From the NCBI RefSeq assembly GCF_000381125.1, contig NZ_KB905934.1, positions 1 through 64,000 on the forward strand: DNA of 64,000 nucleotides. The letters run 5' to 3'. This stretch comes from Caldimonas manganoxidans ATCC BAA-369 (GTDB lineage: Bacteria > Pseudomonadota > Gammaproteobacteria > Burkholderiales > Burkholderiaceae_C). The translations under genes and the position numbers were made by a program. Position 1 is the first letter of the stretch. Each line of letters starts with the position of its first letter. Below, piece by piece: positions 1-64,000 of the stretch. The notes below the pieces were generated by a model that saw only the letters and a list, made by a program, of their open reading frames with translations, was not told the origin of the DNA and ran no database searches.

Positions 1-407
1 TACTGGCTGGCCGGCAGCGTCTTGGGCGGGCTGTCCGAGTCCTGCACCTGCACCGCCGAGACGTTTTGCATCGTGAGCGGATAGAGGTGCCCCGGCGTGA
101 CCGGGTTGGGCAAGGCTTCGCCGGTGACCGTGCCTGGCGTGACTTGAGTGCTGTGCCCGTAGAGCGCCAGCGCCAGGTTGACCGGGATGAGTTCCTCCAG
201 CGTGCAGGCGAACTCGCCCTTCTTGGTCTTGATGAGCTGCAGGTCGGTCAGGCGCTGGCCGGACTGCGCCTCCTGGTGCTCGATGGTGTCCACCGACAGC
301 GACACCTTCAGTTCCGGCACGTTGCCGACGAAGGTGAGGCCGGCCGGATTGCCGGCCGCATCGCGCGCGCCGATGTAGACGCGTCCCTGTCCAGAGAAGT
401 AGGCCAT
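1..407 (-). CDS. Phage tail tube protein, partial (C-terminus beyond window)
   Basis: The start codon lies just below the preceding 70-aa gene and 135 codons are visible before the window edge. The N-terminus begins MAYFSGQGRVYIG and continues with a GNVPELKVSLSVDTIEHQEA segment, the style of major tail tube proteins of siphophages. The position, directly after the head-tail connector genes, fits a protein that polymerises into the inner tail tube. It is cut by the window boundary, not truncated by mutation. The assignment rests on order and sequence style. Confidence 0.65.
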   Translation of the reverse strand, partial: MAYFSGQGRVYIGARDAAGNPAGLTFVGNVPELKVSLSVDTIEHQEAQSGQRLTDLQLIKTKKGEFACTLEELIPVNLALALYGHSTQVTPGTVTGEALPNPVTPGHLYPLTMQNVSAVQVQDSDSPPKTLPASQ

Positions 408-409
408 GG

Positions 410-622
410 TCAGTCTCCCGTGGAGCTTGCCGCGGCGGCAGGACCGTCACGGCGCGAGGATTTGAGGGATGGGATCGAGGACTCCGGCGTGACGAGCCGG
501 GCCACGCCCTGGGCGATCAGCCAGCGGGCGCTGGTCTCGGGCAGGTCCAGCCGCGCGCCAGCGGGCAGGCGTTGGCCTGCGTGGGTGTGGGGTTGGAGCA
601 GTTCGATGGAGAGATTGGGCAT
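410..622 (-). CDS. Small phage structural-region protein, 70 aa
   Basis: Begins MPNLSIELLQPHTHAG. It sits between the tail-terminator-like gene and the tail tube gene, with a few bases on each side. The visible core (PAGARLDLPETSARWLIAQG) resembles the short DUF7210-type proteins found at this place in many siphophage head-tail modules. No enzyme motif, signal peptide or membrane segment is visible. A structural or assembly role is inferred from position only. A longer reading of the same frame upstream would run antisense-like through the neighbouring gene and was not used. Confidence 0.6.
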   Translation of the reverse strand: MPNLSIELLQPHTHAGQRLPAGARLDLPETSARWLIAQGVARLVTPESSIPSLKSSRRDGPAAAASSTGD

Positions 623-629
623 AAGGGGG

Positions 630-1055
630 TCATCCTGTCTGGGTGAGGTCGAGGGCATGGGTGCGGTAGCGGATTTCGTAACGGGCGGGCAGCGCGACGG
701 CCCCGGCGTCGGCTTCGTCGAACTCCCATTCGCAGTCGATCTCGCGCACGGCGATGGCCAAACCGCCCAAATTCGGGTCGGCGAGCATGGCCGCGTGCGC
801 CGCGGTGAGCAGCCGGTCGGCCACGTCGAAGGCATCCGCGCCGCGCGCCACCACGGCAAGCCGGACAGACAGCTGCCGGTCGACGAGATGGTTGGCGTGG
901 GCCGTGATGCTGTCGCCCTCGACGAACAGCAGCAGCGCCGGACTGGCCTCGCGGGTAACCGGCACGGCCGGCATGCGCAGCACCGGGATCGGTGCAATCG
1001 CCGATGACAAGCGTGCGACGACCTCCCGCAAGAGGCGCTCGCGGATGGAGTTCAT
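630..1055 (-). CDS. Tail terminator / tail completion-like protein
   Basis: A 141-aa protein starting MNSIRERLLREVVARL. It has an N-terminal amphipathic helix followed by a beta-rich body (LSVRLAVVARGADAFDVADR, then a CEWEFDEADAG stretch). This is the size and layout of minor tail proteins of the gpU/gpZ type that close the tail tube and join it to the head. It lies between the connector and the tail tube genes, as expected for a terminator. Family assignment is by size, position and style, so moderate. Confidence 0.55.
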   Translation of the reverse strand: MNSIRERLLREVVARLSSAIAPIPVLRMPAVPVTREASPALLLFVEGDSITAHANHLVDRQLSVRLAVVARGADAFDVADRLLTAAHAAMLADPNLGGLAIAVREIDCEWEFDEADAGAVALPARYEIRYRTHALDLTQTG

Positions 1056-1065
1056 GGGGCATTCC

Positions 1066-1344
1066 TCAGAGCTGGGAGAGAAAGGCGCGATGCTCGGCGC
1101 CGTCGCCGATGGCGCGCACGTCGCGCACCTGATAGCTGCTGCCCGCCACCTCGACCGTGTCCCCGACGGCCAGCGTCATCCAAGACGCCGGGTAGTCGAT
1201 CTGATAGTCCCGCGACAGTGCCAGCCCGTCGAGCACCGTCTCGTCCGGGGCGCGGAAGGCGCAATGCACCGTGGTGCCCGCGACCGTGACGACGGTCAGC
1301 AGTCCGGCATTGCGTGCCGCTTCGTACAGCGTTTCAACGTCCAT
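1066..1344 (-). CDS. Head-tail joining protein (gpFII-like connector)
   Basis: A 92-aa protein starting MDVETLYEAARNAGLLTVVT. Its ATG overlaps the TGA stop of the capsid gene by one base (TGATG), so translation is probably coupled. A longer in-frame start 14 codons upstream would lie inside the capsid gene and is unlikely. The beta-rich sequence (VTVAGTTVHCAFRAPDET, then DYPASWMTLAVGDTVEVAG) and its place directly after the major capsid gene match lambda gpFII-like proteins that bridge portal/adaptor and tail. Confidence 0.65.
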   Translation of the reverse strand: MDVETLYEAARNAGLLTVVTVAGTTVHCAFRAPDETVLDGLALSRDYQIDYPASWMTLAVGDTVEVAGSSYQVRDVRAIGDGAEHRAFLSQL

Positions 1345-2345
1345 CAGGACGCCAGCACCTTCACCAACACGGCCGGGCGATGGCACATCGGCAGTGGGTT
1401 GGACTGGGTGTGGATGTCGGTGCCGCGGTCGAACTTGCGCGGCTCCTGCTTGGCGTACAGCGGCTGGCCCAGCGTGTTGGCCGTCTCGTTGAAGTCGGCC
1501 GGCGCGAAGTAGGTGGCGAAGGTGTCCACCGTGCCCAGCGGGAAGGCGTGGCCCTCGCCGGCGGCGATGAAGCGGCGCGTGGTGTCGCCGTCGCTGGCCT
1601 CGCCCGAATATTCCTCGAAGGTGATGCCAGCGAAGGTAAAGCCCGCGCGCATGTCCGAGCGCAGGGCCAGGCTGTCCTGCCAGCGGTCGTAGGCGGCGAC
1701 GACCTTCTCATGGCTGGTCAGCGCATCGAAGAACTCCTCGGACACCAGGCAGTGGATGCCGGTCATGCGCTCGCCCATGAGGTTCTTTTCCATGTAGCGC
1801 TTGAGCTCGAGACACTTCTTCTTGACGTCGGTGCCCGGGTTGCCGAGCTGAAAGTTGATGACCTTGGGCGAGATCTCGAACAAGTCGAACAGGTTGTAGA
1901 GCTCGGTGCCGTCGGCATCGAGGATGCTGCCTTTCAAGGCACCCATGCGCAGATGCTCCAGGGTGATGGCGTGCTTGTTGCGCATTGCCTGCAGGTGCTC
2001 GGCCATCACCGCCGCCACGGTCTGCACCTCGGTCTCCGAACCGAAGGCGCGGATGCCCTGCACTTCCTCGGGCAGCACCACGTCGTCGTGCGGGATGTGC
2101 GGGATGCCGAACGAGCGCAGCTTGCGCTTGCCGCGCTTGGCCACCGTGCCGGGCGAGCCCACCGGCATCGTCGGCAGCAGGGTGAGCACGCCGTTCTTCT
2201 CCTCCACGGCGACCGAGCGAAAGCGAACCGGCTTGGCTGGGAACAGACCCATCTCTTCCAGGCGGCCGTAGTTGTTGGGCAGGATGTTGATGGCGGCGGT
2301 CAGCGCCGACATCGAGAAGGCGGGGTTCTCGAAGGGGTTGTTCAT
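1344..2345 (-). CDS. Major capsid protein (lambda gpE family)
   Basis: 333 aa, starting MNNPFENPAFSMSALTAAIN. It builds the icosahedral shell. The N-terminal INILPNNYGRLEEMGLFP segment, the KRKLRSFGIPHIPHDDVVLP stretch and the late segment YAKQEPRKFDRGTDIHTQSN are characteristic of the phage capsid protein E family, and the length is typical. The start chosen is two bases after the decoration gene stop. The 30 residues further upstream are low-quality out-of-gene sequence. It follows protease and decoration genes in the standard lambda order. Confidence 0.92.
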   Translation of the reverse strand: MNNPFENPAFSMSALTAAINILPNNYGRLEEMGLFPAKPVRFRSVAVEEKNGVLTLLPTMPVGSPGTVAKRGKRKLRSFGIPHIPHDDVVLPEEVQGIRAFGSETEVQTVAAVMAEHLQAMRNKHAITLEHLRMGALKGSILDADGTELYNLFDLFEISPKVINFQLGNPGTDVKKKCLELKRYMEKNLMGERMTGIHCLVSEEFFDALTSHEKVVAAYDRWQDSLALRSDMRAGFTFAGITFEEYSGEASDGDTTRRFIAAGEGHAFPLGTVDTFATYFAPADFNETANTLGQPLYAKQEPRKFDRGTDIHTQSNPLPMCHRPAVLVKVLAS

Positions 2346-2347
2346 CG

Positions 2348-2725
2348 TCAGACTCCTTTGCGCACGAGGATGCCCAGGCTCTTGAGCTGCGCGATGGCAG
2401 CCTGCTTTTCCGAGGCGGTGATGGCGGCGGGCCACGCCAGGGCGTGATCGGCGACGATGGCGTGGCGGGCCAGCATCAGCCCGTCCTCGCGGTCGATGAG
2501 CGTGGCGTCCACGGCTTGCATCAGCACGCCGGCGGCCACCTGGCTGCCATCGGTGGCCGATGGGTCGAGTCTCTTGACCTTGCCGGTGGCGGTGACCAAG
2601 CCGACGACCGCGCCCAGGGGCAAGTTCTGGCCCGCGCCGACCGTGACCTGGTCGCGGGAATAGAGATTGGGCGCTTCGTACTTCAGAAGATCGCCCAGGT
2701 TCAGTCCTTCGGTGATGGCGGGCAT
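2348..2725 (-). CDS. Head decoration protein (lambda gpD family)
   Basis: 125 aa, starting MPAITEGLNLGDLLKYEAPN. Decoration proteins bind the outside of the expanded capsid as trimers and stabilise it against DNA pressure. The segments LGAVVGLVTATGKVKRLDPS and AAGVLMQAVDAT are typical of the gpD fold, and the size is right. It sits between the protease and the capsid gene, as in lambda. The C-terminus (AIAQLKSLGILVRKGV) is the usual family ending. Confidence 0.85.
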   Translation of the reverse strand: MPAITEGLNLGDLLKYEAPNLYSRDQVTVGAGQNLPLGAVVGLVTATGKVKRLDPSATDGSQVAAGVLMQAVDATLIDREDGLMLARHAIVADHALAWPAAITASEKQAAIAQLKSLGILVRKGV

Positions 2726-2726
2726 G

Positions 2727-3050
2727 TCACTTCTCCTTGCCGGCGCGGGCGCGGGCCGCCTGCACCAGGGGGTTGTCGTGGAGGGATGGGGGATTCGGCT
2801 TGGCCGCATCCGGCGCGATGTGGCTGTGGATCTCCTGCCCGCTGGCGCGGACAGCCAGCAGCTGGCTGCGCACCTGGGCGGGTGGCGTGCGTGCGGCGAG
2901 GTAAGCGGCGATGCGCTCGGGGCAGCCCGCCAGCGCGCACAGTTCGGCGATCTCCTGTGCGTCATCGATGCTCATCGGCGGATGCGCGCCAACAGCGCGA
3001 TCAGGATCAGCACCAAGCCCAGGGTCAGCAGGGGTTCCGGGTTCATTCAT
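2727..3050 (-). CDS. Probable nested scaffold protein (in-frame within protease gene)
   Basis: An internal ATG in the protease frame (MNEPGTPADPGLG) is preceded by GGAG six bases upstream, which would give a 107-aa protein with the same C-terminus as the protease. In lambda the scaffold Nu3 is made exactly this way from within gene C. The product would contain the helical segment SIDDAQEIAELCALAG and a basic end (ARARAGKEK), suitable for scaffold-capsid contacts. The ribosome site is seen directly; expression is inference. Confidence 0.5.
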   Translation of the reverse strand: MNEPGTPADPGLGADPDRAVGAHPPMSIDDAQEIAELCALAGCPERIAAYLAARTPPAQVRSQLLAVRASGQEIHSHIAPDAAKPNPPSLHDNPLVQAARARAGKEK

Positions 3051-3935
3051 GACATGCTCCAGTCGTGGTGAGTGAAGGTGTCCCGGCGGCGCGAAGGCAC
3101 GCGTCGCCGGCGGTGAAAGTGCCGCGGTCAAATCGGCCAGCAGGTCGTCGAAGGTGCCGATGGCATCGGCCAGCCCTGCCGCGACGGCGTCCTGTCCGAA
3201 GAACACGCCGGCTTCGGTGGCACGCACCGCGTCCGCGCTCAAGCCGCGATGGCGGGCCACGGTGTCGACAAACAGGCCGTAGATCCGATCCACCTCGCGC
3301 TTGAGCAAGGCGTGGGCTTCGTCCGAGATCGGCTCGTGCGGGTTGAGGTCGTTCTTGCGTGCGCCGGCGAACACGGTCGTGTACCGGATGCCATCCTGGG
3401 CATCGCGCACCGACTGATCCGCGTGCATGGCGATGACGCCAATCGAGCCAACGCCTGCGGTCCGGGTAACCACGAGGCGGCTGGCAGCCGAGCCGATGGC
3501 GTAGGCCGCCGAGTAGGCCATGTCGTTGGCCAGCGCCCAGACTGGCTTGATCTGTGCGGCCGCACGCACGCGGTCGGCCAGGTCGAACACGCCACCGGAC
3601 TCGCCGCCGGGTGAGTCGATGTCCAGCACGATGGCCGCGACCGCTGGGTCGGCGATCGCCGCATCCAGCTGCGCGGCGATGTCCTGGTAGCTGGTCAGCC
3701 CTGAGGCGGCTTCCAGCCCGCCAGTGCGCCGCACCAACGTGCCGTGGATCGGCAAGACGGCGATGCCCGCCTTGGCGGCAGGCGGGCTGCGCAGAGCGGG
3801 TGGCGGTAGCGTCGCTCCTCTATCCGCCAAACCGATGCGCGGCCCCAGCACGGCCAGGATGACCTCAAGTTTCGGGCGATGGATCAGCAGCGGCGCGCCA
3901 AATAGACGCGCCGCCAGATGCGGCAACGGGATCAT
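2727..3935 (-). CDS. S49-family head maturation protease (gpC-like)
   Basis: 402 aa. An SppA-type serine protease that processes scaffold and portal during prohead maturation. The nucleophile is probably Ser142 in MAYSAAYAIGSAA. The general base is probably Lys194 in GARKND, 52 residues downstream, the spacing I recall for the lambda gpC dyad. The conserved VLDIDSPGG loop is at about residues 104-111. The C-terminal third, after about residue 295, is non-catalytic, Pro/Ala-rich and helical, and has its own internal start (separate entry). It lies between portal and decoration genes. Confidence 0.9.
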   Translation of the reverse strand: MIPLPHLAARLFGAPLLIHRPKLEVILAVLGPRIGLADRGATLPPPALRSPPAAKAGIAVLPIHGTLVRRTGGLEAASGLTSYQDIAAQLDAAIADPAVAAIVLDIDSPGGESGGVFDLADRVRAAAQIKPVWALANDMAYSAAYAIGSAASRLVVTRTAGVGSIGVIAMHADQSVRDAQDGIRYTTVFAGARKNDLNPHEPISDEAHALLKREVDRIYGLFVDTVARHRGLSADAVRATEAGVFFGQDAVAAGLADAIGTFDDLLADLTAALSPPATRAFAPPGHLHSPRLEHVMNEPGTPADPGLGADPDRAVGAHPPMSIDDAQEIAELCALAGCPERIAAYLAARTPPAQVRSQLLAVRASGQEIHSHIAPDAAKPNPPSLHDNPLVQAARARAGKEK

Positions 3936-3945
3936 GCGGGTTCCT

Positions 3946-5433
3946 TCAGGCGGCCGGCGCAGGGCTATCGGCGGCCTGTGCGTTGGGTTCGGCGCTGCCG
4001 CCGCCCTTGGTCGTGCGGCGCGGATCGGAGTCGAAGATCAGGCCGAGGTCATCGGCACGCTGGTTGTCGGCGGCGATCTCGCGGTCCACATCCTCGGCGT
4101 CGTAGCCAAAGGCCGAGATCGCTTCCGAGCGGCTCATGAGGCCCGCGCGGATCGCCAGCAGCATCGCCTTGAACTCTTTTTCGGGGTCGACCCACTGCCA
4201 GCCCTGGGGAATCCATTTGCAGGCCAGATACTCCCGCCGGCGGCGGGCATAGCCGGGCGCCGTGAGGCCGCCGGCCAGCACGGCCTGATCGAGCCAGGCG
4301 TTCCACACCGGGCGGCACAGCTGGTGCACCAGCACGCCGTGCTGGATCGCCTCGGTGCGGCGGCGGAATTCCAAGAGCCCCGCGCGGATGGAGGAGTAGT
4401 TCACGCCGGAGAGGTCTCCGGTCAATTGCTCGTAGGTCACGCCGATGGCCGCGGCGACCGCGCGAAACTGCGCGCGCAGGAACTCGCCGTAGCTGCCGCC
4501 CACATCGGCCGGATCGGAGAACTTCACGTCCTCGCCCGGCTCCAAAATCTGCAAGGTTCCGGGCTCCATCCCCGCCAGCGCGATGCCGGCATCGTTGGCC
4601 ACGCCTTCGCCCATCAGGTTGTCCTCGGGAGCAAGCCGCGTGATGAAGCCGGCGAACATCGCCGCGGTTTTCTTGCGCACGAGCTCGGCGTCGTCGTACT
4701 GGTCCAGCTCGTTGAGCTTGACCAGCGCGCGCGCGAGCCACGGCTCGCCGCGGATCTGGCCAGGGCGCAGCACGCGGTAGAGGTGCATGATCTCGGTTGC
4801 CGGAACTCGCACCGTCTCCTGCCCGCCCTGGCCCGACATGGGCGCAAGCCGCCCATCTTCGGGGTGGGAGCGATACAGGTGGTAGGCCACGCGCCGCCCC
4901 AGGCTGTCGAACTCGATGCCGGCGCGCACGACGTTGCCCGAGGGCAGTTCCGTGTTGAGATGCAGCGGCAGATGCTCGGCTTCGAGAAGCTGCAATTGCA
5001 GCGGCACGATCAGGCCGTCCTCCGGACGCCGCCAGCGCAGCCGGATCAGGCACTCGCCCCCCTCGAGCATGGCCCGGCAGGCCAGCGCCTGCAGGCCGTA
5101 GAAATCGGTTTGCCCGGTGGTGTCGGCCACCTCCGTCCAGTCGCGCCACAGCGCCTGCACGTCGGCGCGGAAGGCTTCATCCTCGGCCATCGACTGCGGT
5201 TTGATGCCGGTGCCCACCGCGTTGGCGACGAACGCCTCGATACCGGCATTGGCCCAGGCGTTGCGCCGCACCAGGTCGCGGCTCTTGGTGCGCAGTTCGG
5301 CGCTCGTGGCCAGCATCGCCGCCACCGCGCCGGGGTTACCGGGCATCCACGCCAAGGAGCGACGGCCACGGCCGGCGGCCTCGTGCACCGGCGGCCCGCC
5401 GAACAGACTGCGGATCTTCGCGTACCAGGCCAT
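3946..5433 (-). CDS. Portal protein (lambda gpB family)
   Basis: 495 aa, starting MAWYAKIRSLFGGPP. It forms the dodecameric ring at the capsid vertex through which DNA enters and leaves. Family signs are an early SRDLVRRNAWANAGIEAFV segment, GTGIKPQSM, the ARALVKLNELDQYDDAELVR helix and SGVNYSSIRAGLLEFRRR near the middle, all typical of lambda-type portals. Its ATG overlaps the gpW stop by one base (TGATG). The end is Pro/Ala-rich and variable. A reading that extends upstream through gpW in another frame is spurious. Confidence 0.92.
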   Translation of the reverse strand: MAWYAKIRSLFGGPPVHEAAGRGRRSLAWMPGNPGAVAAMLATSAELRTKSRDLVRRNAWANAGIEAFVANAVGTGIKPQSMAEDEAFRADVQALWRDWTEVADTTGQTDFYGLQALACRAMLEGGECLIRLRWRRPEDGLIVPLQLQLLEAEHLPLHLNTELPSGNVVRAGIEFDSLGRRVAYHLYRSHPEDGRLAPMSGQGGQETVRVPATEIMHLYRVLRPGQIRGEPWLARALVKLNELDQYDDAELVRKKTAAMFAGFITRLAPEDNLMGEGVANDAGIALAGMEPGTLQILEPGEDVKFSDPADVGGSYGEFLRAQFRAVAAAIGVTYEQLTGDLSGVNYSSIRAGLLEFRRRTEAIQHGVLVHQLCRPVWNAWLDQAVLAGGLTAPGYARRRREYLACKWIPQGWQWVDPEKEFKAMLLAIRAGLMSRSEAISAFGYDAEDVDREIAADNQRADDLGLIFDSDPRRTTKGGGSAEPNAQAADSPAPAA

Positions 5434-5654
5434 CAGAACCCCTTGCTCGTGGTGATGCGGATCTGCCGCGGCGCCCCCGGCCACAGCCCCGTGGCCACGG
5501 CCTGCTCGAACAGGTCGCGCTTGACCGCCGCGATCGCAGCCTGCAGTTCCTCGACACTGCGGTACTCGACGGTCTTGTCGCCGAAGGTCACGCGTTTTTC
5601 GCCTTTGGCCAGCGCCGCTTCCAAGGCTTCGAGGTGGGCTTGGGTATAGGCCAT
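5433..5654 (-). CDS. gpW-like head-tail joining protein
   Basis: 73 aa, starting MAYTQAHLEALEAALAKGEK. gpW proteins enter the head after packaging and are needed for tail attachment. The pattern of N-terminal helix, short beta hairpin (KRVTFGDKTVEYRS) and second helix (VEELQAAIAAVKRDL) matches the gpW fold and size. It lies directly before the portal gene as in lambda. It shares one base with both the preceding and following genes, suggesting a coupled chain. Confidence 0.8.
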   Translation of the reverse strand: MAYTQAHLEALEAALAKGEKRVTFGDKTVEYRSVEELQAAIAAVKRDLFEQAVATGLWPGAPRQIRITTSKGF

Positions 5655-6046
5655 CAGCGGTAGACCACGAGGTTGATTTCGGTGGAGTCGGCGAAGGACG
5701 CCGCGGTGGTCGCGCAGCCCACATCGACGTGCGTCGGCGTCTTCTCATCCAAGGTCGAGCGCACGATCAGCAGCCGCTGCGTGCCCGTGTTGGTGTTGCT
5801 GCGGGCCACACCCACCCAGCAGTAGTTCGCATCCGGCAGCGGGCTGGCGAAGCTCACGCGGTAGCGGCCGGCTGCGGTGCGGGTCACCGCGGCGACGTTG
5901 TGCGCGGCCCGCACGACGATCTGGCCGCCGACATGGCCAAAGCACACCCAGGCCCGCGCCAGCCCCGGATGGCCGGCATCGATCTTGGTCTGGACCTCGA
6001 TCCCGATGCGGCTGGCCAAGGCGCCGATGCGCGAGGCCAGGCTCAT
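5654..6046 (-). CDS. Tail-fibre-like protein of the head module (short)
   Basis: 130 aa, starting MSLASRIGALASRIGIEVQT. The body (RAWVCFGHVGG, then YRVSFASPLPDANYCWVGVA and TEINLVVYR at the end) looks like the receptor-proximal beta domain of tail fibres. The first 20 residues resemble those of the next gene upstream (MSLA-R---L--R----E), as if both carried the same anchor. It sits between terminase and gpW, where no fibre is expected. The exact role is unknown. Confidence 0.5.
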   Translation of the reverse strand: MSLASRIGALASRIGIEVQTKIDAGHPGLARAWVCFGHVGGQIVVRAAHNVAAVTRTAAGRYRVSFASPLPDANYCWVGVARSNTNTGTQRLLIVRSTLDEKTPTHVDVGCATTAASFADSTEINLVVYR

Positions 6047-6537
6047 CAGAGCAGCGCCCCTTCGAACACGGCGACGAAGTCGGCGTCGGTGTCGCCCACA
6101 TCGCTGGCGGCCACCGCGCCGATGTTGCTGCGCGCCTGCGCGGCTTCGGCCGAGGTGAGCGTCTGCGCCGCATCGAAGCGCACCCGGTTGTTCACCGCCG
6201 CCAGCAAGGCATCCAGGCCGCTGGTGCCGTTTTGCAGCAGTTGCTGGATTTCCAGCAGGGTGTCATAGGCGGCATCGGCCCCGCCCAGGATCTCGGCTTT
6301 GAGCGCATCGAGCAGCGTGACGATCTTGCTCGACGAGTAGGTGCTGGTGGTGGCGACCTGGCTGTCGTCGATCGCGCCCGAGGCCAGCACCGCGGCCTTC
6401 AGTTCGTTGATGGCCGCCACCAGGCTGGATTTGTCGGTGGTGGTGAGGTTGGCGAGATTCCCGGCCTTGGCGCGGACGTCGTTGAACTCCTGCGCGACGC
6501 GGATGACCAGGCTTTCGAGGCGGGTGGCCAGACTCAT
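6046..6537 (-). CDS. Tail-fibre-like, coiled protein of the head module
   Basis: 163 aa, starting MSLATRLESLVIRVAQEFND. It has the segment LTTTDKSSLVAAINELKAAV and a later QTLTSAEAAQARSNIGAVAA stretch. Both are standard repeats of phage tail fibre shafts and of baseplate-attached fibres. Much of it is predicted helical. Its stop shares one base with the start of the next fibre-like gene. Its place directly after the large terminase is unusual; function is not established. Confidence 0.5.
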   Translation of the reverse strand: MSLATRLESLVIRVAQEFNDVRAKAGNLANLTTTDKSSLVAAINELKAAVLASGAIDDSQVATTSTYSSSKIVTLLDALKAEILGGADAAYDTLLEIQQLLQNGTSGLDALLAAVNNRVRFDAAQTLTSAEAAQARSNIGAVAASDVGDTDADFVAVFEGALL

Positions 6538-6573
6538 GGGTTCTCCTTGCGGCGTCAGATCGGCCAGCGGGGA

Positions 6574-8535
6574 TCAGCGCAGCCAGGGGCTGCGGATCAC
6601 ACGCCGGCCGGTGTTTCGGGTTGCAGAAACAGCGAGGCCACCTCGATGGGTGGCCTCGGGAGGTCGTTCGATGGGCATTTCGTTCGACGGCATGGACTCG
6701 CCGGGCGGCGGCAGCCCCAGTTGCCGCTCCAACTCGCGCCAGTGGCGCTCCTCGAAGCGGTCCAGCCCGGCGGCGCTGGCCGCCGCGCGGGCATAGACGT
6801 AGCAGTCCAGGGCTTCGTTGCGCTCGCGCATCTTCTGCCACTCGCGCACCGGGTAGCCGTTGCGGTCGCGGCGGGTGACGAGTTGCTCGGCGCAGAGCTG
6901 CTGGATGAACTCGGCGTCGATCTTGGGCAGGTGGACGTATCCGGCCGGATAGACCGGGGTCGCGCCGTCCTCGGCCACCTCAGGCATCTTCCGCAGGTTG
7001 TTGTAGAGCTCCAGCTTGGCCAGCCCTACCGCCACCGAATACACCTTGATGCCCCGGCGCAGCTTCTTGCCGGCGAGCGAGACGTCCACCGCGGTGGGCG
7101 TGCCGATCAAGGCTGCTCCGCGCGATACGCCTTTGACCGCCATCACACGCGGATCGCGGCAGGCGCGCACGAAGGCGTAGGCCTCCTGGGTCGCAAAGCC
7201 GGTATCCAGCGCGAAGCGGGCCAGCGGCATCGCCGCGCCCGAGGCGTGGGTCCAGGTCTCGGCGACCAGCTCGGCCAGGCGCTGCCACACCGCATCGCGG
7301 GCCGTATCGCCCATCAGCACCCGGTGCTCGACGAGCCAGCATTCCTTGCCGCGCCCGAAGGCCCAGATCGAGGCCTCGATGCGATCCTTCTGCACGTCGG
7401 CGCCGCCGACCAGCAGCAGGCCGCCTGCGGGCACCGTGCCGATGCGGTAATCCTCGCGCCGTTCCAGCAGGCGCTGCCAGTCGGGGGCTTCGCCTTCCTC
7501 GACCCAGGTCTCACCCAGTTCGGTGTTCTTGAAGGTCTTGATCGCCGCAGCCGACCCGGTTTCCTTGCTGACCGCCGCCTCCCAGGCCGCGGCGATGTCG
7601 CGCCAGGCGCGCCAGCCCAGCGGGCTGTACAGGGACGACAGGTGAAAGCCCGCCGTCTTGCCCTGCGCCGTCGCGCGCCACTGGCCGTGCTCGAGCATCC
7701 AGGTCTTGTGGTGCTCGGCAATGGGCGCCTCGCAGGATTCGCAGACGTAGGCCGCCGTCTCCGGACGGCCCTTCTCCCAGCGCAGCCGATCGAAACGCAG
7801 CCATTGCCGGTGGCCGCAGTGCGGACAGGGCACGAAGTAGCGGCGCTGGTCGCTGGCCTCGTACTCGCGTTCGATGGCCGAGGACCCCGCGATGGTGGGC
7901 GTCGAGACGATGAAGATCTTGCGTCGGGCAAAGGTGCGGGTGCGCGCCTCGGCGAGCGAGATCGCATCGCCTTCACCCTCGACATCGAGCGGATAGCCGT
8001 CCACCTCGTCGAGGAACAGATACCGCACCGGCATCGAGCGCAGGCCCACCGCGCTGTTGGCCCCGGTCATCACCAGCACGCCGCCGCGAAACTCCTTGGC
8101 CAGGATCGTGTTGCCCGAATCCCGGCTGCGTGCCGGTGCGATGAGTTCGGAGAGCACCGGCGACTCCTCGATCAGCGGGTCGATGCGCTGCTTGGAGTTG
8201 CGCTTGGCCATTTCCACCGTCGGCCACACCGCCATCATCGGCCCGGGGGCATGGTGGATCACGTAGCCGATCCAGTTCGAGCCCATCTCGGTCGCGCCGA
8301 GTTGGGCCGCCTTCATGAACACCACCCGCTCGACCGGCGAGGTCGGCGACAGGCAATCCATGATCGCCTTCAGGTACGGCGTGCGGCTGGTGCGCCAGCG
8401 CCCCGGCTCGCTCGAGGCCTTGCTGGACAGCACCCGGTGGCGGTCGGCCCACTCGGAGACCGTCAGCGGCGGATCGGGCGTGAGCCCTTCGCGCCAGGCG
8501 CGCTCGATCGCGTCGGCGCCGTCGTACTCGATCAT
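6574..8535 (-). CDS. Terminase large subunit (lambda gpA family)
   Basis: 653 aa, starting MIEYDGADAIERAWREGL. It is the ATP-driven DNA translocase and nuclease that packages phage DNA. The N-terminal ATPase has a Walker-A-like segment FMKAAQLGATEMGSN, a WPTVEMAKR motif and a Walker B in VRYLFLDEVDGYP. A CPHCGHRQ zinc-knuckle-like segment with a later CESC pair follows. The C-terminal nuclease begins near LLVGGADVQKDRIEASIW. Length and order match lambda gpA. It starts two bases after the small terminase stop. Confidence 0.93.
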   Translation of the reverse strand: MIEYDGADAIERAWREGLTPDPPLTVSEWADRHRVLSSKASSEPGRWRTSRTPYLKAIMDCLSPTSPVERVVFMKAAQLGATEMGSNWIGYVIHHAPGPMMAVWPTVEMAKRNSKQRIDPLIEESPVLSELIAPARSRDSGNTILAKEFRGGVLVMTGANSAVGLRSMPVRYLFLDEVDGYPLDVEGEGDAISLAEARTRTFARRKIFIVSTPTIAGSSAIEREYEASDQRRYFVPCPHCGHRQWLRFDRLRWEKGRPETAAYVCESCEAPIAEHHKTWMLEHGQWRATAQGKTAGFHLSSLYSPLGWRAWRDIAAAWEAAVSKETGSAAAIKTFKNTELGETWVEEGEAPDWQRLLERREDYRIGTVPAGGLLLVGGADVQKDRIEASIWAFGRGKECWLVEHRVLMGDTARDAVWQRLAELVAETWTHASGAAMPLARFALDTGFATQEAYAFVRACRDPRVMAVKGVSRGAALIGTPTAVDVSLAGKKLRRGIKVYSVAVGLAKLELYNNLRKMPEVAEDGATPVYPAGYVHLPKIDAEFIQQLCAEQLVTRRDRNGYPVREWQKMRERNEALDCYVYARAAASAAGLDRFEERHWRELERQLGLPPPGESMPSNEMPIERPPEATHRGGLAVSATRNTGRRVIRSPWLR

Positions 8536-8537
8536 CG

Positions 8538-9083
8538 TCAGTCCACGCGTGGCCGCAGTTCGCCCAGTTCCTGCAGGTGCTCGCGCACGGCCGCATCCAG
8601 CGCCACGTGCAGCGCGTGGGGATCGACGCCAAGCCGTGCGGCCATCTGCGCCGAGATGCGCGCCGGCCAGTTCAGCCACGCATCGCGCTCGCTGCGCGCG
8701 AGCTTGAACACATGCGCCACCGCCTGCGCGCGGTCGACGAGCTCGCCCTTGCGCTGCGCCAGCTCCACCTTGTGGAGCTGGGCCTTGAGCACCTCGTTGA
8801 CCGTGCGCGCCTGCAGCAACGACGTGCCGCCGCTGGGCAACGGCGGGGGGACGGGGTCGGGGATCTCGCGCTCGGGCCGGGCCTGCGGCTTCTTGGTATC
8901 GAACTTCTGCGCTTCAGGCGTTCGCCGAGGCTGCACGGTGTTGCGCGCCCACTGCGCGTCGGCCGTCTCGGGGTCGATCGTGCCGTCGGGCAGCGGCGTG
9001 ATCCGGCCGGTGTCGATGGCCTTTTTCACGGCCACGTGCGACACGCCCCGGTGGCGCGCGTAGGCGCGAATGGAAAGTCCCAT
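8538..9083 (-). CDS. Terminase small subunit-like DNA-binding protein
   Basis: 181 aa, starting MGLSIRAYARHRGVSHVAVK. The first 45 residues form a winged helix-turn-helix with the Nu1-like pattern of helix, turn, recognition helix (GVSHVAVKKAIDTGRI). A Pro-rich linker follows (about residues 65-88). The C-terminal helical part (LNWPARISAQMAARLGVDPH) is the kind that binds the large subunit. The small subunit recognises the packaging site, which in related phages lies just upstream of this gene. Confidence 0.75.
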   Translation of the reverse strand: MGLSIRAYARHRGVSHVAVKKAIDTGRITPLPDGTIDPETADAQWARNTVQPRRTPEAQKFDTKKPQARPEREIPDPVPPPLPSGGTSLLQARTVNEVLKAQLHKVELAQRKGELVDRAQAVAHVFKLARSERDAWLNWPARISAQMAARLGVDPHALHVALDAAVREHLQELGELRPRVD

Positions 9084-9126
9084 CGTTGCCTTCTTCGATC
9101 ATTTGTTCGTCATTCCTGCAGATCGA

Positions 9127-9172
9127 GCTTGGCTTCCATCGGGAACAGCGCGTTCATCACGTCACGCCAACC
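9127..9172 (+). repeat. Repeated leader element, copy A
   Basis: Copy A has one half of a hairpin arm (GCTTGGCTT) followed by a 30-bp block that starts GAACAGCGCGTTC and ends CACGCCAACC (9143-9172). The same block recurs exactly in copy B and partly in copy C. The start of the block is itself a small dyad, GAAC and GTTC around AGCGC. It sits 20 bases before the start of the first small plus-strand gene. Confidence 0.85.
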
Positions 9173-9192
9173 CACCATCGAAAGGATCCCCG

Positions 9193-9459
9193 ATGAACGC
9201 CAACACTCTCGATACCCTGGCCACGAAGCTGGCCGAAGCGGCGCTGACCATCCTGGTGCGCAGCTGCCGCACCGAGGTGGCGGCCGCCAGCCGCGACGAC
9301 CTGGAGGCCGCCTGCGCGGCGATGCGCGCCAAGGCCAGGCCGGTCATCGACCAGTTGCTCGACGACGCCCGCGCCGCCCCCTGGATCGGCGAGATGGCGT
9401 TCCATGCCGCGGCCTTGGAACTCGCGCAAGCCGGCATCGCGGTGCTGCGCAAGGCCTGA
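9193..9459 (+). CDS. Small helical protein of unknown function, 88 aa
   Basis: Starts MNANTLDTLATKLAEAALT, with an AAAGGA ribosome site shortly upstream. The whole protein is predicted helical and Ala-rich (DDLEAACAAMRAKARPVIDQ), ending AAALELAQAGIAVLRKA. No known domain is recognised. It runs opposite to the terminase genes and is the first of three plus-strand genes that share a repeated leader. The leader suggests common control of the three genes. Confidence 0.6.
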   Translation: MNANTLDTLATKLAEAALTILVRSCRTEVAAASRDDLEAACAAMRAKARPVIDQLLDDARAAPWIGEMAFHAAALELAQAGIAVLRKA

Positions 9460-9467
9460 CTCATCGC

Positions 9468-9532
9468 GTGAAGCCAAGCAGAAAGCGCTTGGCTTCACTG
9501 CCGAACAGCGCGTTCATCACGTCACGCCAACC
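9468..9532 (+). repeat. Repeated leader element, copy B, with perfect hairpin
   Basis: A perfect 12-bp stem, GTGAAGCCAAGC (9468-9479) with GCTTGGCTTCAC (9487-9498), encloses a 7-base loop. The 30-bp block identical to copy A follows at 9503-9532. The hairpin has no T tract, so it is not a clear intrinsic terminator. It lies between the stop of the first small gene and the start of the DUF6900 gene. Confidence 0.9.
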
Positions 9533-9551
9533 ACACCGAGAGGAACCCGCC

Positions 9552-9758
9552 ATGCACCCCATCGACACCCTCCTGACCCAGATCGCCCAGCAGCATCTCG
9601 GCATCGAGACCTTGCAAACCCGCCACTCGGACAGCCTGGATTTCCACGACCTGGCGGTGTGGTGCCTCAAGGACGCACTGGAAGCGGCCTTCCAGGCAGG
9701 AGTCGAAGCCGGGACGTCTCGCCACAAAGCCTCGGGACCGGACGTCGCCCAGGACTGA
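9552..9758 (+). CDS. DUF6900 domain protein
   Basis: 68 aa, starting MHPIDTLLTQIAQQHLGIET. The core LQTRHSDSLDFHDLAVWCLK matches the DUF6900 pattern I recall, a short helical domain of unknown function common on phages, plasmids and integrative elements. AGAGGAAC lies just upstream as ribosome site. It is the middle gene of the three that carry the repeated leader. No biochemical role is known. Confidence 0.75.
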   Translation: MHPIDTLLTQIAQQHLGIETLQTRHSDSLDFHDLAVWCLKDALEAAFQAGVEAGTSRHKASGPDVAQD

Positions 9759-9771
9759 CCGGAAGGCGGCG

Positions 9772-9833
9772 AAGCCAAGCACGAAACGCTTGGCTTGGGC
9801 CCCGAACAGCGCGTTCATCCCGTCACCCGATCC
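9772..9833 (+). repeat. Repeated leader element, copy C (diverged)
   Basis: A 9-bp hairpin, AAGCCAAGC with GCTTGGCTT around a 7-base loop, occupies 9772-9796. A diverged version of the block follows at 9804-9833: it keeps GAACAGCGCGTTCATC and differs after that. It precedes the DUF3489 gene by about 20 bases. Conservation of both hairpin and block in three places argues for function rather than chance. Confidence 0.85.
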
Positions 9834-9855
9834 ACCCCTGCGAAGGAGCAAGCCC

Positions 9856-10449
9856 ATGACCACCATCGCCCTGACCCCGACCCAGCACGCCATCCTGGCC
9901 TACGCCATCGAGCACAGCGGCGGCAAGATCGACTGGTTCCCCGAGCACATCAAGGGCGGCGCCCGCCAGAAGGTGCTGGACGGCCTCGCCAACCGTGCCC
10001 TGATCGCCCCCGCGGGGACCGACTGGTTCGTCGCCGCCGAGGGCTACGCCGTCCTGGGGCTGCCACGCCCGGGCGCGAAGACATCGCGCGTGGGCTCGTT
10101 CGAAGCCCAGCTCGATCGGATCATCGCCAACGCGGAGCAGGCAACCGCTGCGAGCGATCCCGAGCTGGAGGCGGCCGTGACCGCTGCCGAAGCCACGTGG
10201 ACGCAGGCGAAGGACGATGCGCCGCGCCGCACCCGCGCCGACAGCAAGCAGGCGCAGGTGATCGCGATGCTGCGACGTCCTGGGGGCGCCACGATTCGTC
10301 AGATCATGGACGTCACCGGCTGGCAGGCGCACACCGTGCGCGGCGCCCTGGCCGGAGCGCTCAAGAAGAAACTGGGCCTGAGCATCGCGTCGGACAAGCC
10401 CCAGGGCGGCGAGCGCGTCTACAGGATCATCGAGCAGGACGCCGCCTGA
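9856..10449 (+). CDS. DUF3489 domain protein (winged-helix-like C-terminus)
   Basis: 197 aa, starting MTTIALTPTQHAILAYAIEH, with GAAGGAG upstream. The N-terminal half resembles a small winged helix. The C-terminal half (KQAQVIAMLRRPGGATIRQI, then TGWQAHTVRGALAGALKKKL) is the DUF3489 domain, a helix-turn-helix-like fold found on mobile elements. The middle is acidic and flexible. Its last 31 bases overlap the 3' end of the convergent methyltransferase gene. A DNA-binding regulatory role is inferred. Confidence 0.75.
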   Translation: MTTIALTPTQHAILAYAIEHSGGKIDWFPEHIKGGARQKVLDGLANRALIAPAGTDWFVAAEGYAVLGLPRPGAKTSRVGSFEAQLDRIIANAEQATAASDPELEAAVTAAEATWTQAKDDAPRRTRADSKQAQVIAMLRRPGGATIRQIMDVTGWQAHTVRGALAGALKKKLGLSIASDKPQGGERVYRIIEQDAA

Positions 10450-11681
10450 TCGAACGCCACGCCATCCGCCTCGCGGGTGGCTTGCTGGCCGGTGAAGTCC
10501 TCCCACCGGCGCACGATCACGTCCACGTACTTCGGATCGAGCTCGATCAGCCTGGCGATGCGGCCGGACTTTTCCGCGGCGATCAGCGTCGTGCCCGAGC
10601 CACCGAAGGGGTCCAGTACGACATCACCAGGGCGGCTCGAGTTTCGGATCGCCCGCTCGACGAGTTCCACCGGCTTCATCGTTGGGTGCAAGTCGTTCTT
10701 CTGCGGCTTCTTGATCTGCCACACATCGCCCTGGTCGCGGTCGCCGCACCAGTGGCGACTCGCCCCTTCCGGCCAGCCGTAGAGGATCGGCTCGTACTGG
10801 CGCTGGTAGTCGGAGCGGCCCAGCGTGAAGGTGTGCTTGGCCCAGATGATGAAGGTGGACCAGTGGCCGCCGGCGGCGCGAAAGGCCGATTGCAGCACGT
10901 CCAGCTCGCTGGAGGACATGGCCACATAGATCGCGCCGCGGCAGTGAGCGATGGTGGGCCTCAAGGCCGCCAGCAGGAAGTCGTGGAAGCCGTCACCCAG
11001 GTTGTCGTTGAGGATGGCGCGGTCCTTGCCGCGCAGCTTGTCTTTCGCTGAGTTCGCGTAGTTGACGTTGTATGGCGGATCGGTGAACACCATGTCCGCC
11101 ACCGCGCCTTGCATCAGCCGCTCAAAGCTCTCGGCCAGGGTCGCGTCGCCGCACAGCAGCCGGTGCGGGCCCATGATCCAGACATCGCCGGGGCGTGAGA
11201 TGGGCGTCTCGCCGACCTCGGGCACCGCGTCCTCATCGGTCTGGCCCTCAAAGTCTGGCTCGTCGCCCGCGATCAGTTCGGCCAGCGCGTCGGCGTCGAA
11301 GCCGGTCAGGTCCAGATCGAAGCCCTCGGCCTGCAGGTCTTGCAGCTCGATGCGCAGCAGTTGCTCGTCCCAGCCGGCGTTCTCCGCGATGCGGTTGTCG
11401 GCGATCACGAGCGCCCGGCGCTGGGTCGGCGTCAGATGATCGAGCACGACCACCGGCACCCGCTCCAGCCCGAGCTTGCGGGCGGCCGCGAGCCGCCCGT
11501 GTCCGGCGACGATCACCCCGTCGCTGCCTACCAGGATCGGATTGGTGAAGCCGAACTCGGCGATGGAAGCCGCAATCTGCGCCACCTGCTCCTCGGAGTG
11601 GGTGCGCGCATTGCGGGCGTAGGGGATGAGCTGGGCGGTCGGCCACTGCTCGATCCGCTCGGCCAGCCACGACGCGCTCAT
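10419..11681 (-). CDS. ParB-like domain / DNA methyltransferase fusion (DPPY type)
   Basis: 420 aa, starting MSASWLAERIEQWPTAQLIP. Residues 1 to about 120 form a ParB/sulfiredoxin-like domain (FGFTNPILV, then VIVAGHGRLAAARKLG and VIADNRIAENAGWDEQLL). The C-terminal half is an amino-methyltransferase of beta order: DPPYNVNYAN (motif IV) comes before DPFGGSGTTLIAAEK (motif I). DPPY fits adenine-N6 or cytosine-N4 methylation. The start overlaps the upstream gene stop (ATGA). Probable role: protection of phage DNA from host restriction. Confidence 0.88.
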   Translation of the reverse strand: MSASWLAERIEQWPTAQLIPYARNARTHSEEQVAQIAASIAEFGFTNPILVGSDGVIVAGHGRLAAARKLGLERVPVVVLDHLTPTQRRALVIADNRIAENAGWDEQLLRIELQDLQAEGFDLDLTGFDADALAELIAGDEPDFEGQTDEDAVPEVGETPISRPGDVWIMGPHRLLCGDATLAESFERLMQGAVADMVFTDPPYNVNYANSAKDKLRGKDRAILNDNLGDGFHDFLLAALRPTIAHCRGAIYVAMSSSELDVLQSAFRAAGGHWSTFIIWAKHTFTLGRSDYQRQYEPILYGWPEGASRHWCGDRDQGDVWQIKKPQKNDLHPTMKPVELVERAIRNSSRPGDVVLDPFGGSGTTLIAAEKSGRIARLIELDPKYVDVIVRRWEDFTGQQATREADGVAFDQAASCSMIL

Positions 11682-13081
11682 GCCGGGACTGCCTCCGTCG
11701 CCCGCCGCTCGGCCGCCACTTCCTCGAAGGACTGGCCGGTGGCGGCCAGCGTCACCGGCACGCCAGGGTGGTTCTGCCGGAAGCGCTCGATGGCCACGTC
11801 CACGTACTCCGGCGCGATCTCCACGCTGCGGCAGACGCGGCCGGTGCGCTCGGCGGCCAGCATCGTCGTGCCGCTGCCGCCAAAGGGCTCGAACACGACG
11901 TCGCCGGGATCCGTGTACGCCTCGATCACGAATTGCGGCAGCGCCACCGGGAACACGGCCGGGTGGTCGATGCCCTGGCCAATCCTGCCCTTGTGGCGCA
12001 TCAGGCGAATCACCGAGTCGGGGATGCGCTTGTCCTGCGTGGGCTGGCCGGCATGGGTCCAGCCGCCCACTTCGCCGTCTTTGCCGCGCATCGCCGTCGA
12101 TGACCCATCGGCGCGCAGGTGGGTCTCTTGCCCGGCGAACTTGCACGGCACGATCTTGTTCGGTTTGCGGCTGGTGCGGTTGAAGTGAAAGACGAACTCG
12201 AAGGCAGGCGCCAGCCGCCCCTGCCAGTCGCCGGGCATCCCCGGACCTTGATCCCAGACGTACCACGCGAAGCGCCGCCAGCCCTGCTGGCGCATCCAGG
12301 CCATCCACCCGTCCCAGTACGGGATCACTTCGTTGTCGCGGTGGATCAGGCCGAGGTTCACCAGCACCTGGCCGTCGTCTGCCATCGGCAGATGGGCGAA
12401 GACGCCGCGCATCAGGCCGTCCCAATCGGCAATGCCGCCGGTGGTGTAGTCGCGCTGGTTGCCGTAGGGCGGCGAGGTGAAGCACAACGCAGCCGTCTCG
12501 CCCTGCATCAGCGCAGCCACCACGTCCCGGTCGGTGGCATCGCCGCAGATGAGGCGGTGCTGGCCGAGCACCCAGAGGTCGCCGGTGCGGGAGACCGGCA
12601 CGATCGGGGCCTCGGGTACGTCGTCTGCAGCGTCCGGCGACTCGGCTTCGGGCTCAGATTGGTCATCGACCGCCGCCTCGGCGAGCATCGCTTCGATCTC
12701 GGATCCGTCGAACCCGGTGAGCGCCAGGTCGTAGCCGGCTTCCGACAACTCGGCCAGTTCCAGCGCGAGCAGTTCCTCGTCCCAGCCCGCATCGAGCGCC
12801 AGGCGGTTGTCGGCCAAGACGAGGGCGCGCTTTTGCGCCGGGGTCAGGTGCGCCAGTTCGATGACCGGAACTTCGGTCATCCCCAGCTTGCGCGCAGCCA
12901 GCACTCGGCCGTGGCCGGCGATGATGCCGTTTGCGCCATCGACCAGGATCGGGTTGGTGAAGCCGAACTCCGCGATGGAAGCGGCGATCTTGGCGATCTG
13001 CGCCTCGGTGTGCGTGCGCGGGTTGCGCGCGTAGGGAATCAGCGCCTCGACCTTGCGGTACTCGACGTGCAGCGTGTTCAA
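11678..13081 (-). CDS. ParB-like domain / DNA methyltransferase fusion (SPPY type)
   Basis: 467 aa from a TTG start (LNTLHVEYRKVE). An ATG 17 codons further upstream (13132) is possible but would place a terminator-like hairpin inside the coding region. The ParB-like domain (IIAGHGRVLAARKLGM, then VLADNRLALDAGWDEELL) is followed by a methyltransferase with TSPPYGNQRDY (motif IV) and FEPFGGSGTTMLAAER (motif I). SPPY is the usual cytosine-N4 signature. It is a close relative of the next gene, probably from a duplication, with a different target base likely. Confidence 0.85.
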   Translation of the reverse strand: MNTLHVEYRKVEALIPYARNPRTHTEAQIAKIAASIAEFGFTNPILVDGANGIIAGHGRVLAARKLGMTEVPVIELAHLTPAQKRALVLADNRLALDAGWDEELLALELAELSEAGYDLALTGFDGSEIEAMLAEAAVDDQSEPEAESPDAADDVPEAPIVPVSRTGDLWVLGQHRLICGDATDRDVVAALMQGETAALCFTSPPYGNQRDYTTGGIADWDGLMRGVFAHLPMADDGQVLVNLGLIHRDNEVIPYWDGWMAWMRQQGWRRFAWYVWDQGPGMPGDWQGRLAPAFEFVFHFNRTSRKPNKIVPCKFAGQETHLRADGSSTAMRGKDGEVGGWTHAGQPTQDKRIPDSVIRLMRHKGRIGQGIDHPAVFPVALPQFVIEAYTDPGDVVFEPFGGSGTTMLAAERTGRVCRSVEIAPEYVDVAIERFRQNHPGVPVTLAATGQSFEEVAAERRATEAVPA

Positions 13082-13097
13082 GGGAGAAGTCCAAAAG

Positions 13098-13131
13098 CAA
13101 AACCCGCCGGGCCTTGCCGCCGGGCGGGTCA
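13098..13131 (-). terminator. Intrinsic terminator-like hairpin before the methyltransferase pair
   Basis: Read on the minus strand: an ACCCGCC arm, a GC-rich loop region, a GGCGGGT arm and then TTTTGCTTTT. This would end transcription coming from the early genes upstream. Its position argues for the TTG start of the methyltransferase. Confidence 0.55.
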
Positions 13132-13155
13132 TGTGAGTTCGGGTTCGGGTGAGGC

Positions 13156-13210
13156 GGTGACCGTTCTGCGGGGTGGTAACCGGGACCGGTAACCTGGCCG
13201 GGTGGTAACC
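13156..13210. promoter_or_regulatory. Cluster of GGTNACC motifs in the 330-bp gap
   Basis: GGTGACC at 13156 is followed by GGTAACC at 13175, 13188 and 13204. Two of these are inside an 11-bp direct repeat GGGTGGTAACC. Just after lies a 6-bp stem CGCCCT/AGGGCG (13218-13235). No gene is supported in 13082-13411. The cluster may be a binding site for a phage regulator, but no partner is identified. Confidence 0.45.
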
Positions 13211-13411
13211 TGCTTGGCGCCCTGACGCTAGGGCGATGCCGCGCTCGCGCCCCCCGCATCGCGCTTGGGCCAGGAAGGACCCGTGGATGTCCGGGCGGCT
13301 TCCTCGACCGTCACTGCTGTCCAGAAGATAGCTGAAATACTACCCCTGATCGGCCTGCGTTGTTGCAGGGGCAAAAGTCGCTGCTGGTTGCCAATGGCAG
13401 CGCATGACAGC

Positions 13412-13834
13412 CTATCCACGCCCATTCGCGTTCAAACACGATCCCTTGACGATGTGGCGGTTGAGATGGTCGGCTACTGTCTGCAAGGCCTTCTGCCACC
13501 GCCGCCATGCAGTCGTCCTGTCGCAGGCAAAGCGGATTGTGATGTCGCGCCAGCCGTAGCGCTTGGCCCGCATCCAAACCAGGTGGCGCTGCTCGACTTC
13601 CAGCCACTGCACCCAGCGCATCGTCTCCAGCATCCGGTCGATGGCCTCGGGGCTCGGTGGGTACGCGCGGTAGACCTTCTCGTCGGCTGCGAATGCCTCC
13701 CACTCTTGGCGGACGAAGGCCGGCCAAGTGTTGAAATAGCCTTGTACCCGCACCGGGGGCAGGCGTCGCCCAGTGCTGGCGGCCTCTTCGAAGCGGGCTG
13801 CCACGTCCTCAATCGTCCAGTGGTTGCGGGCCAC
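13412..13834 (-). CDS. DUF6362 family phage protein
   Basis: 140 aa from a GTG start (VARNHWTIEDVAARFEEAAS) with AGGAGGT five bases upstream. The segments RRLPPVRVQGYFNTWPAF and HLVWMRAKRYGWRDITIRFA match the DUF6362 pattern I recall. The C-terminal helices (CDRTTAWRRWQKAL) look like a helix-turn-helix, so DNA binding is possible. It ends the early operon that includes the RuvC-like nuclease, two bases after that gene. Function is unknown. Confidence 0.75.
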   Translation of the reverse strand: MARNHWTIEDVAARFEEAASTGRRLPPVRVQGYFNTWPAFVRQEWEAFAADEKVYRAYPPSPEAIDRMLETMRWVQWLEVEQRHLVWMRAKRYGWRDITIRFACDRTTAWRRWQKALQTVADHLNRHIVKGSCLNANGRG

Positions 13835-13835
13835 A

Positions 13836-14312
13836 TCACACCTCCTGACCAACGTCGTGGTGATGGACAGCCCAGGACAGCAGGGCCAGCGCGTCGGCTT
13901 CGTTGTCGTTGGCCGGGGCATGACCGCGAGCACGGGCGGACGCCACCATCTCGTCCTTGTTCGCGTTGCCCTTGCCGGTGGCGTGCTTCTTGATCGTGCC
14001 CACCGGGACGCCTTGGTACGGGATCTGGTGGTGCTCGCACCATGCGGTGAGGTGAGCCATGAACCCGCCGTAGGTGTGTGCCGCATCAACCCCGGCATGA
14101 CGACGGACCTCCTCGAAGTACACGGCGTCGATACCGTCACAGGATTGCTTGATCTCGGTGAGCCAGCGTTTGAAGCGCAGAAAGCGCATGCCGCCGCCCT
14201 CGAAACGTTGTGGCCGGAAACTTTCCGATCCGCTGGTGATGTGGCCGTCGCTGCCGCGCAGCGCCCAGCCGGTGGTGGTGCCCAGATCGAGGGCAAGGAT
14301 GGTCGTGGTCAT
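13836..14312 (-). CDS. RuvC-like Holliday junction nuclease
   Basis: 158 aa, starting MTTTILALDLGTTTGWALRG. RNase H-fold nuclease of the RuvC type. Likely catalytic acids are Asp9 in the first strand, Glu67 in VYFEEV and the late acidic cluster NDNEADAL (about 136-140). Phage RuvC-like enzymes resolve branched DNA before packaging. Length is normal. It is transcribed away from the primase gene with a 139-bp gap that contains a hairpin. Confidence 0.85.
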   Translation of the reverse strand: MTTTILALDLGTTTGWALRGSDGHITSGSESFRPQRFEGGGMRFLRFKRWLTEIKQSCDGIDAVYFEEVRRHAGVDAAHTYGGFMAHLTAWCEHHQIPYQGVPVGTIKKHATGKGNANKDEMVASARARGHAPANDNEADALALLSWAVHHHDVGQEV

Positions 14313-14369
14313 AAGGTCAGTCCCGGTTTCTTGCCGATCTGACGCAACTGGCGCAGTCGCACATAACTT

Positions 14370-14399
14370 CTCTACACGTGCGTGCGCGCGCGTGTAGAG
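14370..14399. terminator. Hairpin between primase and RuvC-like genes
   Basis: A perfect 9-bp stem, CTCTACACG and CGTGTAGAG, with a 10-base loop of alternating GC. It has no T tract on either side. It could be a weak terminator, an RNA processing site or a binding site near the primase gene. Confidence 0.4.
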
Positions 14400-14451
14400 C
14401 GATTTAGTGCAAATGTGTCGGTTGTGTCAGGCGGCATGGTTTTCAGAGGAG

Positions 14452-16743
14452 TCATTCGTCCGCATAGGGCGTATAGGCAGGCATCGGCGGATGCTTGAGG
14501 CCAATGCCCCGGAATCCGCGCACGCCCATGCCGTTGCGCCACTTCTCGATTCCGCGGGTGATCAGCAGATCGGAGAAACGTCGCTGCGAGCCAATGAACT
14601 CGCCCGATGCCTCGGCCCACTGCTTCCAATCCGTGAACAGCTCTGCGGTCAGTGACTTGGCGTTGACCTCCCGCACACAGCGCTCGTCGATCCAGCGGCC
14701 CAGCGCGTCCTCGGACTCGAAATACTCCTCGGTCGCGGCTTGCACGCTGGCGGGCGGCTTCAATCCCTCGCGCTGCCAGGCAAGGCATCCGGCCACGGCC
14801 CATGCGAGGATGCCGTCCCGTTCGGCCAGCAGCTTTTCCGTCAAGCGCGGATCGCGCCGATCCGGCGGGATCGTCACCGTGAACGGAATCATGTGCAGCC
14901 GCCTGCGCATTGCCTCATCGATGTTGCGAATGGCGGGCTTGTGGTTGCCCACGATCACGGGCTTGAATTGCGGCGTGTATTCGAAGAAGTCCTTGTGCAT
15001 GAAGCGCGCGGAGATCTTGTCGCCGCCGGTGATGGCCTTGACCTTGGATTCGTTCAGGCGTCGGCCTTGCTCGGTCTCGATGGCGGTCACGAAGCGCGCG
15101 CCACGTAGGCCTGCCAGATCGGTCGGATGGCGGTCTCCACGGGTTTCGACGAAAGTCTCCATCGATGCCGTGGCGGCGTAATTGCCGAGGATGGTGCTGA
15201 TGACGTTGGCGAACACACTCTTGCCATTGGCTCCCGTGCCGTACAGGAAGAACAGCGCGTGGGCGCTGGTCACGCCGGTCAGGCAATAGCCGACCATGCG
15301 CTGCAAATACGACTGCAGATCAACATCGCCGCCCGTGATGTCGGACAGGAATGCCATCCACTGCGAACATTCGCCGTCCGGGGTGGCCGTGGTGATCTTG
15401 GTCATCCGGTCAGAGCGCTCATTTGGCCGCTTGCGTCCGGTCTTGAGATCGACCACGCCACCGGGCGTATTGAGCAGCCACGGATCGGCATCCCACTCGT
15501 CGGTGGTGGCCGCATGCCTGCGGTCGGCACGCGCCAGTCGCTCGACGCCGCCAACCGTGCTGGCGCTGGCCAACTTGGCCGCGATCTTGGGGTTGTCGGC
15601 GCGCACGGCGGTCTGGCGGCAGACGTTGCGGATCAGATCGGTGGCGGCCAGCGTGTCCTCGGTGCGCCAGCGTTGACCATCCCACACCAGCCAGCGGCCC
15701 CATGCCGCGACGTAGCGCCAATCCCGGTGGTAGCGGCGCGTGAAGGCCAGCGCCAGCGCATCCTCCGTACCCCAGACGGACTCGTCGCTGCCGACCACCG
15801 GCTCGTCGACATCGGCCACGTCGTGCATCTGCAGGCGCGGGCCGTGGGTGAGAAAGCTGGCGACGTCGAAGCTTTCGGCGATGGCGTCCGCCGCATCCCA
15901 ACCTTCCGGCGCCTCCTCGGGCGGATAGAGGATGTGGCAGGACTTGGCCCCGGCGGCGAGTGCGGCCTGCGCGGCCGCCATCGCATACTCCCAGCCCGGC
16001 TTGTCGCGGTCGGGCCAGATCAGGACTGCCTTGCCCGCCAGCGGTGACCAGTCGGTCTTGTCGATGGGGGCGTTCGCACCGTGCATCGCGGTGGTGGCAG
16101 TGATGCCCGCATCAATCAATGCCTGCGCGCATTTCTCGCCCTCGACCAGTACCACCTGAGCGGCGCTGATCATCCCCGGCTGGTTGTACAGCGGGCGCGG
16201 CTCGGGCGGCGTCATCTTGCGCCGCTTGGCGTCCCAGGGCCGGAACTCCTTCTTGCGTCCCGGTGGGTCGTAGCGGTAGACGACGGCGATGAGACGGCCC
16301 GCCTCATCGAGGTAATCCCACTTGGCGGTGGCTGGGCCGAGTTCGTCCACCGGCGCATCCTTCTTGCGGGATCGGCGTACTGGCATCTCGCGGGCGCGAC
16401 CGAGCAGATCAGCAGCCGCACCCAGAACAAGACTGAACTCGGTATGGATATTGAGGCCAGAATGCCCGGCGATTAGCGAAAAGATGTCGCCGCCATCGCC
16501 CGTCGCGCGATCCGTCCACAGTCCGGCCTTCTCGCCATCGAGCACCACCTCGAGGCTATCGCCAGGACTGCCCAGCACATCACCGATCAGGAATTTGCCA
16601 CGGCGCTTCTTACCCGCCGGGAACAAGGTGGTCAGAACGGATTCAAGACGCGCGAGCAGTTCGGCACGCAGTTCTTCGCGTTTGCTGTCATCAAGGATGC
16701 GCGTGGGCTCGACTGGTTTTGGGGTGTCATTGAAGTCAAGCAT
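14452..16743 (-). CDS. Phage primase-helicase, P4/D5 type
   Basis: 763 aa, starting MLDFNDTPKPVEPTRILDD, with GGAGG eight bases upstream. The N-terminal part resembles primase domains (GLWTDRATGDGGDIFSLIAG). A TOPRIM-like segment follows (VVLVEGEKCAQALIDAG, then AVLIWPDRDKPG). The C-terminal superfamily 3 helicase has Walker A GTGANGKSVF near residue 500 and the arginine-rich MRRRLHMIPFTV further on. It should prime and unwind phage replication forks. It is the largest early protein. A GTG three codons upstream is possible but worse placed. Confidence 0.9.
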   Translation of the reverse strand: MLDFNDTPKPVEPTRILDDSKREELRAELLARLESVLTTLFPAGKKRRGKFLIGDVLGSPGDSLEVVLDGEKAGLWTDRATGDGGDIFSLIAGHSGLNIHTEFSLVLGAAADLLGRAREMPVRRSRKKDAPVDELGPATAKWDYLDEAGRLIAVVYRYDPPGRKKEFRPWDAKRRKMTPPEPRPLYNQPGMISAAQVVLVEGEKCAQALIDAGITATTAMHGANAPIDKTDWSPLAGKAVLIWPDRDKPGWEYAMAAAQAALAAGAKSCHILYPPEEAPEGWDAADAIAESFDVASFLTHGPRLQMHDVADVDEPVVGSDESVWGTEDALALAFTRRYHRDWRYVAAWGRWLVWDGQRWRTEDTLAATDLIRNVCRQTAVRADNPKIAAKLASASTVGGVERLARADRRHAATTDEWDADPWLLNTPGGVVDLKTGRKRPNERSDRMTKITTATPDGECSQWMAFLSDITGGDVDLQSYLQRMVGYCLTGVTSAHALFFLYGTGANGKSVFANVISTILGNYAATASMETFVETRGDRHPTDLAGLRGARFVTAIETEQGRRLNESKVKAITGGDKISARFMHKDFFEYTPQFKPVIVGNHKPAIRNIDEAMRRRLHMIPFTVTIPPDRRDPRLTEKLLAERDGILAWAVAGCLAWQREGLKPPASVQAATEEYFESEDALGRWIDERCVREVNAKSLTAELFTDWKQWAEASGEFIGSQRRFSDLLITRGIEKWRNGMGVRGFRGIGLKHPPMPAYTPYADE

Positions 16744-17332
16744 CGGCAGCACCTCCGATCACATCGGCGACACCGGCCAGCTCCTGCGGGATGCGAGATT
16801 CGTGACGCAACTTGCGCAGTGCCTTCCCCTCGATCTGGCGGACGCGCTCGCGCGTAACCTTCATCTTCTCGGCGATCTCGTCGAGCGACGCTCCGGCAAA
16901 GAAGCGCTCGCGGATCACGTCCGCCTCACGCGGCGTTAGCGAATCGATGGCATCCTGAATGATGCGGCCTGCCTGCGCGTGGCTGGCCAGCCGCAGCGGG
17001 TCGGCAGACGCCGTTCCACAGGTCAGGGCTTGCACGCTGTCTGCATCCAGATCGATGCTGGAATGGTTCTTTTCCAGCGGCTGGAGCTGTGCATCCGACC
17101 ACAGATCGGAGGGAGATGCATTCAGGAAGTCGCACAAAGCCCATGCGCACTCCCGCAACAGCCCATCCGGTGTCAGCGGAGAGCGCGTGAGATTGAGGTA
17201 GGGCAGCAGTGCGCCGTAGTAGCTGATGCCAACGGCAGCGGCGAACCGCGCGCCTGGTCGGTAGCCTGCCTGCTCGATGGCGCGCAATAGACGGGCATTG
17301 CGTACGGAGATGCGCACACGGTAGTCAGTCAT
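16736..17332 (-). CDS. Xre-like / sigma region 4 hybrid regulator
   Basis: 198 aa. Residues about 9-85 resemble a Cro/C1-type helix-turn-helix domain (RNARLLRAIEQAGYRPGARF, ending NASPSDLWSD). Residues 130-177 are a clear sigma-70 region 4, with SLTPREADVIRERF, SLDEIAEKMKV and RERVRQIEGKALRKLRH, which in sigma factors contacts the -35 box. Regions 2 and 3 are absent, so it cannot be a full sigma factor. It may act as a transcription activator or a sigma mimic. It overlaps the primase start by eight bases. Confidence 0.75.
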   Translation of the reverse strand: MTDYRVRISVRNARLLRAIEQAGYRPGARFAAAVGISYYGALLPYLNLTRSPLTPDGLLRECAWALCDFLNASPSDLWSDAQLQPLEKNHSSIDLDADSVQALTCGTASADPLRLASHAQAGRIIQDAIDSLTPREADVIRERFFAGASLDEIAEKMKVTRERVRQIEGKALRKLRHESRIPQELAGVADVIGGAADA

Positions 17333-17537
17333 GGGCTCCTCCTTCTGCCGCTGCCCACGCGGTGAGCTCTGACATTCGGAACCGAACCATCTGGCCGATC
17401 CGATAGTGCGGAATGCGCTTGGAGGCGCGGCACCGTGGCTTGGTGAAGTAGTACGTGGGCAGATTGAGCAAACGGGCGGCTTGCCGTGCCCCTACCATCG
17501 GTTCCGCCTCTGGTGCGTGTGATTCGATATGGTTCAT
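17325..17537 (-). CDS. Small MerR/excisionase-like DNA-binding protein
   Basis: 70 aa, starting MNHIESHAPEAEPMVGARQA. Residues 29-65 form a helix-turn-helix-17/AlpA-like fold: ARQAARLLNLPTYYFTK, then PHYRIGQMVRFRMSEL, where the last part is the wing. Such proteins act as excisionases or small transcription factors. It overlaps the previous and next genes by a few bases, so it is part of the early operon. The specific target is unknown. Confidence 0.6.
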   Translation of the reverse strand: MNHIESHAPEAEPMVGARQAARLLNLPTYYFTKPRCRASKRIPHYRIGQMVRFRMSELTAWAAAEGGAHD

Positions 17538-18268
17538 TGCGTCCTCCAGCACCGGTCCTGCCAGGGGCACATCCGGCATTCGAAGTGGGTCGGATCGACA
17601 AAGGCGCGCGGCAGCAATTCGCCTGTTTCAGTCGCGGTGATGACTTTCACCGCCCGGTCGGACATGCGCTGCGCAAGCCCAGCGTCGAACGGCACCCGCT
17701 CGGCGTAGATCTCCATCGTGTCGGCGTTGAGCGCCGTGAAGATCGCCGGATGCTCGTGCAGTTCGAGATAGGCTTGGTAAATCGCCACTTGCGCGGCATA
17801 GATGGGCTTGGCGATGGCCAAGCCCTTTTTCTCCAGCTCGCGCCAGGACTTGTTGCTTAAGGCTTTGCACTCCCAGAGCGCTGGATAGGCAAAGCCCTCG
17901 GGGCCAGCGACGATGACGCCGTCGATGTGGCCCTGCAGTCGGCCATCGGCCACCGAGAAGCCGAACTGCTCGCCGTCCGCCTTGCGTGTGCGCAGGTCGA
18001 AGCCTGCGCCCCGCAGCCACGCGACCATGCAGTCCTCCATGACGTGGCCACGTTCGAAGATGCGCAGCATCCGGCCATCGGACTCGCGGCCCTGGTCGAC
18101 GGGTGCTTGCGCGTACTCGAACTGCAGCGCGCGCTCACAGGCCACCCCGAGGCGCGAGGCCCCGAGGTACTGGCGCTCAGACTGGCGGGCGCGGGCCAAC
18201 TGCAACCCGGCGTCGACCAGGGCGGTGACCTGGCCCGCGATACTCGATGAGGAATTGAAGTCGATCAT
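17534..18268 (-). CDS. Cas4/RecB-type PD-(D/E)XK nuclease with Fe-S cluster ligands
   Basis: 244 aa, starting MIDFNSSSSIAGQVTAL. The nuclease core shows GHIDGV (His114, Asp116), LWECKAL (Glu133, Lys135) and Gln160 in the helix after it. Four cysteines fit an iron-sulfur cluster: Cys44 in the early GVACERAL helix and Cys231, Cys234 and Cys240 in the C-terminal FECRMCPWQDRCW. This is the Cas4/AddB layout. With the neighbouring Sak4-like ATPase and DUF669-like protein it probably forms the phage recombination module, resecting DNA ends. Confidence 0.85.
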   Translation of the reverse strand: MIDFNSSSSIAGQVTALVDAGLQLARARQSERQYLGASRLGVACERALQFEYAQAPVDQGRESDGRMLRIFERGHVMEDCMVAWLRGAGFDLRTRKADGEQFGFSVADGRLQGHIDGVIVAGPEGFAYPALWECKALSNKSWRELEKKGLAIAKPIYAAQVAIYQAYLELHEHPAIFTALNADTMEIYAERVPFDAGLAQRMSDRAVKVITATETGELLPRAFVDPTHFECRMCPWQDRCWRTQ

Positions 18269-18765
18269 GGCTTCTTCCCCTTCGGTTCATCCCAAGGCAG
18301 GTCGTCCTCCAGATCCGCGAAGGGATTGGCGGCATCAGGTGACAACGGATCAGGCGTGGGCGGCAAGCCCCGCACGGGCGGAAACTTGGTTTCCTCGTGG
18401 TGCGCGACCATTGCGTCCGACCAGCAAGTGACGATGGCGTCGATTACCCGCAGAGCTTCGGCTTCGGAGTAGTCGCCCAGCGGCTTGGTGAAGCCGATCT
18501 CGCTCGCTGCCTCGCCGAAGGCCTTGAGGCAATGACGCATTGCGGCCAGTTCGACATCAGACGGATCAATCATGGCGACCTCCGTCTTGTCGATGCGACC
18601 TTCCTTGGCCCGCTGCCAGTTGCCGTACAGCGCGTGAAATGCGTCCTGGCAGCGACGCGAGCAGAACACCCAGTCGATGGGATAGCGCCGGGGATCGCCC
18701 ACACTGTGGCGGTTGTCGGTGTGGCCGTAGCCCCGGGCCTGTCGTTTGCAGACCCAGCATTTCAT
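18265..18765 (-). CDS. DUF6511-like zinc-ribbon protein
   Basis: 166 aa, starting MKCWVCKRQARGYGHTDNRH. The N-terminal pair CWVC and a second pair near CSRRC are spaced like a zinc ribbon, as in DUF6511 proteins. The rest is acidic, and the end is Pro/Asp-rich (NPFADLEDDLPWDEPKGKKP). Its stop overlaps the nuclease start by four bases. Function is unknown; a binding or adaptor role in the recombination module is possible. Confidence 0.6.
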   Translation of the reverse strand: MKCWVCKRQARGYGHTDNRHSVGDPRRYPIDWVFCSRRCQDAFHALYGNWQRAKEGRIDKTEVAMIDPSDVELAAMRHCLKAFGEAASEIGFTKPLGDYSEAEALRVIDAIVTCWSDAMVAHHEETKFPPVRGLPPTPDPLSPDAANPFADLEDDLPWDEPKGKKP

Positions 18766-19619
18766 GCCCCCTCCTCGAGTTCATCGAGCAGCAGGCCCAA
18801 CTGCAGGGCAGCGCCAGCAAAGGCGGCCTCGCAGCGGCGCTTGAAGTCGGGATAGCTCATCGAGCTGCGCGCAATCGCCGTGACCGCGTGAATCTGCGAT
18901 TCCAAATGCGCGAGTCCCTGATCGGACAGCCACTGGTGATGCTTCTGCGAGATGCCCTTGCGATTGCGGATCTCATCCAGCAGCTCCTCTGGCAGCACCG
19001 GCCCGTAGACCCAGCGCAGCGTGATCTGGCCAACGACGTGCGGTGGGTTCTGGTCGTGGCCCTGGTACTTCCAGCCGAACAACCGATAGATGGCGCGGTA
19101 GTAGTCCGGGTGGAAGCGGCGCTCCCACGATGCGCAGGACTGGCGCAGCAACTTGGAGATCAGCTCCTGCAGCGCGTCCGGCGCACGGTGGTGCTGGTAG
19201 CCCGTGGCCTCGTCGATGAGAGCGACTTCGCCGGTGGTGGCCAGCGCCGAGAGAATCTTTCGGCAGTTGGGGATGATGTGCTGCCGCTTGGCATGCAAAC
19301 GCCCCTGCAGCGCCGCGTCGATGATGCCCAGCGCCACATCGCTCAGGATGCCCGCCGGGAAGAACGTGCCGATCTGGCCGGACGGCAGGCGCACCTTTGC
19401 GTACCCTTTTTTTTCGAATACTGACAATGAGTTAGCGGAAAATTCGCGGATCAAAGCGCCGATTTGCGTACCCGGACTTTTGTCCCGCAGACCCAAGGCA
19501 CGCGCCAGTTGGCGCTGGACATAGCCGCGCTCGCCGGTGGTGAGCACGACCGCCTCGCAGTCGAGATCTCCGAAATGCACGACGCCGTAGTGGCTGGCAG
19601 TGAGCATGGATGCGTTCAT
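18762..19619 (-). CDS. P63C domain phage protein
   Basis: 285 aa, starting MNASMLTASHYGVVHFGDLD, with GGGAGG five bases upstream. The N-terminal part (LTTGERGYVQRQLARALGL) resembles a phage antirepressor-like domain. The later segment ERRFHPDYYRAIYRLFGW is the P63C signature. The P63C domain is common in phage and mobile-element proteins with unknown activity, and DNA binding is suspected. The stop overlaps the zinc-ribbon gene start by four bases. Confidence 0.75.
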   Translation of the reverse strand: MNASMLTASHYGVVHFGDLDCEAVVLTTGERGYVQRQLARALGLRDKSPGTQIGALIREFSANSLSVFEKKGYAKVRLPSGQIGTFFPAGILSDVALGIIDAALQGRLHAKRQHIIPNCRKILSALATTGEVALIDEATGYQHHRAPDALQELISKLLRQSCASWERRFHPDYYRAIYRLFGWKYQGHDQNPPHVVGQITLRWVYGPVLPEELLDEIRNRKGISQKHHQWLSDQGLAHLESQIHAVTAIARSSMSYPDFKRRCEAAFAGAALQLGLLLDELEEGA

Positions 19620-19630
19620 GACGGCCTCCC

Positions 19631-20257
19631 TCACTGTGCCCAGGACGGTTTGCCCGTCACGGGTGCGCGTTGCGTAGCCGAGGTCTGATACGCGGGTGCT
19701 GCCTGCGCCGGAGCGCCCGAGGTGCCGCCGCCGGTCTTGGCCTTGGGCGGCACGCCCATGAGCTTGGCGTACTCGGGGTGGTCGGGTTCGACCGCGAGCT
19801 TGACCACGTTGCGGTCCTGGCCCTTGGCGTCCTTATCGATGTCCACGCGGGCCAGAAACTCGATGCCGTCCAGTTCATGGAAGCCCTGGATGCGCCGCGC
19901 GGCGGCGGCCTGCGGACTCATGTCCTGCGGGTGGACGTTGCGCGCGCTGTTGAGCACGGCGCGGATGAAGCTGCGGCCCATCTGGCCCCAGGTCGGGCCC
20001 TTCTTGGAGTGCAGGCCGATGTTCGACCACATCTTGCGCTTGGCGTAGTCGCCTGCCGTGACCACGAACTCGGCGGCGAGGTAGATCGAGCCGGTCTCGA
20101 AGGATTCGGTGGCGTAGCCGCCCGTCCATCCCTGCGACGGGTCGTCATAACCGCCTGGCTTGAGAGTCATGCGCACCGGCACCAGCGTGCCCTTGGGAAT
20201 GAGGTCGAAGCCCTGTTGCTGTTCCGCATCGTTGAAGTCGTTCCAGTTGGTGGTCAT
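19631..20257 (-). CDS. DUF669-like (probable ssDNA-binding) phage protein
   Basis: 208 aa, starting MTTNWNDFNDAEQQQGFDLI, with AGGAG upstream. The core reads like DUF669: IPKGTLVPVRMTLKPGGY, then FVVTAGDYAKRKMWSNIGLH and WGQMGRSFIRAVLNSARN. Such proteins replace single-stranded DNA-binding protein in many phages and sit beside an annealing ATPase, as here. The C-terminus is a flexible Gly/Ala/Pro tail. Its start lies six bases past the stop of the Sak4-like gene. The SSB role is inferred from the neighbour and family. Confidence 0.6.
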   Translation of the reverse strand: MTTNWNDFNDAEQQQGFDLIPKGTLVPVRMTLKPGGYDDPSQGWTGGYATESFETGSIYLAAEFVVTAGDYAKRKMWSNIGLHSKKGPTWGQMGRSFIRAVLNSARNVHPQDMSPQAAAARRIQGFHELDGIEFLARVDIDKDAKGQDRNVVKLAVEPDHPEYAKLMGVPPKAKTGGGTSGAPAQAAPAYQTSATQRAPVTGKPSWAQ

Positions 20258-20262
20258 GGCGA

Positions 20263-21105
20263 TTACTCCTGAGATTCGATAGGGGTGGCGGCGCGTGCAG
20301 GCGTGGCGGTTGCGCCCGCGCACTTGGCGATCAGCGCGCCGAGATGCGGCGGCTCCAGCAGGTCGAGGCGACCACTGCGGTCTTTGGCCGGAAAGCCGTA
20401 GGGGTTGACGGTGTGGGTGACGAACGCGCGGTAGGCGCTACCGTCCTCGGCCTTGATCTCGGCCAGCGTCACGACCTCATCGACGATGCCGGGCAGTTCG
20501 AGGGCGGTCTTGCTGCCCTCGATCTGGGGCACGAACACCTTGCGGTTGTAGTCATCGAGGCGTTCGTCGAGGATGGCCACGAACACCACGTTCTTGCCGC
20601 GTGCGTGCTGAAGGTGGGTCAGCGCGGCGATCATTTCCTGACCAAGCAGGCCATAGGCTGCGCGCAGGTCTGTCTTGCCGGTGCGGTCGCTGACGGAGCC
20701 CGGCTGCGTCTTGCACCACGCGAAGCACTGACGCGAGAGCTGCGTGATCGAGTCGAGGAAGAAGGTCTGGTAGCGGTCGAGTTGCGCCGGGTCGCCAAAC
20801 TTCTCGACGACGTGGTCGTAGTGCGCCTGCGAGAACGCGGCCTCCGGCGGCAGCGACTTGTCGGGACCCGCGAGGAACACGAAGAAGTCGCGGCTCTCCG
20901 GCCACGATGCCGGGCGGATGGTGTCGCCCGGCCAGTCAGCCACGGCAAGATCGCCCGCCTCGATGTCGAGGAACAGCGTGGTGGCCGGGTCGAGGTCCTT
21001 GAGCCGGGTGGTCTTGCCAATGCCGGACTTGCCCAGCATCAGCAGCTTCACGCCCTTGCGCTCGGCCATCCGCTCGATAGCGGACACGATAGGGAGCTTC
21101 TTCAT
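20263..21105 (-). CDS. Sak4-like ATPase (probable single-strand annealing / RecA-like)
   Basis: 280 aa, starting MKKLPIVSAIERMAERKGVK. Walker A is LMLGKSGIGKTT (residues 23-33), with a Walker-B-like strand in YQTFFLDSITQLSR. The RecA-core layout without N-terminal extension matches Sak4-type annealing proteins of phage recombination modules. It lies directly before the DUF669-like gene, the usual pairing. The C-terminus is a short Ala/Thr tail. Function is inferred by family and context. Confidence 0.75.
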   Translation of the reverse strand: MKKLPIVSAIERMAERKGVKLLMLGKSGIGKTTRLKDLDPATTLFLDIEAGDLAVADWPGDTIRPASWPESRDFFVFLAGPDKSLPPEAAFSQAHYDHVVEKFGDPAQLDRYQTFFLDSITQLSRQCFAWCKTQPGSVSDRTGKTDLRAAYGLLGQEMIAALTHLQHARGKNVVFVAILDERLDDYNRKVFVPQIEGSKTALELPGIVDEVVTLAEIKAEDGSAYRAFVTHTVNPYGFPAKDRSGRLDLLEPPHLGALIAKCAGATATPARAATPIESQE

Positions 21106-21584
21106 GCGGCCCCCCCATCGAGCGTCAGGGTGATGACCGGCTTGCCTTCCTCGACCGTGCGGGCAGCCGCGAACTGCTGCTGCAAGGCCTGCGGCCAGTT
21201 GCTGTAGCGGGTCTCGGACACCGAAAGCTTGATGTCGATGTAGTCCTCGACCTTGTCGCCCGCAGCGACGATGCGCTCGGCCATCTCCTTGAGGATGATC
21301 TGGTTCCAGGTCACCCTTTTGGGGAGTTCGTACTTGATGTGCAGCGCCCCGTCGCGAATGTGGGCGGTGCCGAAATCGCGGCCAGATGCGCGCAGGGCCG
21401 CTCGAGCCTGCTCGCCGTACCGCTGGAGCTTGGCGGCATCCAGCTTGGCGCGCAGGTTCTTGAGGTAAGCGACGGCCTCATCGACATTTCGTTCGGCTGC
21501 GACGAAGTCGCTGATCGGTAGCGCCGCCAACTGGGGCGTGCTCATGGCCGCGAGGTCGGCTGGGTAGAGGGTCAGTTCTTTCAT
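21102..21584 (-). CDS. Conserved phage protein, coiled, function unknown
   Basis: 160 aa, starting MKELTLYPADLAAMSTPQLA. A helical first half (EAVAYLKNLRAKLDAAKLQR) is followed by a mixed second half with WNQIILKEMAERI and a C-terminal beta ending ITLTLDGGAA. It lies first in the recombination module and overlaps the Sak4-like start by four bases. A role with that ATPase is plausible. No enzymatic motif is visible. Confidence 0.6.
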   Translation of the reverse strand: MKELTLYPADLAAMSTPQLAALPISDFVAAERNVDEAVAYLKNLRAKLDAAKLQRYGEQARAALRASGRDFGTAHIRDGALHIKYELPKRVTWNQIILKEMAERIVAAGDKVEDYIDIKLSVSETRYSNWPQALQQQFAAARTVEEGKPVITLTLDGGAA

Positions 21585-21907
21585 GACTGACCTCCCTTCA
21601 CCGGCACACGTTCGGACGTCGAGGCGTAGACGTGGCGTTTCTCGTAATCGAGCACCCCGTTCTCGCCATCGAGGGGGTAGGCCACCTTCTTCGAGAACTT
21701 GACGAAAAAGGGGCCCTTTCCCATCCCGCGCCACCTGGTGAGGGTCTTGGGGGACATGCCCCAGCGATTGGCGAGTTCGACCTCGCTCAGGAATCGCCGC
21801 TGGGACAGCGCCGTGGTTTCAGGGGTAGGCGTCGAACTGAAGCCGACGCCGGAATTGAGGCCCGGTGTACTACCGGAGCCTCCAGCCAGTGCCAATGAAT
21901 AGGCCAT
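21581..21907 (-). CDS. Helix-turn-helix phage protein (MerR/excisionase-like)
   Basis: 108 aa, starting MAYSLALAGGSGSTPGLNSG. The first 34 residues are low-complexity. Residues 38-65 form a helix-turn-helix: FLSEVELANRWGMSPKTL, then TRWRGMGKGP. The wing (KKVAYPLDGENGVLDYEKRH) completes a small winged fold. It is the first gene of the long early operon, and its upstream region carries several dyads. It may be an excisionase or an early regulator. Confidence 0.65.
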   Translation of the reverse strand: MAYSLALAGGSGSTPGLNSGVGFSSTPTPETTALSQRRFLSEVELANRWGMSPKTLTRWRGMGKGPFFVKFSKKVAYPLDGENGVLDYEKRHVYASTSERVPVKGGQS

Positions 21908-21948
21908 TGCCGTGCTCCTTCCCGTTCAGGGATTGGGGCGCGACCGGT

Positions 21949-22040
21949 GGCCAGTCCTGTACTGGCCGTTGATGACCGATGCACGCCTTCATCGGGGAAG
22001 GCGCTACATCTGGCGTAGCAACAGCTACATTTGGCGTAGC
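21949..22040. promoter_or_regulatory. Early control region: two tandem GCTAC dyads and two further inverted repeats
   Basis: Two tandem 17-mers, GCTACATCTGGCGTAGC at 22003-22019 and GCTACATTTGGCGTAGC at 22024-22040, are centred 21 bp apart, two helical turns. To the left lie a GGCCAGT/ACTGGCC dyad (21949-21967) and a GCCTTC/GAAGGC dyad (21985-22002). They sit upstream of the minus-strand early operon. No clear -35/-10 pair was found. The whole stretch looks like a set of operators. Confidence 0.6.
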
Positions 22041-22066
22041 GGAAAATTTTTTTGCTGGACCCTCCG

Positions 22067-22543
22067 CTACCCGAGGGAAGTGATCAAACGGCGTTGCTCA
22101 TTCCAGTCCAAGGGCACCTTGGCACGCAGCAGGGCTTCCAAGGACACCGCCCGGGGCAGGCGTCCTTCGTAGGCGGCCTGGACAATGTCGGGGGCGAGAA
22201 GCGCCAGCCGCAGCAGATCGTTGACCGTGGAACGGTGGATGCGCTCCCGTTCGGCAATCTCGGCGCTGCTGGCCACCGTTCCGTTGTCGATCAACTGCTG
22301 CCAGTAGATACCGCGCCCCAGCGCCTTGAGCAGTGGGCGATCCTGTTCGGGGGTCAGTACCGGGGTATTGGTGATGGCAATTGGCTGGGTGACGCCTTCC
22401 GGGGCAACGATTACCTTTTTGATACCGCGCTTCTTGAAATGGAGGGGCACGAAAGTCGTGATCCGGACACCTCCCCCCTCCAGCGGATGGCGGCGCTCGT
22501 GGGGTATGCCATCGCCGATCAGCTTCTTGGACGTGCGGTTCAT
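22067..22543 (-). CDS. KorB/ParB-type helix-turn-helix protein of the recombinase operon
   Basis: 158 aa, starting [20 protein letters not shown]. The region TVASSAEIAERERIHRSTVN is a clear helix-turn-helix, followed by DLLRLALLAPDIVQAAYEG, a pattern shared with KorB/ParB-type DNA binding domains. The N-terminus is basic. It starts within the recombinase stop (ATGA overlap), so translation is coupled. Small proteins like this are common partners of serine recombinases on proteobacterial elements. Its role may be directionality or regulation. Confidence 0.65.
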   Translation of the reverse strand: MNRTSKKLIGDGIPHERRHPLEGGGVRITTFVPLHFKKRGIKKVIVAPEGVTQPIAITNTPVLTPEQDRPLLKALGRGIYWQQLIDNGTVASSAEIAERERIHRSTVNDLLRLALLAPDIVQAAYEGRLPRAVSLEALLRAKVPLDWNEQRRLITSLG

Positions 22544-23907
22544 GGGGTCATCTCCATTTCCAGCAGTTCGCCGCCGATGCTGTCCGCCTGCAACTCACCG
22601 GCCAGTTCCCGCCATCCCGACTCGCGCCAGACGATATCGACGCCATCGGAGAGAAGCTGGACGCGCTCGATCAGCAGATTGACCAGCCGCACCTGCTCAG
22701 CGGGGAACAAGGCTTTCCAGACCTCTCCGAGACGGCGCATGGCCAGCAAGGTCGTGGGCTCGTCGATCTCCGGGTACTTGCTGCGCACCGCGTTCCAGAC
22801 TCCCTGGATGCTTTCTGGCGACTGGAGCGCCCCCACAATCAGGTTCACCACCACCTCCTCGATTTGGTCGGCCGGGATCATCCCGGTGGCGCTGCTGCGG
22901 TAGCCGTAACGGCTGTCTGCCTTGGGGATGTAGTAGCGGTACTTCTTGCCGGATGGCTTCTTGCTGTAAGTGATGTGGTATTTGCCGCCATCAGGGCCGA
23001 ACATCAGGCCACGCAACAAGGCATCGGTCTTGTGCCGGGTCTGGGTCTTGCCCATGCGCTGATGGGCATCTTCGGCAAGGATGGCCTGCACTCGGTCCCA
23101 CAGCTGGCGCGTGATGATGGGCTCGTGTTGCCCGGCAAACACCGCTCCCTTGTGGCGAATTTCGCCGACGTAGATCGGGTTGCGCAGTACCTTGGAGATG
23201 TACTTCTTGTCCATTGGCGTGCCGTTACGCACGCGGCCATCCTTCAGGCGGTTGGGCTTGGTGGTGATTCCCTCCAAGGCCATTTCGCGGACGATGTCTG
23301 TGATGGAGCGTGTCTCGGTAAATCGCATGAAGATTCGCCGGATGACCTCCGCATCTTTTTCCACAACAACGAGCTTGCGGTCTCTGACCTCGTAGCCCAG
23401 CGGCGTGTATCCCCCCATCCATAGACCCTTGCGCTTGCTGGCGGCGATCTTGTCGCGGATGCGCTCGCCGGTGACCTCGCGCTCGAACTGGGCGAAGGAC
23501 AGCAAGATGTTCAGCATCAGCCGCCCCATCGACGTGGTGGTGTTGAATTGCTGTGTCACCGACACGAACGACACCTTGTGGCGCTCGAAGAGCTCCACCA
23601 GCTTGGCGAAGTCGGCCAGGCTGCGTGTCAAGCGGTCGATCTTGTAGACGACCACAATGTCGATCTGGTCGGCCATGATGTCGGCCATCAGCCGTTTCAA
23701 TGCCGGGCGTTCCATGTTGCCGCCTGAGTAGCCGCCGTCGTCGTAGTCATCGGCGACCGGCAACCAGCCCTCGGCACGCTGGCTCACGATGTAGGCATGG
23801 CCTGCTTCGCGCTGGGCATCAAGAGAGTTGAAGGATTGATCCAGGCGCTCGTCGGTGGAGACACGGGTGTAGACGGCGCAGCGCTTTTTGGTCACAACGC
23901 TATTCAT
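22540..23907 (-). CDS. Large serine recombinase (integrase)
   Basis: 455 aa, starting [20 protein letters not shown], with AGGAGG six bases upstream. The catalytic serine is Ser17 in TRVST. The resolvase domain continues with [21 protein letters not shown] recombinase domain and zinc-ribbon-like region follow (about residues 180-360), with [15 protein letters not shown] at the join. The length is short for phage integrases of this type but normal for the proteobacterial DUF2924-linked group. It is the likely integrase of this prophage. Confidence 0.9.
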
Positions 23908-24365
23908 TTCCCGCCTCCTCGCCGCTTGTTCTTGATAAGCCCAAAAAACAGGGGGCCCGACCACTGGGTGCCGGTGATGTGGCGGGCAACGGCTGACAGG
24001 CTTTTGAACCGGCGGCCTTCGTATTCGAAAGATCCGTCTGCCAGCGCGGTGACGCGATGTTCGCGGCTGTCAAACTCCCGCACCAACACAGTGCCGGGGA
24101 TGACCTGAACTTCGACGCCGCGCTGCGTCTTGATCTTGGATTGGGCTTCGCCAATCCGCGCCATTTGTTTTTGGACAAGTAGCGTAGTGCACAGCGCTTC
24201 CTCTTGAATTTTGTAGGCGACGCGGCCTTCGACATAAGCCCGGTTATGGTGCGGCGGTCGCTGCGGGAAATACTTGTCCCAGATAGCCCACAGAGCTTTC
24301 ATGGGCAGCTTCGGCAGATTAGCGATTTGCGCCGCCAGCGAGAGGGGTGTTGCGGGTGCGTTCAT
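23904..24365 (-). CDS. DUF2924 domain protein
   Basis: 153 aa, starting [20 protein letters not shown]. The segment [12 protein letters not shown] and the C-terminal [20 protein letters not shown] followed by [11 protein letters not shown] are the DUF2924 signature. These proteins are found next to serine recombinases and are likely accessory factors. Its start and stop both overlap the neighbours by four bases (ATGA), in a tightly coupled operon. Confidence 0.85.
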
Positions 24366-24550
24366 TTCAAAACTCCTTTTGTAGAGGGGTTCGTATGAAC
24401 GCGCTCGGGTGCCGAGAAGCCAAGAGGAATGTCGCCATCTTTGGGGCGCGTGGAATGCAAGCGCGCGATGGCGGTTGCGATGATTTCCGCGGCCTCGCGC
24501 GCCCGTTGGCGAGGGGACATCAATTCAGGGAGTGTTTGTTCGACGGTCAT
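24362..24550 (-). CDS. Small protein preceding DUF2924 gene, 62 aa
   Basis: Starts [24 protein letters not shown] 15 codons upstream (24595) is possible but has no better ribosome site. The rest is helical then unstructured ([19 protein letters not shown]). Its stop overlaps the DUF2924 start by four bases, making it the first gene of the recombinase operon. Function is unknown. Confidence 0.55.
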
Positions 24551-24647
24551 TTCGGTAGCCAGTAAAGTTGTCAGACCGTTACGAAGAATATGCACACAGG
24601 GCGGTCGGGGTATCCCGTTTCAGCGTGCATCAGATAGGGAGAGCGAG

Positions 24648-25172
24648 ATTTCGAGGAGATTTTTCTGGGCGACGTTGATCGCCCTGGCTGCGTGGAGTGC
24701 CAGCGCGGAGACCATCACGGGCAGAGTGGTTGGCGTGGCCGACGGGGACACGGTCACCGTGCTTGATGCTGATAGGACGCAGCACAAGATCAGGGTGGCT
24801 GGGATCGATGCGCCGGAGAAGAATCAGGCGTTCGGGCAGAGATCCAAGGCGTCAATGTCCGACCTCGTATTCGGCAAAGACGTCGTCGTGATGAGCAGCA
24901 AGCGCGACCGCTACGGGCGGCTCGTGGGCAAGGTGCTAGTCGCCGACCCCTCCTGCGCCGCAAGCACGTGTCCGAAGACACTCGACGCAGGGCTGGCCCA
25001 GATCACAGCTGGGATGGCTTGGTGGTACCGGCAGTACGCACAGGAGCAGTCCGCCGAGGATGCCGGTGCCTACGAGTTCGCCGAACAGGAGGCGCGCGGC
25101 CGCCACGCCGGACTGTGGCGCGATGCCGATCCGATAGCTCCTTGGGACTGGCGCCGCGCCTCGCGCCCGTAG
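24648..25172 (+). CDS. Exported staphylococcal-nuclease-like protein (start uncertain)
   Basis: About 174 aa. From an ATT codon preceded by GGGAGA, the sequence is ISRRFFWATLIALAAWSASA, a typical signal peptide, and then the mature domain ETITGRVVGVADGDTVTVLD. SNase family residues are visible: Arg49 and Asp53 in KIRVAGIDAPEK, Glu57, and RDRYGRLVG further on. No ATG fits the expected start. The only upstream ATG (24429) would run antisense through the neighbouring gene. Either ATT or a nearby TTG is used, or the start codon has been lost by mutation. The product would cut nucleic acid in the periplasm. Confidence 0.7.
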   Translation: MSRRFFWATLIALAAWSASAETITGRVVGVADGDTVTVLDADRTQHKIRVAGIDAPEKNQAFGQRSKASMSDLVFGKDVVVMSSKRDRYGRLVGKVLVADPSCAASTCPKTLDAGLAQITAGMAWWYRQYAQEQSAEDAGAYEFAEQEARGRHAGLWRDADPIAPWDWRRASRP

Positions 25173-25207
25173 TCAGACCAGAGATTTTCTGCGTTGGGTC
25201 GCCTCCA

Positions 25208-25236
25208 TTGACCTGATGTTCATCAGGTCATATATT
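25208..25236 (+). promoter_or_regulatory. Promoter overlapped by perfect 22-bp palindrome, before the cargo cassette
   Basis: A -35 box TTGACC (25208-25213), a spacer of 17 bp and a -10 box TATATT (25231-25236) form a strong sigma-70 promoter. A perfect inverted repeat, TGACCTGATG and CATCAGGTCA around TT (25209-25230), covers the -35 box and spacer. A repressor bound there would block RNA polymerase. The LexA-type regulator encoded just downstream is the obvious candidate. Confidence 0.8.
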
Positions 25237-25261
25237 CTGCAAATCGGCAAGGAGCAATGCC

Positions 25262-25495
25262 ATGAGCAAGCGAAAGACCGAAGGCATTACTGAGCCGCAG
25301 ACCAGAACGCTGAGGGCGATTTGCCAAATCTTCGACAGCACAGGCCTGCCGCCTACCGTCAAGGAGTTGGCCCAGGCGCTGGGCATCAGCCACGCCAGCG
25401 CTCATGAACAAATCGCGCAGTTGGTACGCAAGGGGTATTTGAGAAAAGAAGAAAAAAAAGCCCGGAGCATCGTGATCGTGACACGGCACGAGTGA
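25262..25495 (+). CDS. Stand-alone LexA-type winged-helix regulator
   Basis: 77 aa, starting MSKRKTEGITEPQTRTLRAI, with AAGGAG upstream. Residues 20-65 resemble the LexA N-terminal DNA-binding domain: QIFDSTGLPPTVKELAQAL and then ISHASAHEQIAQLVRKGYL. There is no peptidase domain, so no SOS-type self-cleavage. It follows the promoter with the perfect palindrome and most likely represses its own cassette. Small regulators that keep defence genes off are well known; this family member is assigned by fold only. Confidence 0.75.
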   Translation: MSKRKTEGITEPQTRTLRAICQIFDSTGLPPTVKELAQALGISHASAHEQIAQLVRKGYLRKEEKKARSIVIVTRHE

Positions 25496-25530
25496 TCGCG
25501 ATGCACTGATCTCAACAAGGGGAATCCTGA

Positions 25531-26319
25531 ATGGGGCACGTTCGGCTCGGGGTACTGCCAAGGACGAAAGCATGGAAGGAGGTCGTCGGCCTGATCGCCT
25601 CTGGCGCAGACGTGTCCCAAGTTGCCAACGCCACCATCGCCGCCGCAGAAAAGGCGTTCTCGTTCGTGATGGATGACAAGGGGTACACGGAGGCCGTGTG
25701 GCTGATGACGCAATTGGCCATTGCCGCCAAGAAGAATGATCTCTACGCCCATCTTCGATCCGTCGGCATTTCCTTGCCGGACGACGCAACACTGCCCGAT
25801 GTGACGGCGAGCCTCACCGAGGCCTTGGATCGTGCCGTCGACCATTCTCGCAGGCGCTCCGATCTTGCCGAGATCGCCGGACGCGCGCTGGTCGGCGCGG
25901 TGGCCGACGCGCTTCAGCCCCACTTTAACGGTCTATTCCCAAACGACAAGGACACGATGCGCGCGGCGCTTTCCAAACTCGGAACGCAAAAGGAATTCGG
26001 CGATCTGTCGCGTTCGTTCTTCGACCGGCTGGCCAACCAGAGCCTCCAATATTTCCTGTCCAAGACGCTGGCGACCCATGTGGGTGAAGGAATGCGCTTT
26101 GCGACGATGAACCAGAAAGCGCTTTTCGATCACGCGCTGAGCACGCATACGTGGGAAGCATCGGTGATCGTTCGAGATTTCTCGTCCCAATGGTTTTCCA
26201 AACACCGCTACGAGGAAGGCGGTGACATTTCAAGAAAATCGTCCGACGGCTTTGCTGGCTTCGCGCTGAAGAAGATGAAGGATGAATTGAAGTTGGGGGC
26301 GCGCACCAGTGCAAACTAA
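25531..26319 (+). CDS. Cysteine-free protein with N-terminal Met-Gly, partner of QueC-like enzyme
   Basis: 262 aa, starting MGHVRLGVLPRTKAWKEVVG, with AAGGGGA upstream. It is mostly helical, with no cysteine, no membrane segment and no recognised enzymatic motif. The end carries SSDGFAGFALKKMKDELKLG. It lies directly before the QueC-like gene and overlaps it by 11 bases. As I recall, partner proteins of QueC-like defence enzymes also begin with Met-Gly, so Gly2, exposed after Met removal, could be a modification site. That is inference. Confidence 0.7.
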   Translation: MGHVRLGVLPRTKAWKEVVGLIASGADVSQVANATIAAAEKAFSFVMDDKGYTEAVWLMTQLAIAAKKNDLYAHLRSVGISLPDDATLPDVTASLTEALDRAVDHSRRRSDLAEIAGRALVGAVADALQPHFNGLFPNDKDTMRAALSKLGTQKEFGDLSRSFFDRLANQSLQYFLSKTLATHVGEGMRFATMNQKALFDHALSTHTWEASVIVRDFSSQWFSKHRYEEGGDISRKSSDGFAGFALKKMKDELKLGARTSAN

Positions 26320-28420
26320 GAAATTCGTCATTTGCGGAAACGCCTCGGCCAAGGGAATCAGCGACGATCCGAAGAACGAAATTCGCCTTCGGCTCTCTGG
26401 CGTGAAAGGAGAAGGCAACGTCACGCTGCGCATCGAGGACATCCACAGCAAGATGTTCGGCAGCGTGCCGACCAGGTTCCACGACCTGCTGGAGATCGCT
26501 ACCTACGTCTACAGCGCCGATCAGGTGATTCTGCGCGGTGCGGACGATGTCGATAGCTTCGGCGATGGCTGGCGGCGCGACCTGCATTTCGTCGTGCCGG
26601 TGCGCAATCCGGATTTCTGGAACGGCGAGGAGGTGAAGAACGCGCTCACCTCGACGCTGGACTTCCTCTCGGACGACAACTACGCGTTCAGCTTCGTCAA
26701 GCTGGAACAGGATCATTCGTTCCAGGACTACCTGGAGTTCAACGACGCACAGACCATGTATGGCAAACCGGAGCAGGTGGTGATGTTTTCCGGTGGTTTG
26801 GACTCACTGGCAGGCGCGCTGGACGAAGTGCTGGGCCAGAGGCGGCGTGTGGTGCTGGTCACGCACAAGGCCACGCCCAAGCTCAACACCCGGCACAAGA
26901 CGCTTCAAGAGCTGCTGGCGCAGAAAGCGGGAGACAACGCGCCGCATCAGATCAGCGTGCGCGTTCACAAGAAGAAGCCGCTGAACCGGGAATACACGCA
27001 GCGCAGCCGCTCGTTCCTGTTCGTCTCGATTGGCGCGACCATCGCCAAGATGCTCGGCCTGAGCAGCGTGCGCTTCTACGAAAATGGCGTGATCAGCCTG
27101 AATCTGCCGGTGTGCGCTCAAGTGGTCGGCGGCCGCGCCACCCGGACAACGCACCCCAAGGTGATGAAGGGTTTCCAGGACATCATCACACTGGTGGCTG
27201 AAGCGCCATTCACGGTCGAGAACCCGTATATCTGGAAGACCAAGGCCGAAGTCGTCGAACAGATCGTCAAGCTGGGCTGCGCCGACCTCATCAAGCACTC
27301 GATGACCTGCACCCACACGTGGGAGATGACGAATCAGCACACCCACTGCGGCCTATGCTCGCAATGCATCGACCGGCGTTTTGCGGTCATCGCCGCCAAG
27401 GCCGACCAGTACGATCCGATTGAGCATTACAAGACGGACGTGTTCACGCAGAGCCGGAACAAGGACGACGACAAGATCATGTCCGCATCCTACTTGGAGC
27501 GGGCCAACCAAGTGAGCTCGCTGGAGAACGTAGGGCAGTTCCTCGCCAAATACGCCGAGGTGAATCGGGTGCTGCGCTTCCTTGGCGGAAGCACTGCACA
27601 GGCTGCCCAGCTCGTTTTCGATCTCTACAAGCGGCACGCCAGCGAGGTGAACGCCGCGTTAGACGAGATGGTTCGCCGCCATGCCACGGCGATCCGGGAG
27701 CGCACCATGCCGGGCGATGCCTTGCTGCGCACCGTACATGAATCCGCATCGGTGATCTCGGTGCCAACGGTGTCGCCGAAGGAAAAGCAGCCAGATAACT
27801 TCTTTCGCAAGCGCGGAGGCGGTTGGGAGGCTCGGTTCAATCGAGGGAACACGATCAATATCATAGGCGTGGACAAGGGCGCGGAATACATCAACCTGCT
27901 GCTGGCGCATCCGGATCGGGAGGCATCTGTCTATGAAGTCGTTTGCGGCTATGCGCTGGGCGTCGCCGATCACGCGAATTCCGGGCTGGAGCACGATGAC
28001 ATTGAAGATGGTTTTCAGGTGACGACCGGAGCACCGCTGGGCAACGCGGGAGTCGTGGTGGACAGGAAGGCAGTCGAGCAATATCGAGCCAAGTACCAGT
28101 CGCTGGTTACCGAGAAGGCGGAAGCCGAGCAAGACGGCGATCACCAGCGTGTGGAGGAAATTGAGGACGAGATGGCCCAGATCGCTGATGCGATCACGGC
28201 AGGTGTCGGCAAGGGCGGCAAGCTTCGCAAGGCTGGCGACAAACGGAAAAACGTCCGGGACGCCTTCCGCAACGCCGTCAACCGGGCGATCAAGCAGATT
28301 GAGAAATGGGACAAGCCGCTGGCTGAACACCTGAAGGCCAGCATCAAATTTGGCAACGAGGTCGTCTACCGGCCCGGGGTGCCCATCACCTGGGATGTCC
28401 GCCCCATTGTGAATGAGTAG
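26309..28420 (+). CDS. QueC-like PP-loop enzyme with C-terminal extension (candidate defence enzyme)
   Basis: 703 aa from GTG. Residues 1-150 form an N-terminal domain with RFHDLLEIATYVYSADQV. Residues about 155-370 are QueC-like: VVMFSGGLDSLAGA (PP-loop, 161-166) binds ATP, and Cys334, Cys347, Cys350 and Cys353 (CGLCSQC) form the zinc site. QueC makes preQ0, a 7-deazaguanine. The C-terminal 230 residues contain YINLLLAHPDREASVYEVV, a coiled coil and a basic end (VNRAIKQIEKWDKPLAEHLK). This part resembles the C-terminal domain of some large bacterial regulators. Length is far beyond ordinary QueC (about 230 aa). Confidence 0.82.
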   Translation: MQTKKFVICGNASAKGISDDPKNEIRLRLSGVKGEGNVTLRIEDIHSKMFGSVPTRFHDLLEIATYVYSADQVILRGADDVDSFGDGWRRDLHFVVPVRNPDFWNGEEVKNALTSTLDFLSDDNYAFSFVKLEQDHSFQDYLEFNDAQTMYGKPEQVVMFSGGLDSLAGALDEVLGQRRRVVLVTHKATPKLNTRHKTLQELLAQKAGDNAPHQISVRVHKKKPLNREYTQRSRSFLFVSIGATIAKMLGLSSVRFYENGVISLNLPVCAQVVGGRATRTTHPKVMKGFQDIITLVAEAPFTVENPYIWKTKAEVVEQIVKLGCADLIKHSMTCTHTWEMTNQHTHCGLCSQCIDRRFAVIAAKADQYDPIEHYKTDVFTQSRNKDDDKIMSASYLERANQVSSLENVGQFLAKYAEVNRVLRFLGGSTAQAAQLVFDLYKRHASEVNAALDEMVRRHATAIRERTMPGDALLRTVHESASVISVPTVSPKEKQPDNFFRKRGGGWEARFNRGNTINIIGVDKGAEYINLLLAHPDREASVYEVVCGYALGVADHANSGLEHDDIEDGFQVTTGAPLGNAGVVVDRKAVEQYRAKYQSLVTEKAEAEQDGDHQRVEEIEDEMAQIADAITAGVGKGGKLRKAGDKRKNVRDAFRNAVNRAIKQIEKWDKPLAEHLKASIKFGNEVVYRPGVPITWDVRPIVNE

Positions 28421-28639
28421 CCCTGTCCGGGGCGGGTCGCCTGCGTGAAGGCGGCTTCCGTGCCGAACAGGCCGCCGCAAACCCGCGCCAATGCAGGGCC
28501 GGGTGCGAAGTCCCCCTTCGCAGAAACAGAGAATAGGCGGGCACTGAGAACGAAAAACCACCCGAAACGGGGCTGTCCAGGCCGGTGGCGTCCGTCGCAG
28601 CGAGGCGCGAACCCGCGCCAAAACTGGCGTTCCGGGCAG
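28421..28639. other. Prophage-host junction region, no gene
   Basis: Between the QueC-like stop and the ssrA terminator. It holds no supported gene. A 12-bp sequence AACCCGCGCCAA occurs twice, 130 bp apart (28480 and 28610). One copy could be an attachment core, but the left junction is outside the window so this cannot be tested here. Confidence 0.4.
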
Positions 28640-28670
28640 AAAAAAACCCAACCGAGAGCGGTTGGGTTTT
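28640..28670 (-). terminator. ssrA intrinsic terminator (bidirectional)
   Basis: A 7-bp stem, CCCAACC and GGTTGGG, with a six-base loop. T-rich runs lie on both sides, so it can stop transcription from both strands. It lies eight bases after the tmRNA CCA end. Confidence 0.85.
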
Positions 28671-28677
28671 GAGTAAG

Positions 28678-29037
28678 TGGTGGAGCCGGCGGGAATCGAA
28701 CCCGCGTCCGCAAGCCATCAACGGACAGTTCTACATGCTTAGCTGGCTGATTTGGATCTCGCGGAGCGGTCGCGCAGCAGCACTCTACTCACCCCGCCAG
28801 TCACGTGGTCTCGTTCGCCGCCGTGTGACCCAGCGACGAACCAGCCGATGTGCATGACCTCTCAGCCCTTGCGGGCCCGGCCCATCGGCCAACCGTTGAG
28901 AGGCTCACCGATGTTTAAGCGGCGAGAGCGAAACGTTCGTCGTTCGCAGTTAATTTGTTCCAGTGGATTTACGAGCGAACTGGTGCTCGACATGCCCTGT
29001 TCCGAATCCGCACCCACGTCGAAACCAGGTCGGCCCC
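28678..29037 (-). ncRNA. ssrA: Transfer-messenger RNA
   Basis: About 360 nt, minus strand. The 5' end reads GGGGCCGACCTGGTTTCGAC and the 3' end closes with the T-arm GGTTCGATTCCCGCC and CCACCA, the standard tRNA-like half. The tag ORF (28915-28947, minus strand) encodes ANDERFALAA then TAA, the betaproteobacterial tag. tmRNA rescues stalled ribosomes. It is intact and lies just beside the prophage, so the prophage probably inserted downstream of it rather than inside. Boundaries are set by the conserved ends and could be off by a few bases. Confidence 0.93.
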
Positions 29038-29053
29038 GGGAATTGGGATCACT

Positions 29054-29059
29054 ATTGTA
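29054..29059 (-). promoter_or_regulatory. ssrA promoter -10 box
   Basis: TACAAT on the minus strand, about 16 bases before the mature tmRNA 5' end. No good -35 box is visible at 17-bp spacing, so only the -10 is supported. Confidence 0.45.
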
Positions 29060-29106
29060 GCCGGTATGTCGGGGGGCATTCGGCGGATTTCAAGACCGGC
29101 CCTCGA

Positions 29107-29790
29107 TCACAGCCGCAACAGCTCGAGCAGTTGCAGCGGATGGGTGACGATGTGATCGGCCGACCAAGCGGCCACGTCCCCCTGTTCGCCGAGATAGCCG
29201 TAGGCAGCCGCCACACTGGGCATGCAGGCGGCTCGGGCCGCTTGGATGTCGCGCAGATCATCGCCCACATACACCGCACTCGCCGGGCTCATCTCCAAAC
29301 GTCGACACGCCTCGAGCAAGGGCTCGGGATGCGGCTTGGCGTAAGGCGTGGTGTCGCCGGCAATGACCACCGCAGCGCGCTGCGACAAGCCCAGCCCCTC
29401 GAGCACAGGGCCCGTGAATCGCATGGCCTTGTTGGTCACGATGCCCCAGGGCAGCTCAGCCGCATCCAAGCGATCGAGCAGTTGCGGCACGCCCTCGAAC
29501 AGGCGGGTCTCGATGTCGAGCGCTGCAGCATACTCGGCGAGAAATTCGTCTCGCAGAGCCTCGAAATCCGGGTCTGCGGGGCGGACCTCCAGCGCCACGC
29601 CGATCATGCCGCGCGCGCCTGCCGAAGCCACGGGCCGCAAACGTTCCACCGGCAAAGGGGGCAGCCCCCGGCGCTGGCGCATGCGGTTGGCCGCTCCTGC
29701 GAGATCGGGCGCCGTGTCGGCCAGAGTGCCGTCCAGGTCGAACAGCACCGCACGCACGCCTAGCAAAGTCGATGTCACGGCTTGCGACAC
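29107..29790 (-). CDS. gph: Phosphoglycolate phosphatase, HAD family
   Basis: 227 aa from GTG. HAD hydrolase with the catalytic motif [12 protein letters not shown] (Asp18 nucleophile, Asp20). Later motifs are GIVTNK (motif II), [10 protein letters not shown] (motif III lysine) and [12 protein letters not shown] (motif IV acids). It removes phosphate from 2-phosphoglycolate produced by DNA repair. The start overlaps the end of ubiG, as in the common Burkholderiales ubiG-gph order. Length is normal. Assignment as Gph rather than another HAD is by context. Confidence 0.88.
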
Positions 29791-30485
29791 CCGAACATGT
29801 AGTTGACGCTGATGTCACCCGACAACCAGTAGCGTCCGGTCAAGGGGTTGTACTCCAGCCCCCGGCTGGAGACCACATCGAGCCCCGCATCACGACACCA
29901 CTGCGCCAGCTCGCGCGGCCGGATGAAGCGAGCGTATTCATGGGTGCCGCGCGGCAGCAGCTTGAGGACGTACTCCGCCCCGACGATGGCAAACAGGAAG
30001 GACTTGGGATTGCGGTTGATGGTGGAGAAAAACACCCAGCCGCCAGGCCGGGCCAAGGTGGCGGCGGCCCGGATGACGGAAGCCGGATCGGGCACGTGCT
30101 CGAGCATTTCCATGCACGTGACCACGTCGTACTGCCCTGGTTGCTCGGCCGCCAGGGCCTCGGCGGAGATTTCGCGATACTCAATGTTGGCGGTGCCGAC
30201 TTCCAGTGCATGCAATTGGGCCACACGCAGCGGTTTGGCGGCCAAGTCGATGCCCAGCACATGCGCCCCCCGCCGGGCCATGGCGTCGCTAAGGATGCCG
30301 CCGCCGCACCCGATGTCCAGCACGCGCTTGCCTTTCAAGCCGGCCTGAGCCTCGATCCAGTCCAGCCGCAAAGGATTGATCTGGTGCAATGGCTTGAACT
30401 CGCTGTTCGGATCCCACCAACGGTGGGCCAGCTCACTGAACTTGGCCAGTTCTTGAGGGTCGGCATTGACGGTGGTGTCGCTCAT
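29775..30485 (-). CDS. ubiG: Ubiquinone biosynthesis O-methyltransferase UbiG
   Basis: 236 aa, starting [20 protein letters not shown]. The SAM-binding loop is [18 protein letters not shown]. The segments [15 protein letters not shown] and [20 protein letters not shown] are characteristic of UbiG, which methylates the two hydroxyls during ubiquinone synthesis. Length is as in E. coli. The longer upstream reading of the same frame runs into the ompA terminator region and was discarded. Confidence 0.95.
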
Positions 30486-30654
30486 GAAGCGCATTGTGCA
30501 GCACCGCGACGAGATCGGGTAGAAGACGCGGTCATGCCCCGGGTCGTCGTCCCAGGCCACCGGACGTGCGCTTCGCATCCGGCGGTTCATGTTCCACACG
30601 GCAAGCGCCGCAGAGCATCGACCAGCGACGTGCGCCCTGCCGGGCGCACCCAAG

Positions 30655-30680
30655 AAAAAACCCCGCCGAGGCGGGGTTTC
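30655..30680 (-). terminator. OmpA-family gene terminator
   Basis: A GC-rich stem, CCCCGCC and GGCGGGG, with a short loop. On the minus strand it is followed by a run of T. It lies 20 bases after the stop of the OmpA-family gene. A second hairpin (GCGCCC/GGGCGC) follows without a T run. Confidence 0.85.
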
Positions 30681-30699
30681 GATGGCAGACCTCGAAGCT

Positions 30700-31359
30700 T
30701 CAGCGCTTGATGGTACGAGTGCCCACCACCTCGATCTCGACGCGACGGTTCTTCGCGCGGCCTTCGCGGGTGCTGTTGTCGGCCACGGGCTGCTTCTCAC
30801 CCTTGCCTTCGGTGTAGACACGGTTTTGCTCGACGCCCTTGGACACCAGATAAGCCTTCACGGCTTCGGCGCGGCGCACCGACAGGCGCTGGTTGTAAGC
30901 GTCGTTACCGACGGAGTCGGTATGACCCACGGCAATGATGACCTCGAGGTTGATGCCCTTGATCTTGTCGACCAGGTCATCCAGACGGGCACGGCCTTCG
31001 GGCTTGAGCACGGCCTTGTCGAAGTCGAAGAACGCATCGGCCGCGAACGTCACCTTCTCACTGGTGGGGGCGGGGGCCGGAGCCGGGGCAGGGGCCGGGG
31101 CCGGTGCGGGGGCCGGAGCCGGGGCCGGTGCGGGGGCCGGAGCCGGGGCGGGAGCCGGCGCCGCGGGCTTCAACGCGCCGTCGCACTGCTGAACTGCCGT
31201 GGCCGGCGTCCAGCCGGCATCACGCCAGCACAGCTCGTTCGTGCCGTTCTTCCAGGCCGTGCCATCCGTGGCACGCCAGTTGTCGACCGTCTGGGCCAGC
31301 GCACCGGAGGCCAGAGCGGCCGATGCAAAAAGCGCCGCCACTTTGTTCAGTTTGTTCAT
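30700..31359 (-). CDS. OmpA-family outer membrane / peptidoglycan-binding protein
   Basis: 219 aa, starting [20 protein letters not shown], a signal peptide. A short N-terminal part contains two Cys and several Trp ([24 protein letters not shown]). A Pro-Ala repeat linker follows (about residues 65-100). The C-terminal OmpA domain has [20 protein letters not shown] and the peptidoglycan-binding [20 protein letters not shown]. There is no beta-barrel, so this is a periplasmic linker form. The repeat is in DNA at about 31065-31170. Confidence 0.9.
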
Positions 31360-31464
31360 GTTTCTCCTCGCAAGAAAAGCCGCAGACTGGCTGCGAAAAG
31401 TCCACCAAAACCAAAACGCATCAAGGAAACCCGCGGTAACGACGGGTTTTCACTATCGACGGTC

Positions 31465-31493
31465 GATTGTGCCATAGCGTGTCACTTGAACAA
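31465..31493 (-). promoter_or_regulatory. Possible OmpA-family gene promoter
   Basis: On the minus strand, -35-like TTGTTC (31488-31493) and -10-like CACAAT (31466-31471), spaced 16 bp. Matches are weak. A perfect ATCGAC/GTCGAT dyad (31455-31467) overlaps the -10 region, so a regulator may bind here. Confidence 0.3.
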
Positions 31494-31637
31494 GTTTTTG
31501 TCGTCCGCCTTCCGACGCGCCTCAGCAGTTGTTGCGCCAGTGCGACATTTCCGCGCCAGTAGAATGCCTCCTTGTCGGACGTTGTCTGACATCTTCCCCC
31601 AACAACCGCCCGGTTGTCCCGCCGTTTCAGGGATCGC

Positions 31638-34283
31638 ATGACTCAGTTCGCCAAAGAAACCCTCCCCGTCAGCCTCGAAGAGGAAATGCGGCGGTCGTAT
31701 CTCGATTACGCGATGAGCGTGATCGTCGGCCGTGCCCTGCCCGACGCCCGTGATGGCCTCAAGCCCGTGCATCGGCGCGTGCTGTACGCCATGCACGAGC
31801 TCCACAACGACTGGAACCGGCCTTACAAGAAGTCGGCCCGTATCGTCGGCGACGTGATCGGTAAGTACCACCCGCACGGTGACTCTGCGGTGTACGACAC
31901 CATCGTGCGCATGGCGCAGGATTTCTCACTGCGTCACATGCTAGTCGACGGCCAAGGCAACTTCGGTTCGGTCGATGGCGACAACGCCGCGGCCATGCGC
32001 TACACCGAGATCCGCCTGGCCAAGATCGCCCATGAAATGCTGGCCGACATCGACAAGGAAACCGTCGACTTCGGCCCCAATTACGACGGCTCCGAGAAAG
32101 AGCCGCTGGTGCTGCCCACGCGGCTGCCCAATCTGCTGGTCAATGGGTCGGCCGGCATTGCCGTGGGCATGGCCACGAACATCCCGCCGCACAACCTCAA
32201 CGAGGTGGTCGATGCCTGCCTGCATCTGCTGAAGCACCCTCAGGCCAGCGTCGACGAATTGATGGAAATCATCCCGGCGCCCGATTTCCCCACCGCCGGC
32301 ATCATCTACGGGCTGTCGGGCGTGCGGGATGGCTACCGCACCGGCCGCGGCAAGGTGGTCATGCGTGCACGCTGCCACTTCGAGGACATCGACAAGGGCA
32401 CGCGCCAGGCCATCATCGTCGATGAGATTCCGTACCAGGTGAACAAGAAAAACCTGCTGGAGCGCATCGCCGAGCTGGTTCACGAGAAGAAGATCGAAGG
32501 CATCAGCCACATCCAAGACGAGTCGGACAAATCCGGCATGCGGGTGGTGATCGAGCTCAAGCGTGGCGAAGTGCCCGAAGTGGTGCTCAACAACCTGTAC
32601 AAGCAGACCCAGCTGCAAGACACCTTCGGCATGAACATGGTCGCCCTGGTGGACGGCCAGCCCAAGCTGTGCAATCTGAAGGATCTGCTGGAAATCTTCC
32701 TGGAGCACCGCCGCGAGGTGGTGACCCGCCGCACGGTGTTCGAGTTGCGCAAGGCGCGTGAACGCGGCCATGTGCTCGAAGGTCTGGCCGTGGCGCTGGC
32801 CAATATCGACGAGTTCATCGCCATCATCAAAAACTCGCCCACACCGCCCATCGCCAAGCAAGAGCTGATGGCTCGCTCCTGGGACTCCTCACTGGTGCGC
32901 GAGATGTTGTCGCGCGCCGAGAGCCAGACCGTCGGCGGCCGTGCGGCCTACCGCCCTGAAGGATTGCCCCAGCACTACGGTTTGCAGCCCGATGGGCTGT
33001 ACCGCCTGTCGGACGACCAAGCCAGCGAAATCCTTCAGATGCGGCTGCAACGCTTGACCGGCCTGGAGCAGGACAAGATCATCGGCGAATACAAGGACGT
33101 GATGGCCCAGATCGCCGATTTGCTGGACATCCTGGCCAAGCCCGAGCGGGTGACGGTCATCATCGGCGAGGAACTCACCGCGCTGAAGCAGGAATTCGGT
33201 CAGACCAAGGTGGGTGCACGCCGCAGCCAGATCGAGCACAACGCCCAGGAACTGGACACCGAAGACTTGATCACCCCGCAGGACATGGTGGTCACGCTCA
33301 GCCATGCGGGCTACATCAAGAGCCAGCCGCTGGCGGAATACCGCGCTCAGCGCCGCGGCGGCCGCGGCAAGCAGGCCACCGTGACGAAGGAAGACGACTG
33401 GATCGACCAGCTCTTCATTGCCAACACGCACGACTACATCTTGTGCTTCTCCAACCGCGGCCGGGTCTATTGGCTCAAGGTTTGGGAAGTGCCCCAAGGG
33501 GGGCGGGCCTCGCGGGGCAAACCCATCGTCAACATGTTCCCGCTGCAGCCGGGCGAGAAGATCAACGTCGTGTTGCCGCTCACCGGTGAGTTCCGCAGCT
33601 TCCCGGCCGATCACTATGTCTTCATGGCCACGGCCCAAGGCACGGTCAAGAAGACCGCACTGGACGAATTCAGCAACCCGCGCAAAGCCGGCATCATCGC
33701 GGTGGACCTGGACGAAGGCGACTACCTCGTCGGCGCAGCCCTGACCGATGGACATCACGACGTGATGCTCTTTTCCGATGGCGGCAAGGCCGTGCGCTTC
33801 GACGAAAACGACGTGCGGCCGATGGGCCGCCAGGCACGTGGCGTGCGCGGCATGATGCTGGAAGACGGTCAAAGCGTCATCGCGATGTTGGTGGCCGAAG
33901 ACGAAACGCAAAGTGTGCTGACCGCCACCGAAAACGGCTATGGCAAACGCACGCCGATCACCGAGTACACGCGCCACGGTCGCGGCACCAAGGGCATGAT
34001 CGCCATCCAGCAAAGCGAGCGCAACGGCAAGGTCGTCGCTGCCACGCTGGTGCGTCCCGAGGATGAAATCATGCTCATCACCGACCGCGGCGTGCTGGTG
34101 CGCACCCGCGTGGCCGAGATCCGCGAGCTGGGCCGCGCCACGCAAGGCGTCACCCTGATCGCCCTGGACGATGGGGCCAAGCTCTCGGGCCTGCAGCGCA
34201 TCGTCGAAAACGATGCGGCCGAACGCGATGGCAGCGACGGCGACGCCAATCATTCCCAGGACGCATCCGACCCAAGCCCGTAA
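31638..34283 (+). CDS. gyrA: DNA gyrase subunit A
   Basis: 881 aa, starting [20 protein letters not shown]. The catalytic tyrosine lies in AMRYTEIR (about 122). The quinolone region reads [11 protein letters not shown], with Ser83 and Asp87, the sensitive wild-type residues. The C-terminal beta-pinwheel carries the GyrA box QRRGGRG at about 575. It supercoils DNA with GyrB. It is separated by a divergent 278-bp region from the OmpA-family gene, where an imperfect dyad TGTCGGAC/GTCTGACA (31573-31591) is seen. Confidence 0.98.
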
Positions 34284-34290
34284 TGCCCCC

Positions 34291-34310
34291 CGGCAGGCCT
34301 GCGCCTGCCG
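34291..34310. terminator. Hairpin between gyrA and serC
   Basis: A perfect 8-bp stem, CGGCAGGC and GCCTGCCG, with a CTGC loop. No T tract follows, so it may attenuate or process the transcript rather than end it. Confidence 0.4.
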
Positions 34311-34336
34311 ATGCGACCCTTGCCACCCCCGCCGAC

Positions 34337-35428
34337 ATGAAACGCCCCTACAACTTCTCCGCCGGCCCGGCGGCCTTGCCGCAGCCGGTGCTCGAACAGG
34401 CTGCCGCTGACATGCTGGACTGGCATGGCAGCGGCATGAGCGTGATGGAGATGAGCCACCGTGGCCGCGAGTTTGGCGACATCATCGACCGGGCCGAAGC
34501 CGATTTGCGTGAGCTGCTGAACGTGCCGGCGCATTTCAAGGTGCTGTTCATGCAAGGCGGCGGCCTGGCCGAAAACGCCATCGTGCCGCTGAACCTCTCC
34601 CGCGGCGGCGCCGTGGACTTCGTCGTCACCGGCGCCTGGTCGGCCAAGTCGTTCAAGGAAGCGGCTCGCTACTGCCACCCGGCGCTGGCCGCCAGCAATG
34701 AGTCCGACGGCCACACCCGCATACCGCCCCCCGCCTCATGGCAGCTGCGCCGCGATGCGGCTTATGTGCACATCTGCAGCAACGAAACGATCCACGGCGT
34801 GGAATACCACGAGCTGCCCGACCTGCAAGCCCTGGGCTGCGACGCCCCGCTGGTGATCGACTGCTCTTCGCACATCGCCTCGCGGCCGGTGGACTGGTCA
34901 CGCGTGGGCCTGGCATTTGCCGGCGCGCAAAAGAACATCGGCCCAGCGGGACTGACGCTGGTCATCGTGCGCGAAGACCTGCTCGGCCGCGCCCTGCCCA
35001 CTTGCCCCAGCGCCTTCGATTACCGCGTGGTGGCCGAGCATCGCTCGATGTACAACACGCCGCCCACCTACGCGATCTACATCGCCGGCCTGGTCTTTCA
35101 ATGGATCAAGCGCGAGGGCGGCGTGGCCGAAATGGAGCGCCGTGCCATCGAGCGTGCCAAGCTGGTCTATGACTACATCGACGCCTCGGGCTGGTATGTC
35201 AACAAGGTCGATCCGGCCTGCCGCTCGCGCATGAACCTGCCATTTTTCCTGCCCGACGATCGGCTCAACGAAGCCTTCCTGGCCGGCGCCCGTGAGCGCG
35301 GGCTGCTGCAGCTCAAGGGCCACAAGAGCGTGGGTGGCATGCGCGCCAGCCTGTACAACGCGATGCCCGTGGAGGGCGCGCGCGCCTTGGTGGACTACAT
35401 GCGAGAATTTGCCGCAAGCCATGGCTGA
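34337..35428 (+). CDS. serC: Phosphoserine aminotransferase
   Basis: 363 aa, starting [20 protein letters not shown]. The PLP lysine is in [12 protein letters not shown] (about 196). It converts 3-phosphohydroxypyruvate to phosphoserine and also serves pyridoxine synthesis. It opens the serC-pheA-tyrA-aroA cluster common in Burkholderiales. The end overlaps the pheA start by eight bases. The frame runs upstream to the end of gyrA, but the ATG used has normal length. Confidence 0.96.
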
Positions 35429-36521
35429 GACCCCAACCCCCGACGAGCTGCTGGCGCTGCGCAACCAGATCGACGCCGTCGATCGCGAGCTGCTGGCCCT
35501 GCTCAACCGCCGCGCCGGCCTGGCCCAGGCGGTGGGCGAACTCAAGAAAAAAGAAGGCTCGGTGGTATTTCGCCCCGAGCGCGAGGCCCAGGTCATCGAT
35601 GGCCTGAAGGCCATCAATCCCGGCCCGCTGAAATCCGAATCGGTCGCCCCGATTTGGCGTGAAATCATGTCGGCCTGTCGTGCGCTGGAGACGCCCACCC
35701 GGGTGGCGTACCTCGGCCCGGCAGGCACCTTCAGCGAGTTGGCCGCTCTGGGCTACTTTGGCTCGTCGATCCAACGCGTGCCCTGCGCCAGCATCGACGA
35801 AGTGTTCCGCACCACGACGGCAGGGGCTGCCGACTTCGGTGTGGTGCCCGTCGAAAACTCCACCGAAGGCGTGGTGGCCCGTTCGCTCGACTTGTTCCTG
35901 ACCACGCCGCTGTTCATCATCGGCGAAACCAGCCTGTTCGTGCGCCACAACCTGTTGCGCAAGGACAATTCGCTCGAAGGCATCGAAGCCGTGTGCGCCC
36001 ATCCGCAGGCGCTGGCCCAATGCCATTTGTGGCTGAGCAACCATCTGCCCCATGTCGAACGTCGGCCCGTGGCCAGCAATGCCGAGGGCGCCCGCCTGGC
36101 CAGCGAGAATCCGCGCCTGGCCGCAATCGCCAGCGAGCGGGCGGCCAGCGAATACGGGTTGCATGTGGTCGCTCCGGCCATTCAAGACGATCCGCACAAC
36201 CGCACGCGGTTTGCCATCGTCACCCACCCCGACCGCCACCCCCAGCCCAAGGCCTCGGGCCACGATTGCACCAGCTTGGTGGTGTCGGTGCTCAACCGCC
36301 CCGGCGCCGTGCACGACATGCTCGTGCCACTCAAGCAGTACGGCGTGTCGATGACGCGCTTCGAGTCCCGGCCGGCGCGCTCGGGCCAGTGGGAGTATTA
36401 CTTCTACATCGACATCCAAGGCCACCCAGACCAGCCCCACGTGGCCCAAGCGCTGAAAGAGCTGCGCGACGCCTGCGCCTTCTTCAAGCTGTTGGGCACC
36501 TACCCGATCGACGTGCACTGA
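35421..36521 (+). CDS. pheA: Bifunctional chorismate mutase / prephenate dehydratase
   Basis: 366 aa, starting [20 protein letters not shown]. The N-terminal chorismate mutase (residues 1-90) is helical with [20 protein letters not shown]. The dehydratase follows with [16 protein letters not shown] and the TRFAIV motif in NRTRFAIV. The C-terminal ACT domain has MTRFESRP, the phenylalanine-binding site. It makes phenylpyruvate and is feedback-inhibited by Phe. It is co-transcribed with serC. Confidence 0.95.
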
Positions 36522-36545
36522 CGCCGGCCAGGAGCCTATCGACTC

Positions 36546-37430
36546 ATGTTCAACCAACTCGGTGTGATCGGCTGCGGCTTGATGGGCGGCTCGTTCGCCT
36601 TGGCGCTCAAGCGCGCCGGCCTGGTCAAGCGGGTCATCGGCTATAGCAAATCGCCCTCGACCACCGAAAAAGCGCGCCGTCTGGGGGTGATCGACCTCGC
36701 GGCCGAGTCCGCACTGCTGGCGGTCTCGGGCTCGGACATCGTGCTGATTGCCGTGCCGGTGGCCGCCACGGAAGCCACCTTCAAGGCCATCCGCCACCTG
36801 GTCGAGCCCGGCGTGCTCTTCATGGACGTGGGATCGACCAAGCGCGACGTGGTCGATGCGGCGCGACGCGTGCTGAAAGAACGCGTCGGCGCCTTCGTAC
36901 CCGCGCACCCCATCGCAGGCAAGGAAGTCTCCGGCGTGGAGCATGCCGACGCCCAGCTCTACAGTGGGCGCCAAGTCATTCTCACGCCCCTGAAGCAGAC
37001 CGACGCGGCGCTCATCCAGAAAGCCACCGATGTGTGGTCGGCCATCGGCGCGCAGGTGCTGCGCATGACGCCCGAAAACCATGATGCTGCCTTTGCCGCC
37101 GTCAGCCACCTGCCCCACTTGCTGGCCTTTGCCTACTTCAACGCCGTGCACAAACAGCCCGCCGGGGCCGATTTCCTCTCGTTGGCCGGCCCAGGCTTTC
37201 GCGACTTCACCCGCATTGCCGCCAGCGATCCGGCCGTCTGGCGTGACATCCTGCTGGCCAACCGGGAAGAAGTCCTCAAGCAATCACTGCGCTTCCGGCA
37301 CACCCTGGATGCGCTGGAACACGTGATGAGAACCGGCAATGCGCAGGCCCTGGAAGACTTGATCCGCAGCGCCTCCGAAGCCCGCGCGAGCTGGCAGATG
37401 TCCACCCCCAAGCCCGCGGGCGGGCGCTGA
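36546..37430 (+). CDS. tyrA: Prephenate dehydrogenase
   Basis: 294 aa, starting MFNQLGVIGCGLMGGSFALA. The Rossmann motif GVIGCGLMGGS binds NAD. The segments VGSTKRDVVDAARRV and VPAHPIAGKEVSGVEHAD are the prephenate-binding signature of the TyrA family. There is no chorismate mutase part. It makes 4-hydroxyphenylpyruvate for tyrosine. It starts 24 bases after pheA in the same direction, so it is probably in one operon. Confidence 0.95.
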   Translation: MFNQLGVIGCGLMGGSFALALKRAGLVKRVIGYSKSPSTTEKARRLGVIDLAAESALLAVSGSDIVLIAVPVAATEATFKAIRHLVEPGVLFMDVGSTKRDVVDAARRVLKERVGAFVPAHPIAGKEVSGVEHADAQLYSGRQVILTPLKQTDAALIQKATDVWSAIGAQVLRMTPENHDAAFAAVSHLPHLLAFAYFNAVHKQPAGADFLSLAGPGFRDFTRIAASDPAVWRDILLANREEVLKQSLRFRHTLDALEHVMRTGNAQALEDLIRSASEARASWQMSTPKPAGGR

Positions 37431-37451
37431 GCCCCCCGCTCACATTGGCGC

Positions 37452-39464
37452 ATGTACACCACCGCCTTCCTCGATCTGCCCCCACTGCGCTCGGCCGCCG
37501 GCACCGTGCGGCTGCCTGGGTCCAAAAGCATATCCAACCGCGTGCTGCTGTTGGCCGGCCTGTGCCAGGGCCGCACGCGCGTGTACGACCTGCTCGACTC
37601 CGACGACACGCGGGTAATGTTGGAGGCGCTGCGCCAGTTGGGTTGCGGCATCGAGCGCGAAGCAGACGCACTGGTGATCCACGGCCTGGGCGGCCGCTTG
37701 GCAGTGCATGAGGCCCAACTCTTTCTGGGCAATGCCGGCACCGCGATGCGGCCGCTGGTGGCCACGCTGGCCGTGCTCAGCGGCCTGCAAGGCGGATGCT
37801 TCGAGCTCAGCGGAGTGCCGCGCATGCACGAACGGCCGATCGGCGACCTGGTCGACGCACTGCGCGACCTGGGCTGCCAAATCGACTACCTCGGGCAAGC
37901 AGGCTACCCGCCCCTGCGGCTGACGGGCGGCCACCCTCGCGTCGATGCGCCGATCCGCGTGCGCGGCGATGTCTCCAGTCAGTTCCTCACCGCCTTGTTG
38001 ATGGCCGCACCGCTGCTGTGTGCGCAAGCCCCTGTGCGCATCGAGGTCGTGGGCGAACTCATCTCCAAACCCTACATCGAGATCACGCTGCAGCTGCTGG
38101 CGCGCTTTGGCGTGCAAGTGCAGCGTGAGGGCTGGCGCGCCTTCACCATCGCCCAAGGGGCGACCTATCGGTCCCCTGGCGAGATCCATGTCGAGGCCGA
38201 CGCCTCCTCGGCCTCGTACTTCATCGCGCTGGGCGCGCTGGCGGCCTCTGCGCAGGCGCCCGTGCGCATCGAAGGGGTGGGGGCCCACTCCATCCAAGGC
38301 GACATTCGCTTCATCGACGCCGCACAGGCCATGGGGGCCGTCGTGCAACAGGGCCCGAATTGGCTCGAAGTCCACCGCGGCCGCTGGCCGCTGCGAGCGA
38401 TAGACCTGGACTGCAATCACATCCCGGATGCGGCAATGACCTTGGCCATCATGGCCTTGTATGCCGATGGCCCGTCCACCTTGCGCAACATCGCCAGCTG
38501 GCGCGTGAAGGAAACCGACCGCATTGCCGCCATGGCCACCGAGCTGCGCAAGCTTGGCGCCGAGGTGATCGAGGCCGCCGACAGCCTCACGGTGTACCCG
38601 CTGCGCCAAGTGCGTGCCGCGGCGATCCACACCTATGACGACCACCGGGTGGCCATGTGCTTTTCGCTGGCGGCCTTCCATGGTCTGATCGATGGCCTGT
38701 CGGCGCCGCAGCCCTTGCGCATCCTGGAGCCGCGCTGTGTGGCCAAGACCTTCCCCGATTACTTCGAAACTCTGTTCAGCGTGGCCCGCGCCGAGGTGGC
38801 CGACATCCCCGTGCTGACGATCGATGGCCCGACCGCCTCGGGCAAGGGCACTTTGGCCGCCGAAGTGGCCAAAGCCCTGGGGTATCACCTGCTCGACTCG
38901 GGCGCGCTGTACCGAGCCGCGGCCTTGGCGGCCCAGGAAGCCGGCCTGGACGCGCAAGACGAAGCCGCGCTGGCCGCCTTGGCCGCCCAGTTGCCGCTGC
39001 GCTTCGAGCCGGGCCGCATCTGGCTGGGGGACCGTGACGTGAGCGAGGCCGTGCGCCGCGAAGACATCGGGGCCCTGGCCTCGCAGATCTCGGCCCATGC
39101 GGCCGTGCGCGACGCCCTGCGCCAGCGCCAACTCGAGTTTCGCCGTCTGCCGGGCCTGGTGGCCGACGGCCGCGACATGGGCACCGTGATTTTCCCGGAT
39201 GCCACCTTGAAGGTCTTCCTCACCGCCAGCGCCGAAACACGCGCCCAGCGACGGCATAAGCAATTGATTTCCAAGGGAATTTCTGCTAACCTTGATACCC
39301 TTTTGCAGGCCTTGAAGGCGCGCGATGCGCGAGACCAGAGTCGCCGCACAGCGCCATTGAGGCCTGCACAAGATGCGCAGTTGCTCGACAACTCAGCACT
39401 TTCCATCGAGGCTTCGGTGCAGCAGGTGTTGGTGTGGTGGGCACAGCGCCGGCCGTTTAAGTGA
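37452..39464 (+). CDS. aroA-cmk: EPSP synthase - CMP kinase fusion
   Basis: 670 aa. Residues 1 to about 445 are EPSP synthase: [33 protein letters not shown], then [17 protein letters not shown] near the end. After the short linker VARAEVAD comes CMP kinase: [20 protein letters not shown], with Walker A at about 457, and the usual [19 protein letters not shown]. The frame is open through the join, so this is one chain, known in Burkholderiales. It joins the shikimate step and nucleotide kinase activity. Confidence 0.95.
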
Positions 39465-39504
39465 ACGGCCAAAAACCCTGACCGGTCCTGCGAGCCGGCC
39501 AGGG
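39451..39504 (+). terminator. Two hairpins after the cmk end, before rpsA
   Basis: A stem GGCCGTT/AACGGCC (39451-39470) with a run of five A after it includes the cmk stop region. A second stem CCCTGACCGG with CCGGCCAGGG (39476-39504) follows. They may form a leader that regulates rpsA. The 164-bp gap between cmk and rpsA otherwise shows nothing. Confidence 0.4.
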
Positions 39505-39628
39505 TGGTGGGCCCGGTTTTCTCCCTCCTGTGCCGTGCAGGCACGCTGGAAGGCCGGATTCGTCAACCCAACCCGCGGTCGTCCCGGCCGCGCTTTGCCG
39601 GTCGCAGGTCGGCACCAGGAATCTTTTC

Positions 39629-41350
39629 ATGTCTGAAACCGCTGCTGCCGCCTCTCAAGGCCAGGAATCCTTCGCCGCTCTGTTCGAAGAGTCTCTCAAG
39701 CGCTCGGAAATGCGCGCTGGCGAAGTGATCACCGCCGAAGTCGTTCGTATCGACTACAACTTCGTCGTCGTGAACGCCGGGCTCAAGTCCGAGGCTTACA
39801 TCCCCATCGAGGAATTCAAGAACGACCAAGGCGAACTCGAAGTCCAAGTCGGCGACTTCGTGGCAGTGGCCATCGACGCCGTCGAAAACGGCTATGGCGA
39901 CACCATTCTGTCGCGCGACAAGGCCAAGCGTCTGGCCTCTTGGCTGCAGCTGGAGCGCGCCCTCGAGTCGGGCGACTTCGTCACGGGCACCGTCTCCGGC
40001 AAGGTCAAGGGCGGCCTGACCGTGCTGGTCAACGGCATCCGCGCCTTCCTGCCGGGCTCCCTGATCGACACCCGTCCGGTCAAGGACATGAGCCCGTACG
40101 AGGGCAAGACGATGGAGTTCAAGGTCATCAAGCTCGACCGCAAGCGCAACAACGTGGTGCTCAGCCGCCGCGCGGTCATCGAGGCGTCGATGGGCGAAGA
40201 ACGCGCCAAGCTGCTCGAGACCTTGCACGAAGGCGCCATCGTCGATGGCGTGGTCAAGAACATCACCGAGTACGGCGCTTTCGTCGACCTGGGCGGCATC
40301 GACGGTCTGCTGCACATCACCGACATGGCCTGGCGTCGTGTGCGCCATCCTTCCGAAGTGGTCAGTGTCGGCCAAGAAGTGCGCGCCAAGGTGCTGAAGT
40401 TCGACGCCGAGAAGAACCGTGTCTCGCTGGGCCTGAAGCAATTGGGCGACGATCCCTGGGTGGGCGTGGCGCGCCGCTACCCGGCTGGCACCCGCCTGTT
40501 CGGCAAGATCACCAACATCGCCGACTACGGCGCCTTCGTCGAGATCGAGCCGGGCATCGAAGGCCTGGTGCACGTCTCCGAAATGGATTGGACCAACAAG
40601 AACGTCGCCCCCAGCAAGATCGTCGCGCTGGGCGACGAAGTCGAGGTCATGGTCCTGGAGATCGACGAGGACAAGCGTCGCATCTCCTTGGGCATGAAGC
40701 AGTGCAAGCCCAATCCCTGGGAAGAGTTTGCTCAGAATTACAAGCGTGGCGACAAGGTCAAGGGGCCTGTCAAGTCGATCACCGACTTTGGTGTCTTCAT
40801 CGGCCTGGCCTCCGGCATCGATGGGCTGGTGCATCTGTCCGACCTGTCGTGGAACGAGCCGGGCGAAACCGCCGTGCGCAACTACAAGAAAGGCCAGGAA
40901 GTCGAAGCCGTCGTGCTGGCCATCGACGTGGAGCGCGAGCGCATTTCGCTGGGCATCAAGCAACTCGATGCCGATCCGTTCAGCAACTACACCGCAGTGC
41001 ATGACCGTGGTGCGACCGTCACCGGCACGGTCAAGAGCGTGGACGCCCGCGGCGCCGAGATCCAGCTCGCCGACGATGTGGTGGGTTACCTGCGGGCCTC
41101 GGAAATTTCCCGCGACCGTGTGGAAGACGCCCGCAACGTGTTGAAGGAAGGCGACGAAGTCACCGCGCTCATCATCAATGTCGACCGCAAGGCCCGCAGC
41201 ATCCAGCTGTCGATCAAGGCCAAGGACAGCGCCGAGCAGCAAGAAGCGCTGCAGCGCCTGTCGGCCGAGAGCGCCGGCAATGCCGGCACGACCAGCCTGG
41301 GCGCCCTGCTCAAGGCCAAGCTCGACACCCAAAACAGCAACAACGGCTGA
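39629..41350 (+). CDS. rpsA: 30S ribosomal protein S1
   Basis: 573 aa, starting [20 protein letters not shown]. Six S1 repeats are visible, each with the phrase seen in [39 protein letters not shown] and [20 protein letters not shown]. It binds mRNA on the small subunit. A longer in-frame start upstream would lie in the leader. Length is as for E. coli S1 with a short tail. Confidence 0.97.
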
Positions 41351-41360
41351 TGCCAAGGTC

Positions 41361-41409
41361 GGCGTCCTGGCGGGCCCGCCAGGACGCCGCACGCAACCCC
41401 GCGGGGTTG
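41361..41409. repeat. Two perfect palindromes between rpsA and ihfB
   Basis: A 28-bp perfect palindrome (41361-41388) has arms GGCGTCCTGGCGGG and CCCGCCAGGACGCC with no central spacer. It is followed five bases later by a 16-bp perfect palindrome, CAACCCCGCGGGGTTG (41394-41409). No T tract follows. They may form RNA hairpins that end or protect the rpsA message. Confidence 0.85.
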
Positions 41410-41479
41410 TGGTGAGGGGCCGCCGGCATCGCTGCCCTTCATCCCAGCCTCGAGCCCGTGCACCCAGGACGAGCGCACC

Positions 41480-41809
41480 ATGACCCGATCCGATCTCGTG
41501 AACCAGTTGGCCGAGCGTTTCAGCCAGCTCACCCATCGCGACACCGAGTTTGCGGTCAAGACCATGCTCGACGCCATGGCCGAGGCCCTGGCACGCGGCC
41601 ACCGCATCGAGATCCGCGGCTTCGGCAGCTTCTCGATCAACCGCCGCCCGCCGCGCATGGGTCGCAACCCGCGCTCGGGCGAGCAGGTGCTGATCCCCGA
41701 AAAACTCGTGCCGCACTTCAAGCCCGGCAAAGCCCTGCGTGAGGCCGTGGACCGCCAGCCGATCGACGCCCCGGATACGCCCACCCCCCAAGAGCCCACG
41801 GCCGTTTGA
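41480..41809 (+). CDS. ihfB: Integration host factor subunit beta
   Basis: 109 aa, starting [20 protein letters not shown]. The DNA-binding arm is [20 protein letters not shown], preceded by [14 protein letters not shown], both IHF-beta marks. IHF bends DNA in recombination and transcription. The rpsA-ihfB order is the usual one in proteobacteria. The last 15 residues are a Pro/Asp-rich tail. Confidence 0.96.
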
Positions 41810-41838
41810 GACCTTGGCGGCGGCCGCTGCGGCGCCGA

Positions 41839-41844
41839 TAGAAT
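41839..41844 (+). promoter_or_regulatory. -10 box of lapA, giving a near-leaderless message
   Basis: TAGAAT is followed by seven bases and then the lapA ATG. If transcription starts at the usual distance, the message has little or no leader. No ribosome site precedes the ATG. The -35 is not clear. Confidence 0.4.
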
Positions 41845-41851
41845 CTGGTCG

Positions 41852-42175
41852 ATGCGAGCCCTGACCTGGCTGTTCCGAGCCTTCCTCTTCTTCGTTCTGT
41901 TCGCCTTCGCGCTCAACAACCAGCACGAGGTGGAACTGAAATGGTTTTTCGGCCACGAGACACGCGCCCCGATGGTGCTCGTCGTGCTTGCGGCCTTCGT
42001 GCTGGGCTGCGTGTTCGGCGTGCTGGCGATGGTGCCGAGTTGGTGGCGCCAGCGCCGGGCAGCGCGGGCCTCGCGTCCGGTGGCTGCCGAGCTGGCCTCA
42101 GCGGCGCCTTCTGCCCACTCGTCGGCCACGGCCGAGAGCCTGCGCCTGACCCATCCGCCGCGCGATGGAATTTGA
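41852..42175 (+). CDS. lapA: LapA-family inner membrane protein (DUF1049)
   Basis: 107 aa, starting MRALTWLFRAFLFFVLFAFA. Two membrane segments lie at about 9-24 and 42-65, the second in VLVVLAAFVLGCVFGVLAMV. The tail is Ala/Ser-rich and cytosolic. LapA works with LapB in control of lipopolysaccharide synthesis. The end overlaps lapB by 11 bases. Confidence 0.85.
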   Translation: MRALTWLFRAFLFFVLFAFALNNQHEVELKWFFGHETRAPMVLVVLAAFVLGCVFGVLAMVPSWWRQRRAARASRPVAAELASAAPSAHSSATAESLRLTHPPRDGI

Positions 42176-43322
42176 CTACCAGTGGTTGCTGCTGGGGCTG
42201 CCCCTGGTCTTTGGCCTGGGTTGGCTGGCCTCTCGTCTGGATCTGCGCCAATGGCGTCGTGAGCAGCAATCTTCACCCAAAGCCTATTTCAAGGGCCTGA
42301 ACCTGCTGCTCAATGAGCAGCAGGACAAGGCCATCGATGCCTTCATCGAGGCCGTCCAGCACGATCCGGACACCACGGACCTGCATTTCGCCTTGGGCAA
42401 TCTCTTCCGTCGCCGGGGGGAATACGAGCGCGCGGTGCGCGTGCACGAACACTTGCTCAGCCGCGCGGACTTGCCGCGTGCCGAGCGCGAGCGCGCCCAA
42501 TACGCCTTGGCCCAGGATTTCATGAAAGCCGGTCTGTTCGATCGGGCCGAGGCAGCCTATCGGGCGCTCGAGAACACCGCCTTCGCCACCGAAGCCCGAC
42601 TGGCGCTGCTGGCGCTGTACGAACGCTCGCGGGACTGGCCCGCCGCCATCGAGACGGCCACCAAGCTCGAGGCCGCCGCCACGGGTTCCTTCGCGCAGCG
42701 CATCGCCCACTACCATTGTGAGCTGGCCCATGAAGCCGATGCGCGCGGAGACAGTGCCGCGGCCGAGCAGGCCCTGGCCCGCGCACGTCAAGCGGCCGCG
42801 CATGCGGCGCGGCCCATCGTGATGCAAGGCGAACGCCTGGCCCGCCAGGGGCGACATGAGGACGCCCTGGCCACCTGGGGGGATCTGATGGCCGTGCAGC
42901 CAGAGCGTTTCGCGCTGGTGGCCCAGGCTTACGCCACCAGCGCCCAGGCCGCCGGCCAAGTACCGCAGGCACTGCGCCGATTGCAGACGCTGTACGACCA
43001 GCAGCCGAGCACGGCCCTGCTGCGCGCGCTGCTGCAACTCGATGCCGATCCGGCGGCACGGCGCCGGCGGCTGGCCGAGCATCTGGAGCGTCAGGCATCG
43101 GTGGGCGCCGCGGCCGGACTGGTGGAGGAATGCCTGCACCGACAAGACGTCTTGAGCCCGCAGGAGCTGCAGTCGATGCACAAAGTGCTGGCCGCCACCG
43201 CCCGTCCGCTGCAACGCTACCGCTGCGCCGCGTGTGGCTTCGAGGCCCAGCACTACTTCTGGCAATGCCCCGGCTGCCACAGCTGGGACAGCTACCCGCC
43301 GCGCCATCTCGATGAACTATGA
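42165..43322 (+). CDS. lapB: LapB lipopolysaccharide assembly protein (TPR)
   Basis: 385 aa, starting MEFDYQWLLLGLPLVFGLGW, an N-terminal membrane anchor. TPR repeats fill the middle (AIDAFIEAVQHDPDTTDLHF, then YERAVRVHEHLLSRADLPRA). The C-terminal rubredoxin-like knuckle has RCAACGF and CPGCHSW. LapB guides FtsH to degrade LpxC, balancing LPS synthesis. The end overlaps the next gene by four bases. Confidence 0.93.
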   Translation: MEFDYQWLLLGLPLVFGLGWLASRLDLRQWRREQQSSPKAYFKGLNLLLNEQQDKAIDAFIEAVQHDPDTTDLHFALGNLFRRRGEYERAVRVHEHLLSRADLPRAERERAQYALAQDFMKAGLFDRAEAAYRALENTAFATEARLALLALYERSRDWPAAIETATKLEAAATGSFAQRIAHYHCELAHEADARGDSAAAEQALARARQAAAHAARPIVMQGERLARQGRHEDALATWGDLMAVQPERFALVAQAYATSAQAAGQVPQALRRLQTLYDQQPSTALLRALLQLDADPAARRRRLAEHLERQASVGAAAGLVEECLHRQDVLSPQELQSMHKVLAATARPLQRYRCAACGFEAQHYFWQCPGCHSWDSYPPRHLDEL

Positions 43323-44077
43323 CTGAACCCGCTCGCCCCAGCCCGCGCGACTCGGACCGCGTGATCCTGTGCATGAAGTGGGGCACGAAGTACGGTCCTG
43401 AGTACGTCAACCGGCTCTATGGGATGGTGCGCCGTCACCTGAGCGGGGATTTCCGCTTCGTCTGCCTCACCGACGACCCGCAGGGGCTGCGGGCCGAGGT
43501 GGAATGTCACCCCATCCCGGAGCTGGCGCTGCCCGCAGGCATTCCCGAGCGCGGCTGGAAAAAGCTCACCACCTTCGAGCCGGACCTGTACGGGCTGAGG
43601 GGCACGGCCCTGTTCCTGGATGTCGATGTGGTGATCGTCGGTTCGCTCGATGCCTTCTTCGAGCACCCCGGCGAGTTCCTGATCATTCACGACTGGAAGC
43701 GCCCTTGGCGCATCACGGGCAACTCTTCGGTGTACCGTTTCCGGCTGGGCCAACTGGGAGGGGTGCTGTCTCACTTCCGCGCCCATCAGGCCGACATCCG
43801 CCGCCGCTACCGCAATGAACAGGCCTATCTCTCGGCCTATCTGCACGAGCGCGGCCTGTTGGCCTATTGGCCGCGCCAGTGGTGCGCGAGCTACAAGTAC
43901 CATTGCCTGCCCCGCTGGCCCAGCAACTATTGGCGCCAGCCGCAAGCGCCCGCCGATGCGCGGGTCTTGGTGTTCCACGGCACGATCAACCCGCCTGACG
44001 CGATCGTCGGCACCCCGTGGCGCTGGCGCCGCTATGCCCGCCCCGCGCCCTGGGTGGCCGAGCATTGGCGGGAGTGA
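43319..44077 (+). CDS. Glycosyltransferase-like protein
   Basis: 252 aa. It has WGTKYGPEYVNRLYGMVRRH early and ALFLDVDVVIVGSLDAFFEH with a DVDVV motif resembling the DXD of nucleotide-sugar transferases. Trp-rich segments follow (RPWRITGNSSVY, then WCASYKYHCLPRWP). It is coupled to lapB by a four-base overlap, so a role in LPS or surface sugar synthesis is likely. No signal peptide is seen. The exact family is not certain. Confidence 0.65.
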   Translation: MTEPARPSPRDSDRVILCMKWGTKYGPEYVNRLYGMVRRHLSGDFRFVCLTDDPQGLRAEVECHPIPELALPAGIPERGWKKLTTFEPDLYGLRGTALFLDVDVVIVGSLDAFFEHPGEFLIIHDWKRPWRITGNSSVYRFRLGQLGGVLSHFRAHQADIRRRYRNEQAYLSAYLHERGLLAYWPRQWCASYKYHCLPRWPSNYWRQPQAPADARVLVFHGTINPPDAIVGTPWRWRRYARPAPWVAEHWRE

Positions 44078-44227
44078 ACCGCCCTGCCCCCGCGGCGCGA
44101 CGCGCACCAGAGACTCGCTGCGCCTGGCGCCCCCCCTTTTCGCGGGAAGACGCCAAGGTCTTCCCTCCTTAGACTTTGCCCCGTACGCGCCGGCACGGAC
44201 CGGCGGCGACCGCTTCGGGAGGATGTC

Positions 44228-44560
44228 ATGCGCACTGGCTGGACTGGCGCGCTGATGGCGCTTTGCTTGACCCTGCTTTCCCCTGGCGCCCATGCCGTGG
44301 GCGACGTCAATCGGCTCGATGCCACCGGCTTGCAGTCGGTCAAGGGCATCGGCCCGAAGTTGGCCGAGCGCATCGTCACGGAACGGCGCCGCTCGCCGTT
44401 TCGCGATTGGGACGACTTCATCGATCGCATGCCCGGCGTGGGCGAGCGCAAGGCACGTCAGTGGTCGGCCCAAGGACTGACAGTCAATGGCGTGAGCCTG
44501 GCACAGCATCAGGCCCTTGGGCGCCGGCTGGACCCGCCAGCTCGGGCCGCCGCGCGTTGA
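44228..44560 (+). CDS. ComEA-like helix-hairpin-helix protein, exported
   Basis: 110 aa, starting MRTGWTGALMALCLTLLSPG, a signal peptide cut near HAVGD. The mature part has two helix-hairpin-helix motifs: LDATGLQSVKGIGPKLAERI and DFIDRMPGVGERKARQW. Such proteins bind double-stranded DNA, and ComEA takes part in DNA uptake. Full competence function is not shown here. The 150-bp region before it holds nothing recognisable. Confidence 0.75.
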   Translation: MRTGWTGALMALCLTLLSPGAHAVGDVNRLDATGLQSVKGIGPKLAERIVTERRRSPFRDWDDFIDRMPGVGERKARQWSAQGLTVNGVSLAQHQALGRRLDPPARAAAR

Positions 44561-44580
44561 TCTGCCCCCGACGGCCGGGT

Positions 44581-45792
44581 TCAAATCGCCGCCTCGGAGG
44601 CCTGCGCGCCCGCCAGCCCGAGGAAATGCTCCACCTCGGCGCGGCGCGCCAGTGTGTCCTGGCGGCCCAGTTCCATCAACGCGTGCACATAGCCCGGTTC
44701 AAACAATAGGTAGCTGACCAGTGCCGCCCCTTCCCCTGGCGACTGCCCATCGCTGTGCACGCCCAAGGCCCGCAGCAAGGCGCGGATCGGAGCGGGCAGC
44801 TCGGCCACGTGGCCGGCGGCCAGATCGTCCAGGCGCTGGCTTGGAGCGATCACCAGCAGGTCCAAGGGACGCAGGCTGGTGCGCTCACGGGCCTCGGGGC
44901 TGAGCAAGGACAGTGTGTGATTGATGCGGCGCGCGCGCTCCACATCCACCGCCAACGCATCGAGAAAGATGTTCGACAGCGCATGGCCGGCGATCTGGGC
45001 CAGCGAAGGATAGTCGCCACAGACGGCCCGCGGCCCCGGGGGCTCCTGCAGGCGCCCTGCGCCAATCACGAGGATGCGCTGCGCCCCGAGGTGCACGGCC
45101 GGCGAGATGGGGGCGGTCTGGCGCATCGAGCCATCGCCGAAGTATTCCCGCTGCCCCTGCACCTGCAAAGGCACCGCCGGAAAGACGAAGGGAATGGCCG
45201 CAGAGGCCAGCAGATGCGAGTGCGTCAGGCGTGTGGATTCGGCCAGGCGCTGCGAGCGGGACCAGGGCTCGATCGGACGGCAGGCCTGGTAGAAGGTGAC
45301 ATGCTGGCCCGAGGAATAGCTCGACGCCGTCACGGCCAGGGCATGCAAATGATGATGACGCAAGGCCCAGTCGATGCGACGCAGGTCCAGGCGGCGATGC
45401 AACAGCGCGGCCAGCGGCCGGTTGTCCAGCAGGCTGCGGGGACGCTGGCGCCACCAGCGGGTCAGCAACCAGCCCAGCGAAAGCAGCGTCAGCCAGCGCG
45501 CCCCGCTACGAATGACCCCGAGGGAATCGGCCCGAAACACCTGCTCGACCCGCAGCTGCGACCACACCGCGGCCAACTCTTCGACCGCAGCCACGAAATC
45601 GGCCGCCCCGCAGGCCAGCGCGCTGGCATTGATGGCACCGGCCGAGGTGCCCACCACGATGGGAAAGGGAGTGCGGCGAGCCGCGTTGCGTTCTTTCAGC
45701 AGGCCCGCCATGGCTTGCAGCACGCCGACTTGATAGGCCGCACGGGCGCCTCCGCCCATCAGCACGAGGCCGGCCAGGGAACTTGACCTCAT
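44581..45792 (-). CDS. Patatin-like phospholipase
   Basis: 403 aa, starting MRSSSLAGLVLMGGGARAAY. The glycine-rich oxyanion motif is GLVLMGGGARAAYQ. The catalytic serine is in VVGTSAGAINASALA and the aspartate in YFGDGSMRQTAP, the Ser-Asp dyad of patatins. It hydrolyses acyl chains of lipids; target and location are unknown. A hydrophobic stretch (LTLLSLGWLLTRWW) lies in the middle. A longer upstream frame is out-of-gene. Confidence 0.88.
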   Translation of the reverse strand: MRSSSLAGLVLMGGGARAAYQVGVLQAMAGLLKERNAARRTPFPIVVGTSAGAINASALACGAADFVAAVEELAAVWSQLRVEQVFRADSLGVIRSGARWLTLLSLGWLLTRWWRQRPRSLLDNRPLAALLHRRLDLRRIDWALRHHHLHALAVTASSYSSGQHVTFYQACRPIEPWSRSQRLAESTRLTHSHLLASAAIPFVFPAVPLQVQGQREYFGDGSMRQTAPISPAVHLGAQRILVIGAGRLQEPPGPRAVCGDYPSLAQIAGHALSNIFLDALAVDVERARRINHTLSLLSPEARERTSLRPLDLLVIAPSQRLDDLAAGHVAELPAPIRALLRALGVHSDGQSPGEGAALVSYLLFEPGYVHALMELGRQDTLARRAEVEHFLGLAGAQASEAAI

Positions 45793-45856
45793 GCACCGCA
45801 GTGTAGGGCGGCCGGGGCCGCGCGTGCACGCAGGCCCCGGCGTCCGCCGCGCGAAC

Positions 45857-46279
45857 TCAGTCGCGGCCGCGCCCCGGGTGGTCGGGCCGGCCGTGCCCGC
45901 CCTTGTGCTCGTGGCCGCCCTTGTGCTTGTGCTTCTTCTTCTCTTCCCAGTAGCGGCGCTCACGGTCCTCGTCGTACTTCACGAAGTACACCGGGGTGCT
46001 GCAAGCGTTGTATTCGTGGCAGTGCTTGTGCCAATGCTTCGCATGCCCCGGCGGCACCCGCAGGTAAATGGGCCGCTGAGGCACCACCACGGCCGGCGGC
46101 GCAATGAGGACCGGTTGCGGATAAATCACCGCCGGCGGCGGCCCATGACCGATGTCGACGCGACCGTAGAAGCCCGGCTCGTGGATGCTGACCGACACCC
46201 CCACGCTGGTGCTGCCGGCTGCGGCCAAGACAGGGGCGGCAGCCAGGACGGCGGCCGCCAGGCCAGGACGTGCTTTCAT
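45857..46279 (-). CDS. Exported His/Lys-rich protein
   Basis: 140 aa, starting MKARPGLAAAVLAAAPVLAA, a signal peptide. The middle is Pro-rich (GPPPAVIYPQPVLIAPPAVV, then VPQRPIYLRVPPGHAKHW). The C-terminus is very rich in His and Lys (KKKHKHKGGHEHKGGHGRPD). Two Cys lie in HCHEYNACST. A metal-binding or surface role is possible. Similar proteins are common in Burkholderiales, but none is characterised to my knowledge. The following 209-bp gap shows no gene. Confidence 0.75.
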   Translation of the reverse strand: MKARPGLAAAVLAAAPVLAAAGSTSVGVSVSIHEPGFYGRVDIGHGPPPAVIYPQPVLIAPPAVVVPQRPIYLRVPPGHAKHWHKHCHEYNACSTPVYFVKYDEDRERRYWEEKKKHKHKGGHEHKGGHGRPDHPGRGRD

Positions 46280-46488
46280 GAGGAACGACTCCTTGAAGCC
46301 CGGGGCCGAAGCGCCCCCAAGGCTCCCTGATGGAACGGAATTCTCATCCTAGCGGGAATGCTGGCCCGAAAATGGGAAACGTTGCCAGATGTGCATCAAT
46401 TTCTGACACTCCGTCGCCCAAACCGCGGGGCGCAGCTGCCGACCCTTACAAAGAGTTACAAACACCGCGGCTGCGTGGAGGCGTGGGC

Positions 46489-49400
46489 TCAGTCATACAC
46501 GATGCTCGCCTGCCCTTCATGGGCTCCGCGTCGCCAGTGCTCGAGGGCTTCGTCGGTGGGATAGAAGCGCGCGGCATCGCCCAGGTCGATCTCGCCATAG
46601 GCCCGCGGGCGGTGCACGGCCAGGCGCACCGACAGCCCTTGCACCAGCTCGCCATGTTCGGTGAGCAGGCGTCGCGGTGGATGGGCTTGTAGCAGTTCAC
46701 GCACGGGCAAGGCCTGACCGTTGACGGCCACGCGCAGGTAGCGGCCGAAACGGCAGCGCGCGGCCGCCAGATCCCAGACCTGCTGCACGTTCAGGCGCAG
46801 CCCGCCGGAGAAACGGTCGGGCTGGACCTTGCCTTGCACGATGAGCAGTTCGTCGTCCTGCAGCCATTCACGGTGGGCTTCGAGCAATTCCTCGTTGACC
46901 ACGGCCTCGATGACCTCGGTCTTGTCGTCGAGCTTGAAAATCGCCACCCGGCCGCGCTGGCCGTTGACCACGCGCAGCTCGCTGACGATGCCCGCGAGCA
47001 ATTGGGGCTCGCGGCTGTCTTGCACGTCGGCGATGCGTTGCCGTACGAAGCGGCGCACTTCGGGGGCGTATTCATCGAACAGGTGGCCCGACAGATAAAA
47101 GCCGATGGCCGGCTTTTCGTGCATCAGACGCGCCTTGATGCTCCATGGCTCGACATTCACGAGCGCGGGTTCCTGCATGGACGAACCATGGGTGTCGCCA
47201 AAGTCGAACAAGCCGCCTTGGTCGGCATGCGCAGCCTGGGTGTCGGCATATTCGAAGCCCAGGGACACGCTGGCCAGCAAGGCGGCACGGTTGGGCTCGA
47301 TGCCATCGAAGGCACCGGCTTTGATGAGGGCCTCGACCACGCGCTTGTTGATGCGTGACCGATCCACGCGCGCGCAGAAATCGAAAAAGCTCTTGAAACG
47401 CCCGCCGGCCTGCCGGGCCTGGACGATGGCCTCGATGGCGCCTTGGCCCGTGCCCTTGATGGCGCCCAGGCCATAGCGCACGCGGCGATCCCCGATGGGC
47501 TCGAAGCGGTAGACGCCGGTGTTGACATCGGGCATCTCGAAACTGATCCCAAAGTTCTGCACCGCGTCGTCGAAGAAGACTTTGAGCTTGTCGGTGTCGT
47601 CGATGGACACGCTCATGTTGGCCGCGAAAAACTCGGCCGGGTAATGCACTTTGAGCCAAGCGGTGTGATAGGCCAGCAGCGCGTAGGCCGCAGCATGCGA
47701 CTTGTTGAAGCCGTAGCCGGCGAACTTCTCCATCAAGTCGAAAATCTCGTTGGCCTTGGCCGCGTCGATGCCGTTTTTGGCCGCCCCCTCGGCGAAGATG
47801 ACGCGGTGTTTGGCCATCTCCTCGGGCTTTTTCTTGCCCATGGCACGGCGCAGCAAGTCGGCGCCACCGAGCGAGTAGCCGCCGACGATCTGAGCCACCT
47901 GCATCACCTGCTCTTGGTAGACCATGATGCCGTAGGTCTCCTTGAGCACGCTTTCCATCAGCGGGTGGGGATACTCCACCGGCTCGCGCCCGTGCTTGCG
48001 CGCGCAGAACGAGGGGATGAGATCCATCGGCCCCGGTCGGTACAAGGCCACCAGCGCAATGATGTCTTCGAACACGCTGGGCTTGGCATCGCGCAGCATG
48101 CCCTGCATGCCACGCGATTCCAGCTGGAACACGGCCACCGTCTTGCCTTCGGACAGCAGCTCGTAGGCGGCCTTGTCGTCCAACGGGATCTTGGCGAAAT
48201 CGAAATCCTTCTGGTCGGGATGGCGCGCGACGATGAATTCCTTGGCCATCTCCAGGATGGTCAGCGTGGCCAGGCCCAGGAAGTCGAACTTGACCAGACC
48301 GATGGCTTCCACATCGTCTTTGTCGTATTGGGACACCGCCGCATCGCTGCCTGGCTGCATGTACAGCGGACAAAAATCGGTGATCTTGCCCGGGGCGATC
48401 AGCACGCCGCCGGCATGCATGCCGATGTTGCGCACCAGGCCTTCGACCCGTTCGGCCAAGGCCAGCAGTTCGGCCACTTCTTCTTCGTTCTTCTCGCGCT
48501 CTTCCAGCTCGGGCGCTTCCTTGCGGGCATAGATCAGGTTCGGGTCGGGCTTGTCGCCAGGGCGCTTGAGCGTGACGGTCTTGCCCGGCGGTGCCGGCAC
48601 GAGCTTGGCGATGCCGTCCACATGGCCGTAGCCCATGCCCAGCACGCGGCCCACGTCGCGCAGCGCAGCTTTGGCGGCCATGGTGCCGAAGGTGGCGATT
48701 TGTGAGACCGCCTCGCGTCCGTAGCGCTCCTTCACGTAGTCGATGACGCGGTCACGGTTGGCCTGGCAGAAGTCGATGTCGAAGTCGGGCATCGACACAC
48801 GTTCGGGGTTCAGGAAGCGCTCGAACAGCAGGTTGTAGCGCAGCGGGTCGAGGTCGGTGATTTTCAACGCATAGGCCACCAGCGACCCGGCCCCCGAGCC
48901 GCGCCCCGGACCGACCGGGCAGCCGTTGTTCTTGGCCCAGTTGATGAAATCGGCCACGATGAGAAAGTAGCCCGGAAAACCCATCTTCAAGATGGTGTCG
49001 ATCTCGAAGTCGAGTCGTTGCACATAGGCCGGGCGTTGCCGCTGTCGCTCGGTCTCATCCGGGTAGAGGTGGGCCAACCGTTCTTCCAGTCCGGCGAGCG
49101 AGACCTGCCGGAAGTACTGCGCCATCGTCAGCCCCTCGGGGATGGGGAAGTCGGGCAGCTGCGGCTTGCCCAGCACCAAACTCAGGTTGCAACGCTTGGC
49201 AATCTCCACCGAGTTGGCCAGCGCCGAGGGAATGTCGGCGAACAAGGCTTCCATCTCGGCCTGGGTCTTGAAATACTGCTCTCGCGTGAAGCGTTTGATG
49301 CGCCTTGGGTTGGTGAGCGTTTCGCCTTCGGCGATGCACACGCGGGCTTCGTGCGCCTCGAAATCCTCCGGGCTGAGGAACTGCACCGGATGGGTGGCCA

Positions 49401-49998
49401 CCACCGGCAGTCCCAACTCGGCTGCCAGAGGCACTGCTGAACGCACATGGGCTTCATGGCCGGGCAAGCCGGCACGTTGCAGCTCCAGATAGAAGCGCGC
49501 GGGAAACAGCGCGGCCAGACGTTGCGCAGCCGCTTTGGCGCGCGGCAGGTCGCCAGCCAGCAAGGCCTGACCGACCAAGCCTTGGTCGGCCCCGGACAGC
49601 GCGATGAGCCCTTCGCCCAGGGACTCCAGCCACTCCCAGCGCAGCCACGCCTGCGCGCGCTGCACGTTGCGGGTCCAGCCGCGCGCCAGCAACTCGCACA
49701 GATTCAGATAGCCCTGACGGTTCTGGATCAGCAGCAACAGTCGGCTGGGCTGGCGATCATGACCCAGGCCAGCCAGCGGCTCGATCCACACGTCGGCCCC
49801 GAGGATGGGTTTGACACCCGCCTCGCGGGCGGCTTTGTAGAACTTGATCGCGCCAAAGAGGTTGGACAAGTCCGTGATCGCGACTGCGGCTTGTCCATCG
49901 GACACGGCGGCCTGGACCATGTCATCGATGCGCAAAGTGCCATCGACGACGGAGTATTCGGTGTGGGTGCGCAGGTGGATGAAGGCCATGCGGGTCAT
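46489..49998 (-). CDS. dnaE: DNA polymerase III subunit alpha
   Basis: 1169 aa. The N-terminal PHP domain begins FIHLRTHTEYSVVDGTLRID. The polymerase active site contains VGPGRGSGAGSLVAYAL and the catalytic aspartates in SMPDFDIDFCQANRD. The helix-hairpin-helix and OB region follow, and the tail (VKIPLAVHRPRAYGEIDLG-like) is the tau-binding end. It is the replicative polymerase. The ATG three codons downstream could also be used. Confidence 0.97.
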   Translation of the reverse strand: MTRMAFIHLRTHTEYSVVDGTLRIDDMVQAAVSDGQAAVAITDLSNLFGAIKFYKAAREAGVKPILGADVWIEPLAGLGHDRQPSRLLLLIQNRQGYLNLCELLARGWTRNVQRAQAWLRWEWLESLGEGLIALSGADQGLVGQALLAGDLPRAKAAAQRLAALFPARFYLELQRAGLPGHEAHVRSAVPLAAELGLPVVATHPVQFLSPEDFEAHEARVCIAEGETLTNPRRIKRFTREQYFKTQAEMEALFADIPSALANSVEIAKRCNLSLVLGKPQLPDFPIPEGLTMAQYFRQVSLAGLEERLAHLYPDETERQRQRPAYVQRLDFEIDTILKMGFPGYFLIVADFINWAKNNGCPVGPGRGSGAGSLVAYALKITDLDPLRYNLLFERFLNPERVSMPDFDIDFCQANRDRVIDYVKERYGREAVSQIATFGTMAAKAALRDVGRVLGMGYGHVDGIAKLVPAPPGKTVTLKRPGDKPDPNLIYARKEAPELEEREKNEEEVAELLALAERVEGLVRNIGMHAGGVLIAPGKITDFCPLYMQPGSDAAVSQYDKDDVEAIGLVKFDFLGLATLTILEMAKEFIVARHPDQKDFDFAKIPLDDKAAYELLSEGKTVAVFQLESRGMQGMLRDAKPSVFEDIIALVALYRPGPMDLIPSFCARKHGREPVEYPHPLMESVLKETYGIMVYQEQVMQVAQIVGGYSLGGADLLRRAMGKKKPEEMAKHRVIFAEGAAKNGIDAAKANEIFDLMEKFAGYGFNKSHAAAYALLAYHTAWLKVHYPAEFFAANMSVSIDDTDKLKVFFDDAVQNFGISFEMPDVNTGVYRFEPIGDRRVRYGLGAIKGTGQGAIEAIVQARQAGGRFKSFFDFCARVDRSRINKRVVEALIKAGAFDGIEPNRAALLASVSLGFEYADTQAAHADQGGLFDFGDTHGSSMQEPALVNVEPWSIKARLMHEKPAIGFYLSGHLFDEYAPEVRRFVRQRIADVQDSREPQLLAGIVSELRVVNGQRGRVAIFKLDDKTEVIEAVVNEELLEAHREWLQDDELLIVQGKVQPDRFSGGLRLNVQQVWDLAAARCRFGRYLRVAVNGQALPVRELLQAHPPRRLLTEHGELVQGLSVRLAVHRPRAYGEIDLGDAARFYPTDEALEHWRRGAHEGQASIVYD

Positions 49999-50016
49999 TT
50001 TAGGCAGCCGCCTGCC

Positions 50017-50022
50017 TACAAT
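50017..50022 (+). promoter_or_regulatory. -10 box of trhO, near-leaderless
   Basis: TACAAT ends eight bases before the GTG start. If transcription begins at the usual distance, the message has almost no leader. No ribosome site lies in between. Confidence 0.4.
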
Positions 50023-50030
50023 CCGGCGCC

Positions 50031-50768
50031 GTGAGCTCCATACTGAACATTTCGGCTTATCGCTTCGTCGCGTTGGACGACTGCCAGCGCCTGCGCGAGC
50101 GCATCCACGCGCATGCCAGCGGTCTGGGGCTGCGCGGCACCGTGCTGCTGGCCGAGGAGGGCATCAACCTCTTTCTGGCCGGCCCCGTGCAGGCCGTGCG
50201 CGACTTCGTGCAATGGCTGCGCTCGGACGACCGCTTCGCAGACCTGAACCCCAAGGAAAGCCTGTCGGACGGCGTGCCCTTCCGGCGGCTGAAGGTGAAG
50301 GTCAAGCGCGAAATCATCCGCATGAACCAACCCACCATCCGTCCGCACCAAGGCCGCGCCCCAGCGGTGGATGCCCCCACGCTGGCTCGCTGGCTGGAGG
50401 CAGGCCACGATGACCAGGGGCGCCCGGTGGTGACGCTGGACACCCGCAATACCTTCGAGGTGGACCACGGCACGTTCGACGGGGCGATCGATTGGCGGCT
50501 GGCAAAGTTCAGCGACTTTCCCAAGGCGGCGAAGGCCCATCGAGACGAGCTCGTCGGCAAGACGGTGGTCAGCTTTTGTACCGGCGGTATTCGCTGCGAA
50601 AAAGCCGCGCTCTACCTGCGTGAGTGCGGGCTGGAGCACATCTACCAGCTCGATGGTGGCATTTTGAAATACTTCGAGCTGATGGGCTCGCGCCATTTCC
50701 ACGGCGGCTGCTTCGTCTTCGACGAGCGCCAGGTGCTGGCTGCGGACCTGCAACCCCTCAAGACTTGA
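50031..50768 (+). CDS. trhO: tRNA uridine 5-hydroxylase (rhodanese-type, TrhO/YceA)
   Basis: 245 aa from GTG. The N-terminal part has [20 protein letters not shown]. The rhodanese domain carries [19 protein letters not shown] and the active cysteine in [17 protein letters not shown]. It hydroxylates U34 in some tRNAs. It is divergent from dnaE and ends 11 bases inside the convergent DUF599 gene. Confidence 0.9.
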
Positions 50769-51465
50769 GCACGGCCAGCACGTCGGAGCGGAATTCGCGC
50801 TGGTACAAGACCCAGATCACGCCGGCGGTGAGCACCGCAAACACCAGGGGTGAGAAAAACCAGCCGATCAGTGCAAACGCCATGTAGTAGGCCCGCAAAC
50901 CGTCGTTGAAGGTTTCGGCCGCCAGCCCCACGACACGACCGGCCCGCTGCGCGAACTCCTGGCGTGCGGCTTCATCTTTGGCGAACTCGCGATAGTCGGG
51001 CGCCGAGGCGATCATCAAGGCCCCGAAGGTGTATTGACGCAGCGACCAGGTGAAGCGAAAAAAGGCGAACACGAACACGCCCGTGAGCACCAAGACCTTC
51101 AGGTCGAACACCAGCACCGAGGTGCGCGCCGCAAAGGGAATCTCGGCCACCAGCTCGGTGGCCTTCTCGCTGGTTCCCAGCACGGCCAGCAAGCCGCCGA
51201 TGATCAGGATGGTGGTGGATGCGAAAAATGACGGGCTGCTGGACAGGCTCTGGATCACGATGCCATCGATCACGCGCACGTCGCGATGGGTGGTCTGCAG
51301 CATCCATTGGCGGCGCAGCCGGTTGGTCACCCCCAGCACGGTCATTTCCGTTTGGCCCCGATGGCGAGCAAACAGCGCATAGGCCGCCCAAGCCGCGAAG
51401 AACCAGGCCAGGGCCAGCCAGTCGGCCCAGGGCAGCAAGGTGATGATGTCGAGTACGGCGTCCAT
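50758..51465 (-). CDS. DUF599 membrane protein
   Basis: 235 aa, starting [20 protein letters not shown]. Four membrane segments are visible, for example [41 protein letters not shown] and [15 protein letters not shown]. The segments [18 protein letters not shown] and [13 protein letters not shown]-type ending are the DUF599 pattern. Function is unknown. The start is divergent from the LysR gene. Confidence 0.85.
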
Positions 51466-51554
51466 GGGCGGCACTGTAGCCCAGCGCGCGGCAACCGACT
51501 GCCCGGCCCGACCCAGGGCATGAACGGCGCGTGCGTGCCGCCTCGATGGCATCA

Positions 51555-51569
51555 TTCCAAGCATTGGAA
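51555..51569 (+). promoter_or_regulatory. LysR-type operator before the LysR gene
   Basis: A perfect dyad TTCCAA-GCA-TTGGAA includes a T-N11-A box. It lies nine bases before the ATG of the LysR gene, so the regulator may control its own gene and the divergent DUF599 gene. Confidence 0.6.
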
Positions 51570-51578
51570 CCCGAGTCG

Positions 51579-52568
51579 ATGAACGACCGACGCAATGCCC
51601 TGACCCCCGAAGCGCTGGCCATGATCGAGGCGATCGCGCGCAGCGGCAGCTTTGCTGCGGCCGCACGCGAGCTCGGCAAGGTGCCCTCGGCATTGACCTA
51701 CAGCGTGCGTCAGCTCGAACAGGCGCTGGACGTGCTGCTGTTCGACCGTCGCTCCCGCCAGGCCCAGCTCACCCCGGCCGGTCAAGAGCTGTTGGCCGAG
51801 GGGCAACGCTTGCTGCAAGCCATCGATGCCGTGGCCCACCGGGTGCGCCGAGTGGCTTCGGGCTGGGAGCCCCAGCTCAGTATCGTGGTGGACAGCATCT
51901 TGTCGAGCCCGACGGTGTTCGACTTGTGTGAAGCCTTTTACGCCATCAATCCCCCCGCGGGGCCGGGCCCGCGCCTGCGCCTGCGCAGCGAGGTGCTGGC
52001 CGGCACCTGGGAAGCCCTGGTGCAGGGCCAAGCCGACCTGGCCCTGGGCGTGGTCGGCGAGCCCGCACCGGTGGCCGGCATCGCCATGCTGCCGCTCGGA
52101 CGCTTAGAGATGGACTTCGTCGTGGCGCCGCACCATCCGCTGGCCGGCGCCACCGAGCCGATCACCGATGCCCAGTTGGAGCGCCATCGGGCTGTTGCCG
52201 TGGCCGACACGGCCCAGCGTCTGGCCCCGATGACGATCAACCTGTTGCCGGGTCAGGATGTGCTGACCGTCCCCAGCGTGCCGGCCAAGCTGGAAGCCAT
52301 TCTGCGCGGGTTGGGCTGTGGGTTTCTGCCGCGCGGCCTGGTGAGCCCGCAGGTCCAGGCCGGCCGCCTGGTGGTCAAGGCCGTGGCGCGCCCCCGCCAT
52401 CCCCCGGCCATGTACTACGCCTGGCGCTGTCCGCCGGGCCTGGGTTGCGACCCCGCCAACCGGCAGGGCCTTGGGCTGGGACTGCGCTGGTGGCTCGAGC
52501 AACTGGACCGGCCTGCCACCCGCAGCGCCTTGCTGCAGCGCCACCACGGCGCGGCGGTGCTCGCATGA
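51579..52568 (+). CDS. LysR-family transcription regulator
   Basis: 329 aa, starting [20 protein letters not shown]. The winged helix shows [20 protein letters not shown] and then [19 protein letters not shown]. The effector domain follows. The target is unknown. It is upstream of gluQ with a four-base overlap and downstream of a divergent LysR box. Confidence 0.9.
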
Positions 52569-53452
52569 GCGCGCCCTATGTCGGGCGCTTTGCGCCCTCG
52601 CCCACCGGCCCCTTGCATGCCGGATCCCTGGTGGCCGCCTTGGCCAGCTGGCTCGACGCCCGTGCTCATGGCGGGCGCTGGCTGGTGCGCATCGAGGACA
52701 TCGATGCGCCTCGCTGCGTGCCTGGCGCCGATGACCTCATCCTTGCGCAACTCGCCCGCTGCGGCCTCGTGCCCGATGCCCCGCCGGTGTGGCAATCTCG
52801 GCGCCAGCACTTGTACGAGCAGGCGCTCGAGCGGCTGAAAGCCGCTGGCTGGTGCTATCCCTGCGGCTGCAGCCGCAAGGAGATCGAACAGACCTTGGCC
52901 GCGCAAGGCCTGGCGCATGCCCGCCATGGCGAGCGCATCTACCCGGGCACCTGCCGCGGCGGTTTGGCAGGCAAACCTCCACGGGCCTGGCGGCTGCGCA
53001 CCGTGCATGCCAGCGGCCAGGGGGTCCAGATCGACTGGACCGACCGCCGTCTGGGACCCCAGCATCAGGATCTGAGCCGTGCGGTGGGCGACTTCGTGCT
53101 CAAGCGGGCCGATGGCCTGTGGGCCTATCAGCTGGCCGTGGTGGTGGACGATGGCGAGCAAGGCATCACCCATGTCGTGCGCGGCGAGGACCTGGCCGAC
53201 AACACGGCGCGTCAAATCCACTTGCAGCGACTGCTGGGTCTGCCCACCCCGCGCTACCTGCACACGCCGCTGGTGCTGGGGCCCAGCGGGGAAAAGCTGT
53301 CGAAGCAAACCGGGGCTCGAGCACTGGACACCAGCGACCCACTGTCCGCAGTGGGGGCCGCCGCCCGCGTGTTGGGCCTGTCGGCCCAGGGACGCGATCT
53401 GCCCAGCCTGTTGGCCGCCCTGGTGGAGGCCTGGCGCGCCCGCTGGCTGTGA
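52565..53452 (+). CDS. gluQ: Glutamyl-Q tRNA(Asp) synthetase
   Basis: 295 aa, starting [24 protein letters not shown]-type motif [12 protein letters not shown] and KMSKS-type GEKLSKQT are present. A zinc site lies in [10 protein letters not shown] and later YPGTCRGG. It lacks the anticodon-binding domain of GluRS and attaches glutamate to queuosine of tRNA(Asp). Length is normal. Confidence 0.93.
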
Positions 53453-53480
53453 CACACTGCGGCGCAGGAGACACAGACCC

Positions 53481-54155
53481 ATGCGCATCCTGCTGGTGGA
53501 AGACGAGCCCGAACTGGCCCGCTGGTTGGCCAAGACGCTGGCCCAGCATGCCGGCATCGTCGTCGATTGGGCGCATGACGGCGTGCTGGCCGACCGCCGC
53601 TTGTCCACCGAGAGCTTCGACGCCGTGGTGCTCGACCTGGGGCTGCCCGGACTGGACGGCCGCGGGGTGATCGCCCGCATGCGTGAGCGCGACGACCGCA
53701 CCCCGGTGCTGGTGCTCACCGCGCGCGACTCGCTGGCCGAGCGGGTGGGCACCTTGCACGAAGGCGCCGACGATTTCTTGCCCAAGCCCTTCATGGTCGA
53801 AGAACTCGAAGCCCGGCTGCTGGCCCTGGTGCGGCGAGCCCGCGGCAAGGAGCATCCGCGTCTGGCCTGTGGGCCGCTGCACTTCGACGCCGCCTCGCAA
53901 CGCTTCACGGTGGGCGCAGAGGTGCTGCCGCTGTCTCCGCGCGAGCATGCCGTCTTGCGCGCCCTGATCCAAAAAAGTGGCGAGCCTTTGAGCAAGCAGC
54001 ACATCCTCGATCGCGTCTTCGCCGACGAGGCCGATGTGAACCTGGAAGCCATCGAGGTCTATGTCCACCGCTTGCGCAAAAAGCTGGCCGGCACGGGCGT
54101 GCACATCGTCACCTTGCGCGGCCTGGGCTATTGCCTGGAAGCCGATGCACCGTGA
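53481..54155 (+). CDS. tctD: Response regulator (TctD-type)
   Basis: 224 aa, starting MRILLVEDEPELARWLAKTL. The receiver domain has Asp52 in VVLDLGLPGLDG and the conserved Lys in DDFLPKPF. The C-terminal winged helix ends VYVHRLRKKLAGTGVHIVTL and RGLGYCLEA. It lies directly before the sensor kinase and the tricarboxylate transporter, so control of that uptake is likely. Confidence 0.88.
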   Translation: MRILLVEDEPELARWLAKTLAQHAGIVVDWAHDGVLADRRLSTESFDAVVLDLGLPGLDGRGVIARMRERDDRTPVLVLTARDSLAERVGTLHEGADDFLPKPFMVEELEARLLALVRRARGKEHPRLACGPLHFDAASQRFTVGAEVLPLSPREHAVLRALIQKSGEPLSKQHILDRVFADEADVNLEAIEVYVHRLRKKLAGTGVHIVTLRGLGYCLEADAP

Positions 54156-55594
54156 AACGCGTTCGCAGTCTCAAATCGGCCCTGTTGTGGTGGCTGGTGC
54201 CCGGCTTGGCGTTCATCATGGGGGCCAGCTTGTGGTTCTCCAACCAATGGCTGCGCGACCAGGTGGATGCCGCCTACGATCGGGCGCTGGCCGGGGCGTT
54301 GCGCGCCATCGACCTCAATGTGTCCACCGCCAGCGGCGGCTTGGCCGTGGAGCAGCCGTTTTTGCTGCTGGAGTTCTTCGAGCTGACCACCGACGCGCGG
54401 GTGTACTTCCGCGTCTCGACCGAAGACGGCCTGGCCGAAATCGGCAGTCCGTTCTTGCCGCTGCCGCGTGAGCCCTTGATCACGGGCGAGCCGCGTTTTT
54501 ATTACGCCATGCACGAAGACACGCCGGTGCGGGTGGCCGCGATGGCCCGTCTGGCCTCGCCCCCGCTGCCGAACAACCCCCACACCCGCATCATCGTGCA
54601 AGTGGCCGAAAGCCTGGGCACGCGAGAGGTGTTTTTGCACCACGTGTTGCGCCGCTCGATCGAGCGCGATCTGTTGGGCATCGCCATGAGCATGGTGCTG
54701 TTGATCAGCGGCATCGTGATGACGCTGCGGCCGCTGACACGCCTGCAACGTGAACTCGAAGCCCGACCGGCCGATGACCTGCGCCCCATCGACGACGCAG
54801 ACCTGCCCTCGGAAGTGCGCCCCTTGGTGGCGGCGGTGAATCGGCACATGGCTCGCTATGCCGACATGGCGCGCACCCAGCGCCAGTTCCTCGACGATGC
54901 CTCGCATCAGTTGCGCACCCCTTTGAGCGTGCTGCGCACCCAGGTGGACTTTGCGCTGCGCGAGACCGACCCGGCCGAGGTGCGCCGCGCCTTGCAGGCC
55001 ATGCATGAAGGCCTGGACCGCGCCGTGCGCATGGCCAACCAGATGCTGGCCTTGGCGCGCGCCCGCGAAGCCTCGCTGGCCGAAGGCGGGCTGGCCATGG
55101 AGCCGGTGGATCTGGTGGCGCTGGCGCAAGGCGTCGCGCGTCAGCTCGTGCCCCACGCACGCGCCAAACGACTCGACTTTGGCGTGGAAGCCCCCCAAGC
55201 GCCCGTGGTCGTCGGCGGCAGCGAGTGGCTGCTGCGCGAAGCGCTGATCAACCTGGTGGACAACGCCATCCGCTACACACCCGCCGGCCGTGCCGTGACC
55301 CTGCATGTGCTCCAGGACGCGCGCCATGCCGTGCTGCAGGTGGAAGACCAAGGCCCCGGCATGAGCGCGCAAGACATCGAGCGCGCCGGGGTGCGCTTTC
55401 GGCGTGGGCAGGCAGGCAAACAGCACACCGGCGCCGGGCTGGGCCTGGCCATCGTGCACACCATCGCCCAGGTGCACGGCGCCCACCTGCGACTGGAATC
55501 GTGCGACCCCCCACCGGGCTTGCGCGCCAGCCTGGTGTTTCCCCTAGGTCCTGGTCCTGCGGCTGAAAGCCTTCCGAAAGCTGCGACTTCTTAG
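54152..55594 (+). CDS. tctE: Sensor histidine kinase (TctE-type)
   Basis: 480 aa from GTG, which overlaps the tctD stop (GTGA). Two membrane segments are near 12-30 and 160-180. HAMP-like and dimerisation segments lead to the phosphorylated His in DDASHQLRTPLSVLRTQVDF. The ATPase has NLVDNAIRYTPAGRAVTL and GAGLGLAIVHTIAQVHGAHL. It likely senses tricarboxylates in the periplasm and phosphorylates TctD. Confidence 0.9.
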   Translation: MKRVRSLKSALLWWLVPGLAFIMGASLWFSNQWLRDQVDAAYDRALAGALRAIDLNVSTASGGLAVEQPFLLLEFFELTTDARVYFRVSTEDGLAEIGSPFLPLPREPLITGEPRFYYAMHEDTPVRVAAMARLASPPLPNNPHTRIIVQVAESLGTREVFLHHVLRRSIERDLLGIAMSMVLLISGIVMTLRPLTRLQRELEARPADDLRPIDDADLPSEVRPLVAAVNRHMARYADMARTQRQFLDDASHQLRTPLSVLRTQVDFALRETDPAEVRRALQAMHEGLDRAVRMANQMLALARAREASLAEGGLAMEPVDLVALAQGVARQLVPHARAKRLDFGVEAPQAPVVVGGSEWLLREALINLVDNAIRYTPAGRAVTLHVLQDARHAVLQVEDQGPGMSAQDIERAGVRFRRGQAGKQHTGAGLGLAIVHTIAQVHGAHLRLESCDPPPGLRASLVFPLGPGPAAESLPKAATS

Positions 55595-55654
55595 CCTTGG
55601 TCTGTTCGCCGCGGCCCTGTCGGCCGCTACTTCATGACCCTCAGGAGACAGACC

Positions 55655-56641
55655 ATGACCTCCCGCTTTCGATCGACCGCAGCGGCCTGGCTGGCCACCA
55701 CCGTGTTGAGTATTGGCACCCTCGCGCAGGCCGAACCCGCCCGCCCCGAATGCGTGGCCCCGGCCCAACCCGGCGGTGGCTTCGACCTGACCTGCCGCTT
55801 GGCCCAAACCGCGCTGGCCGACAGCGGCGCACTCAAAACCCCGCTGCGCATCTCCTACATGCCCGGCGGCGTCGGCGCCGTGGCCTACAACAACATCATC
55901 ACCCAGCGACCGGCCGAAGCCGGCACCATCGTCGCCTTCTCCGGCGGCTCGCTGCTGAACCTGGCCCAAGGCAAGTTTGGCAAGTACACCGTGGACGACG
56001 TGCGCTGGCTGGCCGCCGTGGGTGCCGACTATGGCGTGGCCATGGTGCGCGAAGACTCGCCCTACAAGGACCTCAAGGGCCTGATGGCTGCGCTCAAAGA
56101 AGACCCGAGCAAGATCGTGCTGGGCGGTGGCGGCTCGGTCGGCAGCCAAGACTGGATGAAAGCCGCGCTGACGGCCAAGGCCGCCGGCGTGGACTACAAG
56201 CGCATGCGGTATGTGGCCTTCGAAGGCGGCGGCGAGGTGCTCACCGCGCTGCGCGGCGGCCACATCCAGGTGCAAATGGGCGATGCGTCGGAAGCCGCCC
56301 AAGCCTTGGAGGGTGGGGCCCCGGTGCGCGTGCTGGCCGTCTACAGCAAGAAGCGCCTGCCCGGCCGCTTGGCAGCCGTGCCCACCGCGATCGAGCAAGG
56401 CTTCGAGATCGATTGGCCCATCATCCGCGGCTTTTATGTCGGCCCCAAGGTGTCGGATGCCGACTACCAATGGTGGGTCGATGCCTTCAAAAAGGCCATG
56501 AGCGCGCCCGGCTACGCCGCCTTGCAGCAACAGCGCGGCTTGTTCCCCTTCGACATGGCGGGCCCCGAGCTGGACCGTTTCGTCAAAGAACGCACCCGCG
56601 CCTACGCCGAACTGGTCAAGGACTTCGGCTTGGCCAAGTAA
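55655..56641 (+). CDS. tctC: Tricarboxylate solute-binding protein TctC
   Basis: 328 aa, starting MTSRFRSTAAAWLATTVLSI, a signal peptide. AGGAG lies upstream. The mature part begins AEPARPECVAPAQPGGGFDL and contains MPGGVGAVAYNNIITQRPAE, the TctC pattern. It binds tricarboxylate in the periplasm and delivers it to TctAB. Two codons ahead lies another possible ATG; the one used has the better ribosome site. Confidence 0.92.
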   Translation: MTSRFRSTAAAWLATTVLSIGTLAQAEPARPECVAPAQPGGGFDLTCRLAQTALADSGALKTPLRISYMPGGVGAVAYNNIITQRPAEAGTIVAFSGGSLLNLAQGKFGKYTVDDVRWLAAVGADYGVAMVREDSPYKDLKGLMAALKEDPSKIVLGGGGSVGSQDWMKAALTAKAAGVDYKRMRYVAFEGGGEVLTALRGGHIQVQMGDASEAAQALEGGAPVRVLAVYSKKRLPGRLAAVPTAIEQGFEIDWPIIRGFYVGPKVSDADYQWWVDAFKKAMSAPGYAALQQQRGLFPFDMAGPELDRFVKERTRAYAELVKDFGLAK

Positions 56642-56736
56642 CCCCCGTCCCGACCGCCCAATCCCACCCCCGACCCCGGTGCGCCGGCCGCGAGCCTGGC
56701 CACGGGGTTCGTCTGCCGACTTCCTGGAGTGTTCCC

Positions 56737-57180
56737 ATGATGCTCAACGACCGCGTGCTGGGCGTCTTTGCCCTGCTGCTGGCCGCCTTGCTGACCTGGC
56801 AGGGCTGGGGCCTGGAAGCCCCATTTTCGTATGAACCCGTGGGCCCGCGCGCGTTTCCGCTGCTGCTGGCAGCCGTCATGGCCCTGTGCGGGCTGTGGCT
56901 GCTGGTGCGCGGGCGCGAGCGCGCCGAGCCCAACCCGCGCGGGGCCAACGCGCGCATTGCCACGATGGCGGCGCTGGTGGCCGGCTATGCAGCGGTCTTC
57001 GTGAGCCTGGGCTTCATCGTGTCCACCGCCTTGATGGCCGTCTTCGTCGGCCGCCTCTTCGGTGGCCGCTGGCACCAATGCGCCATCGGCGGCGTGGGCC
57101 TGGGGCTGGGGCTGTACTTGCTGTTCGACAAGGTCTTCGACGTGGTCTTGCCCACGGGACTCTTGAGCTTCGGGGGCTGA
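56737..57180 (+). CDS. tctB: Tricarboxylate transporter small membrane subunit TctB
   Basis: 147 aa, starting MMLNDRVLGVFALLLAALLT. Four membrane segments, in LLLAALLTWQGWGL, FPLLLAAVMALCGLWLLV, MAALVAGYAAVFVSLGFI and VGLGLGLYLLFDKVF. This is the standard TctB layout. It works with TctA. It sits 95 bases after tctC and one base before tctA. Confidence 0.9.
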   Translation: MMLNDRVLGVFALLLAALLTWQGWGLEAPFSYEPVGPRAFPLLLAAVMALCGLWLLVRGRERAEPNPRGANARIATMAALVAGYAAVFVSLGFIVSTALMAVFVGRLFGGRWHQCAIGGVGLGLGLYLLFDKVFDVVLPTGLLSFGG

Positions 57181-57181
57181 C

Positions 57182-58696
57182 ATGGACATCCTGCAACATC
57201 TGGGGCTGGGCTTTGGCGTGGCCTTTTCTCCGCTGAACCTGCTGGTGGCGGCCATCGGGGCTTTTCTGGGCACGGTCGTGGGCGTGTTGCCCGGCCTGGG
57301 GCCGATCAACGGCGTGGCCATGCTGGTGCCGATCGCCTTCGCGATGAATCTGCCGCCGGAAACCGCCCTCATCCTGTTGGCGGCCGTCTACGTGGGCGCC
57401 GAATACGGTGGGCGCATCACCTCCATCCTGATCAACGTGCCTGGCGAGGCCGCCGCGGTGATGACCACCCTGGACGGCTACCCGCTGGCCCGGCAAGGCC
57501 TGGCCAGCGTGGCCTTGTCGCTGTCGGCCTGGGCCTCGTTCATCGGCTCGACCGTGGCCATCCTGGGCGTGGCGGCCTTCGCGCCCCTGGTGGCCCAATG
57601 GGCCTTGGCCTTCGGTCCGGCAGAGTATTTCGTCCTGATGGTCTTTGCCTTTTGCGCCTTGAGCAGCCTGCTGGGCGACAAACCGGTCAAAGGCTTGTTG
57701 GCTGCCGCCATCGGTCTGGCCATCTCCACCGTCGGCGTGGATGCCAACTCCGGGGTGTACCGCTACACCTTCGACCTGCCGGAGCTGGCCGATGGCATCG
57801 ACTTCGTGGTGGTGGTGATTGGCCTGTTCGCCATCGCCGAGATGCTGCAGATGCTGGAAAACCTGCTGGCAGGCCACAAAGTCGAAGTCCCCCCTGGGGA
57901 GCGCAAGCTGTTCAACCTGAAGGAGCTGCGCCTGACCTGGTGGTCCACGATCCGCGCTTCCTTGCTGGGCTTTGGCATCGGCGTGCTGCCCGGCGCTGGC
58001 GCCAGCGTGGCCTCGGCCGTGGCCTATGCCAACGAGAAGCGCCTGCACGAAGGCAAGGATCCGCAGGCCAAGTTCGGCCAGGGCGATTTACGCGGACTGG
58101 CCGCCCCCGAGGCGGCCAACAACAGCGCGGCCACGGGCTCCTTCATTCCCATGCTCACGCTGGGCGTGCCCGGCTCGGGCACGACGGCGGTGATGATGGG
58201 GGCGCTGACGCTCTACAACATCACCCCCGGTCCGGTGCTCTTCGATGCCCAACCCGCACTGGTGTGGGGCTTGATCGCCTCGCTGTTCATCGCCAACGTG
58301 ATGCTGTTCGTGATGAACGTGCCGATGGTGCGCGTGTTTGCCTCGATGCTGTCCATTCCCGGCTGGCTGCTGGTACCCGGCATCCTGGCCGTGAGCTTCA
58401 TCGGCGTGTACGCGCTCAGTTCCAGCACCTTCGACCTGCTGATGATGGTGGGCATCGGCGTGATCGGCTATGCCTTGCGCAAGATGAGCCTGCCCATGGC
58501 ACCGATGGTGTTGGGCGTGGTGTTGGGCAATTTGATGGAGCAAAACCTGCGCCGCGCGCTGTCCATCACCAATGGCGAGCTGCACATCCTGTGGTCCAGC
58601 CCGGTGGCCGTCTCGCTGTGGGTGCTGGCCGCCGCCGTGCTGGTGATCCCACCGCTGCTGCGCCAACGCCGCGCGCTGCGGGTGCAACGCGCCTGA
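57182..58696 (+). CDS. tctA: Tricarboxylate transporter large membrane subunit TctA
   Basis: 504 aa, starting MDILQHLGLGFGVAFSPLNL. Twelve or so membrane segments. The family motifs are GVLPGLGPINGVAMLVPI and the second, mirror copy LPGAGASVASAVAYANEKR. It moves the substrate with a cation gradient. It is the last gene of the tct operon. Confidence 0.95.
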   Translation: MDILQHLGLGFGVAFSPLNLLVAAIGAFLGTVVGVLPGLGPINGVAMLVPIAFAMNLPPETALILLAAVYVGAEYGGRITSILINVPGEAAAVMTTLDGYPLARQGLASVALSLSAWASFIGSTVAILGVAAFAPLVAQWALAFGPAEYFVLMVFAFCALSSLLGDKPVKGLLAAAIGLAISTVGVDANSGVYRYTFDLPELADGIDFVVVVIGLFAIAEMLQMLENLLAGHKVEVPPGERKLFNLKELRLTWWSTIRASLLGFGIGVLPGAGASVASAVAYANEKRLHEGKDPQAKFGQGDLRGLAAPEAANNSAATGSFIPMLTLGVPGSGTTAVMMGALTLYNITPGPVLFDAQPALVWGLIASLFIANVMLFVMNVPMVRVFASMLSIPGWLLVPGILAVSFIGVYALSSSTFDLLMMVGIGVIGYALRKMSLPMAPMVLGVVLGNLMEQNLRRALSITNGELHILWSSPVAVSLWVLAAAVLVIPPLLRQRRALRVQRA

Positions 58697-58707
58697 GGCC
58701 GAGCCCT

Positions 58708-58735
58708 GGCGCCGCCGGAGGCGTCCGGCGGCGCC
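58708..58735 (+). terminator. Hairpin after tctA
   Basis: A perfect 12-bp stem, GGCGCCGCCGGA and TCCGGCGGCGCC, with a four-base loop, lies 12 bases after the stop. There is no T tract, so it may act by Rho or as a stabiliser. Confidence 0.5.
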
Positions 58736-58826
58736 CTGTCATGGGGTGCAGGCGCCCCCTGCGTTGGCACCCGCCCTCCCTACAATGCAGGCGCCCACAG
58801 AACATGCAACGCAAAGGGAGGAACCG

Positions 58827-61646
58827 ATGATGTGGATCGGGTGGTTGTTCGGCGTGGTGGCCGCTTGGCTCCTGGCCGAGACCCTGGGCAGCGACCTCGG
58901 CCTGGCGGCCCTGGGGGGCTTGACCGGGATGCTGCTGGCGCAACTGAACCGCCGCGTGCGCACCCTGGAGCAGCAACTCCAGCGACCCCAGCCTGCCCCC
59001 GCTGCGGGCGCCGTGCCCGCCATGGCCAAGCCCCCACGCCCCTCCGAGACACCACCGGCTCCCCATCCAGCGCCCTCCGTCCCACGAGCCCTGGCCGCTC
59101 CTGCGGCCGCCGCAGAGGCCCGTGTCAAAGATGGGGTCAAAGATGGGGCCGCCCCGGTGCCGCCCGCGTCATCGCCTGCACCGGCGGCGCCAGCACCGGC
59201 CGCACGGACCTTGCCCGCCCCGCCCGATGAACGCAGTGTGGCCGTCACCACCTCGCTCGGCCAGACCGCCTTGGCCTGGCTGCGCGGCGGCAACACCATC
59301 GTGCGCGTGGGCGTGCTGATCCTGTTCTTCGGCGTGGCCTTCTTGCTGCGCTATGCGGCCGAGCATGCCTTGCTGCCCATCGAACTGCGCCTGGCTGCAG
59401 TCGCCCTGGGCGGGTTGGGGTTGTCCGTCATCGGCTGGCGCCTGCGCGAACGCCGCCGCGGGTACGGTCAGAGCCTGCAGGGAGCGGGCATCGGTGTGCT
59501 CTATCTCACCATCTTCGCAGCCTTCCGGCTCTATGGTGTGGTACCAGCCGGCCTGGCCTTTGCCCTGCTGCTCGCCCTGTCGGCCACCGGGGCGGTGATG
59601 GCCGTCGTGCAACGAGCGTTGCCGCTGGCCGTGCTGGGCTTTGCCGGTGGCTTCCTCGCACCGGTCGTGGCCTCCACCGGGCAGGGCAGCCATGTGGCGC
59701 TGTTCAGCTATTACCTGGTGCTCAACCTGGCCATCGCCTGGATCGCCTCGCGCCAGGCCTGGAAGCTGCTCAACCTGGTGGGCTTCGTGTTCACCTTCAG
59801 CATCGCCAGCCTGTGGGGCTGGCGCTCGTGGCGGCCCGAGCATTTCGCCACCACCGAACCCTTCCTGATCGCGCATTTCGCGCTTTACCTGTACATCTGC
59901 GTGCAGTACAGCCGCCAACTCCTGCGTGAAGACGCCCCGCGCGGCTTGCCAGTGGTCGACGGGGGCCTGCTCTTTGGCCTGCCCCTCGTCGCCTTCGGGC
60001 TGCAGGCCGGTCTCGTGAGCCACTGGCCCTATGGCCTGGCCGTCTCGGCCGCCGTGCTTTCGGGCGTGTACCTGGTGCTGGGCCGCTGGCTGTGGCAGCG
60101 CAGCGGCGGCCGGCTGTTGCTGCTCATCGAGGGGCTGTTCGCGCTCGGGGTGGTGTTCCTGCTGCTGGTCACCCCGCTAGCACTGGGTGGATCATGGACC
60201 AGCGCCGCCTGGGCCGTACAAGGCGCTGGCATCGTCTGGCTCGGCCTGCGCCAGCGGCGCTGGTGGGCCACGGGCCTGGGTCTGCTGCTGCAACTGGTGG
60301 CCGCAGCCTGGTTCTGGGACTTCTCCGTGCGCCCGTACGAGGCCCCTGTATTCGCCAACGCATTCTGGCTGTCCACGCTGATGTTGGGCGGATCGGCCCT
60401 GGTGTCCGCCTGGCTGCTACACCGCCATGCCCCCGCGCCAGCGTCGGACGAGACCGCGCTGCCCGTGTGGAACCGCACCCCGCCGGCCGGGCTGTGGCAA
60501 GCGGTGCACTGGGGCCTGCTGGCGCTGGGCCTGCTGCAGTGTCTGACGGGCCTGTGGTCGGAGGTGCAAGAGGCCTACTGGGCATGGCCCAACCCGGACA
60601 CGCAACTCGTGCTGCTGTGGCTGGCCACGGCTGTTGGACTCGAACTGGCCCATCGACGCCTGGCTTGGCCGGCGCTGCGCCTCCCAGCCCGGCTGCTGTG
60701 GGCGGGGGCCTCGCTGGTGGCCATGGGCGGCGTGGCCGGCTGGATCTTCAACGCCTGGTATCCCTGGGAGCATGTCATCCATCAGGGCGGCTGGCTGGCC
60801 ACGGCCGGCGTGCTGGCCGTGGGTGTGTGGCTGTTGCGCCGCCTGCACGACGCCCATGGACTGGGCCGCGCCACATTCGCCGAGCGTCTGTGGCTGGCTT
60901 GGTTTGCGATGCTGCAAGGCGCAATACTGCTGCACGCCCTGGCCTCCATGCAGATCGGCCCGCACCTGGCCTGGACCGCGGTAGCCCCCATCGTGGGGCC
61001 CACGATCCTGGCCTGGGTGCTGTGGAACCGCACCGAACCGGCTGCCCTGTGGCTGCGCGGGCTGCATGCACCTTGGCTGTTGCTGCTGGTGCTGTGGAGC
61101 GCATGGGTCAACCTGACCCATGCGGCGGACATGGCGCCACTGCCCAACCTCCCCCTGCTCAACCCGGTGGACCTCGGTCATGCGCTGGGGCTGCTGTATG
61201 CCTGGCGCCTGTGGCGCGGCGCCGGCCCGCTGCCCCCGTGGTGGCAGCGGCCCGTGGTCGGCGTGACGGCTGCGGTCGTGTTCGCCTGGATCAACACCAT
61301 GCTGGTACGCAGCCTGCACCATTGGAGCGACACGCCGATGTGGCTGGACGGCGCGCTGTATAGTGACATCGTGCAGATGGCGTTGACCATCTTGTGGACG
61401 CTGATGGCGCTGACGGCCATGCTCTGGGCCACCCGCAAAGCCGGCCCCTCGGTGGCGCGCCCTTTGTGGCTGGCCGGCGCCGGCCTGTTGGCCGTGGTCG
61501 TGCTCAAGCTCTTCTTCGTCGATCTCGCCAGCCTCGACACGCTGCGCCGCATCGTCACCTTCCTCGGCGTGGGCCTGCTGATGCTTGTGATCGGCTATGT
61601 GTCCCCGCTGCCACCGGCAGCCTCGGTTCGGGAGGCCCGCCAATGA
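58827..61646 (+). CDS. DUF2339 large membrane protein
   Basis: 939 aa, starting MMWIGWLFGVVAAWLLAETL, with GGGAGG upstream. After a Pro/Ala-rich linker (about 60-160) come over twenty membrane segments, such as VLILFFGVAFLLRYAAEHAL, the DUF2339 pattern. Function is unknown, probably in the envelope. The end overlaps the next gene by four bases (ATGA). Confidence 0.88.
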   Translation: MMWIGWLFGVVAAWLLAETLGSDLGLAALGGLTGMLLAQLNRRVRTLEQQLQRPQPAPAAGAVPAMAKPPRPSETPPAPHPAPSVPRALAAPAAAAEARVKDGVKDGAAPVPPASSPAPAAPAPAARTLPAPPDERSVAVTTSLGQTALAWLRGGNTIVRVGVLILFFGVAFLLRYAAEHALLPIELRLAAVALGGLGLSVIGWRLRERRRGYGQSLQGAGIGVLYLTIFAAFRLYGVVPAGLAFALLLALSATGAVMAVVQRALPLAVLGFAGGFLAPVVASTGQGSHVALFSYYLVLNLAIAWIASRQAWKLLNLVGFVFTFSIASLWGWRSWRPEHFATTEPFLIAHFALYLYICVQYSRQLLREDAPRGLPVVDGGLLFGLPLVAFGLQAGLVSHWPYGLAVSAAVLSGVYLVLGRWLWQRSGGRLLLLIEGLFALGVVFLLLVTPLALGGSWTSAAWAVQGAGIVWLGLRQRRWWATGLGLLLQLVAAAWFWDFSVRPYEAPVFANAFWLSTLMLGGSALVSAWLLHRHAPAPASDETALPVWNRTPPAGLWQAVHWGLLALGLLQCLTGLWSEVQEAYWAWPNPDTQLVLLWLATAVGLELAHRRLAWPALRLPARLLWAGASLVAMGGVAGWIFNAWYPWEHVIHQGGWLATAGVLAVGVWLLRRLHDAHGLGRATFAERLWLAWFAMLQGAILLHALASMQIGPHLAWTAVAPIVGPTILAWVLWNRTEPAALWLRGLHAPWLLLLVLWSAWVNLTHAADMAPLPNLPLLNPVDLGHALGLLYAWRLWRGAGPLPPWWQRPVVGVTAAVVFAWINTMLVRSLHHWSDTPMWLDGALYSDIVQMALTILWTLMALTAMLWATRKAGPSVARPLWLAGAGLLAVVVLKLFFVDLASLDTLRRIVTFLGVGLLMLVIGYVSPLPPAASVREARQ

Positions 61647-63028
61647 CTCGGTGGCGACGCATGGTTGGGGCGGCTGCCGCCGCGGGGCTGTGGGCGGTGG
61701 CGGCATCGGCCACGCCCGCGGCCCAAGCGCCCCTGCAACTGACGGCCGGCGAAGGCCTGCAGCGGGTGGAAATCCCGCTGGAGCTGCTGCGCGCCTCCCG
61801 CCGCGCGGACTGGTCCGACCTGCAGGTGCTCAACGCCCAGGGCGAGGTCGTGCCCCAGGCCTGGGCCCTGCCGCCGCCCGAGCTGGAACGCGAACGCAGC
61901 GCCCCACTGCCCCGCTTCGCATGGCCCGACCCCGGCACCGGCGGCCGCGACCAGACCGCGGTGCAGGTGCAGGTCGATGCCCAAGGGGCCGTCGTGCGCA
62001 TCCAAGGCCCGTCCGCGCCCTCCCCCCAAGGCAGCGCCTCCGCGCGCTGGCTGCTCGACCTCGGCCCGGACATCCATCGCAGCGCCGAGTGGCTCGCCGC
62101 ACTCGAACTGGCCTGGGAGACGCCCGGCGAAGGCAGCCACCTGCGCGTTGGCGTGGAATCCAGCGCCGACCTGCGGCAATGGCACACCGTCACCGAAGCG
62201 GCCTTGCTCGACGTGCCGGGGGTGGGCGCGGCCTCGGGCGAACGTCTGGTGCAGCGCCGCATCGAGTGGCCGGCGGCCGCCCCAGCCCTGCGCTACCTGC
62301 GCCTGAGCCTGCAGCCCGCCGCCCGGCTGACCGGGGTGCAAGCCCTGTGGCGCACCCGCGAGGCCAGCGCGGCCAGCGCGACCACGCCGCTGCATTTCGA
62401 GCCCGAGGCCGGCACGAGTCCGCCGCGCGCCTGGTCGCTCGACCTCGGTGGTGCCGTGCCTCTGCGAGAGCTGCGACTGGAGCTGCCGCAGCGCAACAGC
62501 GTCGCCCGCCTGGTGCTCGAACAACGCGATCGCGACGAGGCGGCCTGGCAGCCGGTGGCCCGCTTCACGGCCTTCCGGCTGGACCGCGACGGCCAAGAAT
62601 GGCGATCGCCCCCCGTGCGCTGGACCGCCCCGGCCGCGCGCCACTGGCGATTGCGCCTGGAAGAGCGCAGCCCGGCACTGGGCAACGGCGCCCTGGAGGC
62701 CCTTGCCGTCTGGACCCCACCGCAGCTGGTCTTTGCGGCACGCGGCGAGCCGCCGTTCCGGCTGGTGGCCGGTGGGCCCGTGGCCCCGTCGCTGACGCTG
62801 CCGCAGCTCCTGCCCCATTACGAAGCCGGCCAAGAGTACCGCCTGCCCCAGGCCGTGGCCGGCCCGGTGACCCTCGCACCCGCCCCTGCCCAGGGCTGGC
62901 ATGCGCGACTCGCCCAGGCCAGCGCGGCCGACTGGCGACGCTGGGCGCTGTGGGCCGTGCTGGCCCTGGCCGTGATCGTGCTGGCGCTGCTGGCCCGGCG
63001 GCTGTCGCGCGACATCCGGTCGCCCTAG
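61643..63028 (+). CDS. DUF3999 exported protein
   Basis: 461 aa, starting MTRWRRMVGAAAAAGLWAVA, a signal peptide. The body is beta-rich with repeats like LRELRLELPQRNSVARLVLE and WQPVARFTAFRLDRDGQEW. A C-terminal membrane helix is LWAVLALAVIVLALLARRL. DUF3999 genes usually sit next to DUF2339 genes, as here. Function is unknown. Confidence 0.88.
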   Translation: MTRWRRMVGAAAAAGLWAVAASATPAAQAPLQLTAGEGLQRVEIPLELLRASRRADWSDLQVLNAQGEVVPQAWALPPPELERERSAPLPRFAWPDPGTGGRDQTAVQVQVDAQGAVVRIQGPSAPSPQGSASARWLLDLGPDIHRSAEWLAALELAWETPGEGSHLRVGVESSADLRQWHTVTEAALLDVPGVGAASGERLVQRRIEWPAAAPALRYLRLSLQPAARLTGVQALWRTREASAASATTPLHFEPEAGTSPPRAWSLDLGGAVPLRELRLELPQRNSVARLVLEQRDRDEAAWQPVARFTAFRLDRDGQEWRSPPVRWTAPAARHWRLRLEERSPALGNGALEALAVWTPPQLVFAARGEPPFRLVAGGPVAPSLTLPQLLPHYEAGQEYRLPQAVAGPVTLAPAPAQGWHARLAQASAADWRRWALWAVLALAVIVLALLARRLSRDIRSP

Positions 63029-63426
63029 GGCGGCGGCAGCGGCGGCAGGCCGTGGCGCTGACGCGCGCGGTTGCAGCGCTCGTTCGGCTCGCCCTGCTCG
63101 CCATGCCAGTTGAACTCCCGGCACGGCGAGGGTCTGAGCGCGTAGATGCGACAGGCCACCGAGCGGCCGATCTCGCCGTCCAAGGCCACGCAGCGCGGCG
63201 TGGCCCGGTCGGTGCCACGCATGGCCAGGCGCATCGGAGCCACCGCCGTGGTCAAGGCCGAGGGCACCGTCCCGCCGGGATGCTCATCGGCCTCGGCCCA
63301 ATAAAACGACACACGAAACGTCGCGCAGCATGCCCCACATGTCAGGCATGGGGATGCCTGCGTCGAAGCAGGCTCAGACCTTGAGCAAGTGCTCCCGGTA
63401 GTAGCGCAGCTCATCGATGGACTCAT
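63025..63426 (-). CDS. YkgJ-family cysteine cluster protein (start uncertain)
   Basis: Up to 133 aa. The Cys motif [17 protein letters not shown] and later [19 protein letters not shown] are the YkgJ cluster, which likely binds zinc or iron. The possible ATG starts lie inside the end of orn, and no good ribosome site is visible. The true start may be a rare codon. The end overlaps the DUF3999 gene by four bases. Confidence 0.75.
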
Positions 63427-63955
63427 GGATGTCGGCCAGCGCGGTGTGCTTCTGGGCTTTCTTGAAGCCTGCCAGCACTTCGGGCTTCCAACGTCGCGCC
63501 AGCTCCTTCAAGGTGCTGACGTCCAGGTTGCGGTAGTGGAAAAACGCTTCCAATTCAGGCATGTGCTTGGCCAAGAAGCGGCGGTCTTGGCAGATCGAGT
63601 TGCCGCACATGGGCGAGGTGTTCTTCGGCACATAGCGCTTCAGGAACTCGATCACGTCATGCTGGGCCTGCCGTTCATCCACCGACGACGCCTTGACCCG
63701 GTCGATCAGGCCCGAGCGGCCATGGGTGCCCTTGTTCCATGCATCCATCGCATCGAGCACCTCGTCGCTCTGGTGAATCGCGTAGACCGGGCCTTCCACG
63801 CGCAGTTGCAGCTGTGCGTCCGTGACCACCACCGCCACTTCGATGATGCGATCACGCTCGGGTGACAAGCCGGTCATCTCCAGGTCGATCCAGACCAGAT
63901 TGGTGTCGCTGTGGGCCAGGGCCACGGTGTCGGCAGCGCAGGCGGTGTCATTCAT
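63374..63955 (-). CDS. orn: Oligoribonuclease
   Basis: 193 aa, starting [20 protein letters not shown]. DEDDh exonuclease: [20 protein letters not shown] gives the first two acids, later [17 protein letters not shown] and [20 protein letters not shown] give the remaining Asp and His. It degrades two- to five-base RNA to nucleotides and is essential in many bacteria. The first 45 bases of the window end (63956-64000) hold nothing clear. Confidence 0.96.
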
Positions 63956-64000
63956 AAAAGCTCCTCGTGTTGGGCCGCGATTTTCGGTGATTCAGCCAAG

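Follow-up and report, generated by a model that had tools for sequence, protein, structure and literature searches.

A lambda-type head protease gene in a Caldimonas prophage with a nested in-frame start and a predicted out-of-frame membrane microprotein

In phage lambda, the scaffold Nu3 is nested within the head protease gene C; this S49 protease, which bears a C-terminal tail, is encoded after the portal and before decoration protein D and major capsid protein E. The lambda record (NC_001416) starts Nu3 at codon 239 of C, whereas a Shine-Dalgarno (SD) sequence of the AGGAGG type precedes an in-frame ATG at codon 309 (AGGAGGGCGA-ATG); the record of phage 434 contains a note that includes the words 'real Nu3 start'. 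A different arrangement is found in Citrobacter phage phiNP and Serratia phage BZS1, in which a short, tail-less S49 protease (approximately 287 aa) is followed by a separate gene of approximately 200 codons for an acidic protein and then by the decoration protein gene. Genes may also be nested out of frame, as in Rz/Rz1 of lambda, in which one phage gene lies inside another in a shifted frame. RpnL/RpnS are likewise genes-within-genes, although they form a toxin-antitoxin system, and we know of no third product from them. Furthermore, type I toxin peptides and small holins are short proteins with a single Leu/Ile-rich helix. The locus described here shares features with each of these systems, and its protease gene appears to encode a scaffold in frame and a small membrane protein out of frame.

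The window, i.e., the whole stretch of 64,000 nucleotides analysed (Caldimonas manganoxidans ATCC BAA-369, positions 1 to 64,000 of contig NZ_KB905934.1), carries a head cluster on the reverse strand in the lambda order of portal, S49 protease, D, and E. The protease gene (2727–3935, 402 aa) matches the phrog_53 head maturation protease (E 2e-114), and its catalytic S49 domain (PF01343, E 1.6e-32) spans aa 127–270 (3126–3557) and is followed by a scaffold-like tail. For context, it is flanked by a lambda-family portal gene (3946–5430; PF05136, E 1.1e-120), the head decoration protein D gene (2348–2725; PF02924, E 2.3e-43), and the major capsid protein E gene (1344–2342; PF03864, E 1.3e-122). 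No separate scaffold-like open reading frame (ORF) was seen among portal, protease, D, and E in the ORF list, Pfam, or PHROGs, as an earlier note on this DNA had stated for the interval between portal and capsid. Position 1 (G000:C6:1) is the contig end, and the prophage is cut there, judged by eye inside its tail genes. Two small reverse-strand ORFs of 163 and 130 aa (6537–5654) lie between the terminase large subunit gene and a gpW-like gene; their best PHROGs are phrog_4757 (unknown function) and phrog_11355 (tail fiber), respectively, and tail-fibre-like genes are oddly placed amid packaging and head genes. Two further neighbouring reverse-strand ORFs (10419–13132) upstream of the packaging genes resemble, by eye, ParB/DNA-methyltransferase fusions.

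The nested in-frame ATG occupies positions 3050–3048 and encodes Met296 of the protease. It is preceded at 6 bases by GGAG (3057–3060, reverse strand), with a predicted anti-SD pairing of -5.6 kcal/mol, and thus the well-spaced start proposed by the earlier note is present. The nested cistron (2727–3050, reverse strand) would encode a 107-aa product beginning MNEPG, a likely scaffold, that lies entirely outside the S49 domain. The ATG had been placed at the opening of a non-catalytic C-terminal third; the non-catalytic character stands, because the S49 domain ends at aa 270, although the last 107 of 402 aa are closer to a quarter of the protein. An AlphaFold2 model of the tail (mean pLDDT 74, pTM 0.44) has a low-confidence N-terminus and helices at residues 28–40, 44–52, 57–69, 80–83, and 94–104. 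The nested start was recognized in the earlier note, although a second start, out of frame and 4 bases past the same ATG, had been overlooked.

Bacterial genomes contributed 29 loci to the set of protease relatives, and viral contigs contributed 80, kept from 589 relatives; the window's own genome and 150 genomes from its order were also used as sources, and a pattern scan added more. Among 208 sources, 37 gave no ORF by the criteria used, under which only ORFs bearing the tail motif were admitted; the remaining 171 tail-motif protease ORFs were reduced to 129 distinct relatives by removal of 4 without landmarks and 38 duplicates. The window enters this set through a relative whose linker is identical to its own. 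An in-frame ATG is present in all 129 in the linker that joins the catalytic domain to the tail motif, and the loss in relatives that the earlier note had named as grounds for rejection was not observed. When each gene was scored by the best ATG in its linker, a strong SD (anti-SD pairing of -5 kcal/mol or stronger) was found in 128 of the 129, comprising 84/84 relatives with the out-of-frame microprotein and 44/45 without it (the exception is L057). The best linker ATG is the nested ATG in all 84 microprotein carriers, in which the spacing from GGAG is 6 nt (68/84) or 7 nt (16/84). Conservation of the scaffold ATG within the microprotein clade could partly stem from the overlapping ORF, and the 45 microprotein-free relatives isolate the frame-0 signal because only frame 0 can account for a start there. 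In these 45, strong SDs precede 50 of 84 linker ATGs versus 20 of 137 other in-frame ATGs (p = 7e-5); with both groups pooled, the comparison (143/265 linker ATGs versus 97/335 elsewhere) is not significant (p = 0.052).

When 32 relatives among the 37 sources without a qualifying ORF were re-examined under looser criteria, the gene was located in 22, leaving 10. A strong-SD in-frame ATG follows the catalytic domain in 18 of the 22 and is absent from four, of which two run off the contig (L094, L110), one is without the tail (L123), and one is split (L095). In the last of these, the tail lies in a different frame with its ATG overlapping the protease stop, and the split could reflect a one-base assembly error. 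The window's own genome holds two more head proteases with nested-start tails and without the microprotein (L031, G000:C22; L033, G000:C59). In L041 (2001–3224), the protease domain clusters with those of the MNPQP/MNPEP subgroup, but its tail belongs to the MNDRT type, and this mosaic suggests recombination within the gene.

The nested start and the shared gene order make a C/Nu3-like arrangement in the window's protease gene well supported, as the earlier note had proposed from the lambda precedent, although the tail is not demonstrably homologous to Nu3: hhalign returned non-significant E values of 0.18 (lambda alone) and 0.1 (three-sequence alignment). Likewise, the comparison of the tail with the separate BZS1 gene was not significant (E 0.039, probability 1.3%). 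The tail had no homolog among solved structures at E ≤ 10, no tblastn match at E ≤ 1 among 50,697 phage records, and, as a model, no Foldseek match among viral models at E ≤ 0.001. At the equivalent point, lambda, PhiR12_2, Wolbachia WO, and AcaML1 likewise have an in-frame ATG, preceded by an SD of the AGGAG or AAGGAG type. The phages phiNP and BZS1 resemble the window in the succession of S49 protease, scaffold-slot protein, and decoration protein, and differ in that the scaffold-slot protein is encoded by a separate gene. In PY54, phiKO2, and BgVeeders33, the protease is tail-less and the record shows the major capsid gene next, with no decoration gene between; the phiKO2 capsid protein is recorded as N-terminally cleaved, which would fit a built-in scaffold of the HK97 type.

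When all three coding-strand frames were read, a +1-frame ORF was found whose start lies 4 bases after the scaffold ATG (ATGAATG). This overprinted ORF (2972–3046, reverse strand) would encode a 24-aa microprotein with one hydrophobic helix (MNPEPLLTLGLVLILIALLARIRR), which is probably membrane-spanning; versions in relatives include MNPQPLLLMGLALILIALLLRRPPRK and MIEPTPLLLIGLLLILLAVLLNRRPPP. It was found in 84 of the 129 distinct relatives, starting with ATG in 83 and TTG in one, and these encode 53 distinct proteins, of which the versions in 80 of 84 carriers are 24–34 aa in length and four run to 48 or 75 aa. The usual stop is missing from the ORFs of L036, L043, L049, and L190, which extend to 48–75 aa. 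Among the relatives listed, the highest +1 hydropathy reached in this region falls into one of two ranges (2.4–3.6 or ≤1.6). Four MEHHD relatives (L021, L023–L025) have a weaker +1 hydrophobic stretch (h approximately 0.9–1.0) and were not counted as carriers. In a tree of protease domains covering 126 of the 129 rows, all 81 carriers fall within one clade of 85 (support 100/98), and the four non-carriers in this clade (L046, L052, L053, and L059) suggest losses.

Furthermore, a degenerate 35-base DNA pattern was scanned over 2.9 million viral contigs regardless of gene context and matched 82 stretches, of which 80 were examined. The microprotein ORF overlapped a long frame in 79 of the 80, and 76 of these passed the protease motif test; the three that failed comprise two shortened frames (L164, L180) and one full-length frame (L176). 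The remaining match (L156) is an unrelated membrane protein. The same pattern matched 3 of 369 genomes of the class, including the window's own genome and one resembling the MNPQP type, and the reversed control matched 0. Hosts of carriers include Pseudomonadota and a Nitrospira. Against PHROGs, the window's microprotein and a second version had no match, and a third gave a sub-threshold match (E 0.13). Nothing on such an overlap was found in the literature covered, which was partial, so the microprotein is only provisionally regarded as new to us and free of prior annotation.

Selection on the +1 frame beyond that explained by frame 0 and codon usage is indicated by several comparisons. When frame 0 was resampled synonymously with each gene's own codon usage, the observed +1 hydrophobicity was reached in 0/2000 replicates for each of 44 sequences, among which the window is counted twice (as L030) and some are near-identical; four control relatives with a chance ATGAATG gave p values of 0.03–0.44. 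Codons ending in T make up 45–68% of the overlap versus 8–17% elsewhere in those genes. In three subgroups of 9, 6, and 23 sequences, the share of distinct variants that are synonymous in frame 0 is 6/25, 1/10, and 6/31 within the overlap, close to the 0.29–0.30 expected at random, versus 48/61, 37/38, and 82/107 in the body of the gene. In the +1 frame, the synonymous share is 8/25, 6/10, and 17/31, of which only the last departs from expectation (p = 0.04). Between the two main groups, identity within the overlap is 57% in the +1 frame and 27% in frame 0 (64 distinct overlap sequences, including one misgrouped row, L209, with a one-codon shift), and a stretch of the tail taken as control shows the opposite (41% and 55%, respectively). 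In each of the ten carriers scanned, hydropathy peaks at the nested start. The best z-scores of hydropathy along the gene were 1.8–5.6 in ten carriers and 0.8–3.0 in ten non-carriers; these values are modest, their ranges overlap, and they are a weaker measure than the exceedance counts, partly since many resampled stretches contain stops. The reading of the microprotein ORF as a coding sequence under selection is thus well supported at the level of sequence comparison.

With good confidence, we propose that this single gene of a lambda-type head operon gives rise to three products, i.e., a protease, a scaffold, and a membrane microprotein. The full-length product would be the S49 protease carrying the C-terminal tail. 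Internal in-frame initiation at 3050 would yield the tail alone, most likely the capsid scaffold; the separately made tail would fill the prohead, and the tail on the protease would recruit the protease, which would then degrade the scaffold. The third product would be the single-helix microprotein from the +1 start 4 nt downstream (24 aa in the window and mostly 24–34 aa in relatives), which is probably reached by 30S subunits positioned by the shared SD. What the sequences show directly are the features themselves, their conservation, and selection in the +1 frame; translation, scaffold function, and membrane insertion are what we infer here. The Arg that follows the helix suggests that the microprotein crosses the inner membrane once, with a cytoplasmic C-terminus. 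Our best guess is a late membrane-associated role in assembly or lysis, the most likely candidates being to hold assembly at the inner membrane or to weaken the membrane before lysis. Its helix type resembles that of the short type I toxin peptides and small holins, although it is encoded inside a head gene; the out-of-frame nesting resembles Rz/Rz1, although the genes and functions are unrelated to those of the window.

Release of the tail solely by self-cleavage of the protease, the ATG being an inconsequential linker Met, is an unlikely alternative to this three-product reading. Self-processing is common among phage proteases, and ATGs are in any case denser in the linker than in the body (0.027 versus 0.011 per codon); however, the strong SD at the best ATG in all but one of the distinct relatives, including those with unalignable linkers, and the separate gene in phiNP and BZS1 argue for a separately initiated product. 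The hydrophobic +1 ORF might instead be a by-product of an Ala/Asp/Pro-rich frame 0, in which T-ending Ala-Asp-Pro codons are read as Leu-Ile-Leu in the +1 frame, and the MEHHD homologs outside the clade do show weak +1 hydrophobicity (approximately 1). This is very improbable given the resampling result in every member tested, the better conservation of the +1 frame than of frame 0, and the coincidence of the hydropathy peak with the nested start. We give equally little credence to conservation of the overlap as a DNA or RNA signal rather than as protein. Nucleotide variation at its frame-0 third positions is indeed small, but the Leu codon itself changes at columns where Leu is invariant (TTG, CTC, CTG, and CTA at column 12), the +1 second positions are the least variable in each of the three groups, and Rfam returned no match at E ≤ 1 over 2300–4000.

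Regarding the function of the predicted microprotein, its small size, hydrophobicity, and inferred late-operon position would suit the main holin or the sole lysis protein of the phage. This identity is improbable, since a lysozyme gene was found on each of the three carrier contigs scanned (G150, G155, and G152), and the one in G150 comes after two genes, a phrog_6637 gene and a PF19622 gene whose product has one hydrophobic segment; neither is annotated as a holin, and together they appear to occupy a holin-like position. With a lysozyme gene on these contigs and the two genes in G150, the microprotein need not be the holin. Mimicry of a PEP-CTERM sorting signal, by which the microprotein would occupy the host exosortase, was also considered, as one variant scored 16.8 bits against TIGR02595 (cut-off 16) and the window's version scored 14.5, below the cut-off. 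The window's own genome has no match to the exosortase family PF09721, and the PEP motif is not maintained across the microprotein family, so this idea is largely refuted for this host and retains hardly any credibility. No exosortase was found on eight carrier contigs either, which are virus contigs and thus uninformative about hosts.

Returning to the three-product reading, the nested scaffold would bring the C/Nu3 arrangement into a group of prophages represented here almost exclusively by genomic and metagenomic sequences, and a nested start with an SD offers a simple sequence test for arrangements of this type. The microprotein, if real, would represent a gene family that standard annotation misses owing to its very small size and its position within a longer gene, and would point to a connection between the assembly of phage heads and the cell membrane. 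On balance, although with less assurance than for the three products themselves, we favour a broader reading in which one ribosome-binding site in the head-protease gene directs synthesis from two frames, yielding the scaffold from one and, from the other, a membrane microprotein of a new phage family (mostly 24–34 aa), and so ties capsid assembly to membrane activity through membrane-held assembly or lysis timing; this family would have been born by overprinting on a disordered linker and would have spread unannotated through prophages of Pseudomonadota and Nitrospirota.
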